DNA of 64,000 nt from Methanomassiliicoccales archaeon (lineage in GTDB: Archaea; Thermoplasmatota; Thermoplasmata; Methanomassiliicoccales; UBA472), in NCBI GenBank assembly GCA_038740345.1, contig JAVYMA010000001.1, forward strand, positions 1 through 64,000, read 5' to 3'. The translations under genes were made by a program, and so were the position numbers. The notes below the pieces were generated by a model. It was not told the origin of the DNA and ran no database searches. It was given only the letters and a program-made list of their open reading frames with translations. Positions 1-64,000 of the stretch are shown here, in pieces. Each line of letters begins with the position of its first letter. Position 1 is the stretch's first letter.

Positions 1-909
1 ATTATATTTTCAAATTTAATATATAATAATAAAGATAAAAATTTAAGCTATATTTACAATATTCGTTTAAGTTTACTCATTATTTCCATTGTGATTCCTT
101 TAAGTTATTGGAGTTACATAACTGGTCAAATATCGATGATAGGTTATCAAATAGAAAAAATTATATCGCTAGATTTTCAAGCGAGACCTATTTTGGGGCA
201 ATTTCTTCAAGGTTCTTTGATCAATCAGATTATAACTACGAGCGGTTTAATTCTATTTTTCTGCCTTGGGATTATCGGTTCCTTTTGGTTAATTAATAAT
301 AATAAAAAATTCATTCAATTCTTTTTTGGTTTTTTGTGTATATCTTTAGCTTTATTAACTTTTCTCGCTACTTTTACTCAAATATTACCACTAGAACACC
401 GATGGTTTTATGTCTCCGAAATATTTATAGCACTTCCTAGTATAATAGGAATTTTGTTAATTAGTAAAAAAAGAATAGTTTTAATGTTTATAATTTTACT
501 TCTTATAATATTACTATTAATAAATCCCGTGGGTTCCATGGATATAATACTGACCTCAGATTCAAATAAAGTTCAAATGGCATTATTGGATTCAGAAAAA
601 ATAGGTTGGAAATTTGGAAAGCAAATTTCAAATTCAAAAATTTTAGGAGATTCTTATATTATGTATGTAGATAACCCTTTAAATTTTTCAAATAACAATG
701 TAATAGATAATTACATTATTAATTATAATATTACGATGATAGAGTATCAGAATATTTTTTTAAGAAATCAGATCATAAATAAACCATCTAGGTTATCTAA
801 TAAAATTGTAAATATTGATTATAATCCTAATATATTATTAAATATGAATTTCAGTTTTAGCAATTATTATTCGAGCAAAAATATCAACATATATCAAAAA
901 TTAAATTAA
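1..909 (+). CDS. Hydrophobic membrane protein, 5'-truncated, unknown function
   Basis: The reading frame is open from the first base of the window, so the true start lies upstream; the internal GTG at 91 is only the first start codon visible. The visible part has about four strongly hydrophobic segments, roughly residues 45-70, 75-95, 105-125 and 128-148 counted from that GTG. A polar, asparagine-rich C-terminal region of about 120 residues follows. The layout resembles the C-terminal half of polytopic envelope or glycan-related membrane proteins, but I recognise no motif and assign no function. Base composition is very AT-rich and codon use (ATA, AAT, TTA) is unlike the GC-rich genes from 1661 onward, which suggests horizontal acquisition or a surface-gene island continuing to the left. 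Confidence 0.6.
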   Translation: MIFSNLIYNNKDKNLSYIYNIRLSLLIISIVIPLSYWSYITGQISMIGYQIEKIISLDFQARPILGQFLQGSLINQIITTSGLILFFCLGIIGSFWLINNNKKFIQFFFGFLCISLALLTFLATFTQILPLEHRWFYVSEIFIALPSIIGILLISKKRIVLMFIILLLIILLLINPVGSMDIILTSDSNKVQMALLDSEKIGWKFGKQISNSKILGDSYIMYVDNPLNFSNNNVIDNYIINYNITMIEYQNIFLRNQIINKPSRLSNKIVNIDYNPNILLNMNFSFSNYYSSKNINIYQKLN

Positions 910-1215
910 TATAAATATTTTAATATTTGAATTGTAAGTTCAGTTGAAAACAATGCAAAAATAATCACTAAAAAACATTTCTATTAAAACATTTTTGTCC
1001 TGAGATTTATTAAATTCTATGAATCATGTGATGGTAAAGAATCAGTTTTCACTATAAAATTATCATGAAGTAAAATATTATATATTTTTTTAATTTATTA
1101 TATAATAAAATGATAAATTTAAAATATTTTAAACTTTAAACATCTTTACATTTCTCAAAATTTTAAACCAATATTAAAGAGTTGCTGGAATGTTGTAGAT
1201 TATTCAGATTACTGA
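910..1215. other. AT-rich intergenic stretch
   Basis: This is about 300 bases of very AT-rich DNA between the membrane-protein gene and a gene remnant. Long A and T runs are present. I see no credible ORF, RNA gene or clear repeat in it. It shares its composition with the preceding gene and contrasts with the GC-rich DNA beyond 1661, so it is probably part of the same acquired segment. Confidence 0.5.
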
Positions 1216-1449
1216 GGTTGGGTCTTTCAAAAAATTTTTTCAAAAATTAATGGCACCAACAAAAATCTATGTTTGAGATTTAACTATAATAAGATACAAG
1301 AGAATAAACTTTACTTCGCTTCGTCAGATACCAAGAAGATCAAGAGGCTCACGATTAATGGACGTTCAGTGGATATTACTCAGCTTGATGAAATCATGGC
1401 GGAGGTTTTTGCTCTTGATATCGAAGATGGGGCTGAAATATCAGAATAA
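1216..1449 (+). pseudogene. Gene remnant without a start codon (C-terminal fragment, family unknown)
   Basis: An open frame runs from a stop at 1213-1215 to TAA at 1447-1449 with no ATG, GTG or TTG near its beginning. Its last 45 codons look protein-like, for example KRLTINGRSVDITQLDEIM followed by an acidic tail (AEVFALDIEDGAEISE). GC content rises locally over these codons compared with the AT-rich flanks. I read this as the 3' end of a decayed gene, possibly left behind when the flanking segment was inserted. I cannot name the family. It could also be chance coding. Confidence 0.3.
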
Positions 1450-1620
1450 CTCCTTAAACGCGTTTTTAGTTTTCAACTAAACCCCGCCAAAAATATCATC
1501 TGAGTACCGGTCGGTTCTCCTGGTAGATTACAAAAAAAGATACCATATAATCCGAAGAATTTGAAAGAAAAGATCTGACTATTAAATTTTGAATATATTG
1601 TCTAAAATGTGTTAACAACC

Positions 1621-1629
1621 TTTATATCC
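1621..1629 (+). promoter_or_regulatory. TATA-like box of the permease gene
   Basis: TTTATATCC lies about 32-40 nt upstream of the ATG at 1661, in an otherwise A-rich leader. Position and sequence fit an archaeal TATA element giving a short-leader transcript for the permease, thioredoxin-like and DGC genes. Confidence 0.45.
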
Positions 1630-1660
1630 TACCAAAATAGTTATCTCAAAAAAAGTTGAA

Positions 1661-2755
1661 ATGATATCTATGAACAATTGGCTATGGAATTTTTTGCATA
1701 GCGGCATCGATGCCGTGATAGAATATCTGGCCCAGCATACGCTCACTTGCCTCATCCCAGCCTTCTTCATCGCCGGCGCGATTGTGGCCCTGGTGCGCAA
1801 GGACGCCGTCCTCAGATACTTCGGATTCGAGGTGGCGAAGTGGAAGTCGTATGGAGTCGCCTCCGTCTCCGGGACGATATTGGCGGTATGCTCCTGCACC
1901 ATCCTGCCCATCTTCAGCGCCATCTACAAGAAGGGCAGCGGCATAGGTCCCGCCACCACCTTCCTCTTCTCCGGCCCAGCCATCAACATCTTGGCCGTCA
2001 TCTACACGGCCCAGGTCCTAGGATACGATCTAGGCTTGACCAGGGCGATAGCCGCTGTCCTATCCTCGATCATCATCGGACTGATCATGGCCCTAATCTT
2101 CCGCAGGGAAGAGGAGAGGAGATGCCAGGAGGCGGAGAGGTGCAAGCTTGACGTCCTTTCCGCCGCGCCTCCTGAGACGAAGAGGCCCAGATGGGCAGGT
2201 GGCGTGTTCTTCCTCTTCCTGGTGCTCATCCTGGTCATAGGAGCCTCCAAGCTGGATGAGCTGGTGCGAGCGGTCAGCGTCTACTTCCTCACGGTGGGCG
2301 TGGCCATCATCCTGATATACTACTATTCTAGGGAGGAGGTGAGTGAATGGGGCCGGGAGACCTGGGACCTGGCGAAGAAGATCTTTCCCGTGCTGATTCT
2401 AGGAACGTTCATCGTGGGGGTCTTCGCCTACTTCGTGCCCCCGGAGACCTTCAAGCCCTTCCTGGGCGAGAACTCCCTGTCCTCCTGCCTCCTGGCCTCC
2501 ATATTGGGCGCGGTGCTGTACATGCCCACCTTGCTGGAGGTGCCCATAATCGGGGGCGTTTTCGGATACAATGCAGGGGCGATGGCGGGTGGCCCGGCCC
2601 TCTCCCTGTTATTGGCCGGGCCGACCATCAGCCTACCTAGCGTGATCGTGCTCTGGAGGATGTTCGGGGCCAAGCATACGGTGGCCTATATGCTGCTTGT
2701 CATCGCTATTTCCACCGCCCTAGGGATGATCCTGGGGCCATTGGTGACCAGATGA
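1661..2755 (+). CDS. UPF0718/DUF318 permease (ArsP-like)
   Basis: This is an integral membrane protein of 364 residues with two hydrophobic halves separated by a charged loop (about residues 145-175). That layout is typical of the UPF0718 permease family, which includes the organoarsenical exporter ArsP and Cu/Zn-type exporters. The cysteine-bearing signature CSCTILPIF is near residues 78-86, and a glycine/proline-rich matching motif (YMPTLLEVPIIGGVFGYNAG) is in the second half. A thioredoxin-like gene and a DGC-domain gene follow in the same direction, with the arsR/arsC/ACR3 genes next to them. Export of a thiol-reactive metal(loid) is therefore likely, but the exact substrate is inference. 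Two in-frame ATGs (1661 and 1670) are possible starts; the TATA box fits either. Confidence 0.8.
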   Translation: MISMNNWLWNFLHSGIDAVIEYLAQHTLTCLIPAFFIAGAIVALVRKDAVLRYFGFEVAKWKSYGVASVSGTILAVCSCTILPIFSAIYKKGSGIGPATTFLFSGPAINILAVIYTAQVLGYDLGLTRAIAAVLSSIIIGLIMALIFRREEERRCQEAERCKLDVLSAAPPETKRPRWAGGVFFLFLVLILVIGASKLDELVRAVSVYFLTVGVAIILIYYYSREEVSEWGRETWDLAKKIFPVLILGTFIVGVFAYFVPPETFKPFLGENSLSSCLLASILGAVLYMPTLLEVPIIGGVFGYNAGAMAGGPALSLLLAGPTISLPSVIVLWRMFGAKHTVAYMLLVIAISTALGMILGPLVTR

Positions 2756-2766
2756 GGTGATGTGAA

Positions 2767-3019
2767 ATGATAAGGATCGAAGTCCTGGGAACAGGCTGTG
2801 CGAAGTGCAATAGAGGTGCAGAAGAACGTGCGCGAGGCCGTGGCGAGAGCAGGCATAGAGGCGGAGATCATCAAAGTGGAGGACGTGGAGAAGATGACGG
2901 AGAGGGGGGTGATGATGACGCCCGCCCTGTTCATAGACGGCCAGCCCAAGGCCATGGGCAGGATACCTAGCGTGGAGGAGATAGTCAGCATGCTGAAAGA
3001 TGCCGGCCGGAAGGGATGA
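2767..3019 (+). pseudogene. MTH895/TM0996-type small thioredoxin-like protein, single-base frameshift
   Basis: The 5' frame from ATG 2767 reads MIRIEVLGTGCAKCN, the N-terminus and CxxC active site of the roughly 80-residue redox-active thioredoxin/glutaredoxin-like family. The rest of the family pattern (VQKNVREAVARAGIEAEI, then GVMMTPALFIDGQ and GRIPSVEEI) continues only in another frame, ending at TGA 3017-3019. Between the second Cys codon and the AAC of KNVREA there are 16 nt where five codons are expected, so exactly one base is in excess near 2809-2814. Corrected, the product would be about 84 residues, the family norm. It follows the permease by 11 nt and overlaps the DGC gene start, as thioredoxin-like partners of such permeases usually do. 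It is either a real inactivation or a sequence error. Confidence 0.8.
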
Positions 3020-3453
3020 GTGAGATGGGGCTAAAGGATAAAGAAACGAACGGTTGCCTGCCTGAGGCGACATCATCCAAGGAGTCCTGCGGCTGCGGGA
3101 ATAGGCAAGTCATCCTTTATTCGTGCGCGGGAGGTTCTAACGTCGGATATGGCAGCTACGAGGCCGCTCGCCGCCTGGTGAGAGCAGGCAAGGGCAAGCT
3201 CGCTTGCCTGGCAGGGGTCGGCGGTCATGTGCCTGTCATGGTGAGAACAGCGCAGGAGGCGGAGGTAGTGGTGTGCATTGATGGGTGCGGCGTCGCTTGC
3301 GCCAAGAGAGCGTTGGAACATATAGACGCACAACCAGACATACATGTCATCGTGACGGATATGGGAATCAAGAAGAATTATGTACTGGAGTTGAAGGAGG
3401 AAGAGGTTCAGAAAATTGTTGACAAGATAGAGGTCGAGCTCGAAAAGAGATAA
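3016..3453 (+). CDS. DGC-domain putative zinc-binding protein
   Basis: This 145-residue protein matches the DGC-domain family, named for the Asp-Gly-Cys motif seen here as CIDGCGVACAKR around residues 90-101. A cysteine cluster near the N-terminus (SCGCGN) and the Cys in VILYSCAGGSNVG give several conserved potential metal ligands. The family's molecular role is not established; it is usually described as zinc-binding. Its ATG (3016) overlaps the TGA of the thioredoxin-like gene, so the permease, thioredoxin and DGC genes form one translationally coupled unit. That context suggests a metal(loid)/thiol-handling accessory role. Confidence 0.75.
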   Translation: MSEMGLKDKETNGCLPEATSSKESCGCGNRQVILYSCAGGSNVGYGSYEAARRLVRAGKGKLACLAGVGGHVPVMVRTAQEAEVVVCIDGCGVACAKRALEHIDAQPDIHVIVTDMGIKKNYVLELKEEEVQKIVDKIEVELEKR

Positions 3454-3560
3454 CGTCCTTCTCAAGCCTTGCCACGAAGAAGTTCAGGGATGTCGCGCTC
3501 CTTGCATTCGGCTACATTTTCATAAGCGCCAGTCCTTCGCCCTCGTGGCCAGGAATTAGA

Positions 3561-3974
3561 TCAGCCTTGACTCTTCTCATTCTCCTTGCTCTCCTCGATG
3601 GATATGCACTTCCTCGCCTTATCTGTCAATGCATAGATGCGCCAACGCCTCTTGGACTGGGAGATCACCAGACCCGCTTCCTCGAGTACGTTGAGATGAT
3701 AGGATAATCTGGAGTCTGAGAGCCCAGTCAATGCCTTCAGCACGCAGGGGCAGAGGTCGCACGCGGCCAAGGAATGTATGATCCTTATCCTGATGGGGTC
3801 GGAGAGGGCGTTGTGCAGCTCGGAGATCGCGCGCATCTCGTCCTCATCAGGGATGCATGCCTTGAGGCCCTCCAGCCCTCCGACGGAGCGAAGCCCGTTC
3901 TCCACCTCCTCCGGCAGCTCGGCCAAGCCCTCCAGCTTATCTTTGCCTACGCTCTCATCCTTGCTCTCGCCCAT
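3561..3974 (-). CDS. arsR: ArsR-family winged-helix repressor
   Basis: A 137-residue protein with a winged-helix core (about residues 50-120): LHNALSDPIRIRIIHSL, then DSRLSYHLNVLEEAGLV as the recognition helix region. A CxxCxC cluster (CDLCPCVLKAL) sits at the end of the first helix of the DNA-binding unit, where classical ArsR proteins bind As(III)/Sb(III). It is transcribed behind arsC with 34 nt between them and converges on the DGC gene. The palindrome at 4522-4541, between arsC and the divergent ACR3 gene, is the obvious candidate operator. Derepression by arsenite is known for the family and inferred here. The N-terminal 40 residues are acidic and probably disordered. Confidence 0.85.
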   Translation of the reverse strand: MGESKDESVGKDKLEGLAELPEEVENGLRSVGGLEGLKACIPDEDEMRAISELHNALSDPIRIRIIHSLAACDLCPCVLKALTGLSDSRLSYHLNVLEEAGLVISQSKRRWRIYALTDKARKCISIEESKENEKSQG

Positions 3975-4008
3975 AATCTCACGCGTGTCGTCATCCCTTA
4001 TCGCACTC

Positions 4009-4491
4009 TCAGGCCTTGAACGTTGCCTCCGCCCAGGCCTTTATGGCGTCACGAACGCGACGGAAGGCCTGCAGCTTCTGCTCCTCATCGCCAGTGGCGG
4101 CCGAGGGGTCCTCGAAGCCCTGATGCATGTGCTCCTTGCCCGGGAAGAAGGGGCAGGCCTCCTCCGCCTCGCTGCAGAGCGTGACCACCAAGTCGAACTC
4201 CTGGCCCTCGAACTCCTTCAAGGATTTGGAGCGCTTCCTGGAGATGTCTATCCCTATCTCCGCCATGGCCTTGACCGCCAAGGGATTCACCCCCGCCGGT
4301 TTGGTCCCCGCGCTCCTGGCTATGTAACGGTACGAGAAAAGATGGTTGACCAGACCCTCCGCCATCTGCGAGCGCGCCGAGTTGTGCGTGCATATGAAGA
4401 GCACGCTTTTCTTCTCTCCCTCCTTCCTTTGGCCTATATCTCCGCTCACCTTCGCACCCTCCGCCGTCTTGGTATTAACATACCTTAACAC
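4009..4491 (-). CDS. arsC: Arsenate reductase, low-molecular-weight phosphatase type
   Basis: The protein has the LMW-phosphatase P-loop CTHNSARS (CX5R) near residue 35, the thioredoxin-coupled ArsC cysteine pair in VVTLCSEAEEACPFFPG, and the late acid/proline motif FEDPSAATG. Such enzymes reduce arsenate to arsenite, which the ACR3 pump then expels. The 160-residue length is normal apart from an N-terminal extension of about 28 polar residues before VLFICTHN; the true start could be internal but no better Met is available. It is the first gene of the arsC-arsR unit and divergent from ACR3. Confidence 0.88.
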   Translation of the reverse strand: MLRYVNTKTAEGAKVSGDIGQRKEGEKKSVLFICTHNSARSQMAEGLVNHLFSYRYIARSAGTKPAGVNPLAVKAMAEIGIDISRKRSKSLKEFEGQEFDLVVTLCSEAEEACPFFPGKEHMHQGFEDPSAATGDEEQKLQAFRRVRDAIKAWAEATFKA

Positions 4492-4521
4492 CCGTTAGGA
4501 AAACATAAATATCCAAGATAT

Positions 4522-4541
4522 ATTTCAATTTATATTGAAAT
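4522..4541. promoter_or_regulatory. Candidate ArsR operator palindrome
   Basis: ATTTCAAT-TTAT-ATTGAAAT is a perfect 8-bp inverted repeat with a 4-bp spacer, midway between the divergently transcribed arsC and ACR3 genes. An AT-rich dyad of about 20 bp in the shared control region is what ArsR dimers normally bind. One site here could control both directions. Assignment to the arsR product at 3561-3974 is by position only. Confidence 0.6.
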
Positions 4542-4562
4542 GAATTGAAGGGAGCGATAGAA

Positions 4563-5669
4563 TTGCCCGACTCTTCCTCGGCCAAGCTTTCTTTCCTGAA
4601 CAAGTATCTGACTGTCTGGATCTTCCTGGCGATATTCCTCGGCATCGGCATAGGCGCTGCCCTTCCCCAGACCGCCGACTTCCTGGACTCCTTGAGCGTG
4701 GGCACCACCTCCATACCCATCGCCATCGGCCTCATCCTCATGATGTGGCCTCCCTTGGCCAAGGTGAGGTACGAGGAGCTGAGGCAGATACCCAAGCAAC
4801 CTGAGGCCAAGAGGATGTTCGGTACCTCCCTGGCCCTGAACTATCTAGTTGGTCCCATGCTCATGTTCGCCCTGGCCTGGATCTTCCTGCCCGATCACCC
4901 TGAGTTCCGCATCGGCCTCATTCTGACCGGGCTGGCGAGGTGCATAGCCATGGTGATAGTCTGGAACTCCCTGGCGGAAGGGGATGGCGAGTACGCGGCC
5001 ATCCTCGTGGCCCTGAACTCCGTGTTCCAGATACTGCTCTACGCCTTCTACGCCTACTTCTTGATCGCGGTGGCGTCGGAGTGGGTCTCGCCCGGCTCCG
5101 GCAGGGAGATCGACATCAGCATGTGGGACGTGGCGCAGAGCGTCCTGATATACTTGGGCATACCCTTCCTCATGGGCATCGTGACCCGCTACTCCCTCCT
5201 GCCTCGCAAGGGCCGGCAGTGGTACGAGGAGAGATTGATGCCCAAGCTGGGCAAGGTCTCGCTCCTGGCCCTGCTCTTCACCATCGTGGTCATGTTCGCC
5301 TTCAAGGGCGAATACATAATACAGAAGCCCTGGGACGTGGTATTGGTGGCCATCCCATTGCTCTTCTACTTCCTCATCATGTTCTTCCTCTCCTATTGGC
5401 TCTCGCTCAGGCTGGGCTTCGACTATCCTCATGCCACCGCGCAGAGCTTCACCGCGGCCAGCAACAATTTCGAGCTGGCCATCGCCGTCTCCATCGGCGT
5501 CTTCGGCATCGGCTCCCTGGTGGCTTTCGCCGCGGTCATAGGCCCACTCATAGAGGTGCCTGTCCTGATCTCACTGGTGAACGTGGCCTTGTGGATGAGG
5601 AGGAGGTATTGGGGGGCGAACGGGAAGCCTTTGAGAAGGTCGGAGAAGCGGGTGGGAGGCAGCTTATGA
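4563..5669 (+). CDS. acr3: ACR3-family arsenite efflux permease
   Basis: A polytopic membrane protein of about 370 residues with roughly ten hydrophobic segments and the diagnostic ACR3 residues: the conserved Cys in TGLARCIAMVIVWN and the acidic residue in IGPLIEVPVLISLV. ACR3 proteins export As(OH)3 using the proton-motive force. The frame opens at TTG 4545, but a second TTG at 4563 has a GGGAG ribosome site 8 nt upstream and gives an N-terminus beginning MPDSSSAKLSFLNKYLTVW, so I prefer it. It is divergent from arsC-arsR across the 4522-4541 palindrome. The organism can thus reduce arsenate and export arsenite. Confidence 0.9.
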   Translation: MPDSSSAKLSFLNKYLTVWIFLAIFLGIGIGAALPQTADFLDSLSVGTTSIPIAIGLILMMWPPLAKVRYEELRQIPKQPEAKRMFGTSLALNYLVGPMLMFALAWIFLPDHPEFRIGLILTGLARCIAMVIVWNSLAEGDGEYAAILVALNSVFQILLYAFYAYFLIAVASEWVSPGSGREIDISMWDVAQSVLIYLGIPFLMGIVTRYSLLPRKGRQWYEERLMPKLGKVSLLALLFTIVVMFAFKGEYIIQKPWDVVLVAIPLLFYFLIMFFLSYWLSLRLGFDYPHATAQSFTAASNNFELAIAVSIGVFGIGSLVAFAAVIGPLIEVPVLISLVNVALWMRRRYWGANGKPLRRSEKRVGGSL

Positions 5670-5873
5670 GTTGGGGCTCAAAAAGTGTATCAAATATCCC
5701 ACCGTTCCACATCCGTCATCAATTTTTCACGGAATGCAGCTTCGCTTGGGTGTTTCCGACGAGTTTGCATTCAGTCTCACGAGTCCAGATTGACCATATT
5801 TCCTGCTATGGAAAAGGAGCAGGAGGAGAGCTCTTGAGAGCGAGCGCGCAAGAAGGCAGGAGGGCATGAAGGC

Positions 5874-6503
5874 ATGGTGGTCGAAGCTGTGGACTTCTAC
5901 GGGATGTCGCCTGAGGATATAGCGAAGTATCTACCTGGAAAGGATTGCGGGAACTGTGGAAGGGAGAATTGCATGGAGTTCGCGATGGCCTTGAGCCAGG
6001 GCGAGGCGGGGGTGGAGAGATGCCCTGAGATGGCCTTGCGCATGAAGGAGTCCCTCTCAGGTGTCCTCTCCATCAAGCTCGAGGTGCGCGAGGCTGATGC
6101 CTCGATGAGCACGGTGCCCGAAAGCCTCATTGCCCTTAACTCCCCTGGCCCAGACTCGCCCGTCCTGGTGACAGGTAACAGCGGTGTGACTTTGTATGCA
6201 CTAAAGCTCATCTTCGAGGCCGCTCCCAAGGTGAGCGCTTGGGTGGTGCCCACGGACACCAAGGGGTTCACCGTAGATCACGCCGCGGGCATGAAGCTCA
6301 TGACCCCCATGACCATCATGAGGGGGCTGACCAACAGCGCCGTGGCGGCCAAGGTCGACCATAGGACCATAGTGATACCTGGTCTCTGCGCCGGCATCGA
6401 AAGGCAAGTCGAGGCCATGACCCGTTGGAAGGTCTTGGTCGGGCCTAAGAGCGGCTTCGAGCTCCCGGCATACATCACCAAGATGAATGCAGATGAGGGG
6501 TGA
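5874..6503 (+). CDS. Miniature corrinoid Fe-S protein-like (CdhE/AcsC-like) protein lacking the TIM barrel
   Basis: The N-terminal 60 residues carry a [4Fe-4S] motif CX2CX4CX16C (DCGNCGRENC then ERCPEM). This is the Fe-S domain of the large subunit of the corrinoid iron-sulfur protein (CdhE in ACDS, AcsC in bacteria). From about residue 95 it resembles the C-terminal domain of that subunit (VLVTGNSGVTLYALKL, then DHRTIVIPGLCAG and WKVLVGPKSGFELPAYI). The roughly 230-residue TIM barrel that normally lies between them is absent, leaving 209 residues. In the full-size protein the C-terminal domain contacts the cobalamin of the small subunit and the Fe-S cluster reactivates cobalt, so a corrinoid reactivation or scaffold role is plausible but unproven. 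No CODH/ACS genes are nearby. ATG 5874 follows a GGAGG box by about 10 nt. Confidence 0.7.
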   Translation: MVVEAVDFYGMSPEDIAKYLPGKDCGNCGRENCMEFAMALSQGEAGVERCPEMALRMKESLSGVLSIKLEVREADASMSTVPESLIALNSPGPDSPVLVTGNSGVTLYALKLIFEAAPKVSAWVVPTDTKGFTVDHAAGMKLMTPMTIMRGLTNSAVAAKVDHRTIVIPGLCAGIERQVEAMTRWKVLVGPKSGFELPAYITKMNADEG

Positions 6504-6860
6504 GGCGTTGGGGAGTGAGAAGGGAGAATCATCGATGAGCGACTGACCGAGATTTTTCGCGGAACCTGAGATTCGCATTCATGCTCTATCAATCATCGAA
6601 AACTTATGGTTGAACGGAACGAGCCTTTAGGGAGACGGATGAGTTTTTGCCATTTGTTCTATAGCTTACGCGCCTGCATATCATGAAGGACATAGGAGCG
6701 GCGCTTCACCACGCATTCTTCGGCTGATCGCTCTTCCCTCCGCCTCCATGCCCTTGAAGAGCCCAACCCCCTTGCCGATTAGCCCGTGTCGACGTCCCAA
6801 TTACAGGTATATCGGCTCGTCAGCGATTTATACGCAGGAGTTCTACCGGAAGGAGCGAAG
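6504..6860 (+). promoter_or_regulatory. Intergenic region with TATA-like box for the Na+ symporter
   Basis: About 357 bases without a credible gene. TTTATAC at 6827-6833 lies 28 nt upstream of GTG 6861, a normal distance for an archaeal TATA box with a very short leader, and GGAG at 6852-6855 could serve as ribosome site. This argues against the longer frame beginning at 6786. I see no repeats or RNA genes here. Confidence 0.4.
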
Positions 6861-8156
6861 GTGGGACAGATGGAAAGGTGGAGCTCGGGCAGGACCTTCC
6901 TCCTGGCAGCGATCGGCTCGGCGGTGGGCATAGGCAACATCTGGAGGTTCTCCTCGGTAGTGGGACAGAACGGCGGAGGGGCCTATCTCGTCCCCTACCT
7001 CGTCGCTGTGATCCTCTTCGCCATGCCCCTCATGATATTGGAGTTCGCCGTGGGGAGGGGCATGGGCAAGGACGTGGTGTCTGCATTCCTTTCCACTCGC
7101 AGCCCTTTGCGGAAGCTTGGCTGGTTGATACCCATACTTCTGACCCTGCTGCTGAGCTATTATCTCGTCATTACCGGCTGGACCCTCGCCTACGCCTTCT
7201 ATTCTCTCTTGGGCATCGACGTGAAGTTCTCCGCCTTCACCTCCTCCTTATGGCCCATCGCGACCTTCGTCGCTTCCGCCCTGGCCACGGGCCTCGTCGT
7301 CTCCGCAGGCGTGAGAGGTGGCATCGAGAAGATCTCCAAGATCCTCATCCCCGTGGTCTTCATCATCCTGGTGATAATGCTCCTTTACTCCCTCACCCTC
7401 TCTGGCGTGGGAGAGGGGTTCGCCTTCCTCTTCACCCCTGACTTCAGCGTGCTAGGGGACCCTAACATCTGGAGCGCGGCCTTCGGGCAAGCCTTCTTCT
7501 CGTTGTCGGTGGGGTTCGGCATCCTGATGACCTATGGCATATACATCGAGCGGGACGTGCACATAGTGAAGTCCACGGGCTTCATAGCTTTGGGCGATCT
7601 GATGGTCGCGCTTCTCGCCGGCATGGTCATCTTCCCCATCGTCTTCACTTTGGGCCTGAGCCCGACTTTGGGAACAGAGCTGGCCTTCACCACCCTGCCC
7701 TTCGCCTTCGAGCGGCTTCCCCTGGGGCAGCTGATGGCAGTGCTGTTCTTCTCCCTGCTCTTCTTCGCCGCCCTGACCTCCTCCATCTCCATGCTCGAGG
7801 TGGACGTCACCGTGCTCATGCAGTGCAAGGGCTGGAGCAGGAAGCGCGTCACCGCCCTGCTCACCGCTGTCGTGTTTCTCATAGGCCTTTTGCCCGCTCT
7901 CAGCTACAGCTCGGTGGGCCTGAATCTGTCCGGAATACCCATACTCGACCTCATGGACACCACCGTGGGCGATTTAGGGCTGCCTATATCCGGACTGCTC
8001 ATCAGCCTGGTCTTCGCCTACCATCTCGATCAAGAGAGCCTGGCCAAGGAGATAGGGGAGAGGTGGGCGAGGCCAGTCCTGCTGCTCACCCGCTACCTCG
8101 TGCCCCTCCTGCTAGGCATGGTCACCGCCCTGAGCGTGGCGAAGTTCCTGGTGTGA
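6861..8156 (+). CDS. Neurotransmitter:sodium symporter (NSS/SNF) family transporter
   Basis: A membrane protein with 11-12 hydrophobic segments and the family's N-terminal Na+/substrate signature (AAIGSAVGIGNIWRFSS, then NGGGAYLVPYL). Prokaryotic members are LeuT-like Na+-coupled importers of amino acids or related small solutes; the substrate cannot be read from sequence. The frame is open from 6786, but the preceding 25 codons are poor. GTG 6861 and ATG 6870 both give the usual short N-terminus before the signature, and the TATA box and GGAG favour 6861. It converges with the next gene, leaving only 17 nt between stops. Confidence 0.88.
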   Translation: MGQMERWSSGRTFLLAAIGSAVGIGNIWRFSSVVGQNGGGAYLVPYLVAVILFAMPLMILEFAVGRGMGKDVVSAFLSTRSPLRKLGWLIPILLTLLLSYYLVITGWTLAYAFYSLLGIDVKFSAFTSSLWPIATFVASALATGLVVSAGVRGGIEKISKILIPVVFIILVIMLLYSLTLSGVGEGFAFLFTPDFSVLGDPNIWSAAFGQAFFSLSVGFGILMTYGIYIERDVHIVKSTGFIALGDLMVALLAGMVIFPIVFTLGLSPTLGTELAFTTLPFAFERLPLGQLMAVLFFSLLFFAALTSSISMLEVDVTVLMQCKGWSRKRVTALLTAVVFLIGLLPALSYSSVGLNLSGIPILDLMDTTVGDLGLPISGLLISLVFAYHLDQESLAKEIGERWARPVLLLTRYLVPLLLGMVTALSVAKFLV

Positions 8157-8173
8157 ACATGCGCCCAAAGGCA

Positions 8174-9454
8174 TCAGAAGAGGGTGAGGAGGACCAGCAG
8201 GCTCACCAGTCCCAGCACGGCAAAGGTAGCGGGTATGGCCACCTTGCAGTAGCTCTTCCACGACCACTCCACCCCGTTCTTCTCCGCCACCGCCAGGCCC
8301 ACCACGTTGGCCGAAGCGCCTATGGGCGTGGCGTTGCCTGAAATGTCCGCCGCCAGGGCGGTGGTGTATGCCAGAGAGTCAGCGGAGACCCCGGTGTGGG
8401 CGGAGATGGAGCGTATCACAGGCAGCATGGCCGCCACCACTGGAATGTTGTCGAAGACGGCGGAGATGAGCGCCACCGACCAGAAGAGGATGAGGACCAA
8501 GAGGATGGTGCTGCCGCCAGCGGCATCGGCGATGCCATCCGCCAGTCCTTCCAGCACCCCCGTGGCCTCCAAGCCCCCCACCATCACGAACAGGCCCATG
8601 AGGAAGATGATGGTGTGCCAATCGATCTTCTCGATGATGTCGTCCAAGCGCTTGCGGCGCAGCAGCAGCACCAGGGCGGAACCCAGCACGGCCACGAAGG
8701 CCACCAGCAGGTCCAGCACATTGTGCATCACCAGCAGGGTAACGGTGAAGGCGAAGACGATGAGGGCCAGGCGCATCTGCTTTATGTCCTTGACCGCGCT
8801 GAAGGGGTCCAGGTCCTTATGCTCCTCCATGATGCGCTTGCAGTCCACCTTCTCGCAGTGGAAGGACTTGCAATACCAGAGATAGAAGATGCCCAGATTG
8901 AGCAGGAAGGCCATCACGGATATGGGGGCGGTATGGGTGATGAAATCCATGAAGGTCAGGCCCATCCCCGTCCCTATGACCACGTTGGGCGGGTCGCCCA
9001 TGATGGTGGCGCTCCCGCCTATGTTGGCGGAGCAGATCATGGCTATGATCAAAGGCAGAGGGGGGACCTTGAGGATGGAGCACACCTCTATGCTCAGGGC
9101 CGCCATGAACACCAGGACGGTGATGGAGTCCATGAAGGCCGCCAGGAAGGCGGAGAGGGCGCAGAAGAGGACGAAGATGCGCAGAAACTCGAACTTGGCC
9201 AAGGCCAGGCACTTCAATCCAATCCAACGGAAGAAGCCGCTCTCGTTGAGCGCGGCCACCAGGATGAACATGCCGAAGATGAGGCCGATGGCGTTCCATT
9301 CGATGGCGGCTATGGCCTGCTCCTCGGTCAATATGCCCAGGCCGATCATGGAGAGAGCGCCGAAAATCACCAGGACGGTGCGGTCGGCCAGGTCCAGGAT
9401 CATGAGTATGTATACCGCGGCGAATATGGCCAGGGCTAGGAGCGAGCTGTCCAA
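8174..9454 (-). CDS. ArsB/NhaD-type (SLC13-like) ion transporter
   Basis: A 426-residue polytopic membrane protein with the pseudo-symmetric ArsB/NhaD (ion transporter superfamily) layout. Motifs are NAIGLIFGMFILVAALNESG in the first half, ICSANIGGSATIMGDPPNVV at the first re-entrant region, and ALAADISGNATPIGASANVV at the second. The GDPPN and GASAN turns are typical of the family's substrate/Na+ sites. Members carry arsenite, Na+/H+ or dicarboxylates. Because ACR3 already serves arsenite and this gene is outside the ars unit, a general anion or Na+/H+ function is equally likely. Confidence 0.82.
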   Translation of the reverse strand: MDSSLLALAIFAAVYILMILDLADRTVLVIFGALSMIGLGILTEEQAIAAIEWNAIGLIFGMFILVAALNESGFFRWIGLKCLALAKFEFLRIFVLFCALSAFLAAFMDSITVLVFMAALSIEVCSILKVPPLPLIIAMICSANIGGSATIMGDPPNVVIGTGMGLTFMDFITHTAPISVMAFLLNLGIFYLWYCKSFHCEKVDCKRIMEEHKDLDPFSAVKDIKQMRLALIVFAFTVTLLVMHNVLDLLVAFVAVLGSALVLLLRRKRLDDIIEKIDWHTIIFLMGLFVMVGGLEATGVLEGLADGIADAAGGSTILLVLILFWSVALISAVFDNIPVVAAMLPVIRSISAHTGVSADSLAYTTALAADISGNATPIGASANVVGLAVAEKNGVEWSWKSYCKVAIPATFAVLGLVSLLVLLTLF

Positions 9455-9561
9455 AGTGCATCCCGGGAAGGCGTATGCGAAGAAGATGATTTATTACTAT
9501 CTGAAACGGTCTGAAACGGAAGATTAGCCTCCCCCTCCTCTGATGATGAAGGAGGAGCGGC

Positions 9562-9996
9562 TCAGGCGCCCACCTCTCGGCCATTCTCAATCAGGCAGGG
9601 AAGGACGTCCTTGCGGGAGACGATGCCTACCAGCTTCCTGCCCTCCAGCACGGGGAGGGAGTGGAGCCTGAACTCCACCATGTAGTCCACCGCCAGCTGA
9701 ACGGGATCCTCCGGGCCCACGGATATGATGGCCTTGCGCATCACGTCACCCACCCTCTCCGCCCAGAGGTCATAGACCCTGCTCCTCGAGACGGTCCTGC
9801 CGGTGGAGAAGGCCTTCATCAGGTCCAGCTTGGTGACTATGCCTACCACCATGTCGCCCCTGACCACGGGGAAGGCGTTGAAGTCGTGCTTGTCGAAGGC
9901 CTCCCTCAGCTGCTCGATGGTCATGTCCTCGGTCACGGTCACCACTTCCCTGGTCATGACCTCCTTGACCTTTGTTTGCGCTATCTTCCTGACCAT
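9562..9996 (-). CDS. CBS-domain pair protein
   Basis: This 144-residue protein consists of two CBS motifs: VKEVMTREVVTVTEDMTIEQL with the strand FPVVRGDMVVGIVTKLDL, and VGDVMRKAIISVGPEDPV with LPVLEGRKLVGIVSRKDVL. Stand-alone CBS pairs usually bind adenine nucleotides or S-adenosyl ligands and act as regulatory modules. No fused effector domain is present and the neighbours do not reveal a target. A TATA-like element lies about 28 nt upstream on the minus strand, so it is probably monocistronic. Confidence 0.85.
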   Translation of the reverse strand: MVRKIAQTKVKEVMTREVVTVTEDMTIEQLREAFDKHDFNAFPVVRGDMVVGIVTKLDLMKAFSTGRTVSRSRVYDLWAERVGDVMRKAIISVGPEDPVQLAVDYMVEFRLHSLPVLEGRKLVGIVSRKDVLPCLIENGREVGA

Positions 9997-10020
9997 GATT
10001 CAAGCAGATGAGGGCAGGGG

Positions 10021-10029
10021 TATTAAAAC
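10021..10029 (-). promoter_or_regulatory. TATA-like box of the CBS-domain gene
   Basis: On the minus strand the sequence reads TTTTAATA about 28 nt before the ATG at 9996. This is a good match in sequence and spacing to an archaeal TATA element and implies a short or absent leader. Confidence 0.45.
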
Positions 10030-10357
10030 TCAGGTGTGGAAAGGAGGGGGATTACGGCTTGCAAGAGATTGATCTTTCATCTTATTTTTCGAAGGATGCT
10101 TGCTTGACAGTGTCCTTGGAATCGACATATGACAAATAGGGATGAGCCTGAATGCTCTATCCATATTCCAACAATATGCTCGAGGACGTGGGACGAGGCA
10201 TTCCTCCCCGCTCGATGCTCAGGAAATCAGTGATTTTAGCGATTATCAGCGAAGACATGATCATTCACATTACCCCTGCATGCTCAAAGTTATAGTAGCA
10301 AGAATTGAACAATCGTAGCAAAAATTAAGCGTAGAAGGAGGATTACGTATAATCAAA
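10030..10357. other. Intergenic region with direct repeats before the methyltransferase pair
   Basis: About 330 bases of lower-GC DNA. Near its right end GTAGCAAGAATT (10295-10306) and GTAGCAAAAATT (10315-10326) repeat with a 20-bp period, and a third partial copy, GTAG, is at 10331. Same-face repeats two helical turns apart could be tandem operator sites for the first methyltransferase gene. AAGGAGG at 10335-10341 is a strong ribosome-site match. Confidence 0.35.
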
Positions 10358-11221
10358 GTGATGAGCAACATGGAGGCTTTGACCACCTGGCTCTTGGAGA
10401 TGAGGGATTTACCTTCCTTCTCATTGAATTGCGACGGGAGGAGATATCGAGAGCATTGGGACGCCCTCTCGCGCATCATTAGCCCTGAGGCTGGCGAGCA
10501 TGATGTGGAAGTGGTAAGGCATCTGGTGAGGCGGGGAGCGCTGCGGAAGGGCGATCAAGTCTTGGATATAGGATGCGGACCTGGGACGCATGCCCTCCTC
10601 TTCGCCAAGGTGGCCGACCAGGTCACTGCCCTCGACTTCTCCCCCGGCATGCTGCGACAGTTGGAGCGCGCTGCTGAGTTGCAAGGGATTAGAAATTTGA
10701 GGATGGAATGCTCGGCCTGGGAGGATTTCGAACCCGCGCGAACCTACGACCTGGTCTTCTCCTCCTTCTGCCCCGCCGTGCTTGAGCCTGGATCGATTAT
10801 CCGCATGGAATCGCTTTCGCGCCGCAGCTGCTGCCTGGTAAGCCACATGGGTGGGAGCAGAGACCCCTACGTCGCACTCCTATCCCATCTAGCGGGAAAA
10901 GATCTAACGCTTCACGGCCTCGATATCAGATTCCCCTTGGCCTTCCTGAGAGAATTGGGCCGAGAACCGATTCTGGTCACCGTCGAGGTGGAGACGAGTT
11001 TTGACGCGTCATCTTTGGATAAGGAGACGCTGCGTTCCTACCTACATTGCTTCAAGGAAGTAGAGGACGTTCGATGCGAGGAGGTGGAGACAGCGGTGCG
11101 ACGTCGTCTCCTACAAACAGGATCCAAATTGGTGATGGGGGTGCTGATTTGGGAGCGCCCCTCTGTCCTCGAGCGAAATGTGAGCTGTCGTGAGCCGGAG
11201 GAATGGAGATGCCGGGATTGA
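10358..11221 (+). CDS. Class I SAM-dependent methyltransferase (first of tandem pair)
   Basis: A Rossmann methyltransferase core is clear: motif I VLDIGCGPGTHALLF near residues 68-82, the acidic motif II ALDFSPGMLRQL, and a post-motif region YDLVFSSFCPAV. The segment IRMESLSRRSCCLVS with adjacent cysteines is almost identical in the next gene, so the two are paralogues, with about 80-130 divergent residues at either end. The substrate is unknown. The pair lies beside, and converges on, a cobalamin/iron-type ABC importer and near the tetrapyrrole genes, so a role in handling an imported cofactor or metallophore is possible. The AAGGAGG box is 16 nt from GTG 10358 and 19 nt from ATG 10361, so the start is uncertain. 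Confidence 0.8.
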   Translation: MMSNMEALTTWLLEMRDLPSFSLNCDGRRYREHWDALSRIISPEAGEHDVEVVRHLVRRGALRKGDQVLDIGCGPGTHALLFAKVADQVTALDFSPGMLRQLERAAELQGIRNLRMECSAWEDFEPARTYDLVFSSFCPAVLEPGSIIRMESLSRRSCCLVSHMGGSRDPYVALLSHLAGKDLTLHGLDIRFPLAFLRELGREPILVTVEVETSFDASSLDKETLRSYLHCFKEVEDVRCEEVETAVRRRLLQTGSKLVMGVLIWERPSVLERNVSCREPEEWRCRD

Positions 11222-11353
11222 AAGGGACGATAGCACCAATGCTCGGTCTCGCTTTCGCCCAGCAGTAGTCTAATCTACGACACTAAGAACGCCACCGGGG
11301 CAGGGGAAAAGATGCGCGCACGGGAAGAGCACAGAGATGGTGGGGAGACTCGT

Positions 11354-12220
11354 ATGAATGCCGAGTGCAAATTGATAATCAAGGAATGGGAGGAGGTCAG
11401 GCAACGCATACCTCATATCGCGGCCAAGGTGCAGCCGGAAGCGATGAGCGCCTATTGGGGAAGAGCGTCCAGACGCTACGAGGACTGCGTCTTCGGCCAG
11501 GACGTGGAGGGGAGAACGGTGGAGCTGCTCAGACGTGAAGGCCATCTGCGGCCGGGAGACCGCGTGCTGGACATAGGATGCGGCCCTGGCACCCATGCGC
11601 TGCTATTCGCCGAGACCGCAGACGAGGTGGTCTGCTTGGATTACTCCAAGGACATGTTGGAGAGGCTGCAAAACAAGGCCGCTTCCGCTGGGGTAAAGAA
11701 TATTACTCCACTCCATGGCACGTGGGAGGATTTCTCTACTCGGAAGCGCTTCGATCTGGTCTTCTCCTCCTTCTGCCCTGCCACCAACGATTGGAGATCC
11801 TTGCTCAGGATGGAGTCTCTGTCGCGCCGCAGCTGCTGTCTGGTCGCCTCGGCCAAGCCATTACGCGATTCGTTGCAGTTCCGCATCCTGGATGCCATAG
11901 GCCCCAACTCCTTTTCCAATCAGGGCTACGACATCATGTATCCTTTGCGATTCTTGCACTCCCTGGGCCGTTGCCCTAGCCTCTGGACCTTTATGACTTA
12001 TGTGGAGGTGAAGAGGACACGAGAGGAGATCATTGAGGGGCAGCTAGATTACCTCAGCCTCCTTATGCCAGTGGGAGAGAGGGAGAGAAGCATAGTGGAA
12101 CGGGAGGTAGAGCGAGCCCCTTGGATAAACGGCAGCTTAAGAGAGCCCAGACGGGTCGGGGTGCTGTTCTGGGAGAGAGTAGAAGAGAATGGGAGTGACT
12201 GCAGAGGTGTCAGGAAATAG
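11354..12220 (+). CDS. Class I SAM-dependent methyltransferase (second of tandem pair)
   Basis: A paralogue of the preceding gene: VLDIGCGPGTHALLF, CLDYSKDMLERL, FDLVFSSFCPAT and RMESLSRRSCCLVA are conserved at matching spacing. It does not carry the ArsM cysteine pattern, so arsenite methylation is unlikely. The frame is open from ATG 11312, but ATG 11354 has GGGGAG 6 nt upstream and gives a better match in N-terminal length to the first copy. It ends in TAG and its 3' end faces the ABC ATPase gene 52 nt away. Function of the pair is unknown; tandem conservation of the Cys-Cys motif suggests it is functional, perhaps structural or metal-binding. Confidence 0.8.
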   Translation: MNAECKLIIKEWEEVRQRIPHIAAKVQPEAMSAYWGRASRRYEDCVFGQDVEGRTVELLRREGHLRPGDRVLDIGCGPGTHALLFAETADEVVCLDYSKDMLERLQNKAASAGVKNITPLHGTWEDFSTRKRFDLVFSSFCPATNDWRSLLRMESLSRRSCCLVASAKPLRDSLQFRILDAIGPNSFSNQGYDIMYPLRFLHSLGRCPSLWTFMTYVEVKRTREEIIEGQLDYLSLLMPVGERERSIVEREVERAPWINGSLREPRRVGVLFWERVEENGSDCRGVRK

Positions 12221-12272
12221 AATTTTTGCCCGAAGTCGAGGCGAAGGGGGATGAAAAGAACGATAGCAGAGA

Positions 12273-13034
12273 TCACATCACTAGCACTCTTTTTCTTCCG
12301 TAGACCTCCGCGATGACGGTCTCCACCCCATAAGCCTTCCTTATATTCTCCGTTGTGAGGACCTCATCCCTGGCGCCCGCGGCCAATACCTTTCCTTCGT
12401 GCAGCATCACCACCTTGTCGCAGAAGCGCATGGCTAAGTCGAGATCATGTACCACGGCGCAGGCGCCGATGTTCTTGGTCAGGACCTGATTGCGTATGGA
12501 GCGCATGACCTCGATCTGGTGCTTTATGTCCAGATTGCTGGTCGGCTCATCGAGAAGAAGCATGCGCACCTGCTGAGCGATAGCCCTGGCCAAGAGGACT
12601 CTCTGCGCTTGCCCGCTGCTAAGTTGGTCGAACCTCTTCAGGGCGAGGTCCTTGACGCGCATCTCCTCCATGGCCTCCCAAGCGATGTCACGATCCCTCT
12701 TCGTGTAATCCCAAGTGATGTGCGGTCTCCGACCCATGAGCACCACTTCGAATACGGTGGGCGTGCACATCTCGGCGCTGGCGTTCTGAGGCACATACCC
12801 TATTTTCCTGGTGAGCTCCAGGCGCGTGAGCTCTTTGACATCCTCTTCATCGATGGCGATCCTCCCTTGCTTGGGCGTGAGTATGCCGTTGATGCATCTG
12901 AGCATGGTGGTCTTACCTGACCCATTGGGCCCTACGAGGCCTAGTATCTCCCCTGGGAACGCTTCCAGGCATACGTCCTGCAGCACGCTGACGCTGCCGT
13001 AACTGAAAACCACATCATCCATCTTGAGGAGCAT
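12273..13034 (-). CDS. ABC importer ATPase, BtuD/FecE-type
   Basis: A 253-residue ATPase with Walker A (GPNGSGKTT), Q-loop (VPQNASAE), signature LSSGQAQR, Walker B LLLDEPTS and the switch His in VVHDLD. The sequence is of the cobalamin/iron-chelate uptake subfamily. It is divergent from its partner binding protein, with the permease downstream of the latter. The 80-bp divergent region contains a direct 11-bp repeat that could coordinate both. Substrate is unresolved: a corrinoid, iron chelate or other metallophore all fit. Confidence 0.88.
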   Translation of the reverse strand: MLLKMDDVVFSYGSVSVLQDVCLEAFPGEILGLVGPNGSGKTTMLRCINGILTPKQGRIAIDEEDVKELTRLELTRKIGYVPQNASAEMCTPTVFEVVLMGRRPHITWDYTKRDRDIAWEAMEEMRVKDLALKRFDQLSSGQAQRVLLARAIAQQVRMLLLDEPTSNLDIKHQIEVMRSIRNQVLTKNIGACAVVHDLDLAMRFCDKVVMLHEGKVLAAGARDEVLTTENIRKAYGVETVIAEVYGRKRVLVM

Positions 13035-13079
13035 GTCTCTCAGTGCATAACTGAAATTTATTAGTAATAATTTTCTCTT

Positions 13080-13124
13080 ATTCGTGTTACAAAATATTTT
13101 ATACTATTTTACAATTCGTGTTAC
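13080..13124. repeat. Direct 11-bp repeat in the divergent importer promoter
   Basis: ATTCGTGTTAC occurs at 13080-13090 and again at 13114-13124, a 34-bp period, around AT-rich DNA that must contain both divergent promoters. The second copy includes GTG 13118, the upstream candidate start of the binding-protein gene. Same-strand copies about three helical turns apart suggest tandem sites for a regulator of the importer. The regulator is not identifiable. Confidence 0.5.
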
Positions 13125-13126
13125 TC

Positions 13127-14569
13127 ATGAAATTGAAATTTCTCGCAATCATACTGGCCGCAATCGTGGTTCTTTCTGGTGTCGGTGTGTACGCCGCCTT
13201 TTCGATGCCGAAGGACAACAAGTCCAAAGAGAAGGATATCACCACCATAGCCCTGGAGGTCTACGGCAACGCCGACGGCGATTCCAACGTGGACATGGAC
13301 GACGTCAGCGTGCTTGAAAGATACCTTTCCTTGAAGTCCAGAGGCCCCACACCGCAGGAGATGCAGGACTTCTACAACGAGACCAATTTCAACGAGGAGC
13401 TGGCCGATGCCAATGGGGACGGTACAATTGACGATCTGGACGTGCAGCAGACCAGGGCCGTGGTGGAGAGGAAGGCGACCCACCTTTGGCTTAAAGACGG
13501 CATCGGCGCCAAGCGCAAGGTGGACCTCAACATATCCAGAATCGGCGCGGAGTACTACTCCAATGTGGAGCTCTGCTTGATCTTAGGGCTGGCGGACAAG
13601 ATTGTGGCGGTGGACAACGCCCCTTACATGTACCGCGACTTCTACTTCACCGAGCGGCAGAAGGCCAATATCACGAACCTGGTCAACATGAACACTCCTG
13701 ATTATCCCTTCGTGAACGAGCTCAACCTCGACATCCTCCTGGTCTTCTACACCAACGGCTACGAGACCAAGCAGACCAAGATCATCGACTGCGACGTCAT
13801 CTATCTCGGCCTCTACAATCCCGACATGTCCAATGCCAGAGGTTCCAACTTCATCCAGGGCATCCTGAAGGCGGGATACATCTTCGGCAAGGTGGAGAGG
13901 GCCGAGGCCTACGCCAACTGGGTGCTGGAGACCCGGGACCGCCTGGCGGCCATAGCCGCCTCCATACCCGAAGAGGAGAAGCCTATGGTGCTGATGAGCA
14001 CCTTCCAGAACTCCTACTTCATGGACCCGAACATCAAGACCGCCACCGTATATTGCTTCACCGACCCCTTGGGCCAGGCCTGCCTGCTGGGGGGTGGGAG
14101 GAACATAGGATATGAGCTGTATGGCAGCACCTACAACACCAGCCTCTCCCAGAGGTCTCAGGTGGACGCCCTCTTCAACGATGACAACCGCACTCAGATC
14201 GAGTACATCTTCCTGCACATGGTGAAGTACACCTATGGAGGTCAGGTGGTGGCGGGCGTGCCGGAGCATGGATACTTGGCCAGGAGCCACGCTGAGATCG
14301 CCTCCGCCTGGAACAACGCCACCTCTCCCGCCCATACCCTCATGGTGGACATAGACCCCAACAAGGTATTCCTCATCGCAGGGGACTTCAGGAACGGTCC
14401 CACGGGAGCGGTGCTCTTGGGCGCCTACATCGGCAACATAATCAATCATGAGTACTACAAGAGCATAGACCCCATCGCCCTGCACAACCACTACATCAGG
14501 GATTGGCTGGGCATCAAGGGGTACGATGTCTCGCGCGACGGGGTGTTCATGTACCATCCGTACAGATGA
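13127..14569 (+). CDS. Secreted ABC substrate-binding protein with N-terminal dockerin-like repeats
   Basis: An N-terminal signal/anchor segment (KFLAIILAAIVVLSGVGVY) precedes two Ca2+-binding EF-hand-like loops of dockerin type: YGNADGDSNVDMDDVSVLER and ADANGDGTIDDLDV. From about residue 125 a periplasmic-binding-protein fold of the iron/cobalamin (BtuF/FecB) type follows (SNVELCLILGLADKIVAVD, LNLDILLVF). Total length of 480 is longer than usual because of the dockerin-like part. No lipobox is visible, so the signal segment may remain as a membrane anchor. It faces the ATPase gene across a repeat-bearing region and is followed by the permease. The frame opens at GTG 13118; ATG 13127 gives a cleaner signal peptide. 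Confidence 0.82.
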   Translation: MKLKFLAIILAAIVVLSGVGVYAAFSMPKDNKSKEKDITTIALEVYGNADGDSNVDMDDVSVLERYLSLKSRGPTPQEMQDFYNETNFNEELADANGDGTIDDLDVQQTRAVVERKATHLWLKDGIGAKRKVDLNISRIGAEYYSNVELCLILGLADKIVAVDNAPYMYRDFYFTERQKANITNLVNMNTPDYPFVNELNLDILLVFYTNGYETKQTKIIDCDVIYLGLYNPDMSNARGSNFIQGILKAGYIFGKVERAEAYANWVLETRDRLAAIAASIPEEEKPMVLMSTFQNSYFMDPNIKTATVYCFTDPLGQACLLGGGRNIGYELYGSTYNTSLSQRSQVDALFNDDNRTQIEYIFLHMVKYTYGGQVVAGVPEHGYLARSHAEIASAWNNATSPAHTLMVDIDPNKVFLIAGDFRNGPTGAVLLGAYIGNIINHEYYKSIDPIALHNHYIRDWLGIKGYDVSRDGVFMYHPYR

Positions 14570-14691
14570 GAGCCCAGACCAATGAGAGGCGTTGAGGCAC
14601 ACGGCAACGGCTTGGGGAGACCTGCCTCTCTACCGAGCCTCCAAACCCTTTAAGAATAGTACTGGCACAAGGTGAATGAGGAATCAAGGAC

Positions 14692-15789
14692 ATGATGGAA
14701 AATGGGATGATGCGCTGGTTGCGCCGGGAGGAGTTGGGAGACGTCCAGAAGGAGATGGTGCGAAGGCTCAGAGTCAAGAAAATCGCCATCATCTCCGCCC
14801 TGCTCGCCCTCTTGGTGGCGGTGATGGCCTACTCCATCACCATCTCCTCCACCACTATAACGCCCCAGCAGGTCTATAAAGTAATAATCAACCAGATCTT
14901 CCCCGGCACGTTCCAGATACCTTACAAGACGGAGCAGATCGTGCTGCAGGTCTATGCTCCCCGAGTCTTCATGGCCACTTTCGTGGGCGCCATATTGGCC
15001 ATAGCCGGCTGCATAGTGCAGACCATAATGCGCAATCCTCTTGCCACGCCTTACACCTTGGGCGTCTCCGCCAGCGCCTCCTTCGGCGCTTCCCTCGCCA
15101 TCATCATGGGCCTGGTGGCGTGGGCGGGGACCATGGGGATAATCCTTAACGCCTTCCTCTTCTCCCTCCTGCCCGCGGGCATAATACTCATAGCCTCCTT
15201 CCGCCGGGCCATGATGCCCACTACCATGATTCTCGTGGGCATCTCCATCTCCTACATCTTCTCCGCCTCCACCATATTGGTGCAATACTTCGGTTCCGTG
15301 GACGCGGTAAAATCCGCCCTCTTCTGGTCCGTGGGAGACCTCAACAGCGCCTCCCTCTGGCAGGTGCCTTACGTGATGGTTATGTTCGTGATCACCTTGG
15401 CGGCCTCCATCTGGCTGGTGAAGGACGTCAACGTGATGCGCATGGGCGATGACACCGCCATGGCGCTGGGGGTGAACGTCAAGCGCGTACGCCTGCTCGC
15501 AATAATCCTAGCTTGCGTCTCCACCGCCGTGGTGGTCAGCTTCACCGGCGCCATCGGCTTCATTTGCCTGCTGGCGCCGCATATAGCGCGCCTCCTGTTG
15601 GGAGGGGATCTGAAATACCTCATCCCGGCCTCGGCGGTGATGGGCGCGCTACTGCTCTCGGCAGCGGATATCATCTCCAAGGATCTCATCAACCCCATAA
15701 TGCTACCCGTCGGGGCCATAACCGCCCTCATCGGAGGGCCAATACTGATCTATCTCTTATTGGCCAGGAGAGATGCGATGTCGATATGA
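14692..15789 (+). CDS. ABC importer permease, BtuC/FecCD family
   Basis: A 365-residue membrane protein with about nine to ten hydrophobic segments and the FecCD-family hallmarks APRVFMATFVGAILAIAGC, MRNPLATPYTLGVSASASFG and the cytoplasmic coupling region GAIGFICLLAPHIARLLLGG. It is 122 nt downstream of the binding-protein gene on the same strand, and together with the ATPase at 12273-13034 it completes an importer for a corrinoid, iron chelate or related ligand. About 40 charged N-terminal residues precede the first membrane segment, so an internal start is possible. Confidence 0.88.
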   Translation: MMENGMMRWLRREELGDVQKEMVRRLRVKKIAIISALLALLVAVMAYSITISSTTITPQQVYKVIINQIFPGTFQIPYKTEQIVLQVYAPRVFMATFVGAILAIAGCIVQTIMRNPLATPYTLGVSASASFGASLAIIMGLVAWAGTMGIILNAFLFSLLPAGIILIASFRRAMMPTTMILVGISISYIFSASTILVQYFGSVDAVKSALFWSVGDLNSASLWQVPYVMVMFVITLAASIWLVKDVNVMRMGDDTAMALGVNVKRVRLLAIILACVSTAVVVSFTGAIGFICLLAPHIARLLLGGDLKYLIPASAVMGALLLSAADIISKDLINPIMLPVGAITALIGGPILIYLLLARRDAMSI

Positions 15790-15887
15790 GCCTCCTTAAG
15801 CCCATCGATTGCAGAAATGAGGGGGTGGTATGAGAAAGCCTATGGCGCCAACGGCCTTCTTCATGTTAGATTCTAGCCACAATCTCG

Positions 15888-17243
15888 TTAAGGCACATGA
15901 TCGCGGATGAAGCTCACCATGCCCGTACCCCATCTCTTGTTGGCCAGGGCGTGCTGGTGCATGTAGGTGCCGATGGTGTTCCTCATCCTCAGGCCATCAT
16001 GCGAGCCGTCTATGCCTGTGCCGCGAAGGACCTCGTACACATATGGGCCGGAGGGCGTGGGCAACAGGCGTGAGTAGTGGAACTCGTGGGCCACGATCTC
16101 CACTCCAGGGAAGAGCGGGTTGTCGGGCGTGGCCCTCGCCCTCACGTAGGCCAAGCCCTGCCTGTGAGTCGTCAGCTCCGCCCTATAAGGGAACACGTCG
16201 GCCATCTGCCATTCTTCACCTCCATAGACGATGGAGCGGCACAAGGCCATCATGCCTCCGCACTCCCCGTATATCAACTTCCCCTCCGCGGATGCCCTCC
16301 CGATGCCTTCCAGAAAGTCGAGATTAGAGGATAGCTCACGCTGATATATCTCGGGGTAGCCTCCTCCCAAATAATGTGCATCGGCTTCGGGGAGAGAATC
16401 GCCATCGGCCGGGCTATAAAACACGATCTCAGCCCCCGCGCACCTGAGGGATTCCAAGTTCTCCTCGTAATAGAAGGAGAAGGCCTTGTCACGGGGGACC
16501 GCCACCTTCACTCTTGCTCCATCCCCTTTTAGGAAGGGACTGACGGCAGGGAAATCGATGTCCGGCGCGCTCTCCGCGATGCCCAATATCCTCTCCAGGT
16601 CGAGCTCAGAGGCGTAGGACTCGATGATGCGCATCGTCTCCCTTACATCCTGCTCTGGAACGGTCACCAGGCCGAGATGCCTCTCTGCCAGGCGCTCCTG
16701 TCTGCGCTCCACCACCCCCACCACCTCCGTGCCGGTCAGGGACTGCACCGCCTCCACCGCCTTCTGGCGATGTCTTGGCCCGCTCACCTGATTCAGGATG
16801 ACGCCCGCGATATGCACCTCGGGATCCAATGCTTTGAAGCCCAGCACGTGCGCGGCGGCGCTCTTGGCCAACGATCTGGCGTTCACTACCAGGATGACCG
16901 GCGCCTTCAGGATCTTGGCAATCTCCGCGGTGGAGCCTTCATCACCGGTGGCGGTCAAGCCATCATAGAGCCCGCGCACGCCCTCTATCACCGCCACGTC
17001 CGCGTCCCTCGTGGCCCAACCGAAGAGGTTGCGCAGCGTGCCCCGATCCATGAACACCGAGTCTAAGTTGCGCGAGGGTCGGCCTGTGGCGGCGCGATGG
17101 AACATGGGGTCGATGAAATCGGGCCCTACCTTGAAGCCCTGCACCCTCATGCGCTTGGAGAGCAGGGACATTATGCCGGTGGCCAACGTGGTCTTGCCCA
17201 CACCGCTGCTGGCCCCTGCGATCACCACTCGGGGTACGCTCAA
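15888..17243 (-). CDS. cfbB: Ni-sirohydrochlorin a,c-diamide synthase
   Basis: This protein has the CbiA/CfbB architecture. An N-terminal ATP-binding synthetase domain carries [16 protein letters not shown], and a C-terminal class I glutamine amidotransferase domain carries the catalytic Cys in [10 protein letters not shown] and the His in AHEFHYSR. It amidates the a and c acetate chains, using glutamine and ATP. The window also has a second paralogue at 21046-22398. This copy is assigned to F430 synthesis because it is the last gene of the cfbA-E-D-C-B unit (ATGA overlap with cfbC); the other belongs to the cbi operon. Sequence alone does not prove the substrate split. Confidence 0.85.
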
Positions 17244-18034
17244 GCCATACTCCCCCTGAGCAGTGCTCGAATATCCTCAGGCTCCATCGGTCGCGGGAGG
17301 GCGAAGTCCTTATTGCGCATCATGGCCTCGGCCAAGGAGCGGTAGGCCGATGCCTGGGCGCTTGCAGGAGCGCATTCTATTACTGTCATCCCCTGGTTCT
17401 CGCATTCCCTTACCACCGGGTCGCGAGGGATGAAGGCGATCATCCTTGTGCCTATTTGAGAGGCGAACTCCGCCACCACATTCCTCTCGCCCTCCACCTC
17501 CCTGGAGTTGCAGATGATGCCCCCCAGTTTGACGTTCAGGTTGCGCAGCCCCTTGGCGATGTTGTTCGCTGCGTATAGGGACAGGTACTCGCCGCTGGTC
17601 ACGATATACACCTCGTCCGCGTACCTCTCCCGCAGCGGCGCCGCGAAACCCCCGCACACCACATCCCCTGGTACGTCGTAGATTATGACATCTATGTTCT
17701 CTTTAGAGAAATGATCCTTGGAGAGCGCCTGCACGGCTACAATTATGCCCCTTCCCGCGCAGCCCACGCCTGCCAGCGGCCCCCCCACCTCCACGCAGCG
17801 CACCCCTCCATATCCGACAGCGACCTCATAGGGCTTCCCCTGGCCCGTCCCCTTCATCATCTCCAGGAAGGCCTGCGCCCTCTGCCCACGCAGCAGGGTC
17901 ATGGAGCCGTCGCTCTTCGGGTCGCACCCCACGTACCATGTGATCAGGCCCTTTTCCGCCAGCGCGGCCGCCACGTTGGCGGAGATGGTGGACTTGCCGA
18001 TGCCTCCCTTCCCATAGATAGCTATCTGCCTCAG
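17240..18034 (-). CDS. cfbC: Ni-sirohydrochlorin a,c-diamide reductive cyclase, NifH-like subunit; CTG start
   Basis: A NifH/BchL-like Fe protein with P-loop [10 protein letters not shown] at residues 7-16, CDPKSDG, and cluster-ligand cysteines in GVGCAGRG and VVCGGFA. With CfbD it drives the ATP-dependent six-electron reduction and ring closure to 15,17(3)-seco-F430-17(3)-acid. The first ATG/GTG/TTG in frame is at 17974, inside the protein and after the P-loop, while a stop lies just upstream. The codon that restores the family N-terminus ([11 protein letters not shown]) is CTG at 18034, forming a CTGA overlap with the cfbD stop. I therefore place the start there: 264 residues, the usual length. 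Confidence 0.85.
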
Positions 18035-19116
18035 GCCATCCCCCCATCAACTATCTGCCTGATGGTCTCGCCCAACTCGTTCTTCAGGATGCCGTGGGCG
18101 CTCATCACCATGGCGTGCGTGTTTATCTCGCCCACGCTCTTGGCGAACCCTCTATCGATGTAGTTGCGCAGCTCCCGGGGCTGATCCGTGACCAGGATGT
18201 CCTCAGGTGTTATCCCTGGTACGGCGTGAGGCAGGCCGGCAAAGATGCGCAGATCGGCCCTTTCCCTCTCCAAGAAGCGTGCCGCCCTCTCTCCCGCCAC
18301 GGGGTACTCGTCCAAGCCTCCGGTTATTAGCGCGAGCTCGACATCCGCCTCCTTGAGGTCCCTTTGGATCTCTCGCGCATAGCGGCGTATGCGGGGCAGA
18401 CCAATCTCTGTGGACAGGTTGCCCAGGTGCAGCGTCTCCCCGCCCACCCTGGAGCGCGCGTACTCCACGGCCCGCATCACGTCCGCGAAGCCGAAGGCCG
18501 TCTCCTTCTTGGCATTCAAGGTCACGCTGACCCTTTTGCCCTGGCGCAGCGCCCTTACTATCTCCAAGGCCACGCTCAGCTTGGTGGCGCCGGGATGGGG
18601 TTCGAGGTACCGGCGGGAGGTCAGGCCCCTGTCCGCCTCTATCAGTGTCGCTCGGGTCAGCATCTCCTTCTGCCGCAAATACTCCTCCTGGCTGATGACT
18701 CCCTGCTGCGCCGCTACCTCCAAGGTCCTGATCGCGCCCGACGTGTTCGGGCCCGCGCAGCCGTGAGTGTCCACCGCCAGCACCTTCGCCTTCAGCCCCG
18801 CTTTCTTGATGGCGGAGTCGAGATTCTCCCCTATGATCATGGAGGCGCAGGTGCCCACGATGCCCACTAATCTGGGATGGAACTCCTGCTCCACCTGTGC
18901 CAAGACCCGCACCAGCTTCTCCTCCGCCCCGAATATCAGATCCCCTTCCCTCATCCCCGTGGTGACCACTCTCACCCCCGCCTCCTCCAGGCGCCGGGAG
19001 GCCATGAAGCCGCAGCCAGCAGGGCCGTGCATGACCACCACCTCCGCCTCCAGGTCGCGTAAGGTGTACATGGCGGCCACGATAGGATTGGGACGGGGAT
19101 GCAGCACTTCAGTCAT
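18031..19116 (-). CDS. cfbD: Ni-sirohydrochlorin a,c-diamide reductive cyclase, NifD-like subunit
   Basis: A 361-residue nitrogenase component 1-like protein (NifD/NifK superfamily) with the cysteine patterns [18 protein letters not shown] and [10 protein letters not shown] expected for binding an Fe-S cluster. It is the catalytic partner of CfbC and binds the nickel tetrapyrrole. It is shorter than NifD, as CfbD proteins are. The frame extends to 19137, but ATG 19116 makes an ATGA overlap with the cfbE stop and gives the usual [12 protein letters not shown]-terminus, so I use it. Confidence 0.88.
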
Positions 19117-20411
19117 GTGAACCCCTCTTTCATGCACCAGAGCAGCACCTCATGTTTATACTCGGCATCCTTTTGCGAGGCAATGAGCTCGAAGCCCTCA
19201 TGCTGCTCGGGGGCGTTCTCGGAAAGGTAAAGACCTTCGACACTTGGATGCTGGCCGAGGGCGTCTCTAATAGCTTTCAGGTCGAGCTTCTCGCACACTT
19301 TTACGCTCACTGGGTCCACCACCACCCCTAAGTCCCTGATTCCATAATCCCTCTCCAGCACCGATACCAGGTATTCGAGGGAAGAGGCCGACACCCCGGG
19401 GTTGCGCTCCTTGATCGTCCATCCTCCCTGCCTGGCCTGCAGCTCGCCCCTTCCCGGTATCCCATGGAAATGCTCCAATGATTCCATGGCCAGGTCCAGG
19501 TTTTCGTTCATCGCCATGAGTGCGGCGAAGCTGGCCTCAAGGGCGGTGGAGTACGCAGCACCCAAGAAATCGCCTGGCATGCTGAAGCCGTAGAGGCACT
19601 CGGGGCAGCGGAAGGCGGCGTGCACTGGCTGACCCAATCTCATGTCCTCCGGGAGGAGCAATTGGACATCACCTCCGCGTCCGAAGGTGATAGCTCTCCT
19701 GCCTTGCGGGAGATGGGGGAGCCAGATATCCTTTTCTGCGGCCGGGAACAGGGCTGTGCCTCCCTCCTTCATCAAAGTCAGCATCTGCTTCTTGCCGTCA
19801 GAGGCGCGGCGCGTGCCCTGCGCGATATGATAATCATGTGATAGCGAGGTTATGATGCCCACGTCAGCGCTGCCCGTCCCCCCCAGGCTCACCTCCAGTA
19901 CGGCGATGTCCTGTCCCATGCGCACCTTGCTCATCCTCAGCACTGAGGCGGGAGCGATGCTGGAGCGAGGCTCTAACACCTTGGTGCCCGTCTTATCTAC
20001 CAAGAAGGCGCCCCGGCTGCTGAGGGCCAGGACCTTCTTCCCCGCGTAGGCCAGCTGATGCGCCAGGAGGTGCACGGTAGAGGTTTTCGCCCCCAATCCC
20101 GTTACTTCCACCACCGGGACGCTGAACCTCGCCAGCCGCCCTACAGCCTCGTGATGCGTGAGCCTGGTGTCGAAGCTCGCTCCTCCGATATAGCGATCCG
20201 GGCAGTGCACTGGGGCCACCAACAGGTCGAAGTGCTCCCTGGGGGCCGCCGAAAGCACCCTGATCCCCTCCTCCCGCAGCTGCCTCTTCATGGCCAGAGG
20301 AGCGGTGTGATACACGTCCACCGCCGTCACCTCCTGCCCCTGACTTAGATATTCTCGGGCCAGGACCTCCGCGCCGTGCGTGAGGTCAAGAAGAAGTACC
20401 CTCAAGCTCAC
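19113..20411 (-). CDS. cfbE: Coenzyme F430 synthetase, Mur-ligase-like
   Basis: This 432-residue protein has a Mur-ligase-type ATP site (VTGLGAKTSTVHLLAH, near residue 105) and a central domain with VLEVSLGGTGSADVGIITS. CfbE catalyses the last F430 step, ATP-dependent formation of the cyclohexanone ring of F430 from seco-F430. Its GTG start overlaps the cfbA stop as GTGA, and its TGA overlaps the cfbD ATG, so it is embedded in the cfb operon. Confidence 0.85.
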   Translation of the reverse strand: MSLRVLLLDLTHGAEVLAREYLSQGQEVTAVDVYHTAPLAMKRQLREEGIRVLSAAPREHFDLLVAPVHCPDRYIGGASFDTRLTHHEAVGRLARFSVPVVEVTGLGAKTSTVHLLAHQLAYAGKKVLALSSRGAFLVDKTGTKVLEPRSSIAPASVLRMSKVRMGQDIAVLEVSLGGTGSADVGIITSLSHDYHIAQGTRRASDGKKQMLTLMKEGGTALFPAAEKDIWLPHLPQGRRAITFGRGGDVQLLLPEDMRLGQPVHAAFRCPECLYGFSMPGDFLGAAYSTALEASFAALMAMNENLDLAMESLEHFHGIPGRGELQARQGGWTIKERNPGVSASSLEYLVSVLERDYGIRDLGVVVDPVSVKVCEKLDLKAIRDALGQHPSVEGLYLSENAPEQHEGFELIASQKDAEYKHEVLLWCMKEGFT

Positions 20412-20806
20412 CCCTTCTTCATCCTTTCCTTGATGCGATCGGACAATATGTCCGCGATGCGCTCATCCGCGCCGATGGGACCGCAGTACTTCAGGACTAT
20501 CTTCTTGCCCTCGATCATCATCTCGCCTTCGTTCTGGCCCTTCTTCAAGCCTAGCTCGCCAGGGATGTCCTCGGTGAGGTGTATGCCCGAAGCCAGGAAG
20601 CAGGGCTGCACGTAGATGGTATCGACCCCTCTCTTGACCAGATTGGCTATTCCCGTCTTTATGTCCGGTTGGTTGAGCTGCATGAAAGCCGCCTCCACCG
20701 GCCCGAACTCCTTCCTGCTCTCCAGTATCTCCGCCATGCGCACCACCAGGTCTCGATTGTAAGCTAGCTTGCTCCCATGCCCTACCACAAGGACGCCCAT
20801 TCTCAT
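20408..20806 (-). CDS. cfbA: Sirohydrochlorin nickel (and probably cobalt) chelatase, short CbiX type
   Basis: A 132-residue single-domain chelatase of the CbiX-small/CfbA type. Metal and active-site His residues are visible in VVGHGS (near residue 10) and SGIHLTEDIP (near residue 76). CfbA inserts Ni2+ into sirohydrochlorin to start F430 synthesis; archaeal short CbiX enzymes also insert Co2+. It is the first gene of the cfb unit. No other sirohydrochlorin chelatase is visible in the window, so this enzyme may supply both the nickel and the cobalt branches. Confidence 0.88.
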   Translation of the reverse strand: MRMGVLVVGHGSKLAYNRDLVVRMAEILESRKEFGPVEAAFMQLNQPDIKTGIANLVKRGVDTIYVQPCFLASGIHLTEDIPGELGLKKGQNEGEMMIEGKKIVLKYCGPIGADERIADILSDRIKERMKKG

Positions 20807-21045
20807 CTTTTAACGCTCCTTTCCCTTTTCCTTTCCTTTTTGCCTGCAAATCGGCCTTACTAGGCCTTTGTCAATGAATAAACTCTGATAAAAAGTTTGA
20901 TGAGAATGAGATGCTGGCTAGGCATGGATGGCTTATCCATCCAATGATTTCCTGTGGAGAATCTTCTCCCGTCCTGAGGCCTCCGCACTCAGAGGAAAAC
21001 GCGCACGACAGGCTTTCTGCTCCATGAGCGGAGAGCGAGGTCGCT

Positions 21046-22398
21046 TCATCTTCCTGTGCAGGCCTCGACGAAGCGCCTCGCTATCCTTGGATCCGTGCCG
21101 AAGTGCAGATGCGAATAGGAGGCGAGAGTATTGCACCTCATCAAGCCATCCATCCTCCCCGATATTCCGCCAGGTTTGCTCAGCTCATAGGCCCAGGCCC
21201 TCGTTTCCGAACTGGGAACGGAGGAATAATGGAACACATGCCCCCTGATCTCGTCCCCTTGACGGGAGAGGATGTTGTCGCGCAGCACTCGCATCCTCAC
21301 ATATCCCAGGGCTTGCAGCCTGTCCCCCATGCGCACCTCCTCCTGGAAAACGGATGCCATGCGATGCGAATTCCCTTGGAGATCGACGAGCCTGGAGCAG
21401 AGGTACATCATCCCTCCGCACTCAGCGTAGACTGGCACACCTGCGAGGCATTCCTCTCTTATCCGGGTGATGCACTCCTCATTCTCCGCCAACCGCTGAG
21501 CGAAGATCTCGGGGTAGCCTCCCCCGATGTACAGGCCATCCACGTCAGGCACCCCTTCCCTTAAGGGGGAGAAGAATTCCAGCTCCGCTCCCGCGGCGCG
21601 CAGCAGATCGAAGTTGTCCTCGTAATAGAAGTTGAAGGCCTCATCCCTGGCCACGCCGATGCGGCAATCTGCACTTTCTTTGTCATGAGGGAACACTTCT
21701 CCTTCCAGGTCCGGCGCAGAGCGAGCTATTTCCACCAACATATCCAGGTCCAGATTCTCCTCCACCATGCGCCTTGCCTCCTCATACCGCTGGGAGTTGT
21801 CCTCCTCCTCCGCCGGTACGAGGCCAAGGTGCCGGCTGCTAAGGTGCGCCTCTTTCCTCTGCGGGATGCCTCCTAAGGATAGCAGCCCTTTCAATGAATC
21901 CTCGGCTATTTGAAGGTGCTTCTCCCCACTAATCCGATTGAAGATGACCGCTCTCAGGTCGACTTCCTTATCATACGAGGCGAAGCCCAGAGCGAGCGCT
22001 CCCAGGCTGCGCGAGGAGGAGGAGGCGCCGATCACCAGGGCCACAGGGCAACGAAGCGTTTTGGCCAGATGAGCGCTGCTTCCCTCCTCGCTGCGGCCGT
22101 CGAAGCCGTCATACAGGCCCATCACCCCCTCGATGACAGAGATGTCCGCTCCCTCCGAGGCGCGAAGGAACGATTCTAGCACGTACTCAGGGAACATCCA
22201 GGTGTCGAGATTACGCGACGGCCTTCCCGCCACCTGCGAATGATGCATGGGGTCCAGGAAATCGGGTCCGGCCTTGAACGGCTGCACCTTCAATCCCCTC
22301 CGCCTTAACGCGGCCATGATGCCCAGGGCGATGGTGGTCTTGCCTACGCCGCTGCGCTCCCCCGCGATCATTATCCGCGGCCTGTGATGGAGGCTCAA
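21046..22398 (-). CDS. cbiA: Cobyrinate a,c-diamide synthase
   Basis: A paralogue of cfbB with the same two domains: AGERSGVGKTTIALGIM at the N-terminus, catalytic Cys in YAECGGMMYL, and the C-terminal His motif RGHVFHYS. CbiA amidates the a and c side chains of cobyrinate. It is the terminal gene of the cbi operon, overlapping cbiE by 4 nt, and is assigned to the corrin branch on that basis. About 240 bases separate it from cfbA, enough for a separate promoter for the F430 genes. Confidence 0.87.
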   Translation of the reverse strand: MSLHHRPRIMIAGERSGVGKTTIALGIMAALRRRGLKVQPFKAGPDFLDPMHHSQVAGRPSRNLDTWMFPEYVLESFLRASEGADISVIEGVMGLYDGFDGRSEEGSSAHLAKTLRCPVALVIGASSSSRSLGALALGFASYDKEVDLRAVIFNRISGEKHLQIAEDSLKGLLSLGGIPQRKEAHLSSRHLGLVPAEEEDNSQRYEEARRMVEENLDLDMLVEIARSAPDLEGEVFPHDKESADCRIGVARDEAFNFYYEDNFDLLRAAGAELEFFSPLREGVPDVDGLYIGGGYPEIFAQRLAENEECITRIREECLAGVPVYAECGGMMYLCSRLVDLQGNSHRMASVFQEEVRMGDRLQALGYVRMRVLRDNILSRQGDEIRGHVFHYSSVPSSETRAWAYELSKPGGISGRMDGLMRCNTLASYSHLHFGTDPRIARRFVEACTGR

Positions 22399-22985
22399 GT
22401 CCTGATCACCAGCACCGAGAAAAGACCGGATTTGACCTTGGGGGGCGCCTTCGGGGTGCCGAAGGTTATGGTCTCCTTGGGATAGCCTAATTCCTCGCAG
22501 GTCACGATCTTGCAGCAGGGCAGGTGTTGTTCCAGCTCCTTGGCGAGAAGGGAAAGGTCAAAGCCAGGCTTAGCCAGGATGAATGGAATCCTTCCTCTCT
22601 GCGCCTCTCCCACCGCCTCCTGGATCGCTTGCGAGGGATCGGAATTGTGCCCATCCACCACCACCGCCTTCACCAAAGGCAGCCTCAAGCGGGCGAAGGC
22701 TAGCTGCATGGAAGATATGCCAGGTACCACCTCCGTCCCCAGATGGCCCAGGCCAGCCAGCATGGGGTCCCCCGTGGAGAGCAGCACCGCATCCTCTGGT
22801 AGCTTGTCAAGGTTGGAATAGTCCTGCAGCACGTGCACCTCGCAATCCGGTGCGATGAAGGGCTTGGCCAGCTCTATGGCCCTGGCCGAGCCGTAGACAC
22901 GCTTGGCCTGCTGAATGCACTCCGCGCCATACTGGGTCATGAAACCGGGCCCGCAGCCCACACCTACCACTATCAAGCTCACCAC
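22395..22985 (-). CDS. cbiE: Cobalt-precorrin-7 C5-methyltransferase
   Basis: A 196-residue tetrapyrrole methylase-fold protein: LIVVGVGCGPGFMTQYG at the N-terminus, AVLLSTGDPMLAGLG for the SAM loop, and VVPGISSMQLAFARL. CbiE methylates C5 of the ring and works with CbiT (C15 methylation and decarboxylation), which is encoded separately here as the first gene of the operon. It lies 38 nt after cbiD, the only non-overlapping junction inside the cbi operon, and its stop overlaps cbiA. Confidence 0.87.
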   Translation of the reverse strand: MVSLIVVGVGCGPGFMTQYGAECIQQAKRVYGSARAIELAKPFIAPDCEVHVLQDYSNLDKLPEDAVLLSTGDPMLAGLGHLGTEVVPGISSMQLAFARLRLPLVKAVVVDGHNSDPSQAIQEAVGEAQRGRIPFILAKPGFDLSLLAKELEQHLPCCKIVTCEELGYPKETITFGTPKAPPKVKSGLFSVLVIRT

Positions 22986-23023
22986 CCCTCTTTATCAAGA
23001 CCTCAAAGAATGGAACATCGCTC

Positions 23024-24028
23024 TCACGCCCTCTCCCCTAGAACCCTTCCGCTCCTGTCCACCACCACGATGCCTACGACAGGATATCTTTCCTTGAACC
23101 TGTCCAGAGTGCGCTCTAGTACTGCTTTCCCCTCAGGATGCTGCATGAGCTCCTCCACCGTCGCCGCGCCCGTTCCGTTCAGCACTTCCGGATCAATGAA
23201 TTTCATTATGAGCGCTGGGAGACCTAGAAGAACGACTTCACCTCTCGCCTCTTGCAGAGCCTTCTCGATGTTTACGCCTACCAGGATCGACTCATGCCTG
23301 GGAAACATGCGCCTGGCATGATTCAGGCCGATGCGCCCGGTGGTGAGCACGACCTTGTCAGCCTTGCGCACCCTCTCCATCACCGTTTGGCCTAGATGGT
23401 CGTCCCACGGCTCCACCAGGCCGGTGCTGCCCAGTATGGAGATGCCTCCCACCACGCCCATGCGAGGGTTGAGGGTACGCGCTGCCACCTCCTCGCCTCT
23501 TGGAGCACTCAGCTCCACCTTGGCGCCTGGCAACCCTGCGGCGGAGAAGGCGATTTGCGCGTTCCTTGCTATCTGCGACATGGCACTGGCAGAGATGGCA
23601 GCCTGGCCCTTTTGATAGAGTGGAGTGTCTCGACTCAATCTTCCTATCCCTTCTCCCGCCTGCAACTCCAGCATTTTCGCCTCTCCTAGATATCTGGCCT
23701 GGAGCTCGATGTTGGCAGTAACATCAGTCACATAATCGCCGGCATACTTTACGGCCTGGCCTATGCCATTATCACCTTCCGCTTCAACCTCCACCCTCAG
23801 GCCGCAGTTCAGCTCCACCTCCACCCTGTCCACGTGGTTTAATAATGATAGTATGCAGGCCTTGACCGCGGCCGTGGCCGTGGTCCCGGTGGTGAACCCC
23901 CTCCTGAGCACTCTGCCATCGGCGAGCAGGACGCCTAATCCGCTCTTCGCCAGGCTCAGCTCAGCGGGGTCCTTGCACTTTCGCACCCACTCCTCGGGGT
24001 ATTCGTAGCCTGTCACCGGGTCCCTCAT
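23024..24028 (-). CDS. cbiD: Cobalt-precorrin-5B C1-methyltransferase
   Basis: A 334-residue protein with the CbiD signature RRGFTTGTTATAAVKA near residue 44 and GISILGSTGLVEPW in the middle. CbiD methylates C1 in the anaerobic corrin pathway after CbiG opens the lactone. The presence of cbiD and cbiG identifies the oxygen-independent, cobalt-early route, as expected in an anaerobe. Its start overlaps the end of cbiC by 4 nt. Confidence 0.9.
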   Translation of the reverse strand: MRDPVTGYEYPEEWVRKCKDPAELSLAKSGLGVLLADGRVLRRGFTTGTTATAAVKACILSLLNHVDRVEVELNCGLRVEVEAEGDNGIGQAVKYAGDYVTDVTANIELQARYLGEAKMLELQAGEGIGRLSRDTPLYQKGQAAISASAMSQIARNAQIAFSAAGLPGAKVELSAPRGEEVAARTLNPRMGVVGGISILGSTGLVEPWDDHLGQTVMERVRKADKVVLTTGRIGLNHARRMFPRHESILVGVNIEKALQEARGEVVLLGLPALIMKFIDPEVLNGTGAATVEELMQHPEGKAVLERTLDRFKERYPVVGIVVVDRSGRVLGERA

Positions 24029-24648
24029 TCTCTTTGGCCCTCAGCGAAGATGGTGATTATCTCGTTCATGGCCGCCACGGCCACCGGCGTGCCTCCCCTG
24101 GTGCCCTCGGTAGAGATGGAGGGGATGTCAAGGCGCCTCAGCTCCTCCTTGGATTCCGCGGCATTCACAAACCCCACGGGACAGCCTATCACCAGAGCCG
24201 GCCTGACCCCTTCCTTGATGAGCTCGCAAAGCACCAAGAGGGCAGAGGGAGCGTTGCCGATGACCACTATTGAAGCGTCGAGGCGAGGTCTGAGACTATG
24301 AAGGCCCGCGCTGCTCCGGGTTATGCCCCTCTCCTGTGCCAGATCCTCCCCGTATTCCAGCAGGCAATCCACCTGGCTCCGATGCCCCTTCTTCTGTATG
24401 CCCACCTGGACCATGCGAATGTCCGCGAAGATGGGCGCGCCCACCTTGAGCGCCCTGACGCCCGCGCCCACAGGGTCGTGCTGGAAGCGCAGCAGGTCGG
24501 CCATGGCGAAGTCGCCCACCGCCACGGAGCATCTTTGACGTATGCGGTCCTCAGGGCTTTGATCCCCTACCCTCTCACGGGCGAGCATTCGGCTTCGCCA
24601 TGAGATGGAACGACCCTCTGGCGTGTCCGCGCCCAGGTCAATATACAT
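24025..24648 (-). CDS. cbiC: Cobalt-precorrin-8 methylmutase
   Basis: The CbiC fold is recognisable from ISWRSRMLARERVGD near the N-terminus, VGAPIFADIRMVQVGI, VVIGNAPSALLVLCELI, and the glycine-rich end SISTEGTRGGTPVAVAAMNE. It migrates the C11 methyl group to C12 to give cobyrinate. The frame runs back to 24762, but ATG 24648 gives the usual N-terminus (MYIDLGADTPEGRSISW) and makes an 11-nt overlap with cbiH. Length of 207 residues is normal. Confidence 0.88.
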   Translation of the reverse strand: MYIDLGADTPEGRSISWRSRMLARERVGDQSPEDRIRQRCSVAVGDFAMADLLRFQHDPVGAGVRALKVGAPIFADIRMVQVGIQKKGHRSQVDCLLEYGEDLAQERGITRSSAGLHSLRPRLDASIVVIGNAPSALLVLCELIKEGVRPALVIGCPVGFVNAAESKEELRRLDIPSISTEGTRGGTPVAVAAMNEIITIFAEGQRE

Positions 24649-25429
24649 ACTTTCTGTGATATCCTCTCGGCGTGATGATCCCTTTGACATGATTCCCCTC
24701 CTTCCAGATCCTGCTATTCTCCCCCCCGATGATGACCGTGCAATGCATATCCACCATCCCATCGTCCTCGCAGAGCTGACCTAGAGTGGTAATGAACACG
24801 CATTCCTGCGGACGATAGGCGTTGCGCACCACCCCCACCGGCGTCTGCGGGGAGAGGTGCTTGAGAGCGATAGCGAGCGCCTTGGCTAGGTTTCCGCTCC
24901 TCCCCCGGCTGCGCGGATTGTACATGGCCACGGGCACCTTCATCTCAAAGGCCAAGTCCAGCCTCCGCTCCACCTCCTCCCAGGGAGTGAGGAGGTCTGA
25001 CAGCGATATCACCACGAAATCGCCTGAAAGAGGCGCGCCCAGGCGTGCCGCGGCCGCGCTAGCGGCGGTTATCCCTGGCACCACCTCCACTTCAATTCCC
25101 GGCTCCTCTCTCTCCGCCAGCTCCAGCACTATGCTGGCCATCCCGTAGACCCCCGCGTCCCCACCGCTCACCAGAGTCACTGTCCTCTCCTTGGCCAGAC
25201 GCAATGCCTCTCTGGCCCTCTCCACCTCTCTCCCCATGCCAGAAGAGATTACTTCCTTTCCCTCCAGCTCGTCCCTCACCAGGTCTAGATAAAGCTTGTG
25301 CCCCAGGACCACGTCCGCTATCCTAATAGCTTGACGTGCTTGGGGAGTCAGGAGCCCTACGTCCCCCGGGCCTGTCCCCACCACATAGAGCTTGCCTTTG
25401 CTTTCACTCCGCGATGGCGACTGTGACAT
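24638..25429 (-). CDS. cbiH: Cobalt-factor III / precorrin-3B C17-methyltransferase
   Basis: A tetrapyrrole methylase with VVGTGPGDVGLLTPQA at the N-terminus, VTLVSGGDAGVYGMASI for the SAM-binding loop, PGITAASAAAARLGAPL, and the CbiH/CobJ-type C-terminus with AMYNPRSRGR and VGVVRNAYR. CbiH methylates C17 with ring contraction. The start overlaps the end of cbiG by 26 nt. Length of 263 residues is normal for the single-domain form. Confidence 0.88.
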   Translation of the reverse strand: MSQSPSRSESKGKLYVVGTGPGDVGLLTPQARQAIRIADVVLGHKLYLDLVRDELEGKEVISSGMGREVERAREALRLAKERTVTLVSGGDAGVYGMASIVLELAEREEPGIEVEVVPGITAASAAAARLGAPLSGDFVVISLSDLLTPWEEVERRLDLAFEMKVPVAMYNPRSRGRSGNLAKALAIALKHLSPQTPVGVVRNAYRPQECVFITTLGQLCEDDGMVDMHCTVIIGGENSRIWKEGNHVKGIITPRGYHRKYVY

Positions 25430-26270
25430 TGCCCCTCGCCCTCCTCTCCAGGACCAATCTCTTGTGCCTCGAAATCGCCAGCGCCGCCGGTTCGGCCACG
25501 CCCTTCAGCCCGATCATCTCCGCCTTGGACGAGGAGCATCCCTGCTGCGAATTCAGCGTCTCGTCGTCGAGGAACAACAGGTTGCCGCCCAGGAGGCGCA
25601 CTCCTTGTACTAGCCCTTTCTCGTCCTGCTTGCGTTCGGTGGTGGCATAGGCGAAGACATCTTCCTGACTAATCTTCGCCTCTTGAAAGGCTGAGGACAC
25701 TGCCTCCCTAACCTCTTCTGCAGTCACGCCCCTGTTGCAGCCGATGCCCACGCAATACCTTCCCTTCCTCACCAAGAAGGAGACGCCTTCTCCCGCCAGA
25801 ATCATTGCAGGACCGTGGATGGCGTACACGGGCACATCGCCCTTGAGAAAAGCTGAATTTACCGAAAGGGTGGAGGATCTGTTGACCACGTCCGCTCCGA
25901 AACGATAAGCCAGCTCCTCCACGGATTCGCGGCCTAGGGCGTCTGTCGCCGTGGATATTACAGGTATCATGCCTAACGAGGAAAGCTGCCTCGCTATCCT
26001 GTTAGCCCCGTGATGCCCTCCCAGTAAAGGTATGGCGAATCTCATGTCCGGCGTCACCACCACCACGGCCGCGTCCCTCCACTTATCCTTCAAAAGAGGG
26101 CAGAGCTTGCGCAAGACTATTCCCACGGCCATGATGGCCACCACCGCCTCGTACTCCTGGAATGCCTCCTCCAGAGCGCTGCCCTCAAGAGGGCGCGTAT
26201 CGGCTCCCAGAGCACGAGCGACCCTCACGGCTGCCTCTTCGTGACTCGCATGCACTACCACTGTCCTCAT
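25404..26270 (-). CDS. cbiG: Cobalt-precorrin-5A hydrolase
   Basis: A 288-residue protein with the CbiG N-terminal and middle segments (EYEAVVAIMAVGIVLRKL, LLGGHHGANRIARQL) and the C-terminal domain beginning YCVGIGCNRGVTAEEV. CbiG opens the ring-A lactone and releases acetaldehyde during anaerobic ring contraction. It overlaps cbiF by 4 nt. The conserved GGHHGAN and GCNRG turns are intact. Confidence 0.9.
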   Translation of the reverse strand: MRTVVVHASHEEAAVRVARALGADTRPLEGSALEEAFQEYEAVVAIMAVGIVLRKLCPLLKDKWRDAAVVVVTPDMRFAIPLLGGHHGANRIARQLSSLGMIPVISTATDALGRESVEELAYRFGADVVNRSSTLSVNSAFLKGDVPVYAIHGPAMILAGEGVSFLVRKGRYCVGIGCNRGVTAEEVREAVSSAFQEAKISQEDVFAYATTERKQDEKGLVQGVRLLGGNLLFLDDETLNSQQGCSSSKAEMIGLKGVAEPAALAISRHKRLVLERRARGNVTVAIAE

Positions 26271-26986
26271 GAGTACAGCACCGACCTCTCGTAACGGAGC
26301 TTTGGATCGACCACCTCACCGATGATGATGAGCGCGGAGCGCGAGATCCCTTCCCGTTTCGCCCTCTCAGCGATGTCTGACAATGTCCCCACGATCACCT
26401 TCTGATCCGGCCAGGACGCGTGATATACCACAGCCGCGGGCGTGTCTGGCGGCCTCCTGATCTTGGAGACCACCTCCTCAATTCGGTCCGAGCCCAGGAA
26501 GATAACCAAGGATGCCTTGTGGGCCGAAAGCTCCTCCAGCTCGTCGTCTTCCAAAGTCTGTCCGCTGGGCCTGGTGATTATGAGCGCTTCCGACACTCCT
26601 TTCAAAGTGTATTGCGTACGAAGGGCAGCGGAGGCGGCGAAGAGCGACGAGACGCCTGGTATCACCTCGTAGTCCACCCCCCTCTTATCCAGCTCGACCA
26701 TCTGCTCCACGATCGAGCCGTAGATGGAGGGGTCGCCGCTGTGCAGCCTTACCACTTTCTTCCCTTCCTTGGCCTCCTTCGCCATCAGTTCTACTATCTC
26801 CTCCAGGCTCATGCCCCAGCTGTCTACCTTTATTGGGGCTGAGGATCTGGATATTAGCTCAGGATTGACCAGAGAGCCTGTGTACACCAACACCTCAGCG
26901 CTCCTCAGCAATTCATCGCCTTTCAACGTTATCAGGTCCGGATCGCCCGGCCCAGCACCTACGAAGAAAACTCTGGCCATCCTCAC
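26267..26986 (-). CDS. cbiF: Cobalt-precorrin-4 C11-methyltransferase
   Basis: A tetrapyrrole methylase carrying VGAGPGDPDLITLKG, the CbiF/CobM-typical VYTGSLVNPELI, RLHSGDPSIYGSIVEQM and IPGVSSLFAASAAL. It methylates C11. At 239 residues it is slightly short at the C-terminus but complete in the core motifs. It overlaps both neighbours by 4 nt, implying translational coupling. Confidence 0.9.
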   Translation of the reverse strand: MRMARVFFVGAGPGDPDLITLKGDELLRSAEVLVYTGSLVNPELISRSSAPIKVDSWGMSLEEIVELMAKEAKEGKKVVRLHSGDPSIYGSIVEQMVELDKRGVDYEVIPGVSSLFAASAALRTQYTLKGVSEALIITRPSGQTLEDDELEELSAHKASLVIFLGSDRIEEVVSKIRRPPDTPAAVVYHASWPDQKVIVGTLSDIAERAKREGISRSALIIIGEVVDPKLRYERSVLYS

Positions 26987-27591
26987 TTCCTCGCGAAAAG
27001 CACGCTCATGTAGTCGGAACGCTCCGGCAGCTCCTCCCCTCGATATATCTTCTCCCCTGGCATGTACATCCTCTCCGCTAGGAAGAATTCCTTGTATCCC
27101 TGCTGACGCAGCTTGGCCGCTGCCTCCCTCGGCCTCCTGACCTTCAACAGGAGCAGGCAGGTCGGCTCCGTACCATCGGATACCTCAAGACCTTGATCCA
27201 CGGCCAGATTGAGGCGGGAGGCGAAGGCGGTGATGCAGCTGATGCCCGGCTCCGCACGGCACTGCACCTCAGGATATCTTTCTTTGAGAGCGGAGTACAG
27301 ATGATTGTAAGTGGAGAAGAAATTGGGGTCCCCCAATATCCCCAACACCACCAGACCTTCCTTGGCATGGGGGGCAATGACGTCCGCGTTGCGCCTCATG
27401 GCTTCCTGCAGCTCTTCCTCATCCTCGGTCATAGGGAAATCGAGAATCTCTGGCTGTGCGTAGGGAGAGACTATCTGAGCGGCGATCTTGCCGGGGACAA
27501 AGACCTTGTCCGCCCTCTTAAGCAGATCGATGGCCCTCAAGGTGAGAAGATCGCTCTCCCCTGGGCCCAGTCCCACGGCCACCAGCATCAT
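26983..27591 (-). CDS. cbiL: Cobalt-factor II / precorrin-2 C20-methyltransferase
   Basis: A tetrapyrrole methylase of about 202 residues: VGLGPGESDLLTLRAIDLL at the N-terminus, LVVLGILGDPNFFSTYNHL, and the CbiL-like PGISCITAFASRLNLAV. It adds the C20 methyl group, the first corrin-specific methylation after cobalt insertion and the point where the corrin branch leaves the F430 branch. Start and stop overlap the adjacent genes by 4 nt. Confidence 0.87.
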   Translation of the reverse strand: MMLVAVGLGPGESDLLTLRAIDLLKRADKVFVPGKIAAQIVSPYAQPEILDFPMTEDEEELQEAMRRNADVIAPHAKEGLVVLGILGDPNFFSTYNHLYSALKERYPEVQCRAEPGISCITAFASRLNLAVDQGLEVSDGTEPTCLLLLKVRRPREAAAKLRQQGYKEFFLAERMYMPGEKIYRGEELPERSDYMSVLFARK

Positions 27592-28130
27592 ACACCCCTC
27601 CCAATCACAAGATAAACTGGATCGATAGGCTTGAACATGTGACCGCCGGCTATGGGGTAGGAGCGGTTTACCTGTAGGTGGACCGCCTCCTCCAAAGCGC
27701 CAATAGAGCTGAGCGAGCTCAGCGCGTTATGCAGGGTATCTATCTTCACCGCGGCGATCACAAAGCGCCTTCTCACTTGGGAAACCAGCGCTCTTATTAT
27801 CCCTTCCAGGCCCTTCGAGCCTCCCACGAAGGCCGCGTCCAATCTGCCAATGCGAGGAAGGATGTCCAGGGCCTCACCCTGCCACACCTGGACGTTGCTC
27901 AGCCTTTCCTCCTCAGCCTTTCTCCTGGTGAGCTCGACCGCCTCAGGCCTCATGTCCAGCGCATGTACTTTAGCGCATGACCTGGCGGCCGCGAGGGTCA
28001 CCGCACCGGTGCCGCAGCCCAAATCTAGGAAGACGTCGTCCGGCCTAAGGCGCAGCTTGCCCAAGGCCACATGTATCACCTCTTCCTGAGTAGGGCCTCC
28101 CCTGAGCCTGTCCACCTCCTTGAGGTCCAT
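27588..28130 (-). CDS. cbiT: Cobalt-precorrin-6B C15-methyltransferase (decarboxylating)
   Basis: A Rossmann methyltransferase of about 180 residues with GGPTQEEVIHVALGKLRL, typical of CbiT, and motif I LDLGCGTGAVTLAAA followed by VHALDMRPEAVEL. It methylates C15 and decarboxylates the C12 acetate. It is the promoter-proximal gene of the cbiT-L-F-G-H-C-D-E-A operon. The ATG is about 25-35 nt from a TATA-like element flanked by two copies of a TTGGATG palindrome. Confidence 0.88.
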   Translation of the reverse strand: MDLKEVDRLRGGPTQEEVIHVALGKLRLRPDDVFLDLGCGTGAVTLAAARSCAKVHALDMRPEAVELTRRKAEEERLSNVQVWQGEALDILPRIGRLDAAFVGGSKGLEGIIRALVSQVRRRFVIAAVKIDTLHNALSSLSSIGALEEAVHLQVNRSYPIAGGHMFKPIDPVYLVIGRGV

Positions 28131-28132
28131 TA

Positions 28133-28151
28133 ATTGGATGTATCCTCCAAC
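28133..28151. promoter_or_regulatory. Imperfect copy of the TTGGATG palindrome (cbiT-proximal site)
   Basis: TTGGATG-TAT-CCTCCAA at 28134-28150, inside this interval, matches the perfect palindrome 33 bp to its right at all but one arm position. It lies between the cbiT TATA-like box and the cbiT start. A repressor bound here would block initiation; the 33-bp spacing puts both sites on the same DNA face. Confidence 0.6.
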
Positions 28152-28164
28152 TAACTTAAATAAT
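28152..28164 (-). promoter_or_regulatory. TATA-like box of the cbi operon
   Basis: On the minus strand the sequence reads ATTATTTAAGTT about 25-34 nt upstream of the cbiT ATG. It sits between the two palindromic sites, so binding at either could affect TBP/TFB recruitment. Confidence 0.45.
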
Positions 28165-28165
28165 T

Positions 28166-28184
28166 GTTGGATGTATCATCCAAC
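28166..28184. promoter_or_regulatory. Perfect 19-bp palindromic operator candidate (cbiT-distal site)
   Basis: GTTGGATGTATCATCCAAC: perfect 8-bp arms around TAT. The identical 19-bp string occurs once more in the window, at 58819-58837 upstream of pheA. It lies just upstream of the cbi TATA-like box, where it could overlap the TFB recognition element or act at distance on the divergent sirC promoter. Confidence 0.7.
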
Positions 28185-28225
28185 CGAAATCCGGGGGAAA
28201 GTTAGATTGTTCAGACGCGCAGTGA

Positions 28226-28252
28226 AATCATATAATATCGGATGTTATGATT
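28226..28252. promoter_or_regulatory. sirC-hem operon TATA region within a wide inverted repeat
   Basis: AATCATA and TATGATT form perfect 7-bp arms 13 bp apart. The interval includes a TATA-like CATATAATA (28229-28237) about 26-34 nt upstream of the GTG start of sirC. A dyad overlapping a TATA box is a typical archaeal repressor site. It is unrelated in sequence to the TTGGATG sites, so the two divergent operons may answer to different regulators. Confidence 0.45.
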
Positions 28253-28262
28253 CGGCTCGGTC

Positions 28263-28889
28263 GTGATACTCATGCTTCCTTTGCTATTGGACCTCAGAGG
28301 GAAGAGGATCGCAGTCTTGGGGGCAGGCAAGGTGGGGCTTCGGAAGGCCAGATACCTCTCTCAGGAGGCTGAGGTTCGATTGGTCGACAGGGAAGCTCCT
28401 CGTTCTGAGGTATCGGGCGCTCAGTTCGTGCAGGCTGACCTGCATGAGTCCTTTTCCGCATTCGTTAGTACGGCTGACATGGTGGTGGCGGCAACGGACG
28501 ACGAGGAGCTGAACTCTCAAATCGAGCGGGAGGCCAAGGTGAGGGGTAAATGGTGCAATCGAGCAGATGGCATGTCCACTTTCCTGATACCTTCAGTAGT
28601 GCGCAGGGATGGTTTCATCATTGCCGTTTCCACCGAAGGCCGCAGCCCGGCCATGTCGCGCTTTATACGAGAATGGCTGGAGCAATCGATCCCCAAGGAG
28701 TTCGAGGACATGGTCAGGCTGCAAGAGAAGCTGCGCTCCTGGGCCAAAGAGAACATCAAAGGACAAGAGAGGAGGGAGGACTTCCTTTGGAGTGTTCTCA
28801 AGGACGATGAGGTATGGAATGCTTTGAGAACAAACTCCCAGGCTGCGTTCGAATTGGCCGTTTCGAAATGGAGGGAGAGAGATGGATAG
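28263..28889 (+). CDS. sirC: Precorrin-2 dehydrogenase (SirC/CysG N-domain type)
   Basis: A 208-residue NAD-dependent dehydrogenase with IAVLGAGKVGLRKARYL, a Rossmann nucleotide site near residue 16, then MVVAATDDEELN and the siroheme-synthase-type segment WCNRADGMSTFLIPS. It oxidises precorrin-2 to sirohydrochlorin, the common precursor of F430, corrins and siroheme. GTG 28263 or ATG 28272 could be the start. Its TAG stop overlaps the hemA ATG, making it the first gene of the sirC-hemA-B-L-C/cobA-D operon. Confidence 0.88.
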   Translation: MILMLPLLLDLRGKRIAVLGAGKVGLRKARYLSQEAEVRLVDREAPRSEVSGAQFVQADLHESFSAFVSTADMVVAATDDEELNSQIEREAKVRGKWCNRADGMSTFLIPSVVRRDGFIIAVSTEGRSPAMSRFIREWLEQSIPKEFEDMVRLQEKLRSWAKENIKGQERREDFLWSVLKDDEVWNALRTNSQAAFELAVSKWRERDG

Positions 28890-30186
28890 CATTCTTAGCG
28901 CTCACATCACGCACAAGCGGGCGGACATGGGCAAGCTGGAGATGGCAAGCAAGCAGAGCGCCCGAGACATGCTAAGTGCGGTCAGGCAGCTCCCTGGTGT
29001 GAGGGAGTGCGCGGTACTCAAGACCTGCAACAGGGTGGAGATCTACACCGCCACCTGCAACTGGGCCGCCACTAGGAAGGCTCTTGAGCTCTATATCAAC
29101 TCTTTCGTGCCCTTCGATAGCTCGGAGAACCTGGTGCAATACCTGGACGGGCTGGAGAGCGTGCGTCATCTGCTTAGAGTGGCCTCAGGCCTCGAGTCCA
29201 TGATCGTAGGAGAAGATCAAATACAATCGCAGGTGAAGGAGGCCTTCGAGCTGGCCGAGAAGGAGGGGTGCATCGGGCCGCTGCTCTCCCTCTCCTTCCG
29301 TAAAGCCATCCAAGTAGGGAAGAAGGTGCGAGCCGAGACCAGGCTGAACAAGGGGTCTGTGAGCATTGGTTCAGCAGCTGTGGAGCTGGCGGAGAGCAAG
29401 GTGGGAGATCTGCGAGGCAAGAATGTACTGGTCATCGGGGCCGGGGAGATGGCAACCCTCATCGCCAGGCATCTCATGGGCCGGGGGCCGGAAGCGGTCT
29501 TCGTCTCCAACCGCACCTACTCTCGAGCGGTGGAGCTGGCCTTCGCCCTCAACGGCAAGGCGGTGCGCTTCGACTCCCTCACCGAATTCCTGGCGGAGAG
29601 CGATGTGGTCATCTGCGCCACCTCCGCCACGCACAACATCCTAGAGCCAAGGCATATAGCCCCAGCCATGTCCCTGAGGAAGGGTAGGCCGATGATTATC
29701 ATTGATGTCTCCGTGCCGCGCAACGTGGCCCCTGAGGTAGGCGAGCTGGAAGGGGTGCAGCTCTACGACCTTGACGGACTCAGGGACGTGGCCATGGAGA
29801 ATCTGCGCAAGCGCAGGGCGGAGGTCAAGGACGCGGAGCGCATCATATCCGAGGAGATGGAGAAGCTGCGCACCCGCCTGGACGAGCTTTCAGCAGAAAT
29901 GGCCATAAAATGCCTTTACACCAAATTCAACGGCATCAAGGAAAGGGAGGTGGAGAAGGCCGCCAGGAGGTTGAGGGCGGGCGACGACCCCAAGGAAGTC
30001 ATGGATGACTTGGCAGAGGCGTTGATCAACCGGTTCCTGGCCGATCCTACTGACTACCTTAAAGGGGCCTCGCGCATAGGGGACCCCCACCTCTCTCTCA
30101 TGGTGATGAAGCTATTCAAGGCGGAGGAACCCAAGCATGTTCCCAGAGACGAGATTGCGACGTTTGAGGGGCAGAGAGAGCATTAG
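28882..30186 (+). CDS. hemA: Glutamyl-tRNA reductase
   Basis: This 434-residue protein shows the catalytic Cys in VLKTCNRVEIYTA (near residue 49), the substrate motif GLESMIVGEDQIQSQVKEA, and the NADPH site VLVIGAGEMATLIARHL. A C-terminal helical dimerisation region follows. It reduces glutamyl-tRNA to glutamate-1-semialdehyde, the first committed step of the C5 tetrapyrrole pathway. It starts 8 nt inside sirC and its end overlaps hemB by 50 nt. The stop is TAG. Confidence 0.92.
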   Translation: MDSILSAHITHKRADMGKLEMASKQSARDMLSAVRQLPGVRECAVLKTCNRVEIYTATCNWAATRKALELYINSFVPFDSSENLVQYLDGLESVRHLLRVASGLESMIVGEDQIQSQVKEAFELAEKEGCIGPLLSLSFRKAIQVGKKVRAETRLNKGSVSIGSAAVELAESKVGDLRGKNVLVIGAGEMATLIARHLMGRGPEAVFVSNRTYSRAVELAFALNGKAVRFDSLTEFLAESDVVICATSATHNILEPRHIAPAMSLRKGRPMIIIDVSVPRNVAPEVGELEGVQLYDLDGLRDVAMENLRKRRAEVKDAERIISEEMEKLRTRLDELSAEMAIKCLYTKFNGIKEREVEKAARRLRAGDDPKEVMDDLAEALINRFLADPTDYLKGASRIGDPHLSLMVMKLFKAEEPKHVPRDEIATFEGQREH

Positions 30187-31114
30187 GCGGATGGTAAGGG
30201 AGACATCCTTGAGGGTAGAGGACCTCATGCTTCCCATATTCGTGGATGAAACGTTGGAAGAGCCGCGTGAGATCCTCTCCATGCCTGGAGTCAAAGCCTT
30301 TCCCCCTTCCGAAGCTTCCATTCAAGCTAAGCAGGCAGAGCGGCTTGGTATACAATCGGTGCTGCTTTTCGGGGTGCCGCAGCATAAGGACGAGGAGGGC
30401 AGCGGGGCCTGGGAAGAGCAGGGCCCGGTGCAAAGAGCGGTGAAGAGCATAAGGTCCGATTGCCAACTCACCGTCGTCTGCGACCTTTGCCTTTGCGAGT
30501 ACACTTCGCATGGCCACTGCGGCCTGGTGAGGGGGGGCAGGGTGGACAACGATGCCACCCTGGAACTCTATGGCAGGATAGCGGTGAGCCAGGCTAAGGC
30601 AGGAGCGCACATGGTGGCGCCGAGCGGCATGATGGATGGTCAGGTCCGAGCCATAAGACATGCACTGGACGAAGCTGGCTTCGAGGAGGTGGGCATCATG
30701 TCCTATTCAGCCAAGTACGCCTCCGCCTTCTATGGACCTTTTCGCGATGCCGTGGCCTCGAAACCCTCCTTCGGCGACAGACGCACGCATCAAATGGACC
30801 CAGGCAACGCTCGAGAGGCGCTGCGGGAGATGGAGATGGATCTGAATGAGGGGGCAGATATCCTTATGGTCAAGCCAGCCCTGCCGTATCTCGACGTGAT
30901 CTGCAGGGCCAGGGAAAGATTCCCTGCTCCCATTGCCGCTTACAATGTCTCGGGAGAGTACTCCATGCTGAAGTTAGCCTCTTCACAGGGGATTTTAGAG
31001 GAGCGAAGGGGCATGATGGAGGTGCTCACCAGCATCAAGCGAGCGGGTGCCGACATCATCATCACATATCACGCCTTAGAAGCGGCGCGGGCGCTTAAGG
31101 AGGGTGACTGGTGA
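30137..31114 (+). CDS. hemB: 5-aminolevulinate dehydratase (porphobilinogen synthase)
   Basis: A 325-residue HemB with the zinc-type cysteine motif VVCDLCLCEYTSHGHCG, and the active-site lysines in MSYSAKYASAFYGPFR and ILMVKPALPYLD. It condenses two ALA molecules to porphobilinogen. The 50-nt overlap with hemA is unusually long for this operon; the N-terminus (MFPETRLRRLR) matches normal HemB starts, so the overlap looks real. It ends in a GTGA overlap with hemL. Confidence 0.92.
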   Translation: MFPETRLRRLRGRESIRRMVRETSLRVEDLMLPIFVDETLEEPREILSMPGVKAFPPSEASIQAKQAERLGIQSVLLFGVPQHKDEEGSGAWEEQGPVQRAVKSIRSDCQLTVVCDLCLCEYTSHGHCGLVRGGRVDNDATLELYGRIAVSQAKAGAHMVAPSGMMDGQVRAIRHALDEAGFEEVGIMSYSAKYASAFYGPFRDAVASKPSFGDRRTHQMDPGNAREALREMEMDLNEGADILMVKPALPYLDVICRARERFPAPIAAYNVSGEYSMLKLASSQGILEERRGMMEVLTSIKRAGADIIITYHALEAARALKEGDW

Positions 31115-32385
31115 ATACCGAGCATTCCCGCCAATGCTTCGAGAAGGCCAAGCTTCTGCTTCCCGGTGGGGTGTCGAGCCCGGTGCGGGCCTTCGCTCCC
31201 TATCCCATCTTCATCTCGAGGGGAAAAGGCTCTCGTTTGTACGACGTGGATGGGAATGAGTACATAGACTACTGCCTGGGCTTCGGTCCTCTTATACTGG
31301 GGCATGCGCCTGAAGAGGTAGTAAAGGCATTGCAGATCCAGGCAGAGCTAGGCACCCTATATGGCGCGCCGATAGAAATGGAGGCGCGCATGGCCGAGAT
31401 GATCTCACATTACTATCCCAACGTGGAGATGCTGCGCTTCGTCTCCTCTGGTACCGAGGCCACCATGCATGCCTTGCGCTTAGCCAGGGGATACACTCAG
31501 CGCAAAAAGATCGTCAAGATCGAAGGCGGCTTCCACGGAGCGCATGACGCTGTCCTGGTCCGGGCGGGCTCGGGCGCCACCACTCATAGCGCCCCCGACT
31601 CACTGGGAGTGTTGGAAGAAGTGGCATCCCAAACCTTGCTCGCTCCCTATAATGACCTGGAAGCGGTGCGGCAGCTTCTGGTAACGAACCGCGAGGAGGT
31701 CGCGGCTGTTATTCTTGAGCCAGTGCTGGGAAACATCGGGCCGGTGCTGCCTGAGAAAGGTTATCTGCAGGGGCTAAGGGAGCTCTGCACCGAGCATGGT
31801 GCGCTGCTGATCTTCGACGAGGTGATAACGGGATTCCGTTTGGCCCTGGGCGGGGCGCAAGAGCTTTTCGGGGTGAGGGCGGACATAACCACTCTGGGCA
31901 AGATATTGGGAGGGGGCATGCCCATAGGGGCCTTCGGTGCCTCCAAAGAGATCATGTCCTTCATCTCCCCCTTGGGCAAGGTGTATCAAGCAGGGACCTT
32001 CAGCGGCAATCCCATGAGCTTGACCGCCGGCTATCATACCATCAAGGCCTTGGCTCGAGAGGGGCATGAACATCTGAATGCGAGAGGAGAGGAGATGCGC
32101 GCAGGCCTGGCCCGCGTCTGCCGGGAACTCGGCCTGGAATTCCAAGTGCAGGGCATCGGCTCCATGTTCCAATTGTTCCTGACGCGACATGAAGTGCGGG
32201 ATTACCGCTCCGCCCTCACTTGCGACGGCGAGAGATTCATGCGCCTCTTCCGCTTCCTACTAGACCATGGCATTTATCTTCCCCCTTCCCAATGGGAGAC
32301 CTGCTTCCTGTGCACAGCGCATTCATCCGCTGATGTGAGGAGGACGGTGGAGGCCTACGCTTCCTCATTGCAGGAGGTGCGCTGA
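31111..32385 (+). CDS. hemL: Glutamate-1-semialdehyde 2,1-aminomutase
   Basis: A PLP enzyme of the GSA aminomutase family: LLPGGVSSPVRAF at the N-terminus, FVSSGTEATMHALRLARG, LLIFDEVITGFR, and the PLP lysine in TLGKILGGGMPIGAFG (near residue 266). It converts GSA to 5-aminolevulinate. The 424-residue length is standard. GTG start overlaps the hemB stop, and its TGA shares an A with the following ATG. Confidence 0.92.
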   Translation: MNTEHSRQCFEKAKLLLPGGVSSPVRAFAPYPIFISRGKGSRLYDVDGNEYIDYCLGFGPLILGHAPEEVVKALQIQAELGTLYGAPIEMEARMAEMISHYYPNVEMLRFVSSGTEATMHALRLARGYTQRKKIVKIEGGFHGAHDAVLVRAGSGATTHSAPDSLGVLEEVASQTLLAPYNDLEAVRQLLVTNREEVAAVILEPVLGNIGPVLPEKGYLQGLRELCTEHGALLIFDEVITGFRLALGGAQELFGVRADITTLGKILGGGMPIGAFGASKEIMSFISPLGKVYQAGTFSGNPMSLTAGYHTIKALAREGHEHLNARGEEMRAGLARVCRELGLEFQVQGIGSMFQLFLTRHEVRDYRSALTCDGERFMRLFRFLLDHGIYLPPSQWETCFLCTAHSSADVRRTVEAYASSLQEVR

Positions 32386-34028
32386 TGATCCTGGGCACGA
32401 GGGGCAGCAGCCTGGCGATGGCACAAGCAAGGATGGTGATGGAGGCCTTAGCGAGGGCTTGCCCTGAGCTCAAGGTGGAGCTGAGGAAGGTGCGCACCAC
32501 AGGGGACGAGGTCAGGGACCGACCGCTCCGCTCTTTAGGAGGGATAGGAGCGTTCACCAAGGAACTGGACAAGTTTATATTGAAGGGAGAGATAGACGCC
32601 GCAGTCAACTCCCTCAAGGATATGCCAGTGGCCCTTACCCCGGGAACGGTGATCGCGGCCGTTCTGCCCCGCGGGCCGGTGGAAGATGTGCTGGTGTCAG
32701 AAGAACCCTTGGAGAAGCTCCCTCCAGGAGCGGTAGTGGGGACCTCCAGCGTAAGGCGCGCCGCGGTGCTCAGGAGGCTTCGCCCCGATCTCACGGTCAA
32801 GGATCTCAGAGGCAATGTGACCACACGATTGAGGAAGCTGCGCGAGGGTGAATACGATGCCATTGTGCTGGCCAAGGCAGGCCTGGAGCGATTGGACCTG
32901 AAGGTGCGCTGTCATGCGCTGGACCCTAAGGTGTTCGTGCCCTCGGCAGGCCAGGGCGCGATAGCGGTGGTGTGCGCCGAGGGCTGTGGCTTCCTCGATC
33001 AGCTCAGGCGCATCGACCATTTCCCCACCCGCATAGAAGTGGAGGCGGAGAGGAGAGTCCTAGGTCTTCTGGGAGGAGGCTGCTATCTTCCTATAGGAGT
33101 GCTGGCCAGACTGACCGAACGCGGCATGTCCATCAGGGCGCAGATGATGGATGAGGAGGGGGGGCGCCTCGTCTCCTCCGAGGCCGACCTCGAGCCTGGC
33201 GACGAGCAGGGGCTGGAGAGCTTCGCCCAAGAACTTTTGCGGAGGTTCCAGGAGAGCGCACGTGACACCTGCGCTCAAACGGGCGAGGTCTTCCTGGTAG
33301 GGGCAGGCCCCGGGGATCCAGGCCTTCTTACGCTTAAGGGGCTGGAAGCGCTGCGGCGGGCCGAGGTGGTGGTGCACGACGCCTTGATAGGGGAGGCGCT
33401 TCTGAACGAGGCGCCCAAGGAGGCCGAGGTCATCGATGTGGGCAAGCGCGGCTGCGGCCATAAGGCGGAGCAGGCGGAAATAAATGAGCTATTGGTGAAG
33501 AAGGCCAGGGAAGGTAAAAAGGTGGTGCGCTTGAAAGGTGGCGACCCTTTCCTCTTCGGACGAGGAGGTGAGGAGGCGGAGGCCTTGCGGCGCGCCGGCC
33601 TCAGGGTACACCTCATACCAGGCGTGACCAGCGCCATCGCCGCGCCCGCCATGGCTGGGATACCTGTAACGCACAGGAAGATGGCCTCCCATGTTACCTT
33701 CGTCACCGGGCATGAGAGCGCGGAGAAGGAGGAGGAGTCCATAGATTGGGGAGCCCTGGCCCAGGTGGGGAAGGCAGGGGGGACCCTGGTGATCCTCATG
33801 GGCATGTCCAATTTGAGAAAAAACATGCAGCGCCTGATAGAAGCGGGGATGGACCGTAGGACCCCCGTGGCAGTGGTGGAGAAAGGGAGCCTACCAGGGC
33901 AGAGGACGGCGGTGGCCACTCTGGGGAATGTAGCAGAGGTGTGCGAGTCGCTGGGGATGGGAGCACCAGCGGTGATCGTGGTGGGCGAGGTGGCGCGCAT
34001 GCGCGAGGTCTTGGGGGATCTGGCATGA
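32385..34028 (+). CDS. hemC: Fusion: hydroxymethylbilane synthase + uroporphyrinogen III C-methyltransferase
   Basis: Residues 1 to about 295 are HemC: LGTRGSSLAMAQARMV, AVNSLKDMPVALTPG, VGTSSVRRAAVLRRLRPDL and the dipyrromethane-cofactor Cys in LGGGCYLPIGVLA (near residue 230). Residues about 303-547 are a SUMT/CobA methylase: VFLVGAGPGDPGLLTLKGL, VVRLKGGDPFLFGRGGEE and GVTSAIAAPAMAGIPVTHR. One polypeptide thus makes the linear tetrapyrrole and later methylates uroporphyrinogen III at C2 and C7 to precorrin-2. The intermediate cyclisation needs HemD, encoded immediately downstream with an ATGA overlap. HemD-CobA fusions are well known; this HemC-CobA order is less usual. Confidence 0.9.
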   Translation: MILGTRGSSLAMAQARMVMEALARACPELKVELRKVRTTGDEVRDRPLRSLGGIGAFTKELDKFILKGEIDAAVNSLKDMPVALTPGTVIAAVLPRGPVEDVLVSEEPLEKLPPGAVVGTSSVRRAAVLRRLRPDLTVKDLRGNVTTRLRKLREGEYDAIVLAKAGLERLDLKVRCHALDPKVFVPSAGQGAIAVVCAEGCGFLDQLRRIDHFPTRIEVEAERRVLGLLGGGCYLPIGVLARLTERGMSIRAQMMDEEGGRLVSSEADLEPGDEQGLESFAQELLRRFQESARDTCAQTGEVFLVGAGPGDPGLLTLKGLEALRRAEVVVHDALIGEALLNEAPKEAEVIDVGKRGCGHKAEQAEINELLVKKAREGKKVVRLKGGDPFLFGRGGEEAEALRRAGLRVHLIPGVTSAIAAPAMAGIPVTHRKMASHVTFVTGHESAEKEEESIDWGALAQVGKAGGTLVILMGMSNLRKNMQRLIEAGMDRRTPVAVVEKGSLPGQRTAVATLGNVAEVCESLGMGAPAVIVVGEVARMREVLGDLA

Positions 34029-34831
34029 CATTGGTGGCCATAATGCGCCCCCAGGACAGGCTTGAGGAGTCCATGCGCTTAGCTGAGCAGTTCGGCTTCC
34101 AAGCCATATGCGCATCGCCCATCGAGATAGAGCTCAGGGACAGCGAGGCATTCGACTTCTTCTTGGATGAGCTGCGGAAGGAGAGGGTGGATCTGGTCAT
34201 GTTCAGTTCGGCCACAGCGGTGCAGTCAGCCCTGGATCTGGCTCAGCGCCGATCTGCCAGGGAGGATTTCCTCCGGCACCTCCGAAGAACCGAGATAGTG
34301 GCCATCGGACCCGCGACATGCAGGAAGCTGGAGAAGGAAGGGTTGCACGCAGAGGGCATTCCCGAGGAGTTCACTTCCGAAGGCCTGGTGCAATACGCCA
34401 AAAAGTTGTCACGACCTGGAGCCAGATGCTACGTACTGCGCTCCGATCAGGGCTCGGGCGCCTTGCTTCCAGGGCTCAGGCAAGCCGGACTGCAGGCTGA
34501 CGAAGTGGTGGTCTATTCCCTGATGAGACGCGAGGGAGCGGAGGATCTGCAGCGGCTGATCGATCATGGCGAGAGGGGAGAGGTGGATGTCTTCCTGTTC
34601 ACCTCATCCCTTTCAGCCCGCATCCTATTGGATACTTGGTCCTCGAGATCTGGCATGGATGCAGTGATGCGCTCCTTATCCGCTAAGATAGTAGGAGCCA
34701 TAGGCCCTCCCACCAAAGAGACGTTGGAGTCCTACGGGATAAGGGTGGACGTGATGCCTGCGCGCGCCACCTTCATCGATCTGCTGCAAGCGGTCAAGGA
34801 TTGGCTGGAAAAAAAGCCGAGGGGATGCTGA
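34025..34831 (+). CDS. hemD: Uroporphyrinogen III synthase
   Basis: A two-lobed protein of about 268 residues with weak but recognisable HemD features: VAIMRPQDRLEESMRLAEQ, DLVMFSSATAVQSALDL, VVAIGPATCRKLEKEGL, and VDVFLFTSSLSARILL with AIGPPTKETLESYGI. HemD diverges strongly across species, and position at the end of the hem operon, overlapping hemC/cobA as ATGA, supports the call. It inverts ring D and closes hydroxymethylbilane to uroporphyrinogen III. ATG 34025 is preferred over the longer open frame from 33941. Confidence 0.85.
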   Translation: MTLVAIMRPQDRLEESMRLAEQFGFQAICASPIEIELRDSEAFDFFLDELRKERVDLVMFSSATAVQSALDLAQRRSAREDFLRHLRRTEIVAIGPATCRKLEKEGLHAEGIPEEFTSEGLVQYAKKLSRPGARCYVLRSDQGSGALLPGLRQAGLQADEVVVYSLMRREGAEDLQRLIDHGERGEVDVFLFTSSLSARILLDTWSSRSGMDAVMRSLSAKIVGAIGPPTKETLESYGIRVDVMPARATFIDLLQAVKDWLEKKPRGC

Positions 34832-35600
34832 GCGGGGCGAGCGCTCGAGCCATCATGAATGTTGCGCCCATTCCCCGCCTCAGGCCTTCATTCCATCTCG
34901 GCTAGTTTTGTGAAAAGACGTGTCCCGCCGAAGATCCTTAGATATTCCTGTTGTAAACTGAATAACCCCACTTCATCGCTTAAAAATTCCCTGCTCAATT
35001 TCTCATCTTTCCTACCATTGTAATTTATATAAGTTATTGAAATCTATTTTTTTCAAGAATTGGGATAAGTATTGTTCTGGAATAACGCTAACGATAACGA
35101 TGAATATACTTTTAATCGCATTTTGATGCTTTTTTGCTTTTTTCTAAAGTCAAAACGACCATGTGTCAATTTGTTTATCAAGCCTCATAAATTCATCCTC
35201 TTGGTTTTAGCGAAGTTCATTGGGAGCGTGCATTGAAGATTTCAGAAAAATAAGAAAGGAAAGAGACTTTCAAAAGATCGGGTCCGTAACCTCTCCTCTG
35301 CAACGAGTTGCCCGGATTAGAGCCCTTTCAGCTTCATTCCAGTCGTTCTTAAGGTAAGAAATACCATTTAAACCGCCTGAAAAGATTGAAAAAAGGAAAA
35401 AGCGAGAACTGTTGGAGGTGGGCTTACTTAATGTAGACTACCATGTTTCCGCCTTTAATCAGAATTGTCGGGTCAGCATTGTCTGTAGCGCCCAACAAGG
35501 TGTCACAAACCAAAGACCCCATTCAGCCTCCCAGATTTTTTGTGTTATATGCCTTTTCCTAGCTGACTTTGTTAATTTCGCGAAAAATTTGAAACATAAA
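34832..35600. other. Long AT-richer intergenic DNA at left side of the accessory island
   Basis: About 770 bases with markedly lower GC than the hem genes. I find no convincing gene. A 45-base GC-richer patch at 35280-35325 contains a small hairpin (CAAC-GA-GTTG) but does not fold into a tRNA by eye. A weak ORF (35412-35642) ends in MPTHTLYGYPYP, encoded by a repeat that also encodes the ATPase N-terminus. It is probably a decayed copy or repeat read-through rather than a gene. Confidence 0.4.
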
Positions 35601-35633
35601 AGTATGCCCACCCATACTTTGTATGGGTACCCC
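35601..35633 (+). repeat. Inverted-repeat copy downstream of the ATPase gene
   Basis: The plus strand reads AGTATG, then CCATACT, then GTATGGGTACCC with 5-bp and 2-bp interruptions. The same order occurs on the minus strand at 36813-36781, about 26 of 33 positions identical. Internally CCCATAC-TTT-GTATGGG (35611-35627) is a perfect 7-bp dyad, followed by the self-complementary GGGTACCC. It begins 50 bp beyond the ATPase stop codon. Confidence 0.65.
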
Positions 35634-35682
35634 TACCCCTGAATTCCTTTAACCATGTTTCAGCTTCCATGACCAAAAATAA

Positions 35683-36810
35683 CTATTCAGGCAGAGGATC
35701 CTCTCTAATCCCTTCACTTAAAAGTACATCAGATATCACATATCTGTTGTCAATCCTCATTACTATGCCCATATTACACAGATTTTTAAGAACGGTTGTA
35801 ACAGCATGATTTGTTATTGATCGCGCCTCCTTGGTCTCAATCACAGACTTAATTTGCGACCAAGTGGCTGGACCTATTCTCGCGAGAAAATTCAGAGTAG
35901 CACCATAACGCCGAGACAAGGCCACAATCTTCAAAACCTCTTCCCTCGCTAGTTTTCCAGCCTCAGAAGCAACCTCATCTACAAGCTCCCTTGAACAATC
36001 ATTTCTGTCTCGACACCTTACACCAAACAGCGTAAGCCACCCCGGAACCCCATCTAGCCTTTTGACAGCGTACTCTAACAATTCAGCGCTGGGCTCCAGC
36101 TTGATCTGCCTAAACCCAGAAACAAGGAAGTCCTTTGCCGTACTGGCAGAGAAATTTGTCATTTGAACTTGAACAAAATGTCTTCCGTACAAAGGAGAGT
36201 TAGGTTGATCAAGACCCAGGAAATCAAACAAGACGCCAACCTCTGAACCTGTCACCACGACCACAATATTATGGTAAGAGTCAACAACATGTGCAAGAAA
36301 ATGGAGCATCCACTTATCTCCACGAATAACCTGGATTTCGTCATATGCAATCAAAAATTTTCTGTTCTTCTTTTCAGCCCACTTGTCGATCTCACTGAAA
36401 AGCTCAGCCAGGTCCACTCCTGCCTTACCCCACTCGAAGCTCAACTCGTTACCAAGAAATGACACGCCCTTCAAATGTTTTAAAGCCTCTGAAAAATCAG
36501 AGAGCCATTTTCGATTAATCTGTCTAAAAGCTGCTTCCAATCTCCGGACAATATCAGCATAAGAAGGATTAAAAGGCAATCCGCGCAAATCCAAAATGGC
36601 AAAAGGGCAATCACTCTCAACTAACGCAACGTTGACAAAAGACGTCTTTCCCGTCCGACGAAGACCAGTAACCACAATCAAAGATGAATAAGAAATTGCC
36701 TTGAAAAACTGTTTAAGTTCTTTCTCACGATTGTATAGATCTTCTTTTTTTGTTTTTGGCCGTGGATCAAAATACATGTTTGGGTACCCATACCTAGTAT
36801 GGCTACCCAT
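35683..36810 (-). CDS. Archaeal P-loop ATPase (PF01637-type, AAA/STAND-like)
   Basis: The N-terminus carries the family signature MYFDPRPKTKKEDLYNREKE, then Walker A VVTGLRRTGKTSFVNV, Walker B KFLIAYDEIQV and a C-terminal winged-helix-like region of about 90 residues. Members are abundant, often island-borne archaeal ATPases of uncertain role. The frame extends to 36867, but ATG 36810 falls at the 5' end of the flanking repeat and gives an N-terminus (MGSHTRYGYPNMYF) that parallels the repeat copy at 35605 (MPTHTLYGYP), so I start there. GC content is below that of the surrounding operons and a recombinase remnant is adjacent, indicating acquisition. Function unknown. Confidence 0.8.
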   Translation of the reverse strand: MGSHTRYGYPNMYFDPRPKTKKEDLYNREKELKQFFKAISYSSLIVVTGLRRTGKTSFVNVALVESDCPFAILDLRGLPFNPSYADIVRRLEAAFRQINRKWLSDFSEALKHLKGVSFLGNELSFEWGKAGVDLAELFSEIDKWAEKKNRKFLIAYDEIQVIRGDKWMLHFLAHVVDSYHNIVVVVTGSEVGVLFDFLGLDQPNSPLYGRHFVQVQMTNFSASTAKDFLVSGFRQIKLEPSAELLEYAVKRLDGVPGWLTLFGVRCRDRNDCSRELVDEVASEAGKLAREEVLKIVALSRRYGATLNFLARIGPATWSQIKSVIETKEARSITNHAVTTVLKNLCNMGIVMRIDNRYVISDVLLSEGIREDPLPE

Positions 36811-36813
36811 ACT
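36781..36813 (-). repeat. Inverted-repeat copy forming the 5' end of the ATPase gene
   Basis: Minus strand: AGTATGG-GTAG-CCATACT overlaps CCATAC-TAG-GTATGG, then GGGTACCC. It includes two phased GTATGGGTA units. The repeat encodes the first ten residues of the ATPase and is inverted relative to the copy at 35601-35633, so the gene is bracketed by it. The nested dyads look like a protein-binding site as well as coding sequence. Confidence 0.65.
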
Positions 36814-37049
36814 AATAAAGTTTTCAACATCAAGAATAAAATAATAATTAACCATCGTAAGTCTCAAAAAATGGGTTTACATAGAAGTCGCTATCGATTC
36901 TGAGCTTCAAAACCGATCCGCCCATAACGGAAAGACCCCACCATTTTCGTTAAGGCGAGAGGTGATGATTAATTCACTTTTTCTCAAGATTTTGTTTTGA
37001 TTATAATCGCAGATGTACTCGAAGCCTGCTTTCGAAAGCTGGATAGCTC

Positions 37050-37703
37050 TTATTCTGTGTAGGCTGCTTTTACGTTGTATTCCTCGTATGTGAAGTTTAT
37101 TATCTGGGTGTATTTGAGGATGTTCGTGATGTTACCGCGACCAAGAGATTTGCATAATGTGGAGTATGTTGAGGGGTTTGTGGTACTCCATGGTTGCATT
37201 CCGGTGGCGTAGCGTGTGAAAGATGATTTTGTTAGGCGCGGTTTTTTGCTGCCTATTGCTGCGATTTTCTGCCACTTTCCAATAAGTTCGTGGTGATTTT
37301 CAACTGGTTCCGCTGAAGACGCATTTTGAGGTTTTCGATAGGCCAAGTAAACTCATTCTTTTATGCATTGGAAGATTTTGAGTGTTCTTGAGTTGTTATG
37401 CTTTTCTAGCGTTATTCCTACAGTGTTGCGCTCGATGTCGATGTCTGTCCATTTGAATTGCCACGCTTCGCCCACATCTTGCGCCTGTTTTTCTAGGAGT
37501 TGAAGAAAGGCGCTTGTTTTGTTTTCGTGTCTGACGATTAGGTGATCGATTTCGCTTTCTGTTGGAATAAAGGGCAGTTTCTCCATTGCTACGTATTTCA
37601 GTAGGTTCCAGGTTCCGCCTACGCAAATGAGATGGCTGCTGTAGTATTCGAAGGTTTTTCTTTCCAACCGAAGTTCCAGTTTAGCATCGATAGAATTTTC
37701 CAA
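37050..37703 (-). pseudogene. Decayed tyrosine recombinase (archaeal XerC/integrase type)
   Basis: In one frame it reads EKLPFIPTESEIDHLI ... GEAWQFKWTDIDIERNTVGIT, the usual N-terminal part of the catalytic domain. The expected E-TGARCGEAW with the first catalytic Arg appears only by combining frames (KTGARCG in the neighbouring frame near 37470). Further on, FHTLRHRNATMEYHK with the HxxR motif lies in a different frame from LGRGNITNILKYTQIINF, which holds the candidate tyrosine nucleophile. At least three indels therefore break the gene. It sits beside the ATPase in a low-GC island, consistent with a former integrative element. Limits are approximate. Confidence 0.75.
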
Positions 37704-38322
37704 GACCCGACTGATGCAAAAACGGTATTAGAAATCAGCTCTAATATCATGATCTGCAATCAAGCCATTATACAATTTCCACATAAGAATCGTCTTTCAA
37801 CCAACCTTTTAATTGATAAATTGTAAGCTATTGGTTTTTGCAAATAAAAGATAAGAAAAAATGGCTTTCATAGGACGAAATTTCTACACCCTCTTCGCAC
37901 TGAGATGCCCCGTTTTAGGCATTTTCAGCTTCTATTTAGTCGTTTTCGAGGTAGGAAATCACACCAAGGACACTTGGATTTGAGGATTCCGAATCCCACC
38001 ATATCATCTAGGGCTTCCAGGATATTATCTTATTATGAATATTTAAAAAAGGTTAGGTTAAGAAGAATGATGAGATTTGAATCTCGCAGAAGGAGAATGA
38101 GAAGCTCAACACTCTTCTCTTTCTCGTGGAATGAGCTGTTACGGATCGAGCCGGATGTCCAGATTAGGTCAGGAAAGGCATATGGCCTCTCCAAGCACAA
38201 GGTTATAAGGTGGCACCAACCTTAGCATTCATCATATCTACTTGCTCACGAAGAGGACCAACCTACGAAAGGGATATATGCGTGATACATATTGACACGG
38301 TGCGGAATAGGGGTGCATGACA
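37704..38322. promoter_or_regulatory. Right part of accessory island and shikimate-operon promoter
   Basis: About 600 bases, AT-rich to about 38050 and then returning to chromosomal composition. No convincing gene: the arginine-rich frame at 37905-38225 lacks protein-like structure. AAGGT and ACCTT arms form a small hairpin near 38207-38223. A TATA-like GATATATG (38273-38280) precedes the first shikimate gene by about 45 nt, and GGGGTG at 38310-38315 is 7 nt from ATG 38323. Confidence 0.4.
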
Positions 38323-39117
38323 ATGCTGCTTGGCAAGAACGTGCGCATGGAGCGGATCATCGACCGAGGGACGGGGCGAGCGGTCATCGTCCCCATGGAC
38401 CATGGTATGAGCATGGGGCCCATACAGGGCCTGGTGGACCTTCGCGGGACCATTGACATGGTCTCCCAGGGAGGGGCCACAGCCATAGTGCTCCACAAAG
38501 GGGCCGTTCCCTATTCCTATCGCTCTTACGGCCGCGACATCGGTCTCATCCTCCACTTATCCGCCTCCACTAATCTTGGCTCATGGGCCAATCACAAGGT
38601 GCTGGTGGCCACGGTGGAAGAGGCCATAAGGATAGGCGCGGACGCAGTCTCCGTCCATGTCAACCTGGGCAATGAGGATGAGCCGGAGATGCTCAAGGAC
38701 ATCGGGCAGGTCTCGAAGAGTTGTGCCGAATGGGGCATGCCTCTGCTTGTGATGGCATATCCCCGGGGGAAGGACATCAAGGACGCCTTCGACGTAGAGC
38801 TGCTGAAGCAATGCGCTCGTGTGGCCACGGAATTGGGGGCGGACATAGTCAAGACCAACTATACTGGTGACATTGATACTTTCCGCGAGGTCACGCGCGG
38901 AGCCTTGGCCCCCGTGGTCATCGCCGGAGGCCCCAAGATGGACTCGGATGAGAAGCTTCTGCAAATGGTCAAGGACTCCATAGAGGCGGGCGGCAAGGGA
39001 GTGAGCATAGGCCGCAACATCTTCCAGCATCGCAACGTGGTGGGCATCACGCGCGCCATCTCCTCCATAGTGCTGGATGACATGGAGGTCGAGGAAGCGC
39101 TCAAGTTCTTAAAGTGA
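38323..39117 (+). CDS. aroA': 2-amino-3,7-dideoxy-D-threo-hept-6-ulosonate (ADTH) synthase
   Basis: A class I aldolase-like TIM barrel of about 264 residues: [15 protein letters not shown] at the N-terminus, the Schiff-base Lys region [13 protein letters not shown] (near residue 184), VVIAGGPKM and [11 protein letters not shown]. It condenses 6-deoxy-5-ketofructose 1-phosphate with aspartate semialdehyde, the archaeal replacement for DAHP synthase. Aspartate kinase (57260) and asd (45867) in the same window supply its aspartate semialdehyde. It heads the aro operon, 6 nt before the next gene. ATG 38317 is also possible; the GGGGTG spacing favours 38323. Confidence 0.9.
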
Positions 39118-39123
39118 TCAGCC

Positions 39124-40152
39124 ATGCCCAAGATCATTTGGGTCAGGACCGACCACCTGACCACCTACGAAGAGCGCAAGAAGGCGACCTCCAGCGCCTT
39201 GGAAGCGGGGTACGTGCAGATAGTGATCCGCCAGGAGGACAAGGAGCTCAAGCGCCTGGGACGGTTCGACGCTATCGTCCTGAAGGGCAAGGACCTGCTG
39301 CTGGAGGAGGAGAAGGTGGGCGAGCTTATTGAGGTGAGCTCCAACGAGGACCTGAAGCGAGCCTATGCCCTCAAGGACAAGGTGGAGCATCTGATGGTAG
39401 AGGCCAAAGACTGGCGCGTCATCCCTCTGGAGAACCTCATCGCCGAGTTCCAGAAGTCGAGGACGAAGATAATGGCCGTGGCCTCCACCCCTGAGGAAGC
39501 GAAGCTATTCTTAGCTACCCTGGAGGTAGGGGTGTCGGGCGTGGTGCTCCAGCCCTCGTCACCTTCCAAGCTGAAGGATTTCCAGGTGCTGCGGGAACAG
39601 GAGCTGCCTAAGATGCAGCTGAGCAAAGCCGTGGTGAGCAGGATCGCACCGGCGGGAGTGGGGGACAGGGTGTGTGTGGACACCTGCTCTATGCTGCGCG
39701 TGGGCGAGGGGATGCTGGTAGGCTCGCAATCCGCCTGCTTGTTCCTGGTCTGCTCGGAGAGCTTAGAGAGTGAGTATGTGGCCTCCAGGCCTTTCAGGGT
39801 CAATGCCGGTGCGGTGCACGCTTACATCCTCACCCCCTCAGGTAAGACGCGCTATCTCTCCGAGATAAGGAGCGGAGATGAGGTGCTGGCGGTGGATTCG
39901 GAGGGGAGGGGGCGCGCCGTGGTGGTGGGAAGGGCGAAGATAGAGCGCCGCCCGCTGTTGCTGGTGGAGGTGAAGGTGGGGGAGAGGAGGTTCACCACCA
40001 TACTGCAGAACGCCGAGACCATACGCTTATGCTCCCCTCAAGGTCCCATCTCTATCTCTGACCTCAAGCCGGGACAGGAGATATTAGTCAAGGTGGAAGA
40101 AGGGGGAAGGCACTTCGGCCAGGCCATAACGGAGACGATCACCGAACTATGA
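39124..40152 (+). CDS. aroB': 3-dehydroquinate synthase, type II (archaeal)
   Basis: A 342-residue protein matching the archaeal DHQ synthase II family: IWVRTDHLTTYEERKKATS at the N-terminus, VVSRIAPAGVGDRVCVDTCS and the C-terminal SRPFRVNAGAVHAYILTPSG. It performs NAD-dependent oxidative deamination and cyclisation of ADTH to 3-dehydroquinate, and is paired with the preceding ADTH synthase as in other archaea using this route. Its stop overlaps the aroDE fusion as ATGA. Confidence 0.92.
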   Translation: MPKIIWVRTDHLTTYEERKKATSSALEAGYVQIVIRQEDKELKRLGRFDAIVLKGKDLLLEEEKVGELIEVSSNEDLKRAYALKDKVEHLMVEAKDWRVIPLENLIAEFQKSRTKIMAVASTPEEAKLFLATLEVGVSGVVLQPSSPSKLKDFQVLREQELPKMQLSKAVVSRIAPAGVGDRVCVDTCSMLRVGEGMLVGSQSACLFLVCSESLESEYVASRPFRVNAGAVHAYILTPSGKTRYLSEIRSGDEVLAVDSEGRGRAVVVGRAKIERRPLLLVEVKVGERRFTTILQNAETIRLCSPQGPISISDLKPGQEILVKVEEGGRHFGQAITETITEL

Positions 40153-41615
40153 GCAAGATATGCGTTTCTGTAATGGAGCAGGACTTGAAAGCGGCGGCCC
40201 AAGCCGTCCAAGCGGCCAAGGAAGGAGGAGCTGATCTGGTGGAGATAAGATTTGACGCCATGCCCTCCCTTCCTCAGGATCTCGCGTGCCTTAAGAGAAT
40301 CGATATTCCCAAGATAGCCACGCTGCGCCTGGCTTCGCATGGGGGTAGATTCGAAGGAGGGGAAGAAGAGAGGCTGCGCTTCTTCCGCAAGTGCCTTCGC
40401 TCTGGCTTCGACCTTCTGGACGCTGAGCTTGGCTCGCAGCTCATGAAGCACCGCTACCGGGAGCTGAAGAGGGCGAGCATGATTTGCTCCTATCATGATT
40501 TTAGCGGCACGCCTCCGCCGTCAAGCATCGTGGAGAAGCTGGTCCTGGCTTCCTCCAAGGAGGCGTTGCCTAAAGCGGCCTTCATGATCAGGGGGGCGAG
40601 GGATTTGCTGAGCTTGGCCCGAGCGGCCAAGATGTACTCCGCCACGGGCAAGCAATTCGTCCTCATAGGTATGGGTGAGATGGGAGAGCTGACGCGGATC
40701 CGCGCTGATCGCCTTGGATGCGCTTTCACCTACGCCTCCTTGTGCAAAGGCAAGGAGACAGCACCGGGACAGATCGACCTGGCTACCATGCGTTCCTTTT
40801 CTAAAGACTCTATCGTGCTGGGGATAGTAGGTCATCCCTTGGGCCATACCCTCTCACCCACCATGCACCAGGCTGCGCTGAGAGCCGCTGGGATTTCAGG
40901 CAAGTATCTTCGCTTCGACCTCCCCCCCGAAGAGCTGGAGGATTTCATCGATGTGGTACTGGAATATGAAATCAAGGGATTCAACGTCACCATCCCCTAT
41001 AAAGAATCCATCATTCCTCTCTTGGATCAGGCGGACTCGTCGGCAGAGGTGGTGGGCGCGGTGAACACGGTGGTGGTCAGGGGAGGTAGGCTGATAGGCC
41101 ATAACACAGATGTGTACGGTATAGAGAGCACATTCAAGGAGAAGAGCATAGAGCCCCGCAGCAAGAGGGCCCTAGTCATCGGGGCTGGAGGAGCGGCCAG
41201 GGCGGCCTGCTCCTTTCTTACCTCCGCGGGCGCGGAGGTTTGGATATACAACCGCACCCAGGCGAGAGCTGAGGCGCTCGCCAAAGCCTTCCAGGGATGC
41301 GCAGCGCTGGGAGAGGATTCTTTGCGGAAAACGGAATTCGATATCATCATCAATTGCACCCCCGTGGGGATGGAGGGATTCCCGAAGCAGCTACCCCTAC
41401 CCATCGAGACCCTACGGCCAGGCCAGTTCGTCATGGATACCATCTACAATCCTCCTGAGACCGAGCTTCTCAGGTTCGCTAAACAAAGAGGGGCTATAAC
41501 GGCCAATGGAGAGAGCATGCTGGTGCATCAAGCGGCGCGTTCCTTCGCTCTTTGGACCGATGCCCAGGTAGGAGTTGAGGTGATGCTCAGCGCCATAAGG
41601 GAGGCGAGGGCATGA
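40149..41615 (+). CDS. aroDE: Bifunctional 3-dehydroquinate dehydratase (type I) / shikimate dehydrogenase
   Basis: Residues 1 to about 215 are type I dehydroquinase (LVEIRFDAMPS, the catalytic His in ICSYHDFSG near 116, the Schiff-base Lys in LPKAAFMIRG near 142). Residues about 222-488 are shikimate dehydrogenase (VLGIVGHPLGHTLSPTMHQ, catalytic Lys in NVTIPYKES, VIGAGGAARAACSFL for NADP, GESMLVHQAARSFALW). The fusion carries two consecutive steps, 3-dehydroquinate to shikimate, in one chain, as in plants and some bacteria. It overlaps both neighbours by 4 nt in the aro operon. Confidence 0.92.
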   Translation: MSKICVSVMEQDLKAAAQAVQAAKEGGADLVEIRFDAMPSLPQDLACLKRIDIPKIATLRLASHGGRFEGGEEERLRFFRKCLRSGFDLLDAELGSQLMKHRYRELKRASMICSYHDFSGTPPPSSIVEKLVLASSKEALPKAAFMIRGARDLLSLARAAKMYSATGKQFVLIGMGEMGELTRIRADRLGCAFTYASLCKGKETAPGQIDLATMRSFSKDSIVLGIVGHPLGHTLSPTMHQAALRAAGISGKYLRFDLPPEELEDFIDVVLEYEIKGFNVTIPYKESIIPLLDQADSSAEVVGAVNTVVVRGGRLIGHNTDVYGIESTFKEKSIEPRSKRALVIGAGGAARAACSFLTSAGAEVWIYNRTQARAEALAKAFQGCAALGEDSLRKTEFDIIINCTPVGMEGFPKQLPLPIETLRPGQFVMDTIYNPPETELLRFAKQRGAITANGESMLVHQAARSFALWTDAQVGVEVMLSAIREARA

Positions 41616-42463
41616 AGGGGAAGGGCAGGTCGCATGGAGCGGGGACCATAGTCAACGCCATCGCCGCGGGGAAAGGGGCAGCATTCGGCTTGAACCTGAT
41701 TACTGAAGCCGAAGTAGAGCTGGACTACAGCAAGAAGATAAATGTGATCATCGAGGGATTCGAGGGGGAGCCTACCGCTTTGGTGGAGAGATGCGTACTC
41801 AACGTGCTCAACCGGGAGGCGCCGAGGCAAGGTTACGGAGCCACGGTGACGACCAGGTCGCAGATACCCATCTCCCGCGGGCTGAAGAGCTCCAGCGCCG
41901 CGGCCAACGCCGTGGTCCTGGCAACTTATGAAGCATTAGGAATAAAGGTGGACCCCCTTAAGGCGGTGCGCATCGGCACCAAGAGCGCCATCGAGGCCAA
42001 GGTGTCGGTCACAGGAGCGTTCGACGACGCCTGCGCCTCCATGCTGGGAGGCGTGGTGCTCACGGACAACAGGCGGGAGAGAGTGGTGAGACAGGACTTA
42101 CTCCCGGCAGGCCTGGTAGCCGTGATACACGTCCCTGGTTATCAGGTGCGCAAGTCCTCCCTACCCTTGGATAGGATAAGAGCCATCGCCCCCGCCGCCG
42201 AGGCGGCCTTCGAGCGCGCCCGTAAAGGCCGTTACGCCGAGGCCATGCTCATCAATTCCCTGGCTTATTCCTCTGCCTTGGGACAGAGCCTGGATGCCAT
42301 GTATCGCGCCTTAGGCGCGGGCGCCTATGCCGCGGGCCTATCTGGCACAGGACCAGCCACGGTCATTCTGGTGGAACGGGAAAAAGTAGGAATGATAAGA
42401 GAGCTCTTCCTACCCGAGGAAATCATGGTGGCAGAACTTTACCAACCGGAGGTCAAGAGATGA
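41612..42463 (+). CDS. aroK: Archaeal shikimate kinase (GHMP family)
   Basis: A 283-residue GHMP kinase: GTIVNAIAAGKGAAFGLN, the ATP loop PISRGLKSSSAAANAVV and the C-terminal GLSGTGPATVILV. This family replaces bacterial AroK in archaea and phosphorylates shikimate. Position between aroDE and EPSP synthase with 4-nt overlaps on both sides confirms the substrate. Confidence 0.93.
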   Translation: MKGKGRSHGAGTIVNAIAAGKGAAFGLNLITEAEVELDYSKKINVIIEGFEGEPTALVERCVLNVLNREAPRQGYGATVTTRSQIPISRGLKSSSAAANAVVLATYEALGIKVDPLKAVRIGTKSAIEAKVSVTGAFDDACASMLGGVVLTDNRRERVVRQDLLPAGLVAVIHVPGYQVRKSSLPLDRIRAIAPAAEAAFERARKGRYAEAMLINSLAYSSALGQSLDAMYRALGAGAYAAGLSGTGPATVILVEREKVGMIRELFLPEEIMVAELYQPEVKR

Positions 42464-43728
42464 GGCTGGTGGTAAATCCATCTCAGGCCAGCGGTACTAT
42501 CACCGCCTCCCCTTCCAAGAGCTATTCGCATCGGGCGCTGGCGCTTGGACTGCTCGCCGACGGGCGCTCGCAAATAAAGGAGGTGCTGCTCAGCGGTGAT
42601 ACCCTGGCCACTTTGAGCGCGACGCGCTCCTTCGGGGCCAAGGTGGAGATCAAGGGACCGAACGTGATCATGGATGGGGGGAGGCTGAGCTGCCCCGAGG
42701 ATGTCATAGATTGCGAGAATTCAGGAACTACTATGCGCATCATGGCCGGGATAGCTTCCTTGCTTCCCTGTGCCACCGTACTCACAGGCGATGCTTCCAT
42801 ACGCAAGAGGCCGATGCAACCCCTGATTGATGCATTGCGCCAGCTGGGAGTGGAATGCTTCTCTACCCGCGGGAATGGATTGGCACCCTTGGTGGTGAGA
42901 GGGCCGAATAAAGGCACCAGATGCAGCATCAAAGGGGATGTGAGCTCGCAGTTCATCTCCTCCCTGCTCATCTCCTCCGCGTTGAAAGAGGTGGACACGG
43001 AGATAGAGCTCACCAGCCCCCTGAAATCCCGGCCTTACGTGGAGATAACCCTGGGCATGATGCGCACCTTCGGGGCCAGGGTGGAGATGAATGAGAAGGG
43101 GTTTGTGGTGGAGGGGCGGCAGAGATACGCTCCTCAGAACTATCGTGTTCCGGGCGACTACTCCTCCGCCGCCTTTCCCTTGGCCGCTGGAGCGTTAACC
43201 GGAGGTGTGTCCGTGACTGGCCTGGATCCCCAGGACAGGCAGGGCGACAAGCGCATCGTCGACATCCTAGAGGAGATGGGAGCGGAGGTGAGGAGGGGGC
43301 AGAGCTCGATTAGGGTGTCTCAGGGCGAGCTTGAAGGCATAACGGTGGACCTGGCGGACGCTCCCGACTTGTTCCCCATCGTGGCCGTGATAGGCACCCA
43401 GGCCAAGGGCACGACGGAGATCGTCAATGCTGAGCATGTGCGCCTTAAGGAGAGCGACAGGATCCGCGCCACCACGAACTTCCTCAAGGCCATGGGGGCG
43501 GAGGTGCGCGAGACCAGGGATGGCTGCTTGACAAAAGGCCCTGCAAGACTGCACGGTGCCATCGTGGACTCTCTCGAGGACCACCGCATACTCATGGCCG
43601 CGGCGGTGGCAGCCATGGTGGCGCAGGGAACCACCTCCATCACGCATGGCGAATGCTTCAGGATATCATACCCTAGATTCCTGGAGGACATGAGAAGCCT
43701 AGGGGCAGACATGAGGCTGGTGGAATGA
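42460..43728 (+). CDS. aroA: 3-phosphoshikimate 1-carboxyvinyltransferase (EPSP synthase)
   Basis: A 422-residue EPSP synthase with SKSYSHRALALGLLA, ENSGTTMRIMAGIASL, GDASIRKRPMQPLIDALRQ, KGDVSSQFISSLLIS and LKESDRIRATTNFL, all in the expected order for the two-domain inside-out barrel. It joins PEP to shikimate 3-phosphate. It is coupled to the flanking genes by 4-nt overlaps. Confidence 0.94.
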   Translation: MRLVVNPSQASGTITASPSKSYSHRALALGLLADGRSQIKEVLLSGDTLATLSATRSFGAKVEIKGPNVIMDGGRLSCPEDVIDCENSGTTMRIMAGIASLLPCATVLTGDASIRKRPMQPLIDALRQLGVECFSTRGNGLAPLVVRGPNKGTRCSIKGDVSSQFISSLLISSALKEVDTEIELTSPLKSRPYVEITLGMMRTFGARVEMNEKGFVVEGRQRYAPQNYRVPGDYSSAAFPLAAGALTGGVSVTGLDPQDRQGDKRIVDILEEMGAEVRRGQSSIRVSQGELEGITVDLADAPDLFPIVAVIGTQAKGTTEIVNAEHVRLKESDRIRATTNFLKAMGAEVRETRDGCLTKGPARLHGAIVDSLEDHRILMAAAVAAMVAQGTTSITHGECFRISYPRFLEDMRSLGADMRLVE

Positions 43729-44819
43729 ACAGCTATGGCCATAGCTTTCGTGTGACCCTATTCGGCAGCAGCCATGGAGTAGGGGTCGGCTGTGTGGTGG
43801 ATGGCTGTCCTGCTGGCATCACCCTCACCCAGGACATGGTGCAGAGGGAGATGGAGCGGCGCCGCCCTTCTCCAGAGATCGGGACTCCCAGGGCAGAGGA
43901 GGATATGGTGCAGCTGCAATCCGGCATCTGGGAGGAGCAAACCACCGGCGCGCCCATACAGATCTTCATAGTCAATAAGGACCAGGACAGCTCCAAATAC
44001 GCAGAGTTCTCGACCAGGCCGAGACCGGGGCATGCAGACTATCCCGCTCTCATGAAATACGGCCCCGCGCACGACATACGCGGCGGAGGCCAGTTCTCAG
44101 GGCGCATGACCGCGCCTTTAGTTGCGGCAGGGGCCATCGCCAAGGCGGTGCTGGCAGAGGGGGGCGTGAGGATCGCTGCCTACACCCTCTCGATAGGCGA
44201 AGTAGTCGACTACCAGGAGCGGCGCCTGGAAGATGTACTTGATGTTGTCTATAAGAGGCCGACGCGCGCCGCCAGCGACGAGCTCGATAGGCGCATGTAC
44301 TCCGCGATATTGGCGGCCAAGGAAGCGCAGGACTCGGTGGGAGGGGTGGTGCGCTGCCTGGCGGAAGGGTTGCCCGTGGGAGTGGGTGAGCCCTTCTTCG
44401 ACACCCTGGATGGGGAGCTGGCCAAGTTCATTTTCGCCATTCCCGCGGTGAAGGGCGTGGAGTTCGGCAGCGGCTTCTCCTCTGCCAGACTTAGGGGGTC
44501 GCAGAACAATGACGCCTATCGCTTCGAGGGAGGGAAGGTGGTGACGACGACCAATAACGCTGGCGGCGTGCTGGGAGGGATGAGCAACGGCATGCCCTTG
44601 GATTTCAAGGTGGCTTTCAAGCCTACCGCTTCCATTCCCCGAGAGCAGAGGACGGTGGACCTTAGCGCGGGAAAAGAGGCCATGCTTAAAATCGAGGGAA
44701 GGCATGACCCATGCATAGTGCCTCGCGCCGTGGTGGTCGTGGAGGCGGCCACGGCATTGGTGCTGGTGGACCTGATGATAAGGGGGGGCTTCATTGCCAG
44801 ACAACGTCGATGCCATTAG
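43725..44819 (+). CDS. aroC: Chorismate synthase
   Basis: A 364-residue protein: SYGHSFRVTLFGSSHGVGVGC at the N-terminus, RPGHADYPALMKYG, DIRGGGQFSGRMTAP and NNAGGVLGGMSNGMPLDF, which bind the reduced flavin and EPSP. It needs reduced FMN for trans-1,4 elimination to chorismate; the flavin-reductase-like proteins at 60876-62086 are distant and not obviously linked. It overlaps tyrA by 26 nt. Confidence 0.94.
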   Translation: MNSYGHSFRVTLFGSSHGVGVGCVVDGCPAGITLTQDMVQREMERRRPSPEIGTPRAEEDMVQLQSGIWEEQTTGAPIQIFIVNKDQDSSKYAEFSTRPRPGHADYPALMKYGPAHDIRGGGQFSGRMTAPLVAAGAIAKAVLAEGGVRIAAYTLSIGEVVDYQERRLEDVLDVVYKRPTRAASDELDRRMYSAILAAKEAQDSVGGVVRCLAEGLPVGVGEPFFDTLDGELAKFIFAIPAVKGVEFGSGFSSARLRGSQNNDAYRFEGGKVVTTTNNAGGVLGGMSNGMPLDFKVAFKPTASIPREQRTVDLSAGKEAMLKIEGRHDPCIVPRAVVVVEAATALVLVDLMIRGGFIARQRRCH

Positions 44820-45870
44820 ATGGCACATAGAGGAAGTGGATAACCAGATAATGGACCTGATCGCGGAGCGCATGCGCTTGGCCCTGCAGATGGGGCAGTA
44901 TAAGGTGGGCAAGGGCATGCCGGTGAGGCATGTGCGGGTGGAGGAGCAGGTGGAGGCTCGCTACGTCTCCAGGGCCAAACAGGCAGGGATATCGGAGGAG
45001 GCGGCTCGCCGCATCGCCCGGATACTAGTCCATGAGAGCGTGGACGCGCAGTTCCGCATTCCCCATGCCGAGCCAAGGAGGATTACGGTGGTAGGAGGCT
45101 CAGGGAAGATGGGCGCCTGGCTCTGTCGGCATTTCGATTCGCAAGGCCACAAGGTGATGGTAAATGACATAGTATCCTCCACCTTCTTCCCCTATGAGAA
45201 CGACCTCAAGAGGGCGGTGTCGCGCGCCGACGTGGTGGTGCTTGCCACCCCCATATCCAATTCCAAGGACATGCTGGAGAAGGTTATAGCCCTTAAGCCT
45301 AAGGGATTGGTGTTCGACATATGCTCCATCAAGGACCCCATCCTCCCTGCCTTGAGGAAGGCTGTGGATAAAGGTATCACTATCGCTTCGGTCCATCCCA
45401 TGTTCGGTCCGGAGACCATCTCCATATTGGACAAGAATATACTGATATGCGATTGCGGCTCCTCGGAGGGGACGGAAGGGGCCAAGGCCCTCTTCTCCGA
45501 CACTGGGGCCAACGTCCACACCATCAAGGTGGAGGAGCATGACCGGCTCATGTCCATAGTGCTAGGCATGTCACACGCCCTGAACTTAGCCTTCTTTACC
45601 GCCTTGAGCAAGAGTGGTTATTCGCGCGAGGAGCTGGATAGGGCTGCCTCCACTACCTTCCGCCATCAGGCCTGCACCGCTGCTCGGGTGGCCATGGAGA
45701 ACCCAGAGCTTTACTATGAGATACAGCATCTCAATCCGCATACGCGAGAGTCCTTCGACCTTATGGTCAGATCGCTGGATGAGGTCCGCCAGGCGGCCAT
45801 GGCCGAGGAAGGAGAGGAGTTCGAGCGTCTTATGGAGACGGGACGGAAATATTTCGGAGGGACAGAATGA
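44794..45870 (+). CDS. tyrA: Fused chorismate mutase (AroQ) / prephenate dehydrogenase
   Basis: Residues 1 to about 85 are an AroQ-type chorismate mutase helix bundle (IRWHIEEVDNQIMDLIAERM, RHVRVEEQVEARYVS). From about 92 a NAD-binding prephenate dehydrogenase follows (ITVVGGSGKMGAWLCRHF, SVHPMFGPETISI). It channels chorismate to 4-hydroxyphenylpyruvate for tyrosine. The start is TTG 44794, supported by a G-rich ribosome site (44781-44788) about 6 nt upstream and inside the aroC end. No C-terminal ACT domain is visible. Confidence 0.92.
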   Translation: MPDNVDAIRWHIEEVDNQIMDLIAERMRLALQMGQYKVGKGMPVRHVRVEEQVEARYVSRAKQAGISEEAARRIARILVHESVDAQFRIPHAEPRRITVVGGSGKMGAWLCRHFDSQGHKVMVNDIVSSTFFPYENDLKRAVSRADVVVLATPISNSKDMLEKVIALKPKGLVFDICSIKDPILPALRKAVDKGITIASVHPMFGPETISILDKNILICDCGSSEGTEGAKALFSDTGANVHTIKVEEHDRLMSIVLGMSHALNLAFFTALSKSGYSREELDRAASTTFRHQACTAARVAMENPELYYEIQHLNPHTRESFDLMVRSLDEVRQAAMAEEGEEFERLMETGRKYFGGTE

Positions 45871-46931
45871 GCAGGGTGAGAGTAGCGGTCCTGGGAGCGA
45901 CAGGCATGATAGGTCAGCGCTTCGTGCAGCTGCTGGAAGGGCATCCTTGGTTCGAGATGGAAGGGCTGTATGCCTCGGAGAGATCGGAGGGGAAGAGGCT
46001 GGCCGAGGTGAATAAGGTCAAGGATCACATCTTCAAGCCTGAGACTCTGCAGCGCAGAATAGAGCAGATCGATATCCCCAAGATAGCCAAGAACTGCAGG
46101 GTGGCGTTCTCGGGGCTGCCTTCCGAGGTCGCAGGGGAAGTGGAGACCAAACTGGCGGAGGCGGGAGTTGCGGTTTTCTCCAACGCCTCCGCCCATCGCA
46201 TGGATGCCGACGTCCCCATCCTCGTCCCCGAGGTGAATGCTGAGCATCTCGAGATCGTCAAGGAGCAGAGGACCTACCCCCGTGGGGGATTCATCGTCAC
46301 CAACGCCAACTGTTCCACCACAGGCATGGTCTTTCCCCTGAGGGCGTTGCAGGATGCCTTCGGTGTGGAGCAGGTGGTCGTGAGCACGTATCAGGCCGTT
46401 TCCGGCGCAGGCTATCCAGGCGTGCCTTCATTGGATATCCTCTCCAACGTCATCCCGTACATAAAGAATGAGGAGGAGAAGATGGAGGAGGAGACGGCGA
46501 AGATCCTGGGAACCTATCACCTCGGCCAGATACACAAGGCAGAGATACAGGTGCTGGCATCATGCGCCAGGGTGCCCGTGCACGACGGCCATCTGGAGGC
46601 TTTGACGGTGAAGACCAGGAGAGAAGCTAACCTGGAGGAGTGCATGCGCGTGATGAGAGACTTCCGCGGTGAACCGCAGCGTCTGGATCTGCCCTCAGCC
46701 CCCAAGCATCCCATCATCGTGCGTGAGGAGCCTGACCGCCCTCAGCCCCTATGGGATGTGAACGCGGGCGAGCCCGCTAGGGCCAAGGGGATGGCGGTCA
46801 CCGTGGGACGGGTGCGAAAGAAGGATAAGTACCTCAAGTTGTTCCTCCTCTCTCATAACACCATCCGAGGAGGGGCAGGGGGTTCGGTGATAAACGCCGA
46901 GCTGGCCTATGCCCAAGGGATGTTGGGCTAG
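45867..46931 (+). CDS. asd: Aspartate-semialdehyde dehydrogenase
   Basis: A 354-residue enzyme: VAVLGATGMIGQRFVQLLEGH for NADP, the catalytic Cys in VTNANCSTTGMVFPL (near residue 150), STYQAVSGAGYPG and the active-site His/Arg segment ARVPVHDGHLEAL. The archaeal/fungal-type sequence makes aspartate semialdehyde for lysine/threonine, for ADTH synthase at the head of this operon, and probably for the homocysteine genes directly downstream. It overlaps tyrA as ATGA and ends in TAG. Confidence 0.92.
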   Translation: MSRVRVAVLGATGMIGQRFVQLLEGHPWFEMEGLYASERSEGKRLAEVNKVKDHIFKPETLQRRIEQIDIPKIAKNCRVAFSGLPSEVAGEVETKLAEAGVAVFSNASAHRMDADVPILVPEVNAEHLEIVKEQRTYPRGGFIVTNANCSTTGMVFPLRALQDAFGVEQVVVSTYQAVSGAGYPGVPSLDILSNVIPYIKNEEEKMEEETAKILGTYHLGQIHKAEIQVLASCARVPVHDGHLEALTVKTRREANLEECMRVMRDFRGEPQRLDLPSAPKHPIIVREEPDRPQPLWDVNAGEPARAKGMAVTVGRVRKKDKYLKLFLLSHNTIRGGAGGSVINAELAYAQGMLG

Positions 46932-46985
46932 AAGGGAGCTAATGACGATGGCAGCGCTCATAGAGCATGGGACCGGGGCGGCAAG

Positions 46986-48152
46986 ATGAAGCGCACTTAC
47001 GAGGAGATAAACCAGAAGATCAAGAAGGGAGACGCGGTGGTCATGACCGCGGAGGAGGCGATCGAGCTGGTGCAACGGGAGGGGGTGGCCAAGGCCACCA
47101 AGGAGGTGGACGTGGTCACCACCGGCACCTTCGGGGCCATGTGCTCTTCTGGTGCCTTCATAAACTTCGGGCACTCGGAGCCCCCGATAAAGATGACCAA
47201 GGTGTGGCTGAACGACGTGCCTGCCTATACTGGCATAGCGGCCGTGGATGCCTATATAGGCGCCACCGAACTGCGCGAGGATGGCAATATGGAGTATGGC
47301 GGAGCGCATGTCATCGAGGATCTTATCGCCCGTAGGCCAGTGAGATTGAGGGCCATCTCCTACGGAACCGATTGCTATCCGCGCAAGGAGATTGACACCT
47401 ACATCTCGTTGATGACGGTGAATCAGGCTTACATGTTCAACCCCCGCAACGCCTACCAGAATTACGGGGTGGCGACCAATTCTTCAGAGCGCACCTTGTT
47501 CACCTATATGGGCAAGCTGCTGCCCAAGTTCGGAAACGCCACCTATTCCAGCGCGGGACAGCTCTCGCCTCTCCTGAAGGACCCTCACCTGCGCACCATC
47601 GGCATAGGCACGCGCATCTTCCTGGGAGGGGCGCAGGGCTACGTAGCCTGGGAAGGTACACAATACCGTACCACCACGCCTGAAAGGAACGGGGTGCCCA
47701 TAGGAGCTTCGCGCACCCTGGCGGTCATAGGCGATCTTAGAGAGATGAGCACGGAATTCGTTCGCGCCCTTACCTATCATAAATATGGCACCACCTTGGG
47801 AGTGGGCATAGGCGTGCCCATTCCCATATTGGACGAGGATCTGATGCGTTCCGCCGCGGTCAGGGACGAGGAGATCTTCGCCCCTGTTTTGGACTACGCC
47901 GTGGCCTCGCGCGATCGTCTTCCCATACACGAGGTTTCCTACGCCGAGCTGCGCTCGGGCAGCATCGAGATATCGGGCAAGAGGGTGCGGACCTCCTCCC
48001 TCTCCTCCTATGCCAAGGCCAGGCAGATAGCCGAGACGCTTAAGGATTGGATTCAGAAAGGGGAGTTCCTGCTGACCGAGAAGGTGGCATCACTGCCCGA
48101 GGAAAGGAGCATGAGGAGATTGGACATGCGCTCGCGCGAGGAGGTTTCCTGA
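46986..48152 (+). CDS. Homocysteine biosynthesis protein (COG1900/DUF39)
   Basis: A 388-residue COG1900/DUF39 protein with KKGDAVVMTAEEAIELVQ, TTGTFGAMCSSGAFINFGH (conserved Cys), YGTDCYPRKEIDTY and GIGTRIFLGGAQGYVAWEGTQ. In methanogens this family, with the NIL-ferredoxin partner, forms homocysteine from aspartate semialdehyde and sulfide, probably through an enzyme persulfide. It lies 54 nt after asd and shares one base with the ferredoxin gene (TGATG), a strongly supportive neighbourhood. Confidence 0.9.
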   Translation: MKRTYEEINQKIKKGDAVVMTAEEAIELVQREGVAKATKEVDVVTTGTFGAMCSSGAFINFGHSEPPIKMTKVWLNDVPAYTGIAAVDAYIGATELREDGNMEYGGAHVIEDLIARRPVRLRAISYGTDCYPRKEIDTYISLMTVNQAYMFNPRNAYQNYGVATNSSERTLFTYMGKLLPKFGNATYSSAGQLSPLLKDPHLRTIGIGTRIFLGGAQGYVAWEGTQYRTTTPERNGVPIGASRTLAVIGDLREMSTEFVRALTYHKYGTTLGVGIGVPIPILDEDLMRSAAVRDEEIFAPVLDYAVASRDRLPIHEVSYAELRSGSIEISGKRVRTSSLSSYAKARQIAETLKDWIQKGEFLLTEKVASLPEERSMRRLDMRSREEVS

Positions 48153-48562
48153 TGGCTGTGCGCAAGTACCTGCTCACCTTCACTCCAGAGAACGTCTCGG
48201 AGCCGATAACCTATAGACTGGTGAAGGAATTCGATCTTATGGTTAACATCCTCCGCGCCGAGGTGGATGAGTCGGGTGGAAGGCTGATGATCGTCCTGGA
48301 AGGCAGCGGCATGCAGATAGAGAGAGCGGTACGCTATCTGGAAGCCTCACACGTCCAGGTGCAGGAGCTTAAAGAGTACATACGCAAGGACGAGGCCCGC
48401 TGCACCCATTGCGGAGCCTGCATCTCCATCTGCCCGGTGAGAGCCTTCGTCATGGACGGGAAGACGTTCAAGGTATCCTTCCTGAATGAGAAGTGCATCG
48501 CCTGCGGCATGTGCGTGGACGCCTGTCCTCCGGGAGCCATAAGGCTGAGAGCTCAGGTGTGA
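48152..48562 (+). CDS. NIL-domain / 2x[4Fe-4S] ferredoxin, homocysteine synthesis partner
   Basis: Residues 1-75 form a NIL domain (YLLTFTPENVSEPITYRLV); residues 80-135 form a two-cluster ferredoxin (CTHCGACISICPVRAF and CIACGMCVDACPPGAI). It is the standard partner of COG1900 proteins in methanogens and probably supplies electrons for persulfide reduction. The ATG overlaps the previous stop by one base. At 136 residues it is of the expected size. Confidence 0.9.
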   Translation: MAVRKYLLTFTPENVSEPITYRLVKEFDLMVNILRAEVDESGGRLMIVLEGSGMQIERAVRYLEASHVQVQELKEYIRKDEARCTHCGACISICPVRAFVMDGKTFKVSFLNEKCIACGMCVDACPPGAIRLRAQV

Positions 48563-48916
48563 GCATTCATCGCTGCGGGCCATAGAGCTTCCAGGTTTTA
48601 CTTATGAAGCGTCCTCAGAAAAATGCGGGTGACCCGGACTTCCATTCTCGGCGCATCTAGGAGCGAGCTTTGATGACTTTTCCTGTCCACAGCGGACTGG
48701 ATCGTTGGGCGATCGAAGATAAGGCGCCCTCTAAAAGGCTGTCATAATCAGGGCATTCAACACGACATGCCCTTTCAGGCAGCCAATGCGCCGACTCTGA
48801 CCTGCTTTGTCATGGAACATCTGACCTTGAGTATCCCCTCAGGTCAGGAAAGTGATAAATTTATTATCGGACTTCAGCGATGCCCCCTGCACTGCCTTGA
48901 AGAGAGGTTTGTCGAT
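48563..48916. other. Intergenic region after the homocysteine genes
   Basis: About 350 bases without a convincing gene; the upstream extension of the next frame (48767-48916) lacks coding character. An AT-rich GATAAATTTATTATC palindrome-like segment (48854-48868) lies about 50 nt before the start of the small membrane-protein gene and includes a TATA-like TAAATTTAT. Confidence 0.35.
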
Positions 48917-49159
48917 ATGCGCACCAAGCTGCTATCCTTCGCCCTGATCCTGTGCCTGGTTTCTGTTGCGATGCTGTTCCTCGCCTCGCCCGCGCTCGCG
49001 GCTGAGGAGGGGGGAGGGCATGAGGAAGAGCATGAAACCCCCGGGAGCGAGAACGGCATCATCGTGGCGCTGGGCGGTGCCATAGGAGTGTATGGCTTCA
49101 TTTTCTTCATCGTCTTCAACATCCTCAGGAAGAGGAAGAAGGCAAAGGTAAAGCAGTGA
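48917..49159 (+). CDS. Small signal-peptide membrane protein, unknown function
   Basis: An 80-residue protein: a signal segment KLLSFALILCLVSVAMLFLA with cleavage likely after SPALA, an acidic His/Glu stretch (EEGGGHEEEHE), one transmembrane helix (IIVALGGAIGVYGFIFFIVF) and a basic tail RKRKKAK. It would leave a short His/Glu-rich segment outside the membrane that could bind metal. It is translationally coupled (GTGA) to the COG2122 gene. I do not recognise a family. Confidence 0.65.
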   Translation: MRTKLLSFALILCLVSVAMLFLASPALAAEEGGGHEEEHETPGSENGIIVALGGAIGVYGFIFFIVFNILRKRKKAKVKQ

Positions 49160-49890
49160 CCGCCGACCAGGTGCGAGAGCGCTTCCAGCTGGGCGAGACC
49201 GCCGTGACCATCTTGGCCGAGGAGCGTTTCCTGCCTTTGGCCAAGGAATCTATTTTCCGCTGTCGGGAGGATATCCTGCGCTTCATATCCCAAGACCCTT
49301 TCTTCCGTGACACCCTGGAGCCATATGAAGCACCTGCGAACGCTCCTGAGATAGTGAGGAGGATGAGCGTGGCCTCAGCCCTGGCCGGAGTGGGGCCCAT
49401 GGCAGCGGTCGCAGGGGCCATAGCTCAGGAGGCGGTTAGAAGCATGGTGGAGGCAGGAGCCAGGCATGCCATAGTAGACAATGGCGGCGACATTGCCATG
49501 TTCCTCTCTGAGGAGGCAGTGGTGGGGATATACGCAGGTGAGTCGAGATGGAACGGGTTGGGCATGCGCTTCCCTGGGGATGAGAGGCATGTCTCGGTCT
49601 GCACCTCCTCGGGAACGGTAGGACCCTCCATATCATTCGGAATGGCGGACGCGGCAGTGGTGGTGGCGGAGGACGCGGCCTTGGCGGACGCCTGCGCCAC
49701 TCGCCTGGGGAACGAGGCGAAGTCGGCGGAGGAGAAGAGCATGAGGAGGGCGGTGGAGCTCGTGGCTCGGATCCCAGGCGTAAGGGGCGCGCTCCTCATC
49801 ATAGGGGAAAGGATGGCATGCAAAGGAGATCTCCCCCCCTTGGTCCTGACGAAGGTCGACCTGAAGGAGGTTTCGAGACCTATAATATGA
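49156..49890 (+). CDS. UPF0280/COG2122 ApbE-like protein, linked to homocysteine synthesis
   Basis: A 244-residue ApbE-like fold protein: SVASALAGVGPMAAVAGAIAQ, HAIVDNGGDIAMFL, VCTSSGTVGPSISFGMADAAVVV and DACATRLGN. COG2122 proteins co-occur with COG1900 and NIL-ferredoxin in methanogens and have been connected genetically with homocysteine formation. Proximity here (about 600 nt downstream of the NIL-ferredoxin) fits. The GTG start overlaps the stop of the small membrane-protein gene. Confidence 0.85.
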   Translation: MTADQVRERFQLGETAVTILAEERFLPLAKESIFRCREDILRFISQDPFFRDTLEPYEAPANAPEIVRRMSVASALAGVGPMAAVAGAIAQEAVRSMVEAGARHAIVDNGGDIAMFLSEEAVVGIYAGESRWNGLGMRFPGDERHVSVCTSSGTVGPSISFGMADAAVVVAEDAALADACATRLGNEAKSAEEKSMRRAVELVARIPGVRGALLIIGERMACKGDLPPLVLTKVDLKEVSRPII

Positions 49891-50145
49891 AGCTATTAGA
49901 GAAGCTATTAGATTATGTAGCGCGGGTGGGGGAAACGGGAGGTTTCTTCCATTAGCATCACTAACTTTCTAATAATTGCGGATGCTGGTCGTCAAGGAAT
50001 TTCCTTGTCTATACTATTCCCCGGCTTTTAAATTCGCTCTACTCTGTCGGAGTTCAATCGATGAAGGTGCAAAGCCTGCCCTTGACCAAAAAACCACTAT
50101 CAGAAGGATGAGTGGGGGTTGGGATCGCTCAGCCACAGTCATGAT

Positions 50146-50718
50146 TCAAAGCCCGATGAGCTCGCGGTGGCGGAAGCAACTGACCAGATGGTCATTGACC
50201 ATGCCCACGGCCTGCATGAAAGCGTAGCATACGGTGGGGCCTACGAAGCTGAATCCCCGGGCCTTGAGAGCGGAACTCATGGCCCGGGATTCAGGTGTCT
50301 CAGCGGGCACGTCCTGCAAAGATCGCCAATGATTATGCCGCGTCTTCCCTCCCACGAAGGACCAGAGGAACTCCCCCAAGCTCTCCCCTCGCTCCCACAT
50401 TTTCAGGACGCACCTGGCGTTGTTCACCGTGGCCTGGATCTTCAGACGGTTGCGCACTATCCTGGGGTTGGCGAGAAGCTCTTCGATCTCAGCCTGGCTA
50501 AACTCCGCCACCCTCTCTACGCGAAAGCCCCCGAAGGCCTGTCGAAAGGCCTCCCGCTTGCGCAGAATGGTTATCCAGCTCAGACCTGCCTGCATGCAGT
50601 CCAGGGTGAGGTGCTCGAACAGCTCCTGGTCATCATGGACGGGCGTGCCCCATTCCTCATCGTGATACTTGCGCAGTAGGTCGTCATACCTCCAAGGGCA
50701 GCGTTCGACGTCAGCCAT
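50146..50718 (-). CDS. tag: DNA-3-methyladenine glycosylase I
   Basis: A Tag protein with CPWRYDDLLRKYHDEEWGTP at the N-terminus, LTLDCMQAGLSWITILRKRE (catalytic-pocket segment), and the zinc ligands of the C-terminus in CYAFMQAVGMVNDHLVSCFRH. It excises 3-methyladenine from alkylated DNA. The frame begins at 50742, but ATG 50718 (MADVERCPW) matches the usual N-terminus. It appears monocistronic on the minus strand. Confidence 0.92.
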   Translation of the reverse strand: MADVERCPWRYDDLLRKYHDEEWGTPVHDDQELFEHLTLDCMQAGLSWITILRKREAFRQAFGGFRVERVAEFSQAEIEELLANPRIVRNRLKIQATVNNARCVLKMWERGESLGEFLWSFVGGKTRHNHWRSLQDVPAETPESRAMSSALKARGFSFVGPTVCYAFMQAVGMVNDHLVSCFRHRELIGL

Positions 50719-50870
50719 CGCCACCTCATCATATGAGAGCATGATATCCCTTGCGGCCGCTAGCTATGTTACCCCTATCGATAATGAGAAATTTCGTCTC
50801 TTGAGATAGCAAGATTGAACGTCTGGATTTATAATAATCACTCGTATCAAAATTGATTCTCAACTCTGAT

Positions 50871-50885
50871 ATCTTAAATATTAAG
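50871..50885 (+). promoter_or_regulatory. TATA-like dyad of the winged-helix regulator gene
   Basis: The interval contains CTTAA-ATA-TTAAG (50873-50885), a small perfect inverted repeat including a TATA-like TTAAATATT about 36-48 nt upstream of ATG 50921. It may be both promoter and, given the dyad, an autoregulatory site. Confidence 0.35.
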
Positions 50886-50920
50886 CACGCGGCTCAATGC
50901 TATAAGCGAGGGATTCCAAG

Positions 50921-51298
50921 ATGCAAGCTTTGGAAACTTCAAGTCTGCTGACCGAGGAATACTCCATCAAGGTACTGGTGGCGACCATGGGACTCCCCAA
51001 GAGCGTCAACGAGCTGAGTGAGAAGCTGGGGATACCCATAGCGGCGTGCTACCGGAGGATCCGCTCGTTGGAAAAGGCGGGACTTCTATATTGCGTGGAC
51101 CGGGGGCTGACGCAGAAGGGCAAGCGCGTGAGCCTCTATAAGGCGAAGATCAAGAATGGCATGATACTGCTGGAGAAGAACAAGGTGCGGGTCAAGCTGG
51201 ATATGATCGATGGCAGCGTGGAGAGCTACGATTACGATGCCTTGACCTCTTCACCCTCGAAAGAAAGCGAGAAGCCGATAGGAACCAGGTGCGATTGA
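50921..51298 (+). CDS. Winged-helix transcriptional regulator (ArsR-like fold)
   Basis: A 125-residue protein with a helix-turn-helix at about residues 28-65 (SVNELSEKLGIPIAACYRR, IRSLEKAGLLYCV) and a wing (GKRVSLYKAKI). A C-terminal beta-rich tail (GMILLEKNKVRVKLDMIDG) of unknown role follows. There are no metal-binding cysteines of ArsR type. It lies 185 nt upstream of hisG in the same direction and might control it, but that is inference. Confidence 0.75.
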   Translation: MQALETSSLLTEEYSIKVLVATMGLPKSVNELSEKLGIPIAACYRRIRSLEKAGLLYCVDRGLTQKGKRVSLYKAKIKNGMILLEKNKVRVKLDMIDGSVESYDYDALTSSPSKESEKPIGTRCD

Positions 51299-51349
51299 AG
51301 GAACAGGGCGCGCTCGCGGGAAAGCTTTCCTCCTATCTCCCTAAACCTT

Positions 51350-51361
51350 CCCCCCCCCCCC
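51350..51361. repeat. Twelve-C homopolymer tract
   Basis: Twelve consecutive cytosines lie between the winged-helix gene and hisG, outside coding sequence. It is the longest homopolymer of G/C I noticed in the window. It may be slippage-prone in vivo or simply a sequencing-sensitive spot. Confidence 0.8.
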
Positions 51362-51483
51362 TCTTCCGTCGGGCCGCGCCCCTTAATTTCTTGAATCTGT
51401 TTGCCTAATCCAGTCTTTTGGTTTCTATTAGTTGATTTTAAGTATGCATTGGTCATTGCGTCTCCTGTTGTCAAGGTGAGATA

Positions 51484-52347
51484 TTGACGCTGCGATTGGC
51501 CGTGCCGAATAAGGGAAGGCTGAGCGAACGCTCGGTGCAGATTCTGAGGCAGGCAGGCCTGGAGATCGAGGACTCGGAGGAACGGAAGCTCTTCGCCAAC
51601 GTCAAGGCGCGAGACGTGGCGGTGATGTTTGTGCGCGCCTCTGACATCGTGAGCTTCGTGGCCAAGGGAGCGGTGGATGTGGGGATCACAGGCAAGGACC
51701 TTGTACTCGAAGCTGGATTGGATGTCAAGACCGTGTATGACCTCAACTTTGGGCATTGTAGGCTCTCCGTCGCCGCACCTGAATCCTCAGGGATAGAAAA
51801 AGTGGAGGACATAAAGGACGGCTCGGTGGTCGCCACCTCCTTCCCTAGCATGACGCGCAAATACTTTGAGAAGCAAGGGAAGAAGGTGGAGATAACCACC
51901 ATATCGGGTGCAGCGGAGGTAACTCCTCACATTGGAGTGGCCGACCTCATCGTGGACCTGGTATCCTCGGGCTCGACCCTGAAGGTCAATCACTTGAAGG
52001 AGGTGGCGGTGATCGCGCGCTCCAACGCCGTGGTCATAGTCAACCCGGAATCTTACCAGAGGAAGAGGGATGAGATCGAGGAGCTGGTCTCGGCCATAGA
52101 GAGCGTGGAGAACGCGGCCAACAAGAAGTACCTCATGGCGGACGTGCCGGTGAAATCATTGGAAGCGGTGCGCAAGTACTTCCCTGGGATAGCGGGCCCC
52201 ACGGTGATGAACATCGCCGGGCGGGATGATGTGGTGGCGGTGCACGTGGTCATAGACAAGGACAAGGCCTATGAGGCTATCACCCGACTGAAAAGGCTAG
52301 GGGCTACAGGAATACTCATCGTCCCTATAGATCGCATGGTCCCCTGA
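51484..52347 (+). CDS. hisG: ATP phosphoribosyltransferase, long form
   Basis: A 287-residue HisG of the long type: LRLAVPNKGRLSERSVQIL at the N-terminus, GAVDVGITGKDLVLEAG, ISGAAEVTPHIGVADLIVDLVSSG for PRPP, and a C-terminal regulatory ACT-like domain from about 210 (AIESVENAANKKYLMADVP). It catalyses the first histidine step and the C-terminal domain normally mediates histidine feedback. TTG 51484 is chosen because AGGTGA lies 4 nt upstream and no ATG is available in frame. Confidence 0.93.
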   Translation: MTLRLAVPNKGRLSERSVQILRQAGLEIEDSEERKLFANVKARDVAVMFVRASDIVSFVAKGAVDVGITGKDLVLEAGLDVKTVYDLNFGHCRLSVAAPESSGIEKVEDIKDGSVVATSFPSMTRKYFEKQGKKVEITTISGAAEVTPHIGVADLIVDLVSSGSTLKVNHLKEVAVIARSNAVVIVNPESYQRKRDEIEELVSAIESVENAANKKYLMADVPVKSLEAVRKYFPGIAGPTVMNIAGRDDVVAVHVVIDKDKAYEAITRLKRLGATGILIVPIDRMVP

Positions 52348-52383
52348 GGTGATCCGCTGAGAGAGGAATGGCAGAGGTCTACG

Positions 52384-53409
52384 GTGCGTGACATACCGCT
52401 TTACTACAATCCCAAGGTCTCCGGGCTGCGCATGGACACTTCCACCAATCCCTTAGGCGCCAACCCTGCGGCCAGGGAAGCGCTGCGCGAATGCATGGAG
52501 ATGGACCTGAATCAATACCCTTCGCCCTATTCCGACGCCCTGAGGTCGGCTTTGGGGGAGCTTTACCATCTCCCGCCTGAGGACTTCGTGGTGGGCAATG
52601 GCTCGGATGAGGCCCTGGACATAATATTCAAGAGCTTTGTGGAGCCAGGAGAGAGCGTGGTGCTCCCCTACCCTGGCTATTCCTTACATTCATTCTTCGT
52701 CAAGGTGAACGCGGGCAGACCTGTATTCATTGATCTAACAGAGGACTTCCAATTGGATGTGGATGCTCTGAACCGCGCGGGAGGCAAAGTGCTGTTGCTC
52801 TGCAACCCTAACAATCCCACTTCGAACACCTTCCGCAATGATGACATAGAAGCTCTCATCGAGAGCGTGCCGGAGAGGATAGTGGTGGTGGATGAAGCCT
52901 ATGGTGAATTCGCCGGCAAATCCTTCATACCTCGAGTGGAGGATTACGAGAACGTCATAGTCACCCGCACCTTCTCCAAGGCATATGCCTTGGCGGGCAT
53001 GCGCATAGGATACGCCGTTTCCAACCCCGAGTTGGCGGGAGTGATGCAGCGAGTCAAGATACCTTATTCCTTGAATCGCGTCTCCGAGGCCGTGGCCATC
53101 AAGGCATTGAAGGACCAGGATTTCCTGAGGCGCAGCGTGGAGGTGGTGAACCAAGGGAGAAGGCAGCTGGAACATGGATTGACCGCTCTCGGCTTCCACG
53201 CCTTCCCCAGTGAGGCCAATTTCATCCTCTTCCGAGGGGATGTCGACCACCGGGAGCTGGTGGAATCGCTAGCCAGGAAAGGCGTCATGATCCGCGACTT
53301 CGGGGACAGGAGGAGATTGGAAAACTGCGTGCGCACCACCATCGGCACCGCATGGATGAACGATCTGCTGCTCAGCAAGCTGGAGGAGGTGTTGCGCGAA
53401 TGCCAGTGA
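52384..53409 (+). CDS. hisC: Histidinol-phosphate aminotransferase
   Basis: A class II PLP aminotransferase of 341 residues: LDTSTNPLG-like start (MDTSTNPLGANP), VGNGSDEALDIIFKS, CNPNNPTSNTF, VVVDEAYGEFAG and the PLP-Lys segment RTFSKAYALAGMRIGYA. It converts imidazole-acetol phosphate to histidinol phosphate. GTG 52384 is the only good start; an ATG upstream is in another frame. The stop overlaps the hisH start region. Confidence 0.92.
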   Translation: MRDIPLYYNPKVSGLRMDTSTNPLGANPAAREALRECMEMDLNQYPSPYSDALRSALGELYHLPPEDFVVGNGSDEALDIIFKSFVEPGESVVLPYPGYSLHSFFVKVNAGRPVFIDLTEDFQLDVDALNRAGGKVLLLCNPNNPTSNTFRNDDIEALIESVPERIVVVDEAYGEFAGKSFIPRVEDYENVIVTRTFSKAYALAGMRIGYAVSNPELAGVMQRVKIPYSLNRVSEAVAIKALKDQDFLRRSVEVVNQGRRQLEHGLTALGFHAFPSEANFILFRGDVDHRELVESLARKGVMIRDFGDRRRLENCVRTTIGTAWMNDLLLSKLEEVLRECQ

Positions 53410-53999
53410 GCATGGCCATTGCCGACTACGGGGTGGGGAATCTGCATTCCATACGCAAGGCCTTGGAGATATGCGGGGCCAAGCCCTACATCGTTAGAGA
53501 CATGGAGGAGCTGCTAGGAGCGGAGTGCATCGTGCTCCCAGGGGTGGGAGCGTTCGACAAGGCCATGGAGCGCCTGCTTCCGGTGAGAGATAGGCTTCTG
53601 GAGAGGCTGGAGGACGCCACCCCTTGCCTGGGCATCTGCATAGGCATGCAGATCCTGTTCGAGTCCAGCCAAGAGGGGGGCTCGCCTGGATTGGGATTCT
53701 ATAAGGGAAAGGTGGTCAGGCTCAAGGCGGAGCGGGTGCCGCACATGGGATGGAACTCGGTGCGGAGCGAGGACCGCATAATGGATGGCATCCCCTCTCC
53801 CTACTTCTACTTCGCGCATTCATATCACGGCATGCCTAGTGAGGACATTACCATAGGAAGCACGGACTACTTCGGCCAGGTGCCTACCCTATTCCTTAAG
53901 GGTAACACCTATGGTACGCAGTTCCACCCCGAAAAGTCCTCCCTCTCAGGCATGAGGTTCTTGCGCAACTTCGTTGATTTCGCGGAGGCTTGCCTATGA
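53400..53999 (+). CDS. hisH: Imidazole glycerol phosphate synthase, glutaminase subunit
   Basis: A class I glutamine amidotransferase: MAIADYGVGNLHSIRKAL, the oxyanion and nucleophile region CLGICIGMQILFESS, VPHMGWNSV and the catalytic His/Glu in GTQFHPEKS. It supplies ammonia to HisF. The frame is open from 53352, but ATG 53400 (or GTG 53406 or ATG 53412) gives the normal N-terminus and a short overlap with hisC. Confidence 0.93.
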   Translation: MPVSMAIADYGVGNLHSIRKALEICGAKPYIVRDMEELLGAECIVLPGVGAFDKAMERLLPVRDRLLERLEDATPCLGICIGMQILFESSQEGGSPGLGFYKGKVVRLKAERVPHMGWNSVRSEDRIMDGIPSPYFYFAHSYHGMPSEDITIGSTDYFGQVPTLFLKGNTYGTQFHPEKSSLSGMRFLRNFVDFAEACL

Positions 54000-54706
54000 T
54001 GGTGCTTCCCGCGGTTGATATATTAGAGGGGAGGGTGGTCCAGCTGGTGGGAGGCAAGCCCGGCACGGAGCAGATCGTGCTGCCCGATCCAGTGGAGGTG
54101 GCCCTGGATTGGGAAAGGAAGGGCGCGCCCATGATCCATGTGATAGACCTAGATGGCGCATTCGGCAAGGGTGGCAATCCCCATATCATAAGAAAGATGC
54201 TTCAGTCCCTGAGGATACCGATGCAGATCGGAGGGGGAGTGCGCTCCACCGCCATCGTGGACCAGTACCTCGAATGGGGAGCGGCCAGAGTGATAGTGGG
54301 GACCAGGGCCATCTCGGACCCCAATTGGCTGCGGGAGATCGCCCAACGCCACCCAGGGAAGATCGTGCTAGCTTTGGACGTGGCCAAAGGGCAGTTGCAG
54401 GTCAAGGGATGGCAGGAATCCGCGCGAATCGCCCTGGAGCAGATATTCGAGCTTATTCGCCCGCTTCCTCTGGCAGCGGTGCTGCACACCGATGTGGACG
54501 TGGAGGGGAGGGCACAAGGAATAAATGCCAAGGAGGTGCGTAGCTTCGTGGAGCGCTGCCCGCACAAGGTGATCGCCTCGGGGGGCATAAAGGACCTGGA
54601 TGACATCAAGGCTTTGGAGTCTCTGGGAGTGGGGGCGGCCGTGGCCGGCATCGCTCTCTATACCAAGCGGATCGATCCCGCGGATATCTGGAGGAGAGGA
54701 AGATGA
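53996..54706 (+). CDS. hisA: Phosphoribosylformimino-AICAR ribotide isomerase
   Basis: A (beta/alpha)8 barrel of 236 residues: MVLPAVDILEGRVVQLVGG with the N-terminal catalytic Asp, MIHVIDLDGAFG, IQIGGGVRS-type segment (MQIGGGVRSTAIVDQYL), and HTDVDVEGRAQGIN with the second catalytic Asp. It overlaps hisH as ATGA and hisB by 4 nt. Divergence from hisF in the same operon is clear in the DLDGAFG and TDVDVEG motifs. Confidence 0.93.
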   Translation: MMVLPAVDILEGRVVQLVGGKPGTEQIVLPDPVEVALDWERKGAPMIHVIDLDGAFGKGGNPHIIRKMLQSLRIPMQIGGGVRSTAIVDQYLEWGAARVIVGTRAISDPNWLREIAQRHPGKIVLALDVAKGQLQVKGWQESARIALEQIFELIRPLPLAAVLHTDVDVEGRAQGINAKEVRSFVERCPHKVIASGGIKDLDDIKALESLGVGAAVAGIALYTKRIDPADIWRRGR

Positions 54707-55254
54707 AGCGCGAGTCCATTGTGGAGCGCAAGACCAGGGAAACCGAGATAAGAATCGAGCTCAACATAGATGGGAAGGGCAAGGCCGAGGTAGAGCTAGA
54801 GGACCAGTTCCTACGCCACATGCTGGAGTCCCTGGCCAAGTACGCCTCTTGGGATCTTAGGGTGAAAGGGAAGGGGGACAACGAGCATCATCTCCTGGAG
54901 GATGTGGCCATAGTATTGGGCATGGCCCTGAAGGAGTCCATAGGAGAAGGACCGATAGAGCGCATAGCCTCGGCTACCGTCCCCATGGATGACGCTTTGA
55001 TCACCGTGGCCTTGGATCTGATCGACAGACCCTATGTGGATATCGAATGCCCCAATGCCTTATACCATCATTTCCTGCGCTCATTGGCCATGTCCTCGGG
55101 GATGACCTTGCACGTGGTCAGGATACGGGGGTTCGACGAGCACCACCTGGTAGAGGCGAGCGTGAAGGCCCTAGGCTTGGCGCTGAGGAGCGCATTGAGG
55201 CCCAGGGATCGCTTGCTTTCCACCAAATCCCAGCCCAAAGTGAGGAGGAGCTGA
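54703..55254 (+). CDS. hisB: Imidazoleglycerol-phosphate dehydratase
   Basis: A monofunctional 183-residue IGPD with the paired metal-binding motifs [15 protein letters not shown] and [15 protein letters not shown], plus [17 protein letters not shown]. It dehydrates imidazole glycerol phosphate at a di-manganese site. No HAD-type histidinol phosphatase domain is fused, so that step must be supplied elsewhere, possibly by the PHP gene at 56607. Confidence 0.93.
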
Positions 55255-56006
55255 TGCTGACCAAGCGCATCATACCCTGTTTGGATGTCAAGGACGGGGT
55301 GACGGTCAAAGGAGTCAACTTCATGAATCTGCAGGAGGTGGGCGACCCTCCCGAGATGGCCGCCGCCTATGAAGCCCAGGGAGCGGATGAGATAGTCTTC
55401 TTGGACATTTCGGCCTCGGCCGAAGGACGCAAGACCCTGATGCACGTGGTGGAGAAGACCGCCGAGCGCCTCTTCATCCCCCTGACGGTGGGAGGAGGGA
55501 TACGCAGCCGGGAGGACATGCGCACCGCCCTAAATGCAGGGGCGGATAAAGTATCGATCAACACCATAGCCGTCCAGCGACCGGAGGTCATCAGGGAGTG
55601 CGCCGAGGACTTTGGCAGCCAATGCGTGGTGGTGGCCATCGATGCCAAGCGCGAGGGGTCTAGCTGGAAGGTCTACACCCACGGGGGCAGGAAGCGAACC
55701 GAGCTGGATGCCATCGAGTGGGCGGTGAGGGCGCAGGAGCTGGGGGCAGGGGAGATACTGCTCACGAGCATGGACGCTGACGGCACCAAGGATGGATATG
55801 ACATCCCTTTGACGGAGAAGGTGGCGGAGGCCGTGGACATCCCCGTGATAGCCTCAGGGGGATGTGGCAGCGCCGAGCACATATTCCAAGTGCTCAAATG
55901 CACTAAGGCGGAGGCAGCTTTGGCCGCCTCCATATTCCACTATGGCGAGCTCACGGTGGGCCAGGTGAAGAGCTATTTGCGGGAGAGGGGAGTGAGGGTG
56001 AGATGA
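55254..56006 (+). CDS. hisF: Imidazole glycerol phosphate synthase, cyclase subunit
   Basis: A 250-residue barrel: [67 protein letters not shown] and [17 protein letters not shown]. Catalytic Asp residues are in CLDV and MDADGT. It shares one base with hisB (TGATG) and overlaps hisIE by 4 nt. It forms the synthase complex with HisH. Confidence 0.94.
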
Positions 56007-56605
56007 CGGAGCTCAAGTTCGATGAGAAGGGACTCATACCCGTCATAGTCCAGGATGCCCTGACCTCAGAGGTCCTGATGATGGCCTACGCCAATCGCGA
56101 GGCCTACGAGAAGATGCTGCAGACCGGACGCACTCATTTCTATTCTCGCTCCCGGGGAAAGCTGTGGATGAAGGGAGAGACCTCAGGACATGTGCAGGAC
56201 ATAGTTTCCATGCAGGTCGATTGCGACCGCGACTGCTTGCTGGTGCGCGTGAGACAGACGGGTGTGGCGTGCCATTTGCAGCGCCCTAGCTGCTTCCAGG
56301 ATCTGGTATACGGCGAGCTGGAGGGCACTTCCGCCATAATCCCCGAGCTGCAGAGGGTAATAAAGGAGAGGAAGGAAAGTCCGAAGGAGGGCAGCTACAC
56401 CAACTCCTTACTCGCCAACGAGGACAAGATGCTCAAGAAGGTGGTAGAGGAAGCAGCGGAGGTGGCCTTGGCCTGCAAGTCGCAGGACCAAGAGGCGCAG
56501 CACCGGGAGGTGGCGGACCTCATATATCATCTGATGGTGGTGTTGGAGGGAAAGGGTGTGGATATGGAAGGGGTGTACCGCGTGTTGTGGCAGAGGAGGA
56601 AGTGA
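56003..56605 (+). CDS. hisIE: Bifunctional phosphoribosyl-AMP cyclohydrolase / phosphoribosyl-ATP pyrophosphatase
   Basis: Residues 1-110 are HisI ([36 protein letters not shown] with the zinc cysteines, [12 protein letters not shown]). Residues 111-200 are HisE ([36 protein letters not shown]). Steps two and three of histidine synthesis are thus fused. Archaea more often keep hisI and hisE apart, so the fusion may indicate bacterial ancestry of this operon segment. Confidence 0.92.
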
Positions 56606-56606
56606 G

Positions 56607-57263
56607 ATGAGGATCGATCTCCACACCCACACCCTCCTCTCCGACGGAGAGCTCATCCCCATCGAATTGGCCAGGCGTGCGGCGGTGAAGGGACATAGCG
56701 CCCTAGCGGTAACCGACCATGCCTCCCTCTCCAATCTGGAGAGATTGATAACAGAAGCCCGGAGAGACGTGGAGCTGGCCTCGGATTATGGCCTGGACCT
56801 CCTAGTGGGGGTGGAGATAACGCATGTCCCGGCTAGGCAGATAGACAGGGTGGTCAAGGAAGCTAGGAGGAGGGGAGCGGAGATCATCGTCATACATGGC
56901 GAGACGGTAAGCGAGCCGGTGGAGAAGGGCACTAACCTGGCAGCCGTATCCAACCCAGAGGTGGACATATTGGCGCATCCCGGATTCATAACCCAGGAGG
57001 AGGCCGAATTGGCGGAGAGGAACGGGGTGGCCTTGGAGATCACCGCCCGGCGCTCACACAATCCCACCAACGGCCACGTGGCCCTCATGGCCATGAAAGC
57101 CGGAGCCATGATGGTGATAAACACCGACGCCCATTCCCCCTCCGACCTGATCGACCAGGAAGGGGCGCTCATGATAGCGCGCGCCGCCGGCCTGCCAGAA
57201 GAGGAGGCCAGGAAGGCGGTGCAAATCACACCGAAAGAATTGGTCAGGAGGGCAAGGTCATGA
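56607..57263 (+). CDS. PHP-domain phosphoesterase, candidate histidinol-phosphatase
   Basis: A PHP metal-dependent phosphoesterase of 218 residues: RIDLHTHTLLSDGELIP, ALAVTDHAS, GVEITH, DILAHPGF and VINTDAHSPSDL supply the conserved His/Asp metal ligands. It follows hisIE by one base and its end overlaps aspartate kinase by 4 nt. The operon lacks any other histidinol-phosphatase, and PHP enzymes (HisK type) perform this step in several lineages, so that role is a good inference. It is somewhat shorter than classical HisK. Confidence 0.85.
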   Translation: MRIDLHTHTLLSDGELIPIELARRAAVKGHSALAVTDHASLSNLERLITEARRDVELASDYGLDLLVGVEITHVPARQIDRVVKEARRRGAEIIVIHGETVSEPVEKGTNLAAVSNPEVDILAHPGFITQEEAELAERNGVALEITARRSHNPTNGHVALMAMKAGAMMVINTDAHSPSDLIDQEGALMIARAAGLPEEEARKAVQITPKELVRRARS

Positions 57264-58627
57264 AGGTGATGAAGTTCGGAGGGTCTTCGCTCAAAAGCGG
57301 AGAGGCCATGAAGCGGGTGTGCCGCATCATAGCCGCGGACGAGGAGCTGAAGGTGGTGGTGGTGTCCGCCCTGTCCGGGGTGACGGAGGAGCTCATTCAA
57401 TTCATGGGGCAGCTGCGCAAGGAGGACGAGATCGAGGCCTTCATAAAAGGGATGGAAGAAAAGCACATCTCTCTTCTTAGGGACAGCGTCTCATCGGAAA
57501 CGATAAGAAAGGAGGCCTGCGCCAAGATCAAGGACAAGCTCACCCGCCTAGAGCGGGCGCTGTACGGCTTCGTCTATCTGGAAGAGCTGACGCCTAGGAC
57601 CAAGGATATAATCCAATCATTGGGAGAGAGACTTTCCGTGGTTTTGGTGGCCGCGACCTTGCAGGACATGGGAGTTAAGGCGGTGGCCATCGATGCCGAC
57701 GAGCTGGGCATAATCACTGACGGTGTATATGGAGGAGCGAGCGCGTTGCTCGATGCCACGGCCAAGAACATCTGCCCCCGCATCCGCCACATGTTCGACA
57801 GGGGCGAGACCCCTGTGGTCACGGGGTTCTTCGGCCGTACTCCCGAGGGACATGTGACCATCTTCGGACGCAACGGCTCCGATTACTCTGCAGCGGTTAT
57901 CGCCAACGCCCTGAACGCCGATTCTTTGGAGATATGGAAGGATGTCGACGGCTTCATGTCCGTGGACCCTAAGATCGTAAAAGAGGCGGTGCCTTTGGAC
58001 ACTTTGTCCTACGACGAGGCCGCCGAGCTATCCTACTTTGGGGCACAGGTATTGCATCCCCGCACGGTGGAACCGGCGCGCATGAAGAACATAACCATCT
58101 ATGTCAAGAACGTCTTCAAGCCTGAACTGAGAGGCACGGCCATCAAGCCCTCGGGGGTGCAGAAGGCCCAGGGCATAAAGTCCATTTCCTTCATGAAGAA
58201 CATGGCCATCATCAAGATCTACGGTGCAGGAGCGGGCTATAAGACAGGCGTCATCTCGGAGATATCCAGCAAGCTCACCGAGGCGGACGTTAACATCTAT
58301 TCCGCCGCCACCTCTCAGACCTGTGTGGCCTTCCTCATCTCCAAGAACGACCTGGCCATGGCGCAAAAGGCGCTGGAGGCCTCGAAAAGAGGGGTGATAG
58401 AGAGGATAGAGACGGTGGACGACATCGCCCTCTTGTGCGTAGTAGGAGAGGGGTTGGGGTACGAGAAAGGCATCGCGGCTCGCGTCTTCACCGCCGTGGC
58501 CCGGGAAGGCGTGAGCGTGAACATGATCTCTGCTGGTGCCTCGCTGGTGGCGTACCATTTCACCGTAGACCGGAAGGACCTGGAAAGGACCACGAGGGCG
58601 ATCCACAAGGAGTTCTTCGGGGGGTGA
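57260..58627 (+). CDS. lysC: Aspartate kinase
   Basis: A 455-residue aspartokinase: VMKFGGSSLKSGEAMKRV, VVVSALSGVTEELI, VTGFFGRTPEGHVTIFGRNGSDYSA (split here by the conserved loop), IWKDVDGFMSVDP and FGAQVLHPRTVEPA. Two C-terminal ACT units (about 305-455) suggest amino-acid feedback. It makes aspartyl phosphate for asd (45867), feeding threonine/lysine, homocysteine and, through aspartate semialdehyde, ADTH synthase. Confidence 0.93.
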   Translation: MKVMKFGGSSLKSGEAMKRVCRIIAADEELKVVVVSALSGVTEELIQFMGQLRKEDEIEAFIKGMEEKHISLLRDSVSSETIRKEACAKIKDKLTRLERALYGFVYLEELTPRTKDIIQSLGERLSVVLVAATLQDMGVKAVAIDADELGIITDGVYGGASALLDATAKNICPRIRHMFDRGETPVVTGFFGRTPEGHVTIFGRNGSDYSAAVIANALNADSLEIWKDVDGFMSVDPKIVKEAVPLDTLSYDEAAELSYFGAQVLHPRTVEPARMKNITIYVKNVFKPELRGTAIKPSGVQKAQGIKSISFMKNMAIIKIYGAGAGYKTGVISEISSKLTEADVNIYSAATSQTCVAFLISKNDLAMAQKALEASKRGVIERIETVDDIALLCVVGEGLGYEKGIAARVFTAVAREGVSVNMISAGASLVAYHFTVDRKDLERTTRAIHKEFFGG

Positions 58628-58970
58628 GGCGAAGCTGGGGAGAGCGCCGAACCCTTCAGCTCAAGGGTCCATCATTGACTTGACGTAGAGGGCCGACCGC
58701 CTTGTCAGGAGAAGCCGCTGACCCCGTTGGAGCCTGAGATAAGGAGGTGGAATCAAGTTTGGCTCTGGGCGGCAGGATCATGACGGCCGGCCCTGGATGA
58801 TACTATGCTTCGATTTAAGTTGGATGTATCATCCAACTATTGTAATTTATTGGTAATATTTATTCTATTTCATTATGCCGTTCAGACTTTTGAAAAATCT
58901 CCTTCCTTTGCCGTCGCAGGTTTTCAGCGCATGCCTTTTCTAAGCGGAAGACATTGGCACAAGATGTATT
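58628..58970 (+). promoter_or_regulatory. Intergenic control region upstream of pheA
   Basis: About 340 bases. The first 170 are GC-rich with no recognised gene. The rest is AT-rich and contains the 19-bp palindrome at 58819-58837, an inverted partial match (TGGATGATAC, 58794-58803) to its left, and TATA-like TAATATTTATT (58853-58863) about 110 nt before the pheA start. A frame at 58805-59053 overlaps pheA and is unlikely to be real. Confidence 0.45.
58819..58837. promoter_or_regulatory. Perfect 19-bp palindromic operator candidate upstream of pheA
   Basis: GTTGGATGTATCATCCAAC, identical over all 19 bases to the site at 28166-28184 in the cbi/hem control region. It lies 16-26 bp upstream of a TATA-like TAATATTTATT and 133 nt upstream of the pheA ATG. 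Exact recurrence at two operon promoters 30 kb apart points to a common regulator. Confidence 0.7.
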
Positions 58971-59810
58971 ATGAGCGCGAAAAGGAAGGTAGCCTTTCAG
59001 GGTGTGAGGGGAGCATACAGCGAGGACGCGGTGCATTCGTATTTCCACAATGAGGTGGAGACCGTGCCCTGTAGCGAGTTCGAAGAGGTCTTTCGCAAGG
59101 TGGAGACGGGAGAAGTCACACATGCCGTAGTGCCTGTGGAGAACTCTTTGGAAGGGAGCGTGACCACCGTCTCCGACCTGCTCCTGGACAGTGATCTCAC
59201 CGTAACTGGCGAGATCCTGATCTGGGTGCGCCATTGCCTCATAGGCCACCCTCAAGCAACCCTGCAGGACATACGCAGGGTGTACTCGCATCCCCAGGCC
59301 CTAGGGCAGTGCAGGAACTACCTGACCTCTCATCCCGAATGGGAGAAGGTGCCCGCATACGATACCGCTGGCAGCGTGAAGATGATCAAAGAAAGGGGCT
59401 TGAAGGAAGAAGCGGCCATCGCCTCGCGCCGGGCTGCCTCCACCTATGGCATGAAGATACTGGCCGAGGACATCCAAAGCGGTCAGCGGAACTTCACTCG
59501 CTTCTTCGTGCTGGAGAAGAGCGCATCCTTTCCCTCCGAAGGAGACAAGACTTCACTCGCCTTCAGCACCAAGAATATCCCTGGAGCCCTTTACAAGTGC
59601 ATAGGGGTGTTCGCTGAGCGTGGCGTGAACCTCAGCAAATTGGAATCTCGGCCTAGGAGGGGAAGGACGTGGGAATACGTGTTCTATGTGGACATCGACG
59701 GCCATGTCTCTGAACCGCAGGTAAGGGATGCCCTCACCGAGCTGGTCACCAAGGCCTCTTTCGTGAAGGTTTTTGGCTCATACAGGCGCGCCAAGGAGCC
59801 TAGCTCCTAG
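58971..59810 (+). CDS. pheA: Prephenate dehydratase
   Basis: A 279-residue enzyme. The catalytic part (about 1-180) has VAFQGVRGAYSEDAV, VVPVENSLEGSV, VYSHPQALGQCRNYL and the Thr-Arg-Phe motif in NFTRFFVLEK. A C-terminal ACT domain (about 195-275) has GALYKCIGVFAERGVNLSKL and the phenylalanine-binding ESRP. It makes phenylpyruvate, with ACT-mediated feedback expected. It stands apart from the aro operon, behind the TTGGATG palindrome, and ends in TAG. The 3' end overlaps the converging aminotransferase gene by 11 nt. Confidence 0.93.
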   Translation: MSAKRKVAFQGVRGAYSEDAVHSYFHNEVETVPCSEFEEVFRKVETGEVTHAVVPVENSLEGSVTTVSDLLLDSDLTVTGEILIWVRHCLIGHPQATLQDIRRVYSHPQALGQCRNYLTSHPEWEKVPAYDTAGSVKMIKERGLKEEAAIASRRAASTYGMKILAEDIQSGQRNFTRFFVLEKSASFPSEGDKTSLAFSTKNIPGALYKCIGVFAERGVNLSKLESRPRRGRTWEYVFYVDIDGHVSEPQVRDALTELVTKASFVKVFGSYRRAKEPSS

Positions 59811-60879
59811 AATCCGAGGAGCGGAGCACATGAAGGATGTTCTCCAGACCTTGGCTAAGCTCTTGCCCTTCCAAGCTGAAGGTCATCCTTACACTCCCTG
59901 GTATCCCGAAATACCTGCCCGGGCAGACCGCAGTGGAACGATGGCGCAACAGTCGTTGGGCGAAGACCTCGTCATCCAGGCCTGCTGGAAGATGCAGTAG
60001 CAGATGTAGACCGCCATCGGGCTCGGTGATCTCCAGACCTGAATCCTCAGCCCAATCCCTGATCAAAGGGAGGTTCCTGCTGGATATCCTCAGCACGCGC
60101 TCGCGGAACCAATCTTTGCGCTCCAGGGCTGCAATGGCTATCTCCATGGAGCGCGATGGTAGACGCCAGGAGGAATATAGGCGGGATTCGTTCACCCTTT
60201 TCGCCACTTCCTCCGGTCCGATGAGCCAGCCCACGCGCAGCTTCCCTAGGCCGAAAAGCTTGGACATGCCATTGGTAATCACGCAATTATCGCCTAGAAG
60301 AAAGGCAGACCTGGGGGGGCGAGAATAGCACATCTCGCGGTAAACCTCATCGACAAGCACGAAGGCTTCTTGCTCCTCCGCTACTTCGATGATCGCTCTC
60401 ATTTCCTCATCGTCAATCCTCTTTCCACTGGGATTGTGCAGATTGGTCAAAGAGACGACCTTTGCCCCTTTCTTAAGATCCCTTTCCAGAACCTCAATAT
60501 CCGGTGAGAAGTCGTTCTCCTTCTTCCGCGGCACCATCCCGAAGGCGCTGAAGAATGCTTTCGTGCAGGCGCGCATAGGGGCATATGTCGGCTCCTCAAT
60601 GAGCCCCATGTCCTTGCGGGAGAAGCAGGACTCGTACAAAGCGTAATTCGCCGCCTGCGCTCCTGGGGTTAGGGCTATCTTCGAACGCTCCGCGCCATAA
60701 GCTCTGGAGATGGCTTCGTAGAGACGTTCCTCCGCCTCGAACTCATCTATCTCCCAATCGTTCACCTTTGGTCGGAAGCCTTCTTCATAAGGCTCTGGTG
60801 CACCCGATCTATCCATGTCTATGCAGGCGCCGCGGCACCGCAGAAGCCATTCCTCCAGCAGGAACGGCTCGAACCTCAT
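59800..60879 (-). CDS. PLP-dependent aminotransferase, fold type I (class I/II)
   Basis: This 359-residue protein has LTPGAQAANYALYE, SLTNLHNPSGKRID, FVLVDEVYREM and the PLP-Lys region VITNGMSKLFGLGKLRVGW, with a C-terminal substrate Arg candidate in GSVRMTF. It belongs to the aspartate/aromatic aminotransferase superfamily. Convergence with pheA makes an aromatic or similar substrate plausible but unproven. The preferred start ATG 60879 makes an ATGA overlap with the flavin-reductase gene upstream, so the two are co-translated. Confidence 0.82.
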   Translation of the reverse strand: MRFEPFLLEEWLLRCRGACIDMDRSGAPEPYEEGFRPKVNDWEIDEFEAEERLYEAISRAYGAERSKIALTPGAQAANYALYESCFSRKDMGLIEEPTYAPMRACTKAFFSAFGMVPRKKENDFSPDIEVLERDLKKGAKVVSLTNLHNPSGKRIDDEEMRAIIEVAEEQEAFVLVDEVYREMCYSRPPRSAFLLGDNCVITNGMSKLFGLGKLRVGWLIGPEEVAKRVNESRLYSSWRLPSRSMEIAIAALERKDWFRERVLRISSRNLPLIRDWAEDSGLEITEPDGGLHLLLHLPAGLDDEVFAQRLLRHRSTAVCPGRYFGIPGSVRMTFSLEGQELSQGLENILHVLRSSDSRS

Positions 60880-61466
60880 TCCTCCTTGCCCTTGAGGCAT
60901 TTCTCAGCCAGCCGGTACTCTCCGTCCCAGAACAGGAGGGCCTTGGTGCGGTCGTAATCCTTTACCATGTCAGTGTGGACTATCTGCCCTAAGAACCAGG
61001 TATGGTCCCCTATATCCATCTCCCCCTGATGCACCGAATACATGGTCTTCTTCTTCCCTGAAGAGAGCTTCTTCACCTCAATGTTCAGAGGGCATTCCTT
61101 GACTATGGGCGAGGCCACCCTCCTTCCTTTCTGCGGCGTGAGACCTGCCTCCTTGAACTTGTTCTTCCTGGCACCCGCTTCCCTGCCGCATATTTCCACT
61201 GCTTGGAGAAGCTCAGCCGTGGGCACGTTTATGGTGAAGTCCTCAGAATCCGCGATTAGGCGGTACATGTTCCTGGAGGTTTTGATTCCTATCCCCACCA
61301 CTATAGGGAACAGCGAGAAGACATTGAACATCCCGATAGTGGTCACATTCCAATCCTCCTCTTTCGAACCCGAACACACCAACATCACTGGTGCTGGGGG
61401 CAGCGCGGCGATAGCTTCCGACTGCTCCAAATCTATCCTCTCTGGCTCAGCGACCATTTTATCCAC
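60876..61466 (-). CDS. Flavin-reductase-like FMN-binding protein (copy 1)
   Basis: A 196-residue split-barrel FMN-binding protein of the flavin reductase-like family: WNVTTIGMFNVFSLFPIVVGIGI, DFTINVPTAELLQAVEICGREAG, and a C-terminal WFLGQIVHTDMVKDYD. Related proteins act as flavoredoxins or flavin reductases. It is transcribed just before the aminotransferase (4-nt overlap). A paralogue lies upstream at 61550. Confidence 0.82.
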   Translation of the reverse strand: MDKMVAEPERIDLEQSEAIAALPPAPVMLVCSGSKEEDWNVTTIGMFNVFSLFPIVVGIGIKTSRNMYRLIADSEDFTINVPTAELLQAVEICGREAGARKNKFKEAGLTPQKGRRVASPIVKECPLNIEVKKLSSGKKKTMYSVHQGEMDIGDHTWFLGQIVHTDMVKDYDRTKALLFWDGEYRLAEKCLKGKEE

Positions 61467-61549
61467 CTGCAGAACTATGTGCTGAACCTATTAAATAAAG
61501 CTTCTAGGGAATCGGCCCCAGAGGAAGATTCTCATCTTATCCTACGACT

Positions 61550-62086
61550 TCATCGCTTCCTGATGCAATTGCCTATGAGCCGGAACTCCCCTCCCCAATA
61601 CATCAGGGCCCGCTCTCGGATGTCGCCATCCATGACCTGGGCGTGTACTACATCCCCCAGGAACCAGTAGTGGTCCCCAGCATCGAACACCTGACGCTTC
61701 CTGCACTCCAGGTTAACCAGGCATTCTTCCACGATGGGAGCCGATACTTTCTTCCCTGGAATGATAGTGAAGCCGCACTCCTCGAACTTGTTCACCTCAC
61801 GGCCGCACTTCTGTCCGCAGAAAAGAGCCTCTTCCACCAGCTCCTTACCAGGAATGTTGACGGTGAAGTCATCATATTTGTTCAGGAGGTCATAGGTATA
61901 GCGGCAAGGAGATATTCCAATGCCTATCACAGGCGGATCGAAGGAGAATATGTGCACCAGTACAACGGTCATGACATTGCACTCCACGCATTCCCTGGCG
62001 TTGCCCACTCCGACTAATGCTACTGGGAACGCAGGGAAGCCCCTGCAGGCCATTATGGGGTTCACTTCCGTCTTATGGTGCGTCAT
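61550..62086 (-). CDS. Flavin-reductase-like FMN-binding protein (copy 2)
   Basis: A 178-residue paralogue of the next gene downstream: VECNVMTVVLVHIFSFDPPVIGIGI, DFTVNIPGKELVEEALFCGQKCGREVNKF and WFLGDVVHAQVMDGD keep the same spacing. It has extra cysteines (GNARECVECN, FCGQKCGREV, VEECLVNLECRK) that copy 1 mostly lacks. Function is probably a flavoredoxin-like electron carrier. The 83-nt gap to copy 1 carries a TATA-like element (ATTTAATAGG on the minus strand near 61486-61495), so copy 1 may have its own promoter. Confidence 0.8.
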   Translation of the reverse strand: MTHHKTEVNPIMACRGFPAFPVALVGVGNARECVECNVMTVVLVHIFSFDPPVIGIGISPCRYTYDLLNKYDDFTVNIPGKELVEEALFCGQKCGREVNKFEECGFTIIPGKKVSAPIVEECLVNLECRKRQVFDAGDHYWFLGDVVHAQVMDGDIRERALMYWGGEFRLIGNCIRKR

Positions 62087-62320
62087 AGAATTGAAAGAGG
62101 ATGCGGTATGAATAATAAAACTAATGGCATTGAATCTTCGAAAAGCGATGAATCTTCAATTGTTACCCTCCCCCTCGCAGAAAGATCGCAGCCAAGGCAA
62201 TATCGTGCGATGTAACAGGATGAGATGTTTTTGCCTTCTGCCCCGCAAACCTTTTTCAAGGGGGAAAGGGCCCTGCCTCATAACAATGATTTTTTATCCG
62301 CTACCTATTATGGCCAATAT

Positions 62321-63112
62321 ATGAGGCCGAAAGCACGGATAGGCATTATCGCCGGCACGGGTGTGGATGACCCAGATATGTTCAAACTCAAGGAATCGAT
62401 CAAGATGGGCACGCCCTATGGTCCGCCCTCGGATGAGATAAGAATCGGCGAAATAGAGGGGGTGGATGTGGCCTTCTTGCCCCGCCACGGCCGTGGTCAT
62501 GTGCTGCCGCCACATAAGGTGAACAGTCGTGCCAACCTGTGGGCCATGAAGGAGCTGGGCGTGGAGAGGATAATCTCCCCCTGTGCCGTCGGCTCGCTGC
62601 AGCAAGAATACAAGCCAGGGCAGATAGCTATACTTGACCAGTTTATCGATTTCACCAAGAATCGGGCCTATACCTACTATGATGGTGCGCGGACCATCCA
62701 CGTCTCCACCGCCGATCCCTTTTGCTCCGAGCTGCGAGAGATATTCATAGGTGAGGCCAAGCGCAAGAGGATACCTCATCATAAGAAGGGCACATACGTG
62801 TGCATCGAAGGGCCTCGGTTCTCGACCCGAGCTGAGTCGCGCATGTTCAGGGCCTTTGCCGACGTGATAGGCATGACCCTATGCCCAGAGGCGCAGCTCG
62901 CCCGAGAGCTGGAGATGTGCTACCTCTCCTTGGCCATGATAACCGATTATGACGTTTGGGCAGAAAGGCCAGTGGATGTGGACACCATCCTCAAGACCAT
63001 GTCCGAGAACATGCATCGGATAAAGGTCCTGCTCTGTTCTGCCTTACCTAAGATACCGGTGGAGAGGGAGAGGTGCGAGTGCCCTAACGCCTTGGAAGCT
63101 GCAGGTGCCTAG
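62321..63112 (+). CDS. 5'-methylthioadenosine/purine nucleoside phosphorylase family protein
   Basis: A 263-residue MTAP/PNP family II enzyme: IGIIAGTGVDDPDMFKL, FLPRHGRGHVLPPHKVNSRA for phosphate and nucleoside contacts, ISPCAVGSLQQEYKPG, YVCIEGPRFSTRAESRM and AMITDYDVW with the base-site Asp. It probably splits methylthioadenosine or methylthioinosine, products of SAM-dependent reactions. The frame opens at 62225, but TATA-like TTTTTATCC at 62291-62299, about 22-30 nt before ATG 62321, makes the downstream start with a leaderless transcript more likely. Stop is TAG. Confidence 0.88.
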   Translation: MRPKARIGIIAGTGVDDPDMFKLKESIKMGTPYGPPSDEIRIGEIEGVDVAFLPRHGRGHVLPPHKVNSRANLWAMKELGVERIISPCAVGSLQQEYKPGQIAILDQFIDFTKNRAYTYYDGARTIHVSTADPFCSELREIFIGEAKRKRIPHHKKGTYVCIEGPRFSTRAESRMFRAFADVIGMTLCPEAQLARELEMCYLSLAMITDYDVWAERPVDVDTILKTMSENMHRIKVLLCSALPKIPVERERCECPNALEAAGA

Positions 63113-63127
63113 AGCGAAGCAGACGAA

Positions 63128-63141
63128 TATTTAATATATAA
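63128..63141 (+). promoter_or_regulatory. TATA-like element before the receiver-GAF gene
   Basis: An ATATTTAATATATAA segment lies about 70-80 nt upstream of ATG 63210, with GAGGGGAAG as ribosome site just before the start. Sequence and composition fit an archaeal promoter. Confidence 0.4.
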
Positions 63142-63209
63142 TCGCCCTATAATTTTGAAGAACGTTTCGTTCTTTCCCTCATGGAGGGGGCGCAAGGGAG
63201 AGGGGAAGT

Positions 63210-64000
63210 ATGGCCACGATCCAAGCAGCCTACATAGACGACGAAAGACCCATGCTTGAGCTGGCCAAAGAGTTCTTAGAGATGGATGGGAGCCTCAAGG
63301 TGGATGTTTTCGATGTGGTCTATGATGCGTTCTCGGCCCTCTCCAACAAGAGCTACGATGTTATTGTATGCGACTATCAAATGCCTGAGATGAATGGCAT
63401 TCAGGTGCTTAAAGTCCTGAGGGAAAATGGCGAAAGGGTGCCGTTCATACTCTTCACTGGGAAGGGACGTGAGGAGGTGGCCATAGAGGCTCTTAATTTG
63501 GGGGCGAATCGCTACATTCAGAAAGGAGGGGATGTGCGCTCTCTCTTCATGGAGCTGAGGCACGCCGTGGAGCAGCTCACTAAGCAGATGAGGGCAGAGT
63601 CGGAACTGGAGAGGAGCAATCGAGAGCTAGAGACGCTATTCAAGGCTACGGGCAAGCTCATGGGCGTTACTGATCTGGAGTCGATAGGCGACATAATGTA
63701 CGAGGCGGTTCACAGGGTGCTTGAAGCGGACATGATCATCCTGTCCTCCTATGATCCCTCGACCAAGACGTTCATGACCGAGGCCGCTATCTTGGATGGG
63801 CACAGATTGGATCGCTCACATTTCAGTCCATCCACCATCCTTGAGAATAGGGAGTGCATGCAGAGCCAAGTGATCCATTCCAGTCAGCCAATCATCATCC
63901 CTGATCTGGATATCATGCGTAGAAGGGGCGGTGGCCTCTTGGATGAGGGGGTGCTGAAGCTTATTGAGGAGACAGGTGGGCACGCCAACAGACTACGATC
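63210..64000 (+). CDS. Response-regulator receiver / GAF-domain signalling protein, 3'-truncated by the window
   Basis: The frame from ATG 63210 is open to the window end (about 263 residues). Residues 1-125 are a receiver domain: AAYIDDERPML (acidic pocket), the phospho-acceptor Asp in YDVIVCDYQMPEMNGIQ and the Lys in NRYIQKGGD. A short coiled-coil linker (AESELERSNRELETLFKATG) follows, then a GAF domain from about 150 (MYEAVHRVLEADMIILSSYD). Archaeal proteins of this layout often end in a histidine-kinase domain beyond this point. No partner kinase is visible. Confidence 0.85.
   Translation, partial: MATIQAAYIDDERPMLELAKEFLEMDGSLKVDVFDVVYDAFSALSNKSYDVIVCDYQMPEMNGIQVLKVLRENGERVPFILFTGKGREEVAIEALNLGANRYIQKGGDVRSLFMELRHAVEQLTKQMRAESELERSNRELETLFKATGKLMGVTDLESIGDIMYEAVHRVLEADMIILSSYDPSTKTFMTEAAILDGHRLDRSHFSPSTILENRECMQSQVIHSSQPIIIPDLDIMRRRGGGLLDEGVLKLIEETGGHANRLR

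Follow-up and report, generated by a model that had tools for sequence, protein, structure and literature searches.

A conserved palindrome as the candidate operator of a DUF4443 regulator at corrinoid genes of Methanomassiliicoccales

Introduction

Why should the same palindrome stand ahead of corrin genes and of a phenylalanine gene in one archaeon? The 64,000-nucleotide stretch of a Methanomassiliicoccales genome considered here (the window, taken at its full length) carries the 19-mer GTTGGATGTATCATCCAAC as an exact copy both between the divergent genes cbiT and sirC and upstream of pheA. The preliminary description of these sites took them as possible marks of an undescribed regulon, in which a shared regulator would govern corrin and phenylalanine synthesis together. 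The methyl-transfer methanogenesis of these methanogens depends on corrinoids. The usual bacterial device for B12 control is a riboswitch, and Rodionov and colleagues reportedly made a comparative study of B12 regulation in 2003. No transcription factor for archaeal corrinoid genes was described in the literature that we searched, and the regulon reported below is apparently undescribed, although we cannot claim with certainty that the motif as such is new. B12 transport genes are a marked feature of Methanomassiliicoccales, and their expression has been compared between low- and high-methane sheep (PMC10804542).

Results

The palindrome in the window and in the genome

Both exact copies of the 19-mer are intergenic, as first described (Table 1). 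When up to three mismatches were allowed, five matches were found in the window, at three places (two of them matching on both strands), against 0.01 expected from shuffles. The third place, also ahead of cbiT, had been described as a one-mismatch copy, which holds over the 17-base core but not over the 19-mer, across which there are two mismatches. The starts of the two cbi copies are indeed 33 bp apart, on either side of a TATA-like stretch that is possibly common to cbiT and sirC, and 2 bases separate the lower copy from the start codon of cbiT. The gene identities CbiT, SirC and PheA are upheld by NCBIfam matches, while the hemA-, hemB-, hemL- and hemC-type genes downstream of sirC were named by eye. 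F430-type (cfb-like) genes at 15888–20806, also recognized by eye, seem to extend the cbi operon, so that a single operator may control the synthesis of F430 as well as that of corrinoids.

Across the 1.79-Mb genome, the core TTGGATNTATNATCCAA, usually preceded by A-R and followed by Y-T, has six exact sites, and the reversed pattern used as a control has none. As all six are intergenic, the motif is scattered neither at random nor over coding DNA. Corrinoid genes are found at every site except those of pheA and the Zn-dehydrogenase operon.

Table 1. Coordinates of the palindrome copies, core sites and associated genes; plain numbers are window positions, and the prefix C denotes other contigs or contig coordinates of the same genome (G000)
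Feature	Location	Strand	Remarks
Operator copy 1 (putative), ATTGGATGTATCCTCCAAC	28133..28151	.	between TATA-like box and cbiT start codon
TATA-like stretch, TAACTTAAATAATT	28152-28165	.	between both operators; read from sequence
Operator copy 2 (putative); core site at cbiT/sirC, window copy 28166	28166..28184	.	exact 19-mer, intergenic; upstream of sirC and cbiT
Operator copy 3 (putative); core site at pheA, window copy 58819	58819..58837	.	exact 19-mer, intergenic; upstream of pheA; not kept in relatives
cbiT, first gene of cbi operon	27588..28130	-	TIGR02469, 80.7 bits (cut-off 78.3)
Remaining cbi operon (CbiL, F, G, H/J, D, E, A, CbiX types)	15888..27591	-	translations read by eye
sirC, precorrin-2 dehydrogenase (siroheme-synthase N-domain)	28263..28889	+	TIGR01470, 106.6 bits (cut-off 62.3)
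ask-pheA spacer, 343 bp	58628..58970	+	carries operator; missing in congener G008, where ask and pheA abut
pheA, prephenate dehydratase	58971..59810	+	NF008865, 268.6 bits (cut-off 219)
Core site	C1:81548		40 bases ahead of btuF, then btuC, BtuD-type ATPase, cobD, CbiB-type gene
Core site	C1:72165		13 bases ahead of cobT (TIGR00303)
Core site	C22:6353		3 bases ahead of cobQ
Core site	C4:42809		ahead of Zn-dehydrogenase gene, then trpD-type gene
Short DUF4443 gene of this genome	G000:C17:6195-6488	-	just downstream of methionine adenosyltransferase gene

Conservation and the genes served

The core was found in 20 of 22 genomes of the family (15 of the 15 good ones) and in 90 of 400 genomes of the class, mostly from the same order, with no match to the reversed pattern in any of the 400. 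The 183 distinct sites collected comprise 173 in intergenic DNA and 10 within predicted ORFs. A simple script served to call the genes near the sites, several of which were named by eye; by clustering and naming, genes of corrinoid or tetrapyrrole transport or synthesis adjoin 103 of the 173 intergenic sites (123 once the Zn-dehydrogenase/TrpD2 operon is included), and about 40% of the intergenic sites lie beside genes without an evident corrinoid role. This naming agrees with HMM counts over 139 target proteins, which gave 31 Peripla_BP_2 domains, 18 Zn-dehydrogenases, 10 PQQ beta-propellers of the DUF4430-type secreted group, 5 NAD_binding_7 domains (SirC type) and 4 FecCD domains, as well as CobT, CobN, BtuR, CbiX and CbiA domains. 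The 103 sites at corrinoid and tetrapyrrole genes thus argue for a corrinoid regulon. Apart from pheA, the operator is kept ahead of orthologous genes that are related in function, as is typical of palindromic-operator regulons, and the predicted regulon is one of corrinoid uptake and synthesis, kept across the order and beyond. The original proposal holds in that the palindrome probably marks a shared regulator and an apparently undescribed regulon, but the regulon is defined by corrinoid genes and not by the pairing of corrin with phenylalanine synthesis.

Several groups of sites touch on other genes. Two loci (L174, L182) have the operator beside ribonucleotide-reductase-type genes, named by eye; ribonucleotide reductase is a classic B12-dependent target in bacteria. 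A radical-SAM-type gene adjoins the operator in six further loci (L096, L099, L116, L125, L131 and L149), an arrangement kept across two families, and four of these loci also have a divergent amidohydrolase-type gene on the operator's other side; from naming by eye and Pfam counts, these loci are possibly corrinoid-related. Elsewhere (L252–L257, L269, L299 and L300), DUF4430-type secreted proteins are encoded near DUF6580-type membrane proteins, the DUF6580 domain having been tested in L255 and, weakly, in L299. The membrane proteins look like S components of ECF transporters and form, with the DUF4430 proteins, a candidate corrinoid uptake pair.

The aromatic link that is conserved is not pheA but a second trpD in an operon with the Zn-dehydrogenase gene. 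In this genome (L324:511-2710, equal to G000:C4:42810-45009) the operator is followed by a threonine-dehydrogenase-like Zn-dehydrogenase and the second TrpD (TIGR01245, 281 bits), which is outscored by the genome's other TrpD, at C27. The same operon was seen in L044, L094, L101, L106, L107, L127, L133 and L143 and is kept in most genomes of the family; a step of corrinoid lower-ligand metabolism is a possible role for it.

The pheA site itself behaves differently. With a matrix built from the intergenic sites, the pheA promoter of the window scores 34.7, whereas none of the 20 other genomes of the family in which pheA was matched has a comparable site near the gene. The best stretch around pheA in these genomes scores below 0, and they include congeners at 86% and 75% protein identity. 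Conservation at orthologous promoters, which the preliminary description had made the test of its proposal, is therefore seen for the corrin genes and not for pheA. The gene layout of the pheA locus differs from that of both congeners, and the spacer that carries the operator also contains a 22-codon ORF starting at 58874; that this spacer is a copied element was ruled out, as the genome has no second copy. The absence from 20 loci and the different layout together indicate a real but lineage-specific site, most likely a recent addition, and the putative corrinoid–phenylalanine link is peculiar to this single genome.

A winged-helix DUF4443 protein as the candidate regulator

Regulator candidates were drawn by screening the genes beside the sites. 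One family recurs there in unrelated lineages, namely proteins of about 200 residues that begin with a winged helix (CggR_N, PH0730-like_N) and end with a DUF4443 domain (PF14544). Three proteins of this genome match PF14544, all above the Pfam cut-off (best E 1.3e-31); we infer that the short one is the relevant paralog, and it aligns over its full length with the orthologue in L095, in which both CggR_N and PH0730-like_N are matched. The recognition-helix region GEGS-R is kept from this genome's protein to PH0730 of Pyrococcus horikoshii. An alignment mixing in PH0730 was too divergent for use in a genome scan.

A DUF4443 gene adjoins the site in families f1, f2, f4, f5, f13, f15 and f21. 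It follows the methionine adenosyltransferase gene in three families of the order (f1, f4 and f5) and in two from other orders (f13 and f21), and in these same five families the site lies downstream of the DUF4443 gene, mostly ahead of a gene of the secreted beta-propeller/DUF4430 type. The methionine adenosyltransferase-DUF4443 gene order was observed in L223, L095, L067, L113, L250, L260–L262, L264 and L266; in L159, the DUF4443 gene belongs to an operon whose promoter bears the site. Within the 400 class genomes, all listed members of the order have PF14544, as do 22 genomes from elsewhere in the class. Beyond the order, the motif and DUF4443 occur together in 17 genomes, the motif alone in 2, DUF4443 alone in 5 and neither in about 276, an association (odds ratio ~470, p ~2e-21) that is uncorrected for shared ancestry but whose concordant genomes span six families. 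The correspondence is not complete: an exact core site is missing from some members of the order that do have DUF4443, and most DUF4443 genes of f2 and f3 have no site adjoining. On this combined evidence from sequence and gene neighborhood, the regulator of the palindrome is likely the short winged-helix DUF4443 protein. The two longer paralogs of this genome (L224 and L225; 320–341 aa) have a DUF2111-type C-terminus, and just before the start of the one at L224 stands a similar palindrome, ATGGATGATTTATCCAT (L224:1187-1203), which is perhaps a sister operator; its position suggests that the specificities of the paralogs may overlap.

As an independent test, the exact 19-mer was scanned in 84,980 genomes (257 Gb), for which about two matches are expected by base counting. 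The 21 stretches returned are nearly all from Methanomassiliicoccales or Thermoplasmata records, and in the two least related, from a member of the Micrarchaeota (L294) and the archaeon Bin_28_2_1 (L275), a DUF4443 gene lies immediately beside the site, which is the only one in either genome at up to one mismatch. DUF4443 exceeds the cut-off in 12 of 245 sampled Micrarchaeota genomes, and 10 of the 12 genes have the palindrome or a variant at their promoter (four with exact arms, six with variants such as TTGGCGAATCCATCCAA or ATGGATGATTCATCCAG); in 13 comparison loci, the best match always had at least two arm mismatches. Also next to the L294 site are the genes of a divergent alpha-toroid protein and of a DUF4430 protein. 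Transcobalamins bear DUF4430 at the C-terminus (PMC4350170), which fits a role of the Micrarchaeota neighbors in corrinoid capture, though not all of them match DUF4430; when the toroid and DUF4430 proteins were searched by sequence against the PDB, no transcobalamin was matched. Modeling the Micrarchaeota DUF4443 protein from its single sequence gave a poor structure (pLDDT 54), which was set aside.

Promoter architecture and proposed mechanism

When 110 sites were oriented on the start codon, their positions ranged from about −10 to +70 bases ahead of it. A+T-rich zones occur immediately upstream of the site and ~31–39 bases upstream of its center. At cobQ, the Zn-dehydrogenase operon, cbiT and pheA, the operator lies directly or almost directly against a TATA-like box. 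Because the operator lies between TATA box and start codon, repression rather than activation is suggested. In the proposed mechanism, a DUF4443 dimer bound in this interval to both inverted TTGGAT arms would keep the archaeal initiation complex from assembling or transcription from starting. When corrinoid is sufficient, both the uptake targets (btuFCD, DUF4430-type secreted proteins and cobalt transport) and the synthesis targets (sirC, cbi, cobT, cobQ, cobD and cbiB) would be repressed. To judge from these target genes, the ligand is probably a corrinoid, with Co2+ or a precursor as a possible alternative.

Discussion

We consider it highly probable that the palindrome is the operator of a corrinoid-responsive DUF4443 transcription factor, which would control the genes of corrinoid uptake and synthesis. 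The same protein and operator might instead answer to cobalt, SAM or a tetrapyrrole precursor and not to the finished corrinoid, a reading that we hold to be doubtful but worth serious attention: the targets include cobalt transport (CbiM, CbiQ) and the early tetrapyrrole gene sirC, and DUF4443 comes after methionine adenosyltransferase in several families, yet most sites serve corrinoid-type uptake proteins, and the neighbors in Micrarchaeota are secreted proteins, one with the transcobalamin domain DUF4430. Residues conserved among DUF4443 proteins include no cysteine and a single histidine, making metal sensing less likely. The regulon could also be real but bound by another protein, and here zinc-ribbon proteins with an HTH-like tail (genes starting 11–19 bases from the site in L159, L164, L171, L183 and L190), Fur (L147), NikR (L187) and Lrp/AsnC (Lrp genes near sites in L104 and L070) come into question. 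All were set aside as too narrow in distribution, each being seen at no more than a few sites or in a single genus, whereas only DUF4443 recurs across orders and in another phylum; as the L159 zinc-ribbon gene moreover shares its operon with DUF4443, we regard a different binding protein as improbable. The small zinc-ribbon proteins, which lie beside riboflavin genes or mntP, could be co-regulators.

A joint regulon of corrin and phenylalanine synthesis, as first envisaged, has in its favor an exact operator at pheA, of a length too great for chance and with a TATA-like box against it, but the 20 other pheA loci of the family that are devoid of a site and the altered gene layout relative to both congeners make it unlikely. 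That short perfect palindromes present in several copies might be a mobile or structural repeat (a REP-like element, terminator or RNA hairpin) with no regulatory meaning is in effect refuted by the strong functional bias of the sites and their cross-phylum tie to one regulator family. In addition, similarity between copies stops ~20–27 bases out, the sites stand at the start-codon ends of genes beside TATA-like DNA, and no Rfam match fell on the sites in the loci scanned. A cobalamin riboswitch was rejected as well, as the Rfam scan, which covered the window together with five loci of targets or regulators, gave only a tRNA.

The operator model assigns the uncharacterized DUF4443 family a concrete candidate operator and gene set, and it opens the control of B12 in methane-producing archaea to direct tests. 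As operator and regulator are also paired in Micrarchaeota, archaea with tiny genomes may control their B12 scavenging in this way, and roles are suggested for the DUF4430 secreted proteins, the DUF6580 membrane proteins and the second TrpD. A bolder extension, which we offer as speculation with rather long odds, is that DUF4443 proteins are cross-phylum archaeal corrinoid-sensing repressors, that in these methanogens the regulon extends to TrpD2 and the Zn-dehydrogenase, which would make or activate an unusual aromatic-derived lower ligand of the corrinoid, and that the pheA site would, in this species specifically, couple aromatic flux to that branch.

The closest characterized structure is that of PH0730 from P. 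horikoshii (PDB 2P8T), a full-length homologue (E 4e-21) with the same layout of winged helix and DUF4443. The literature searched yielded no function, operator or ligand for PH0730 and no description of DUF4443 as a regulator; a Pyrococcus survey places PH0730 among winged-helix families (PMC6316755). The CggR/SorC repressors have a related winged-helix DNA-binding domain, joined there to a sugar-binding effector domain and here to the unrelated DUF4443. Regulators of the CarH and AerR type resemble the proposed system in being protein-based transcriptional control linked to B12. They use a B12-binding domain, which was absent among the Pfam matches of five DUF4443 proteins, and control light responses. 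Bacterial cobalamin riboswitch regulons share the gene set (btuFCD, cbi/cob, cobalt transport and some ribonucleotide reductase neighbors) but act through RNA, whereas the sites described here, with no Rfam riboswitch in the loci scanned, would place much the same genes under a DNA operator and a candidate protein.
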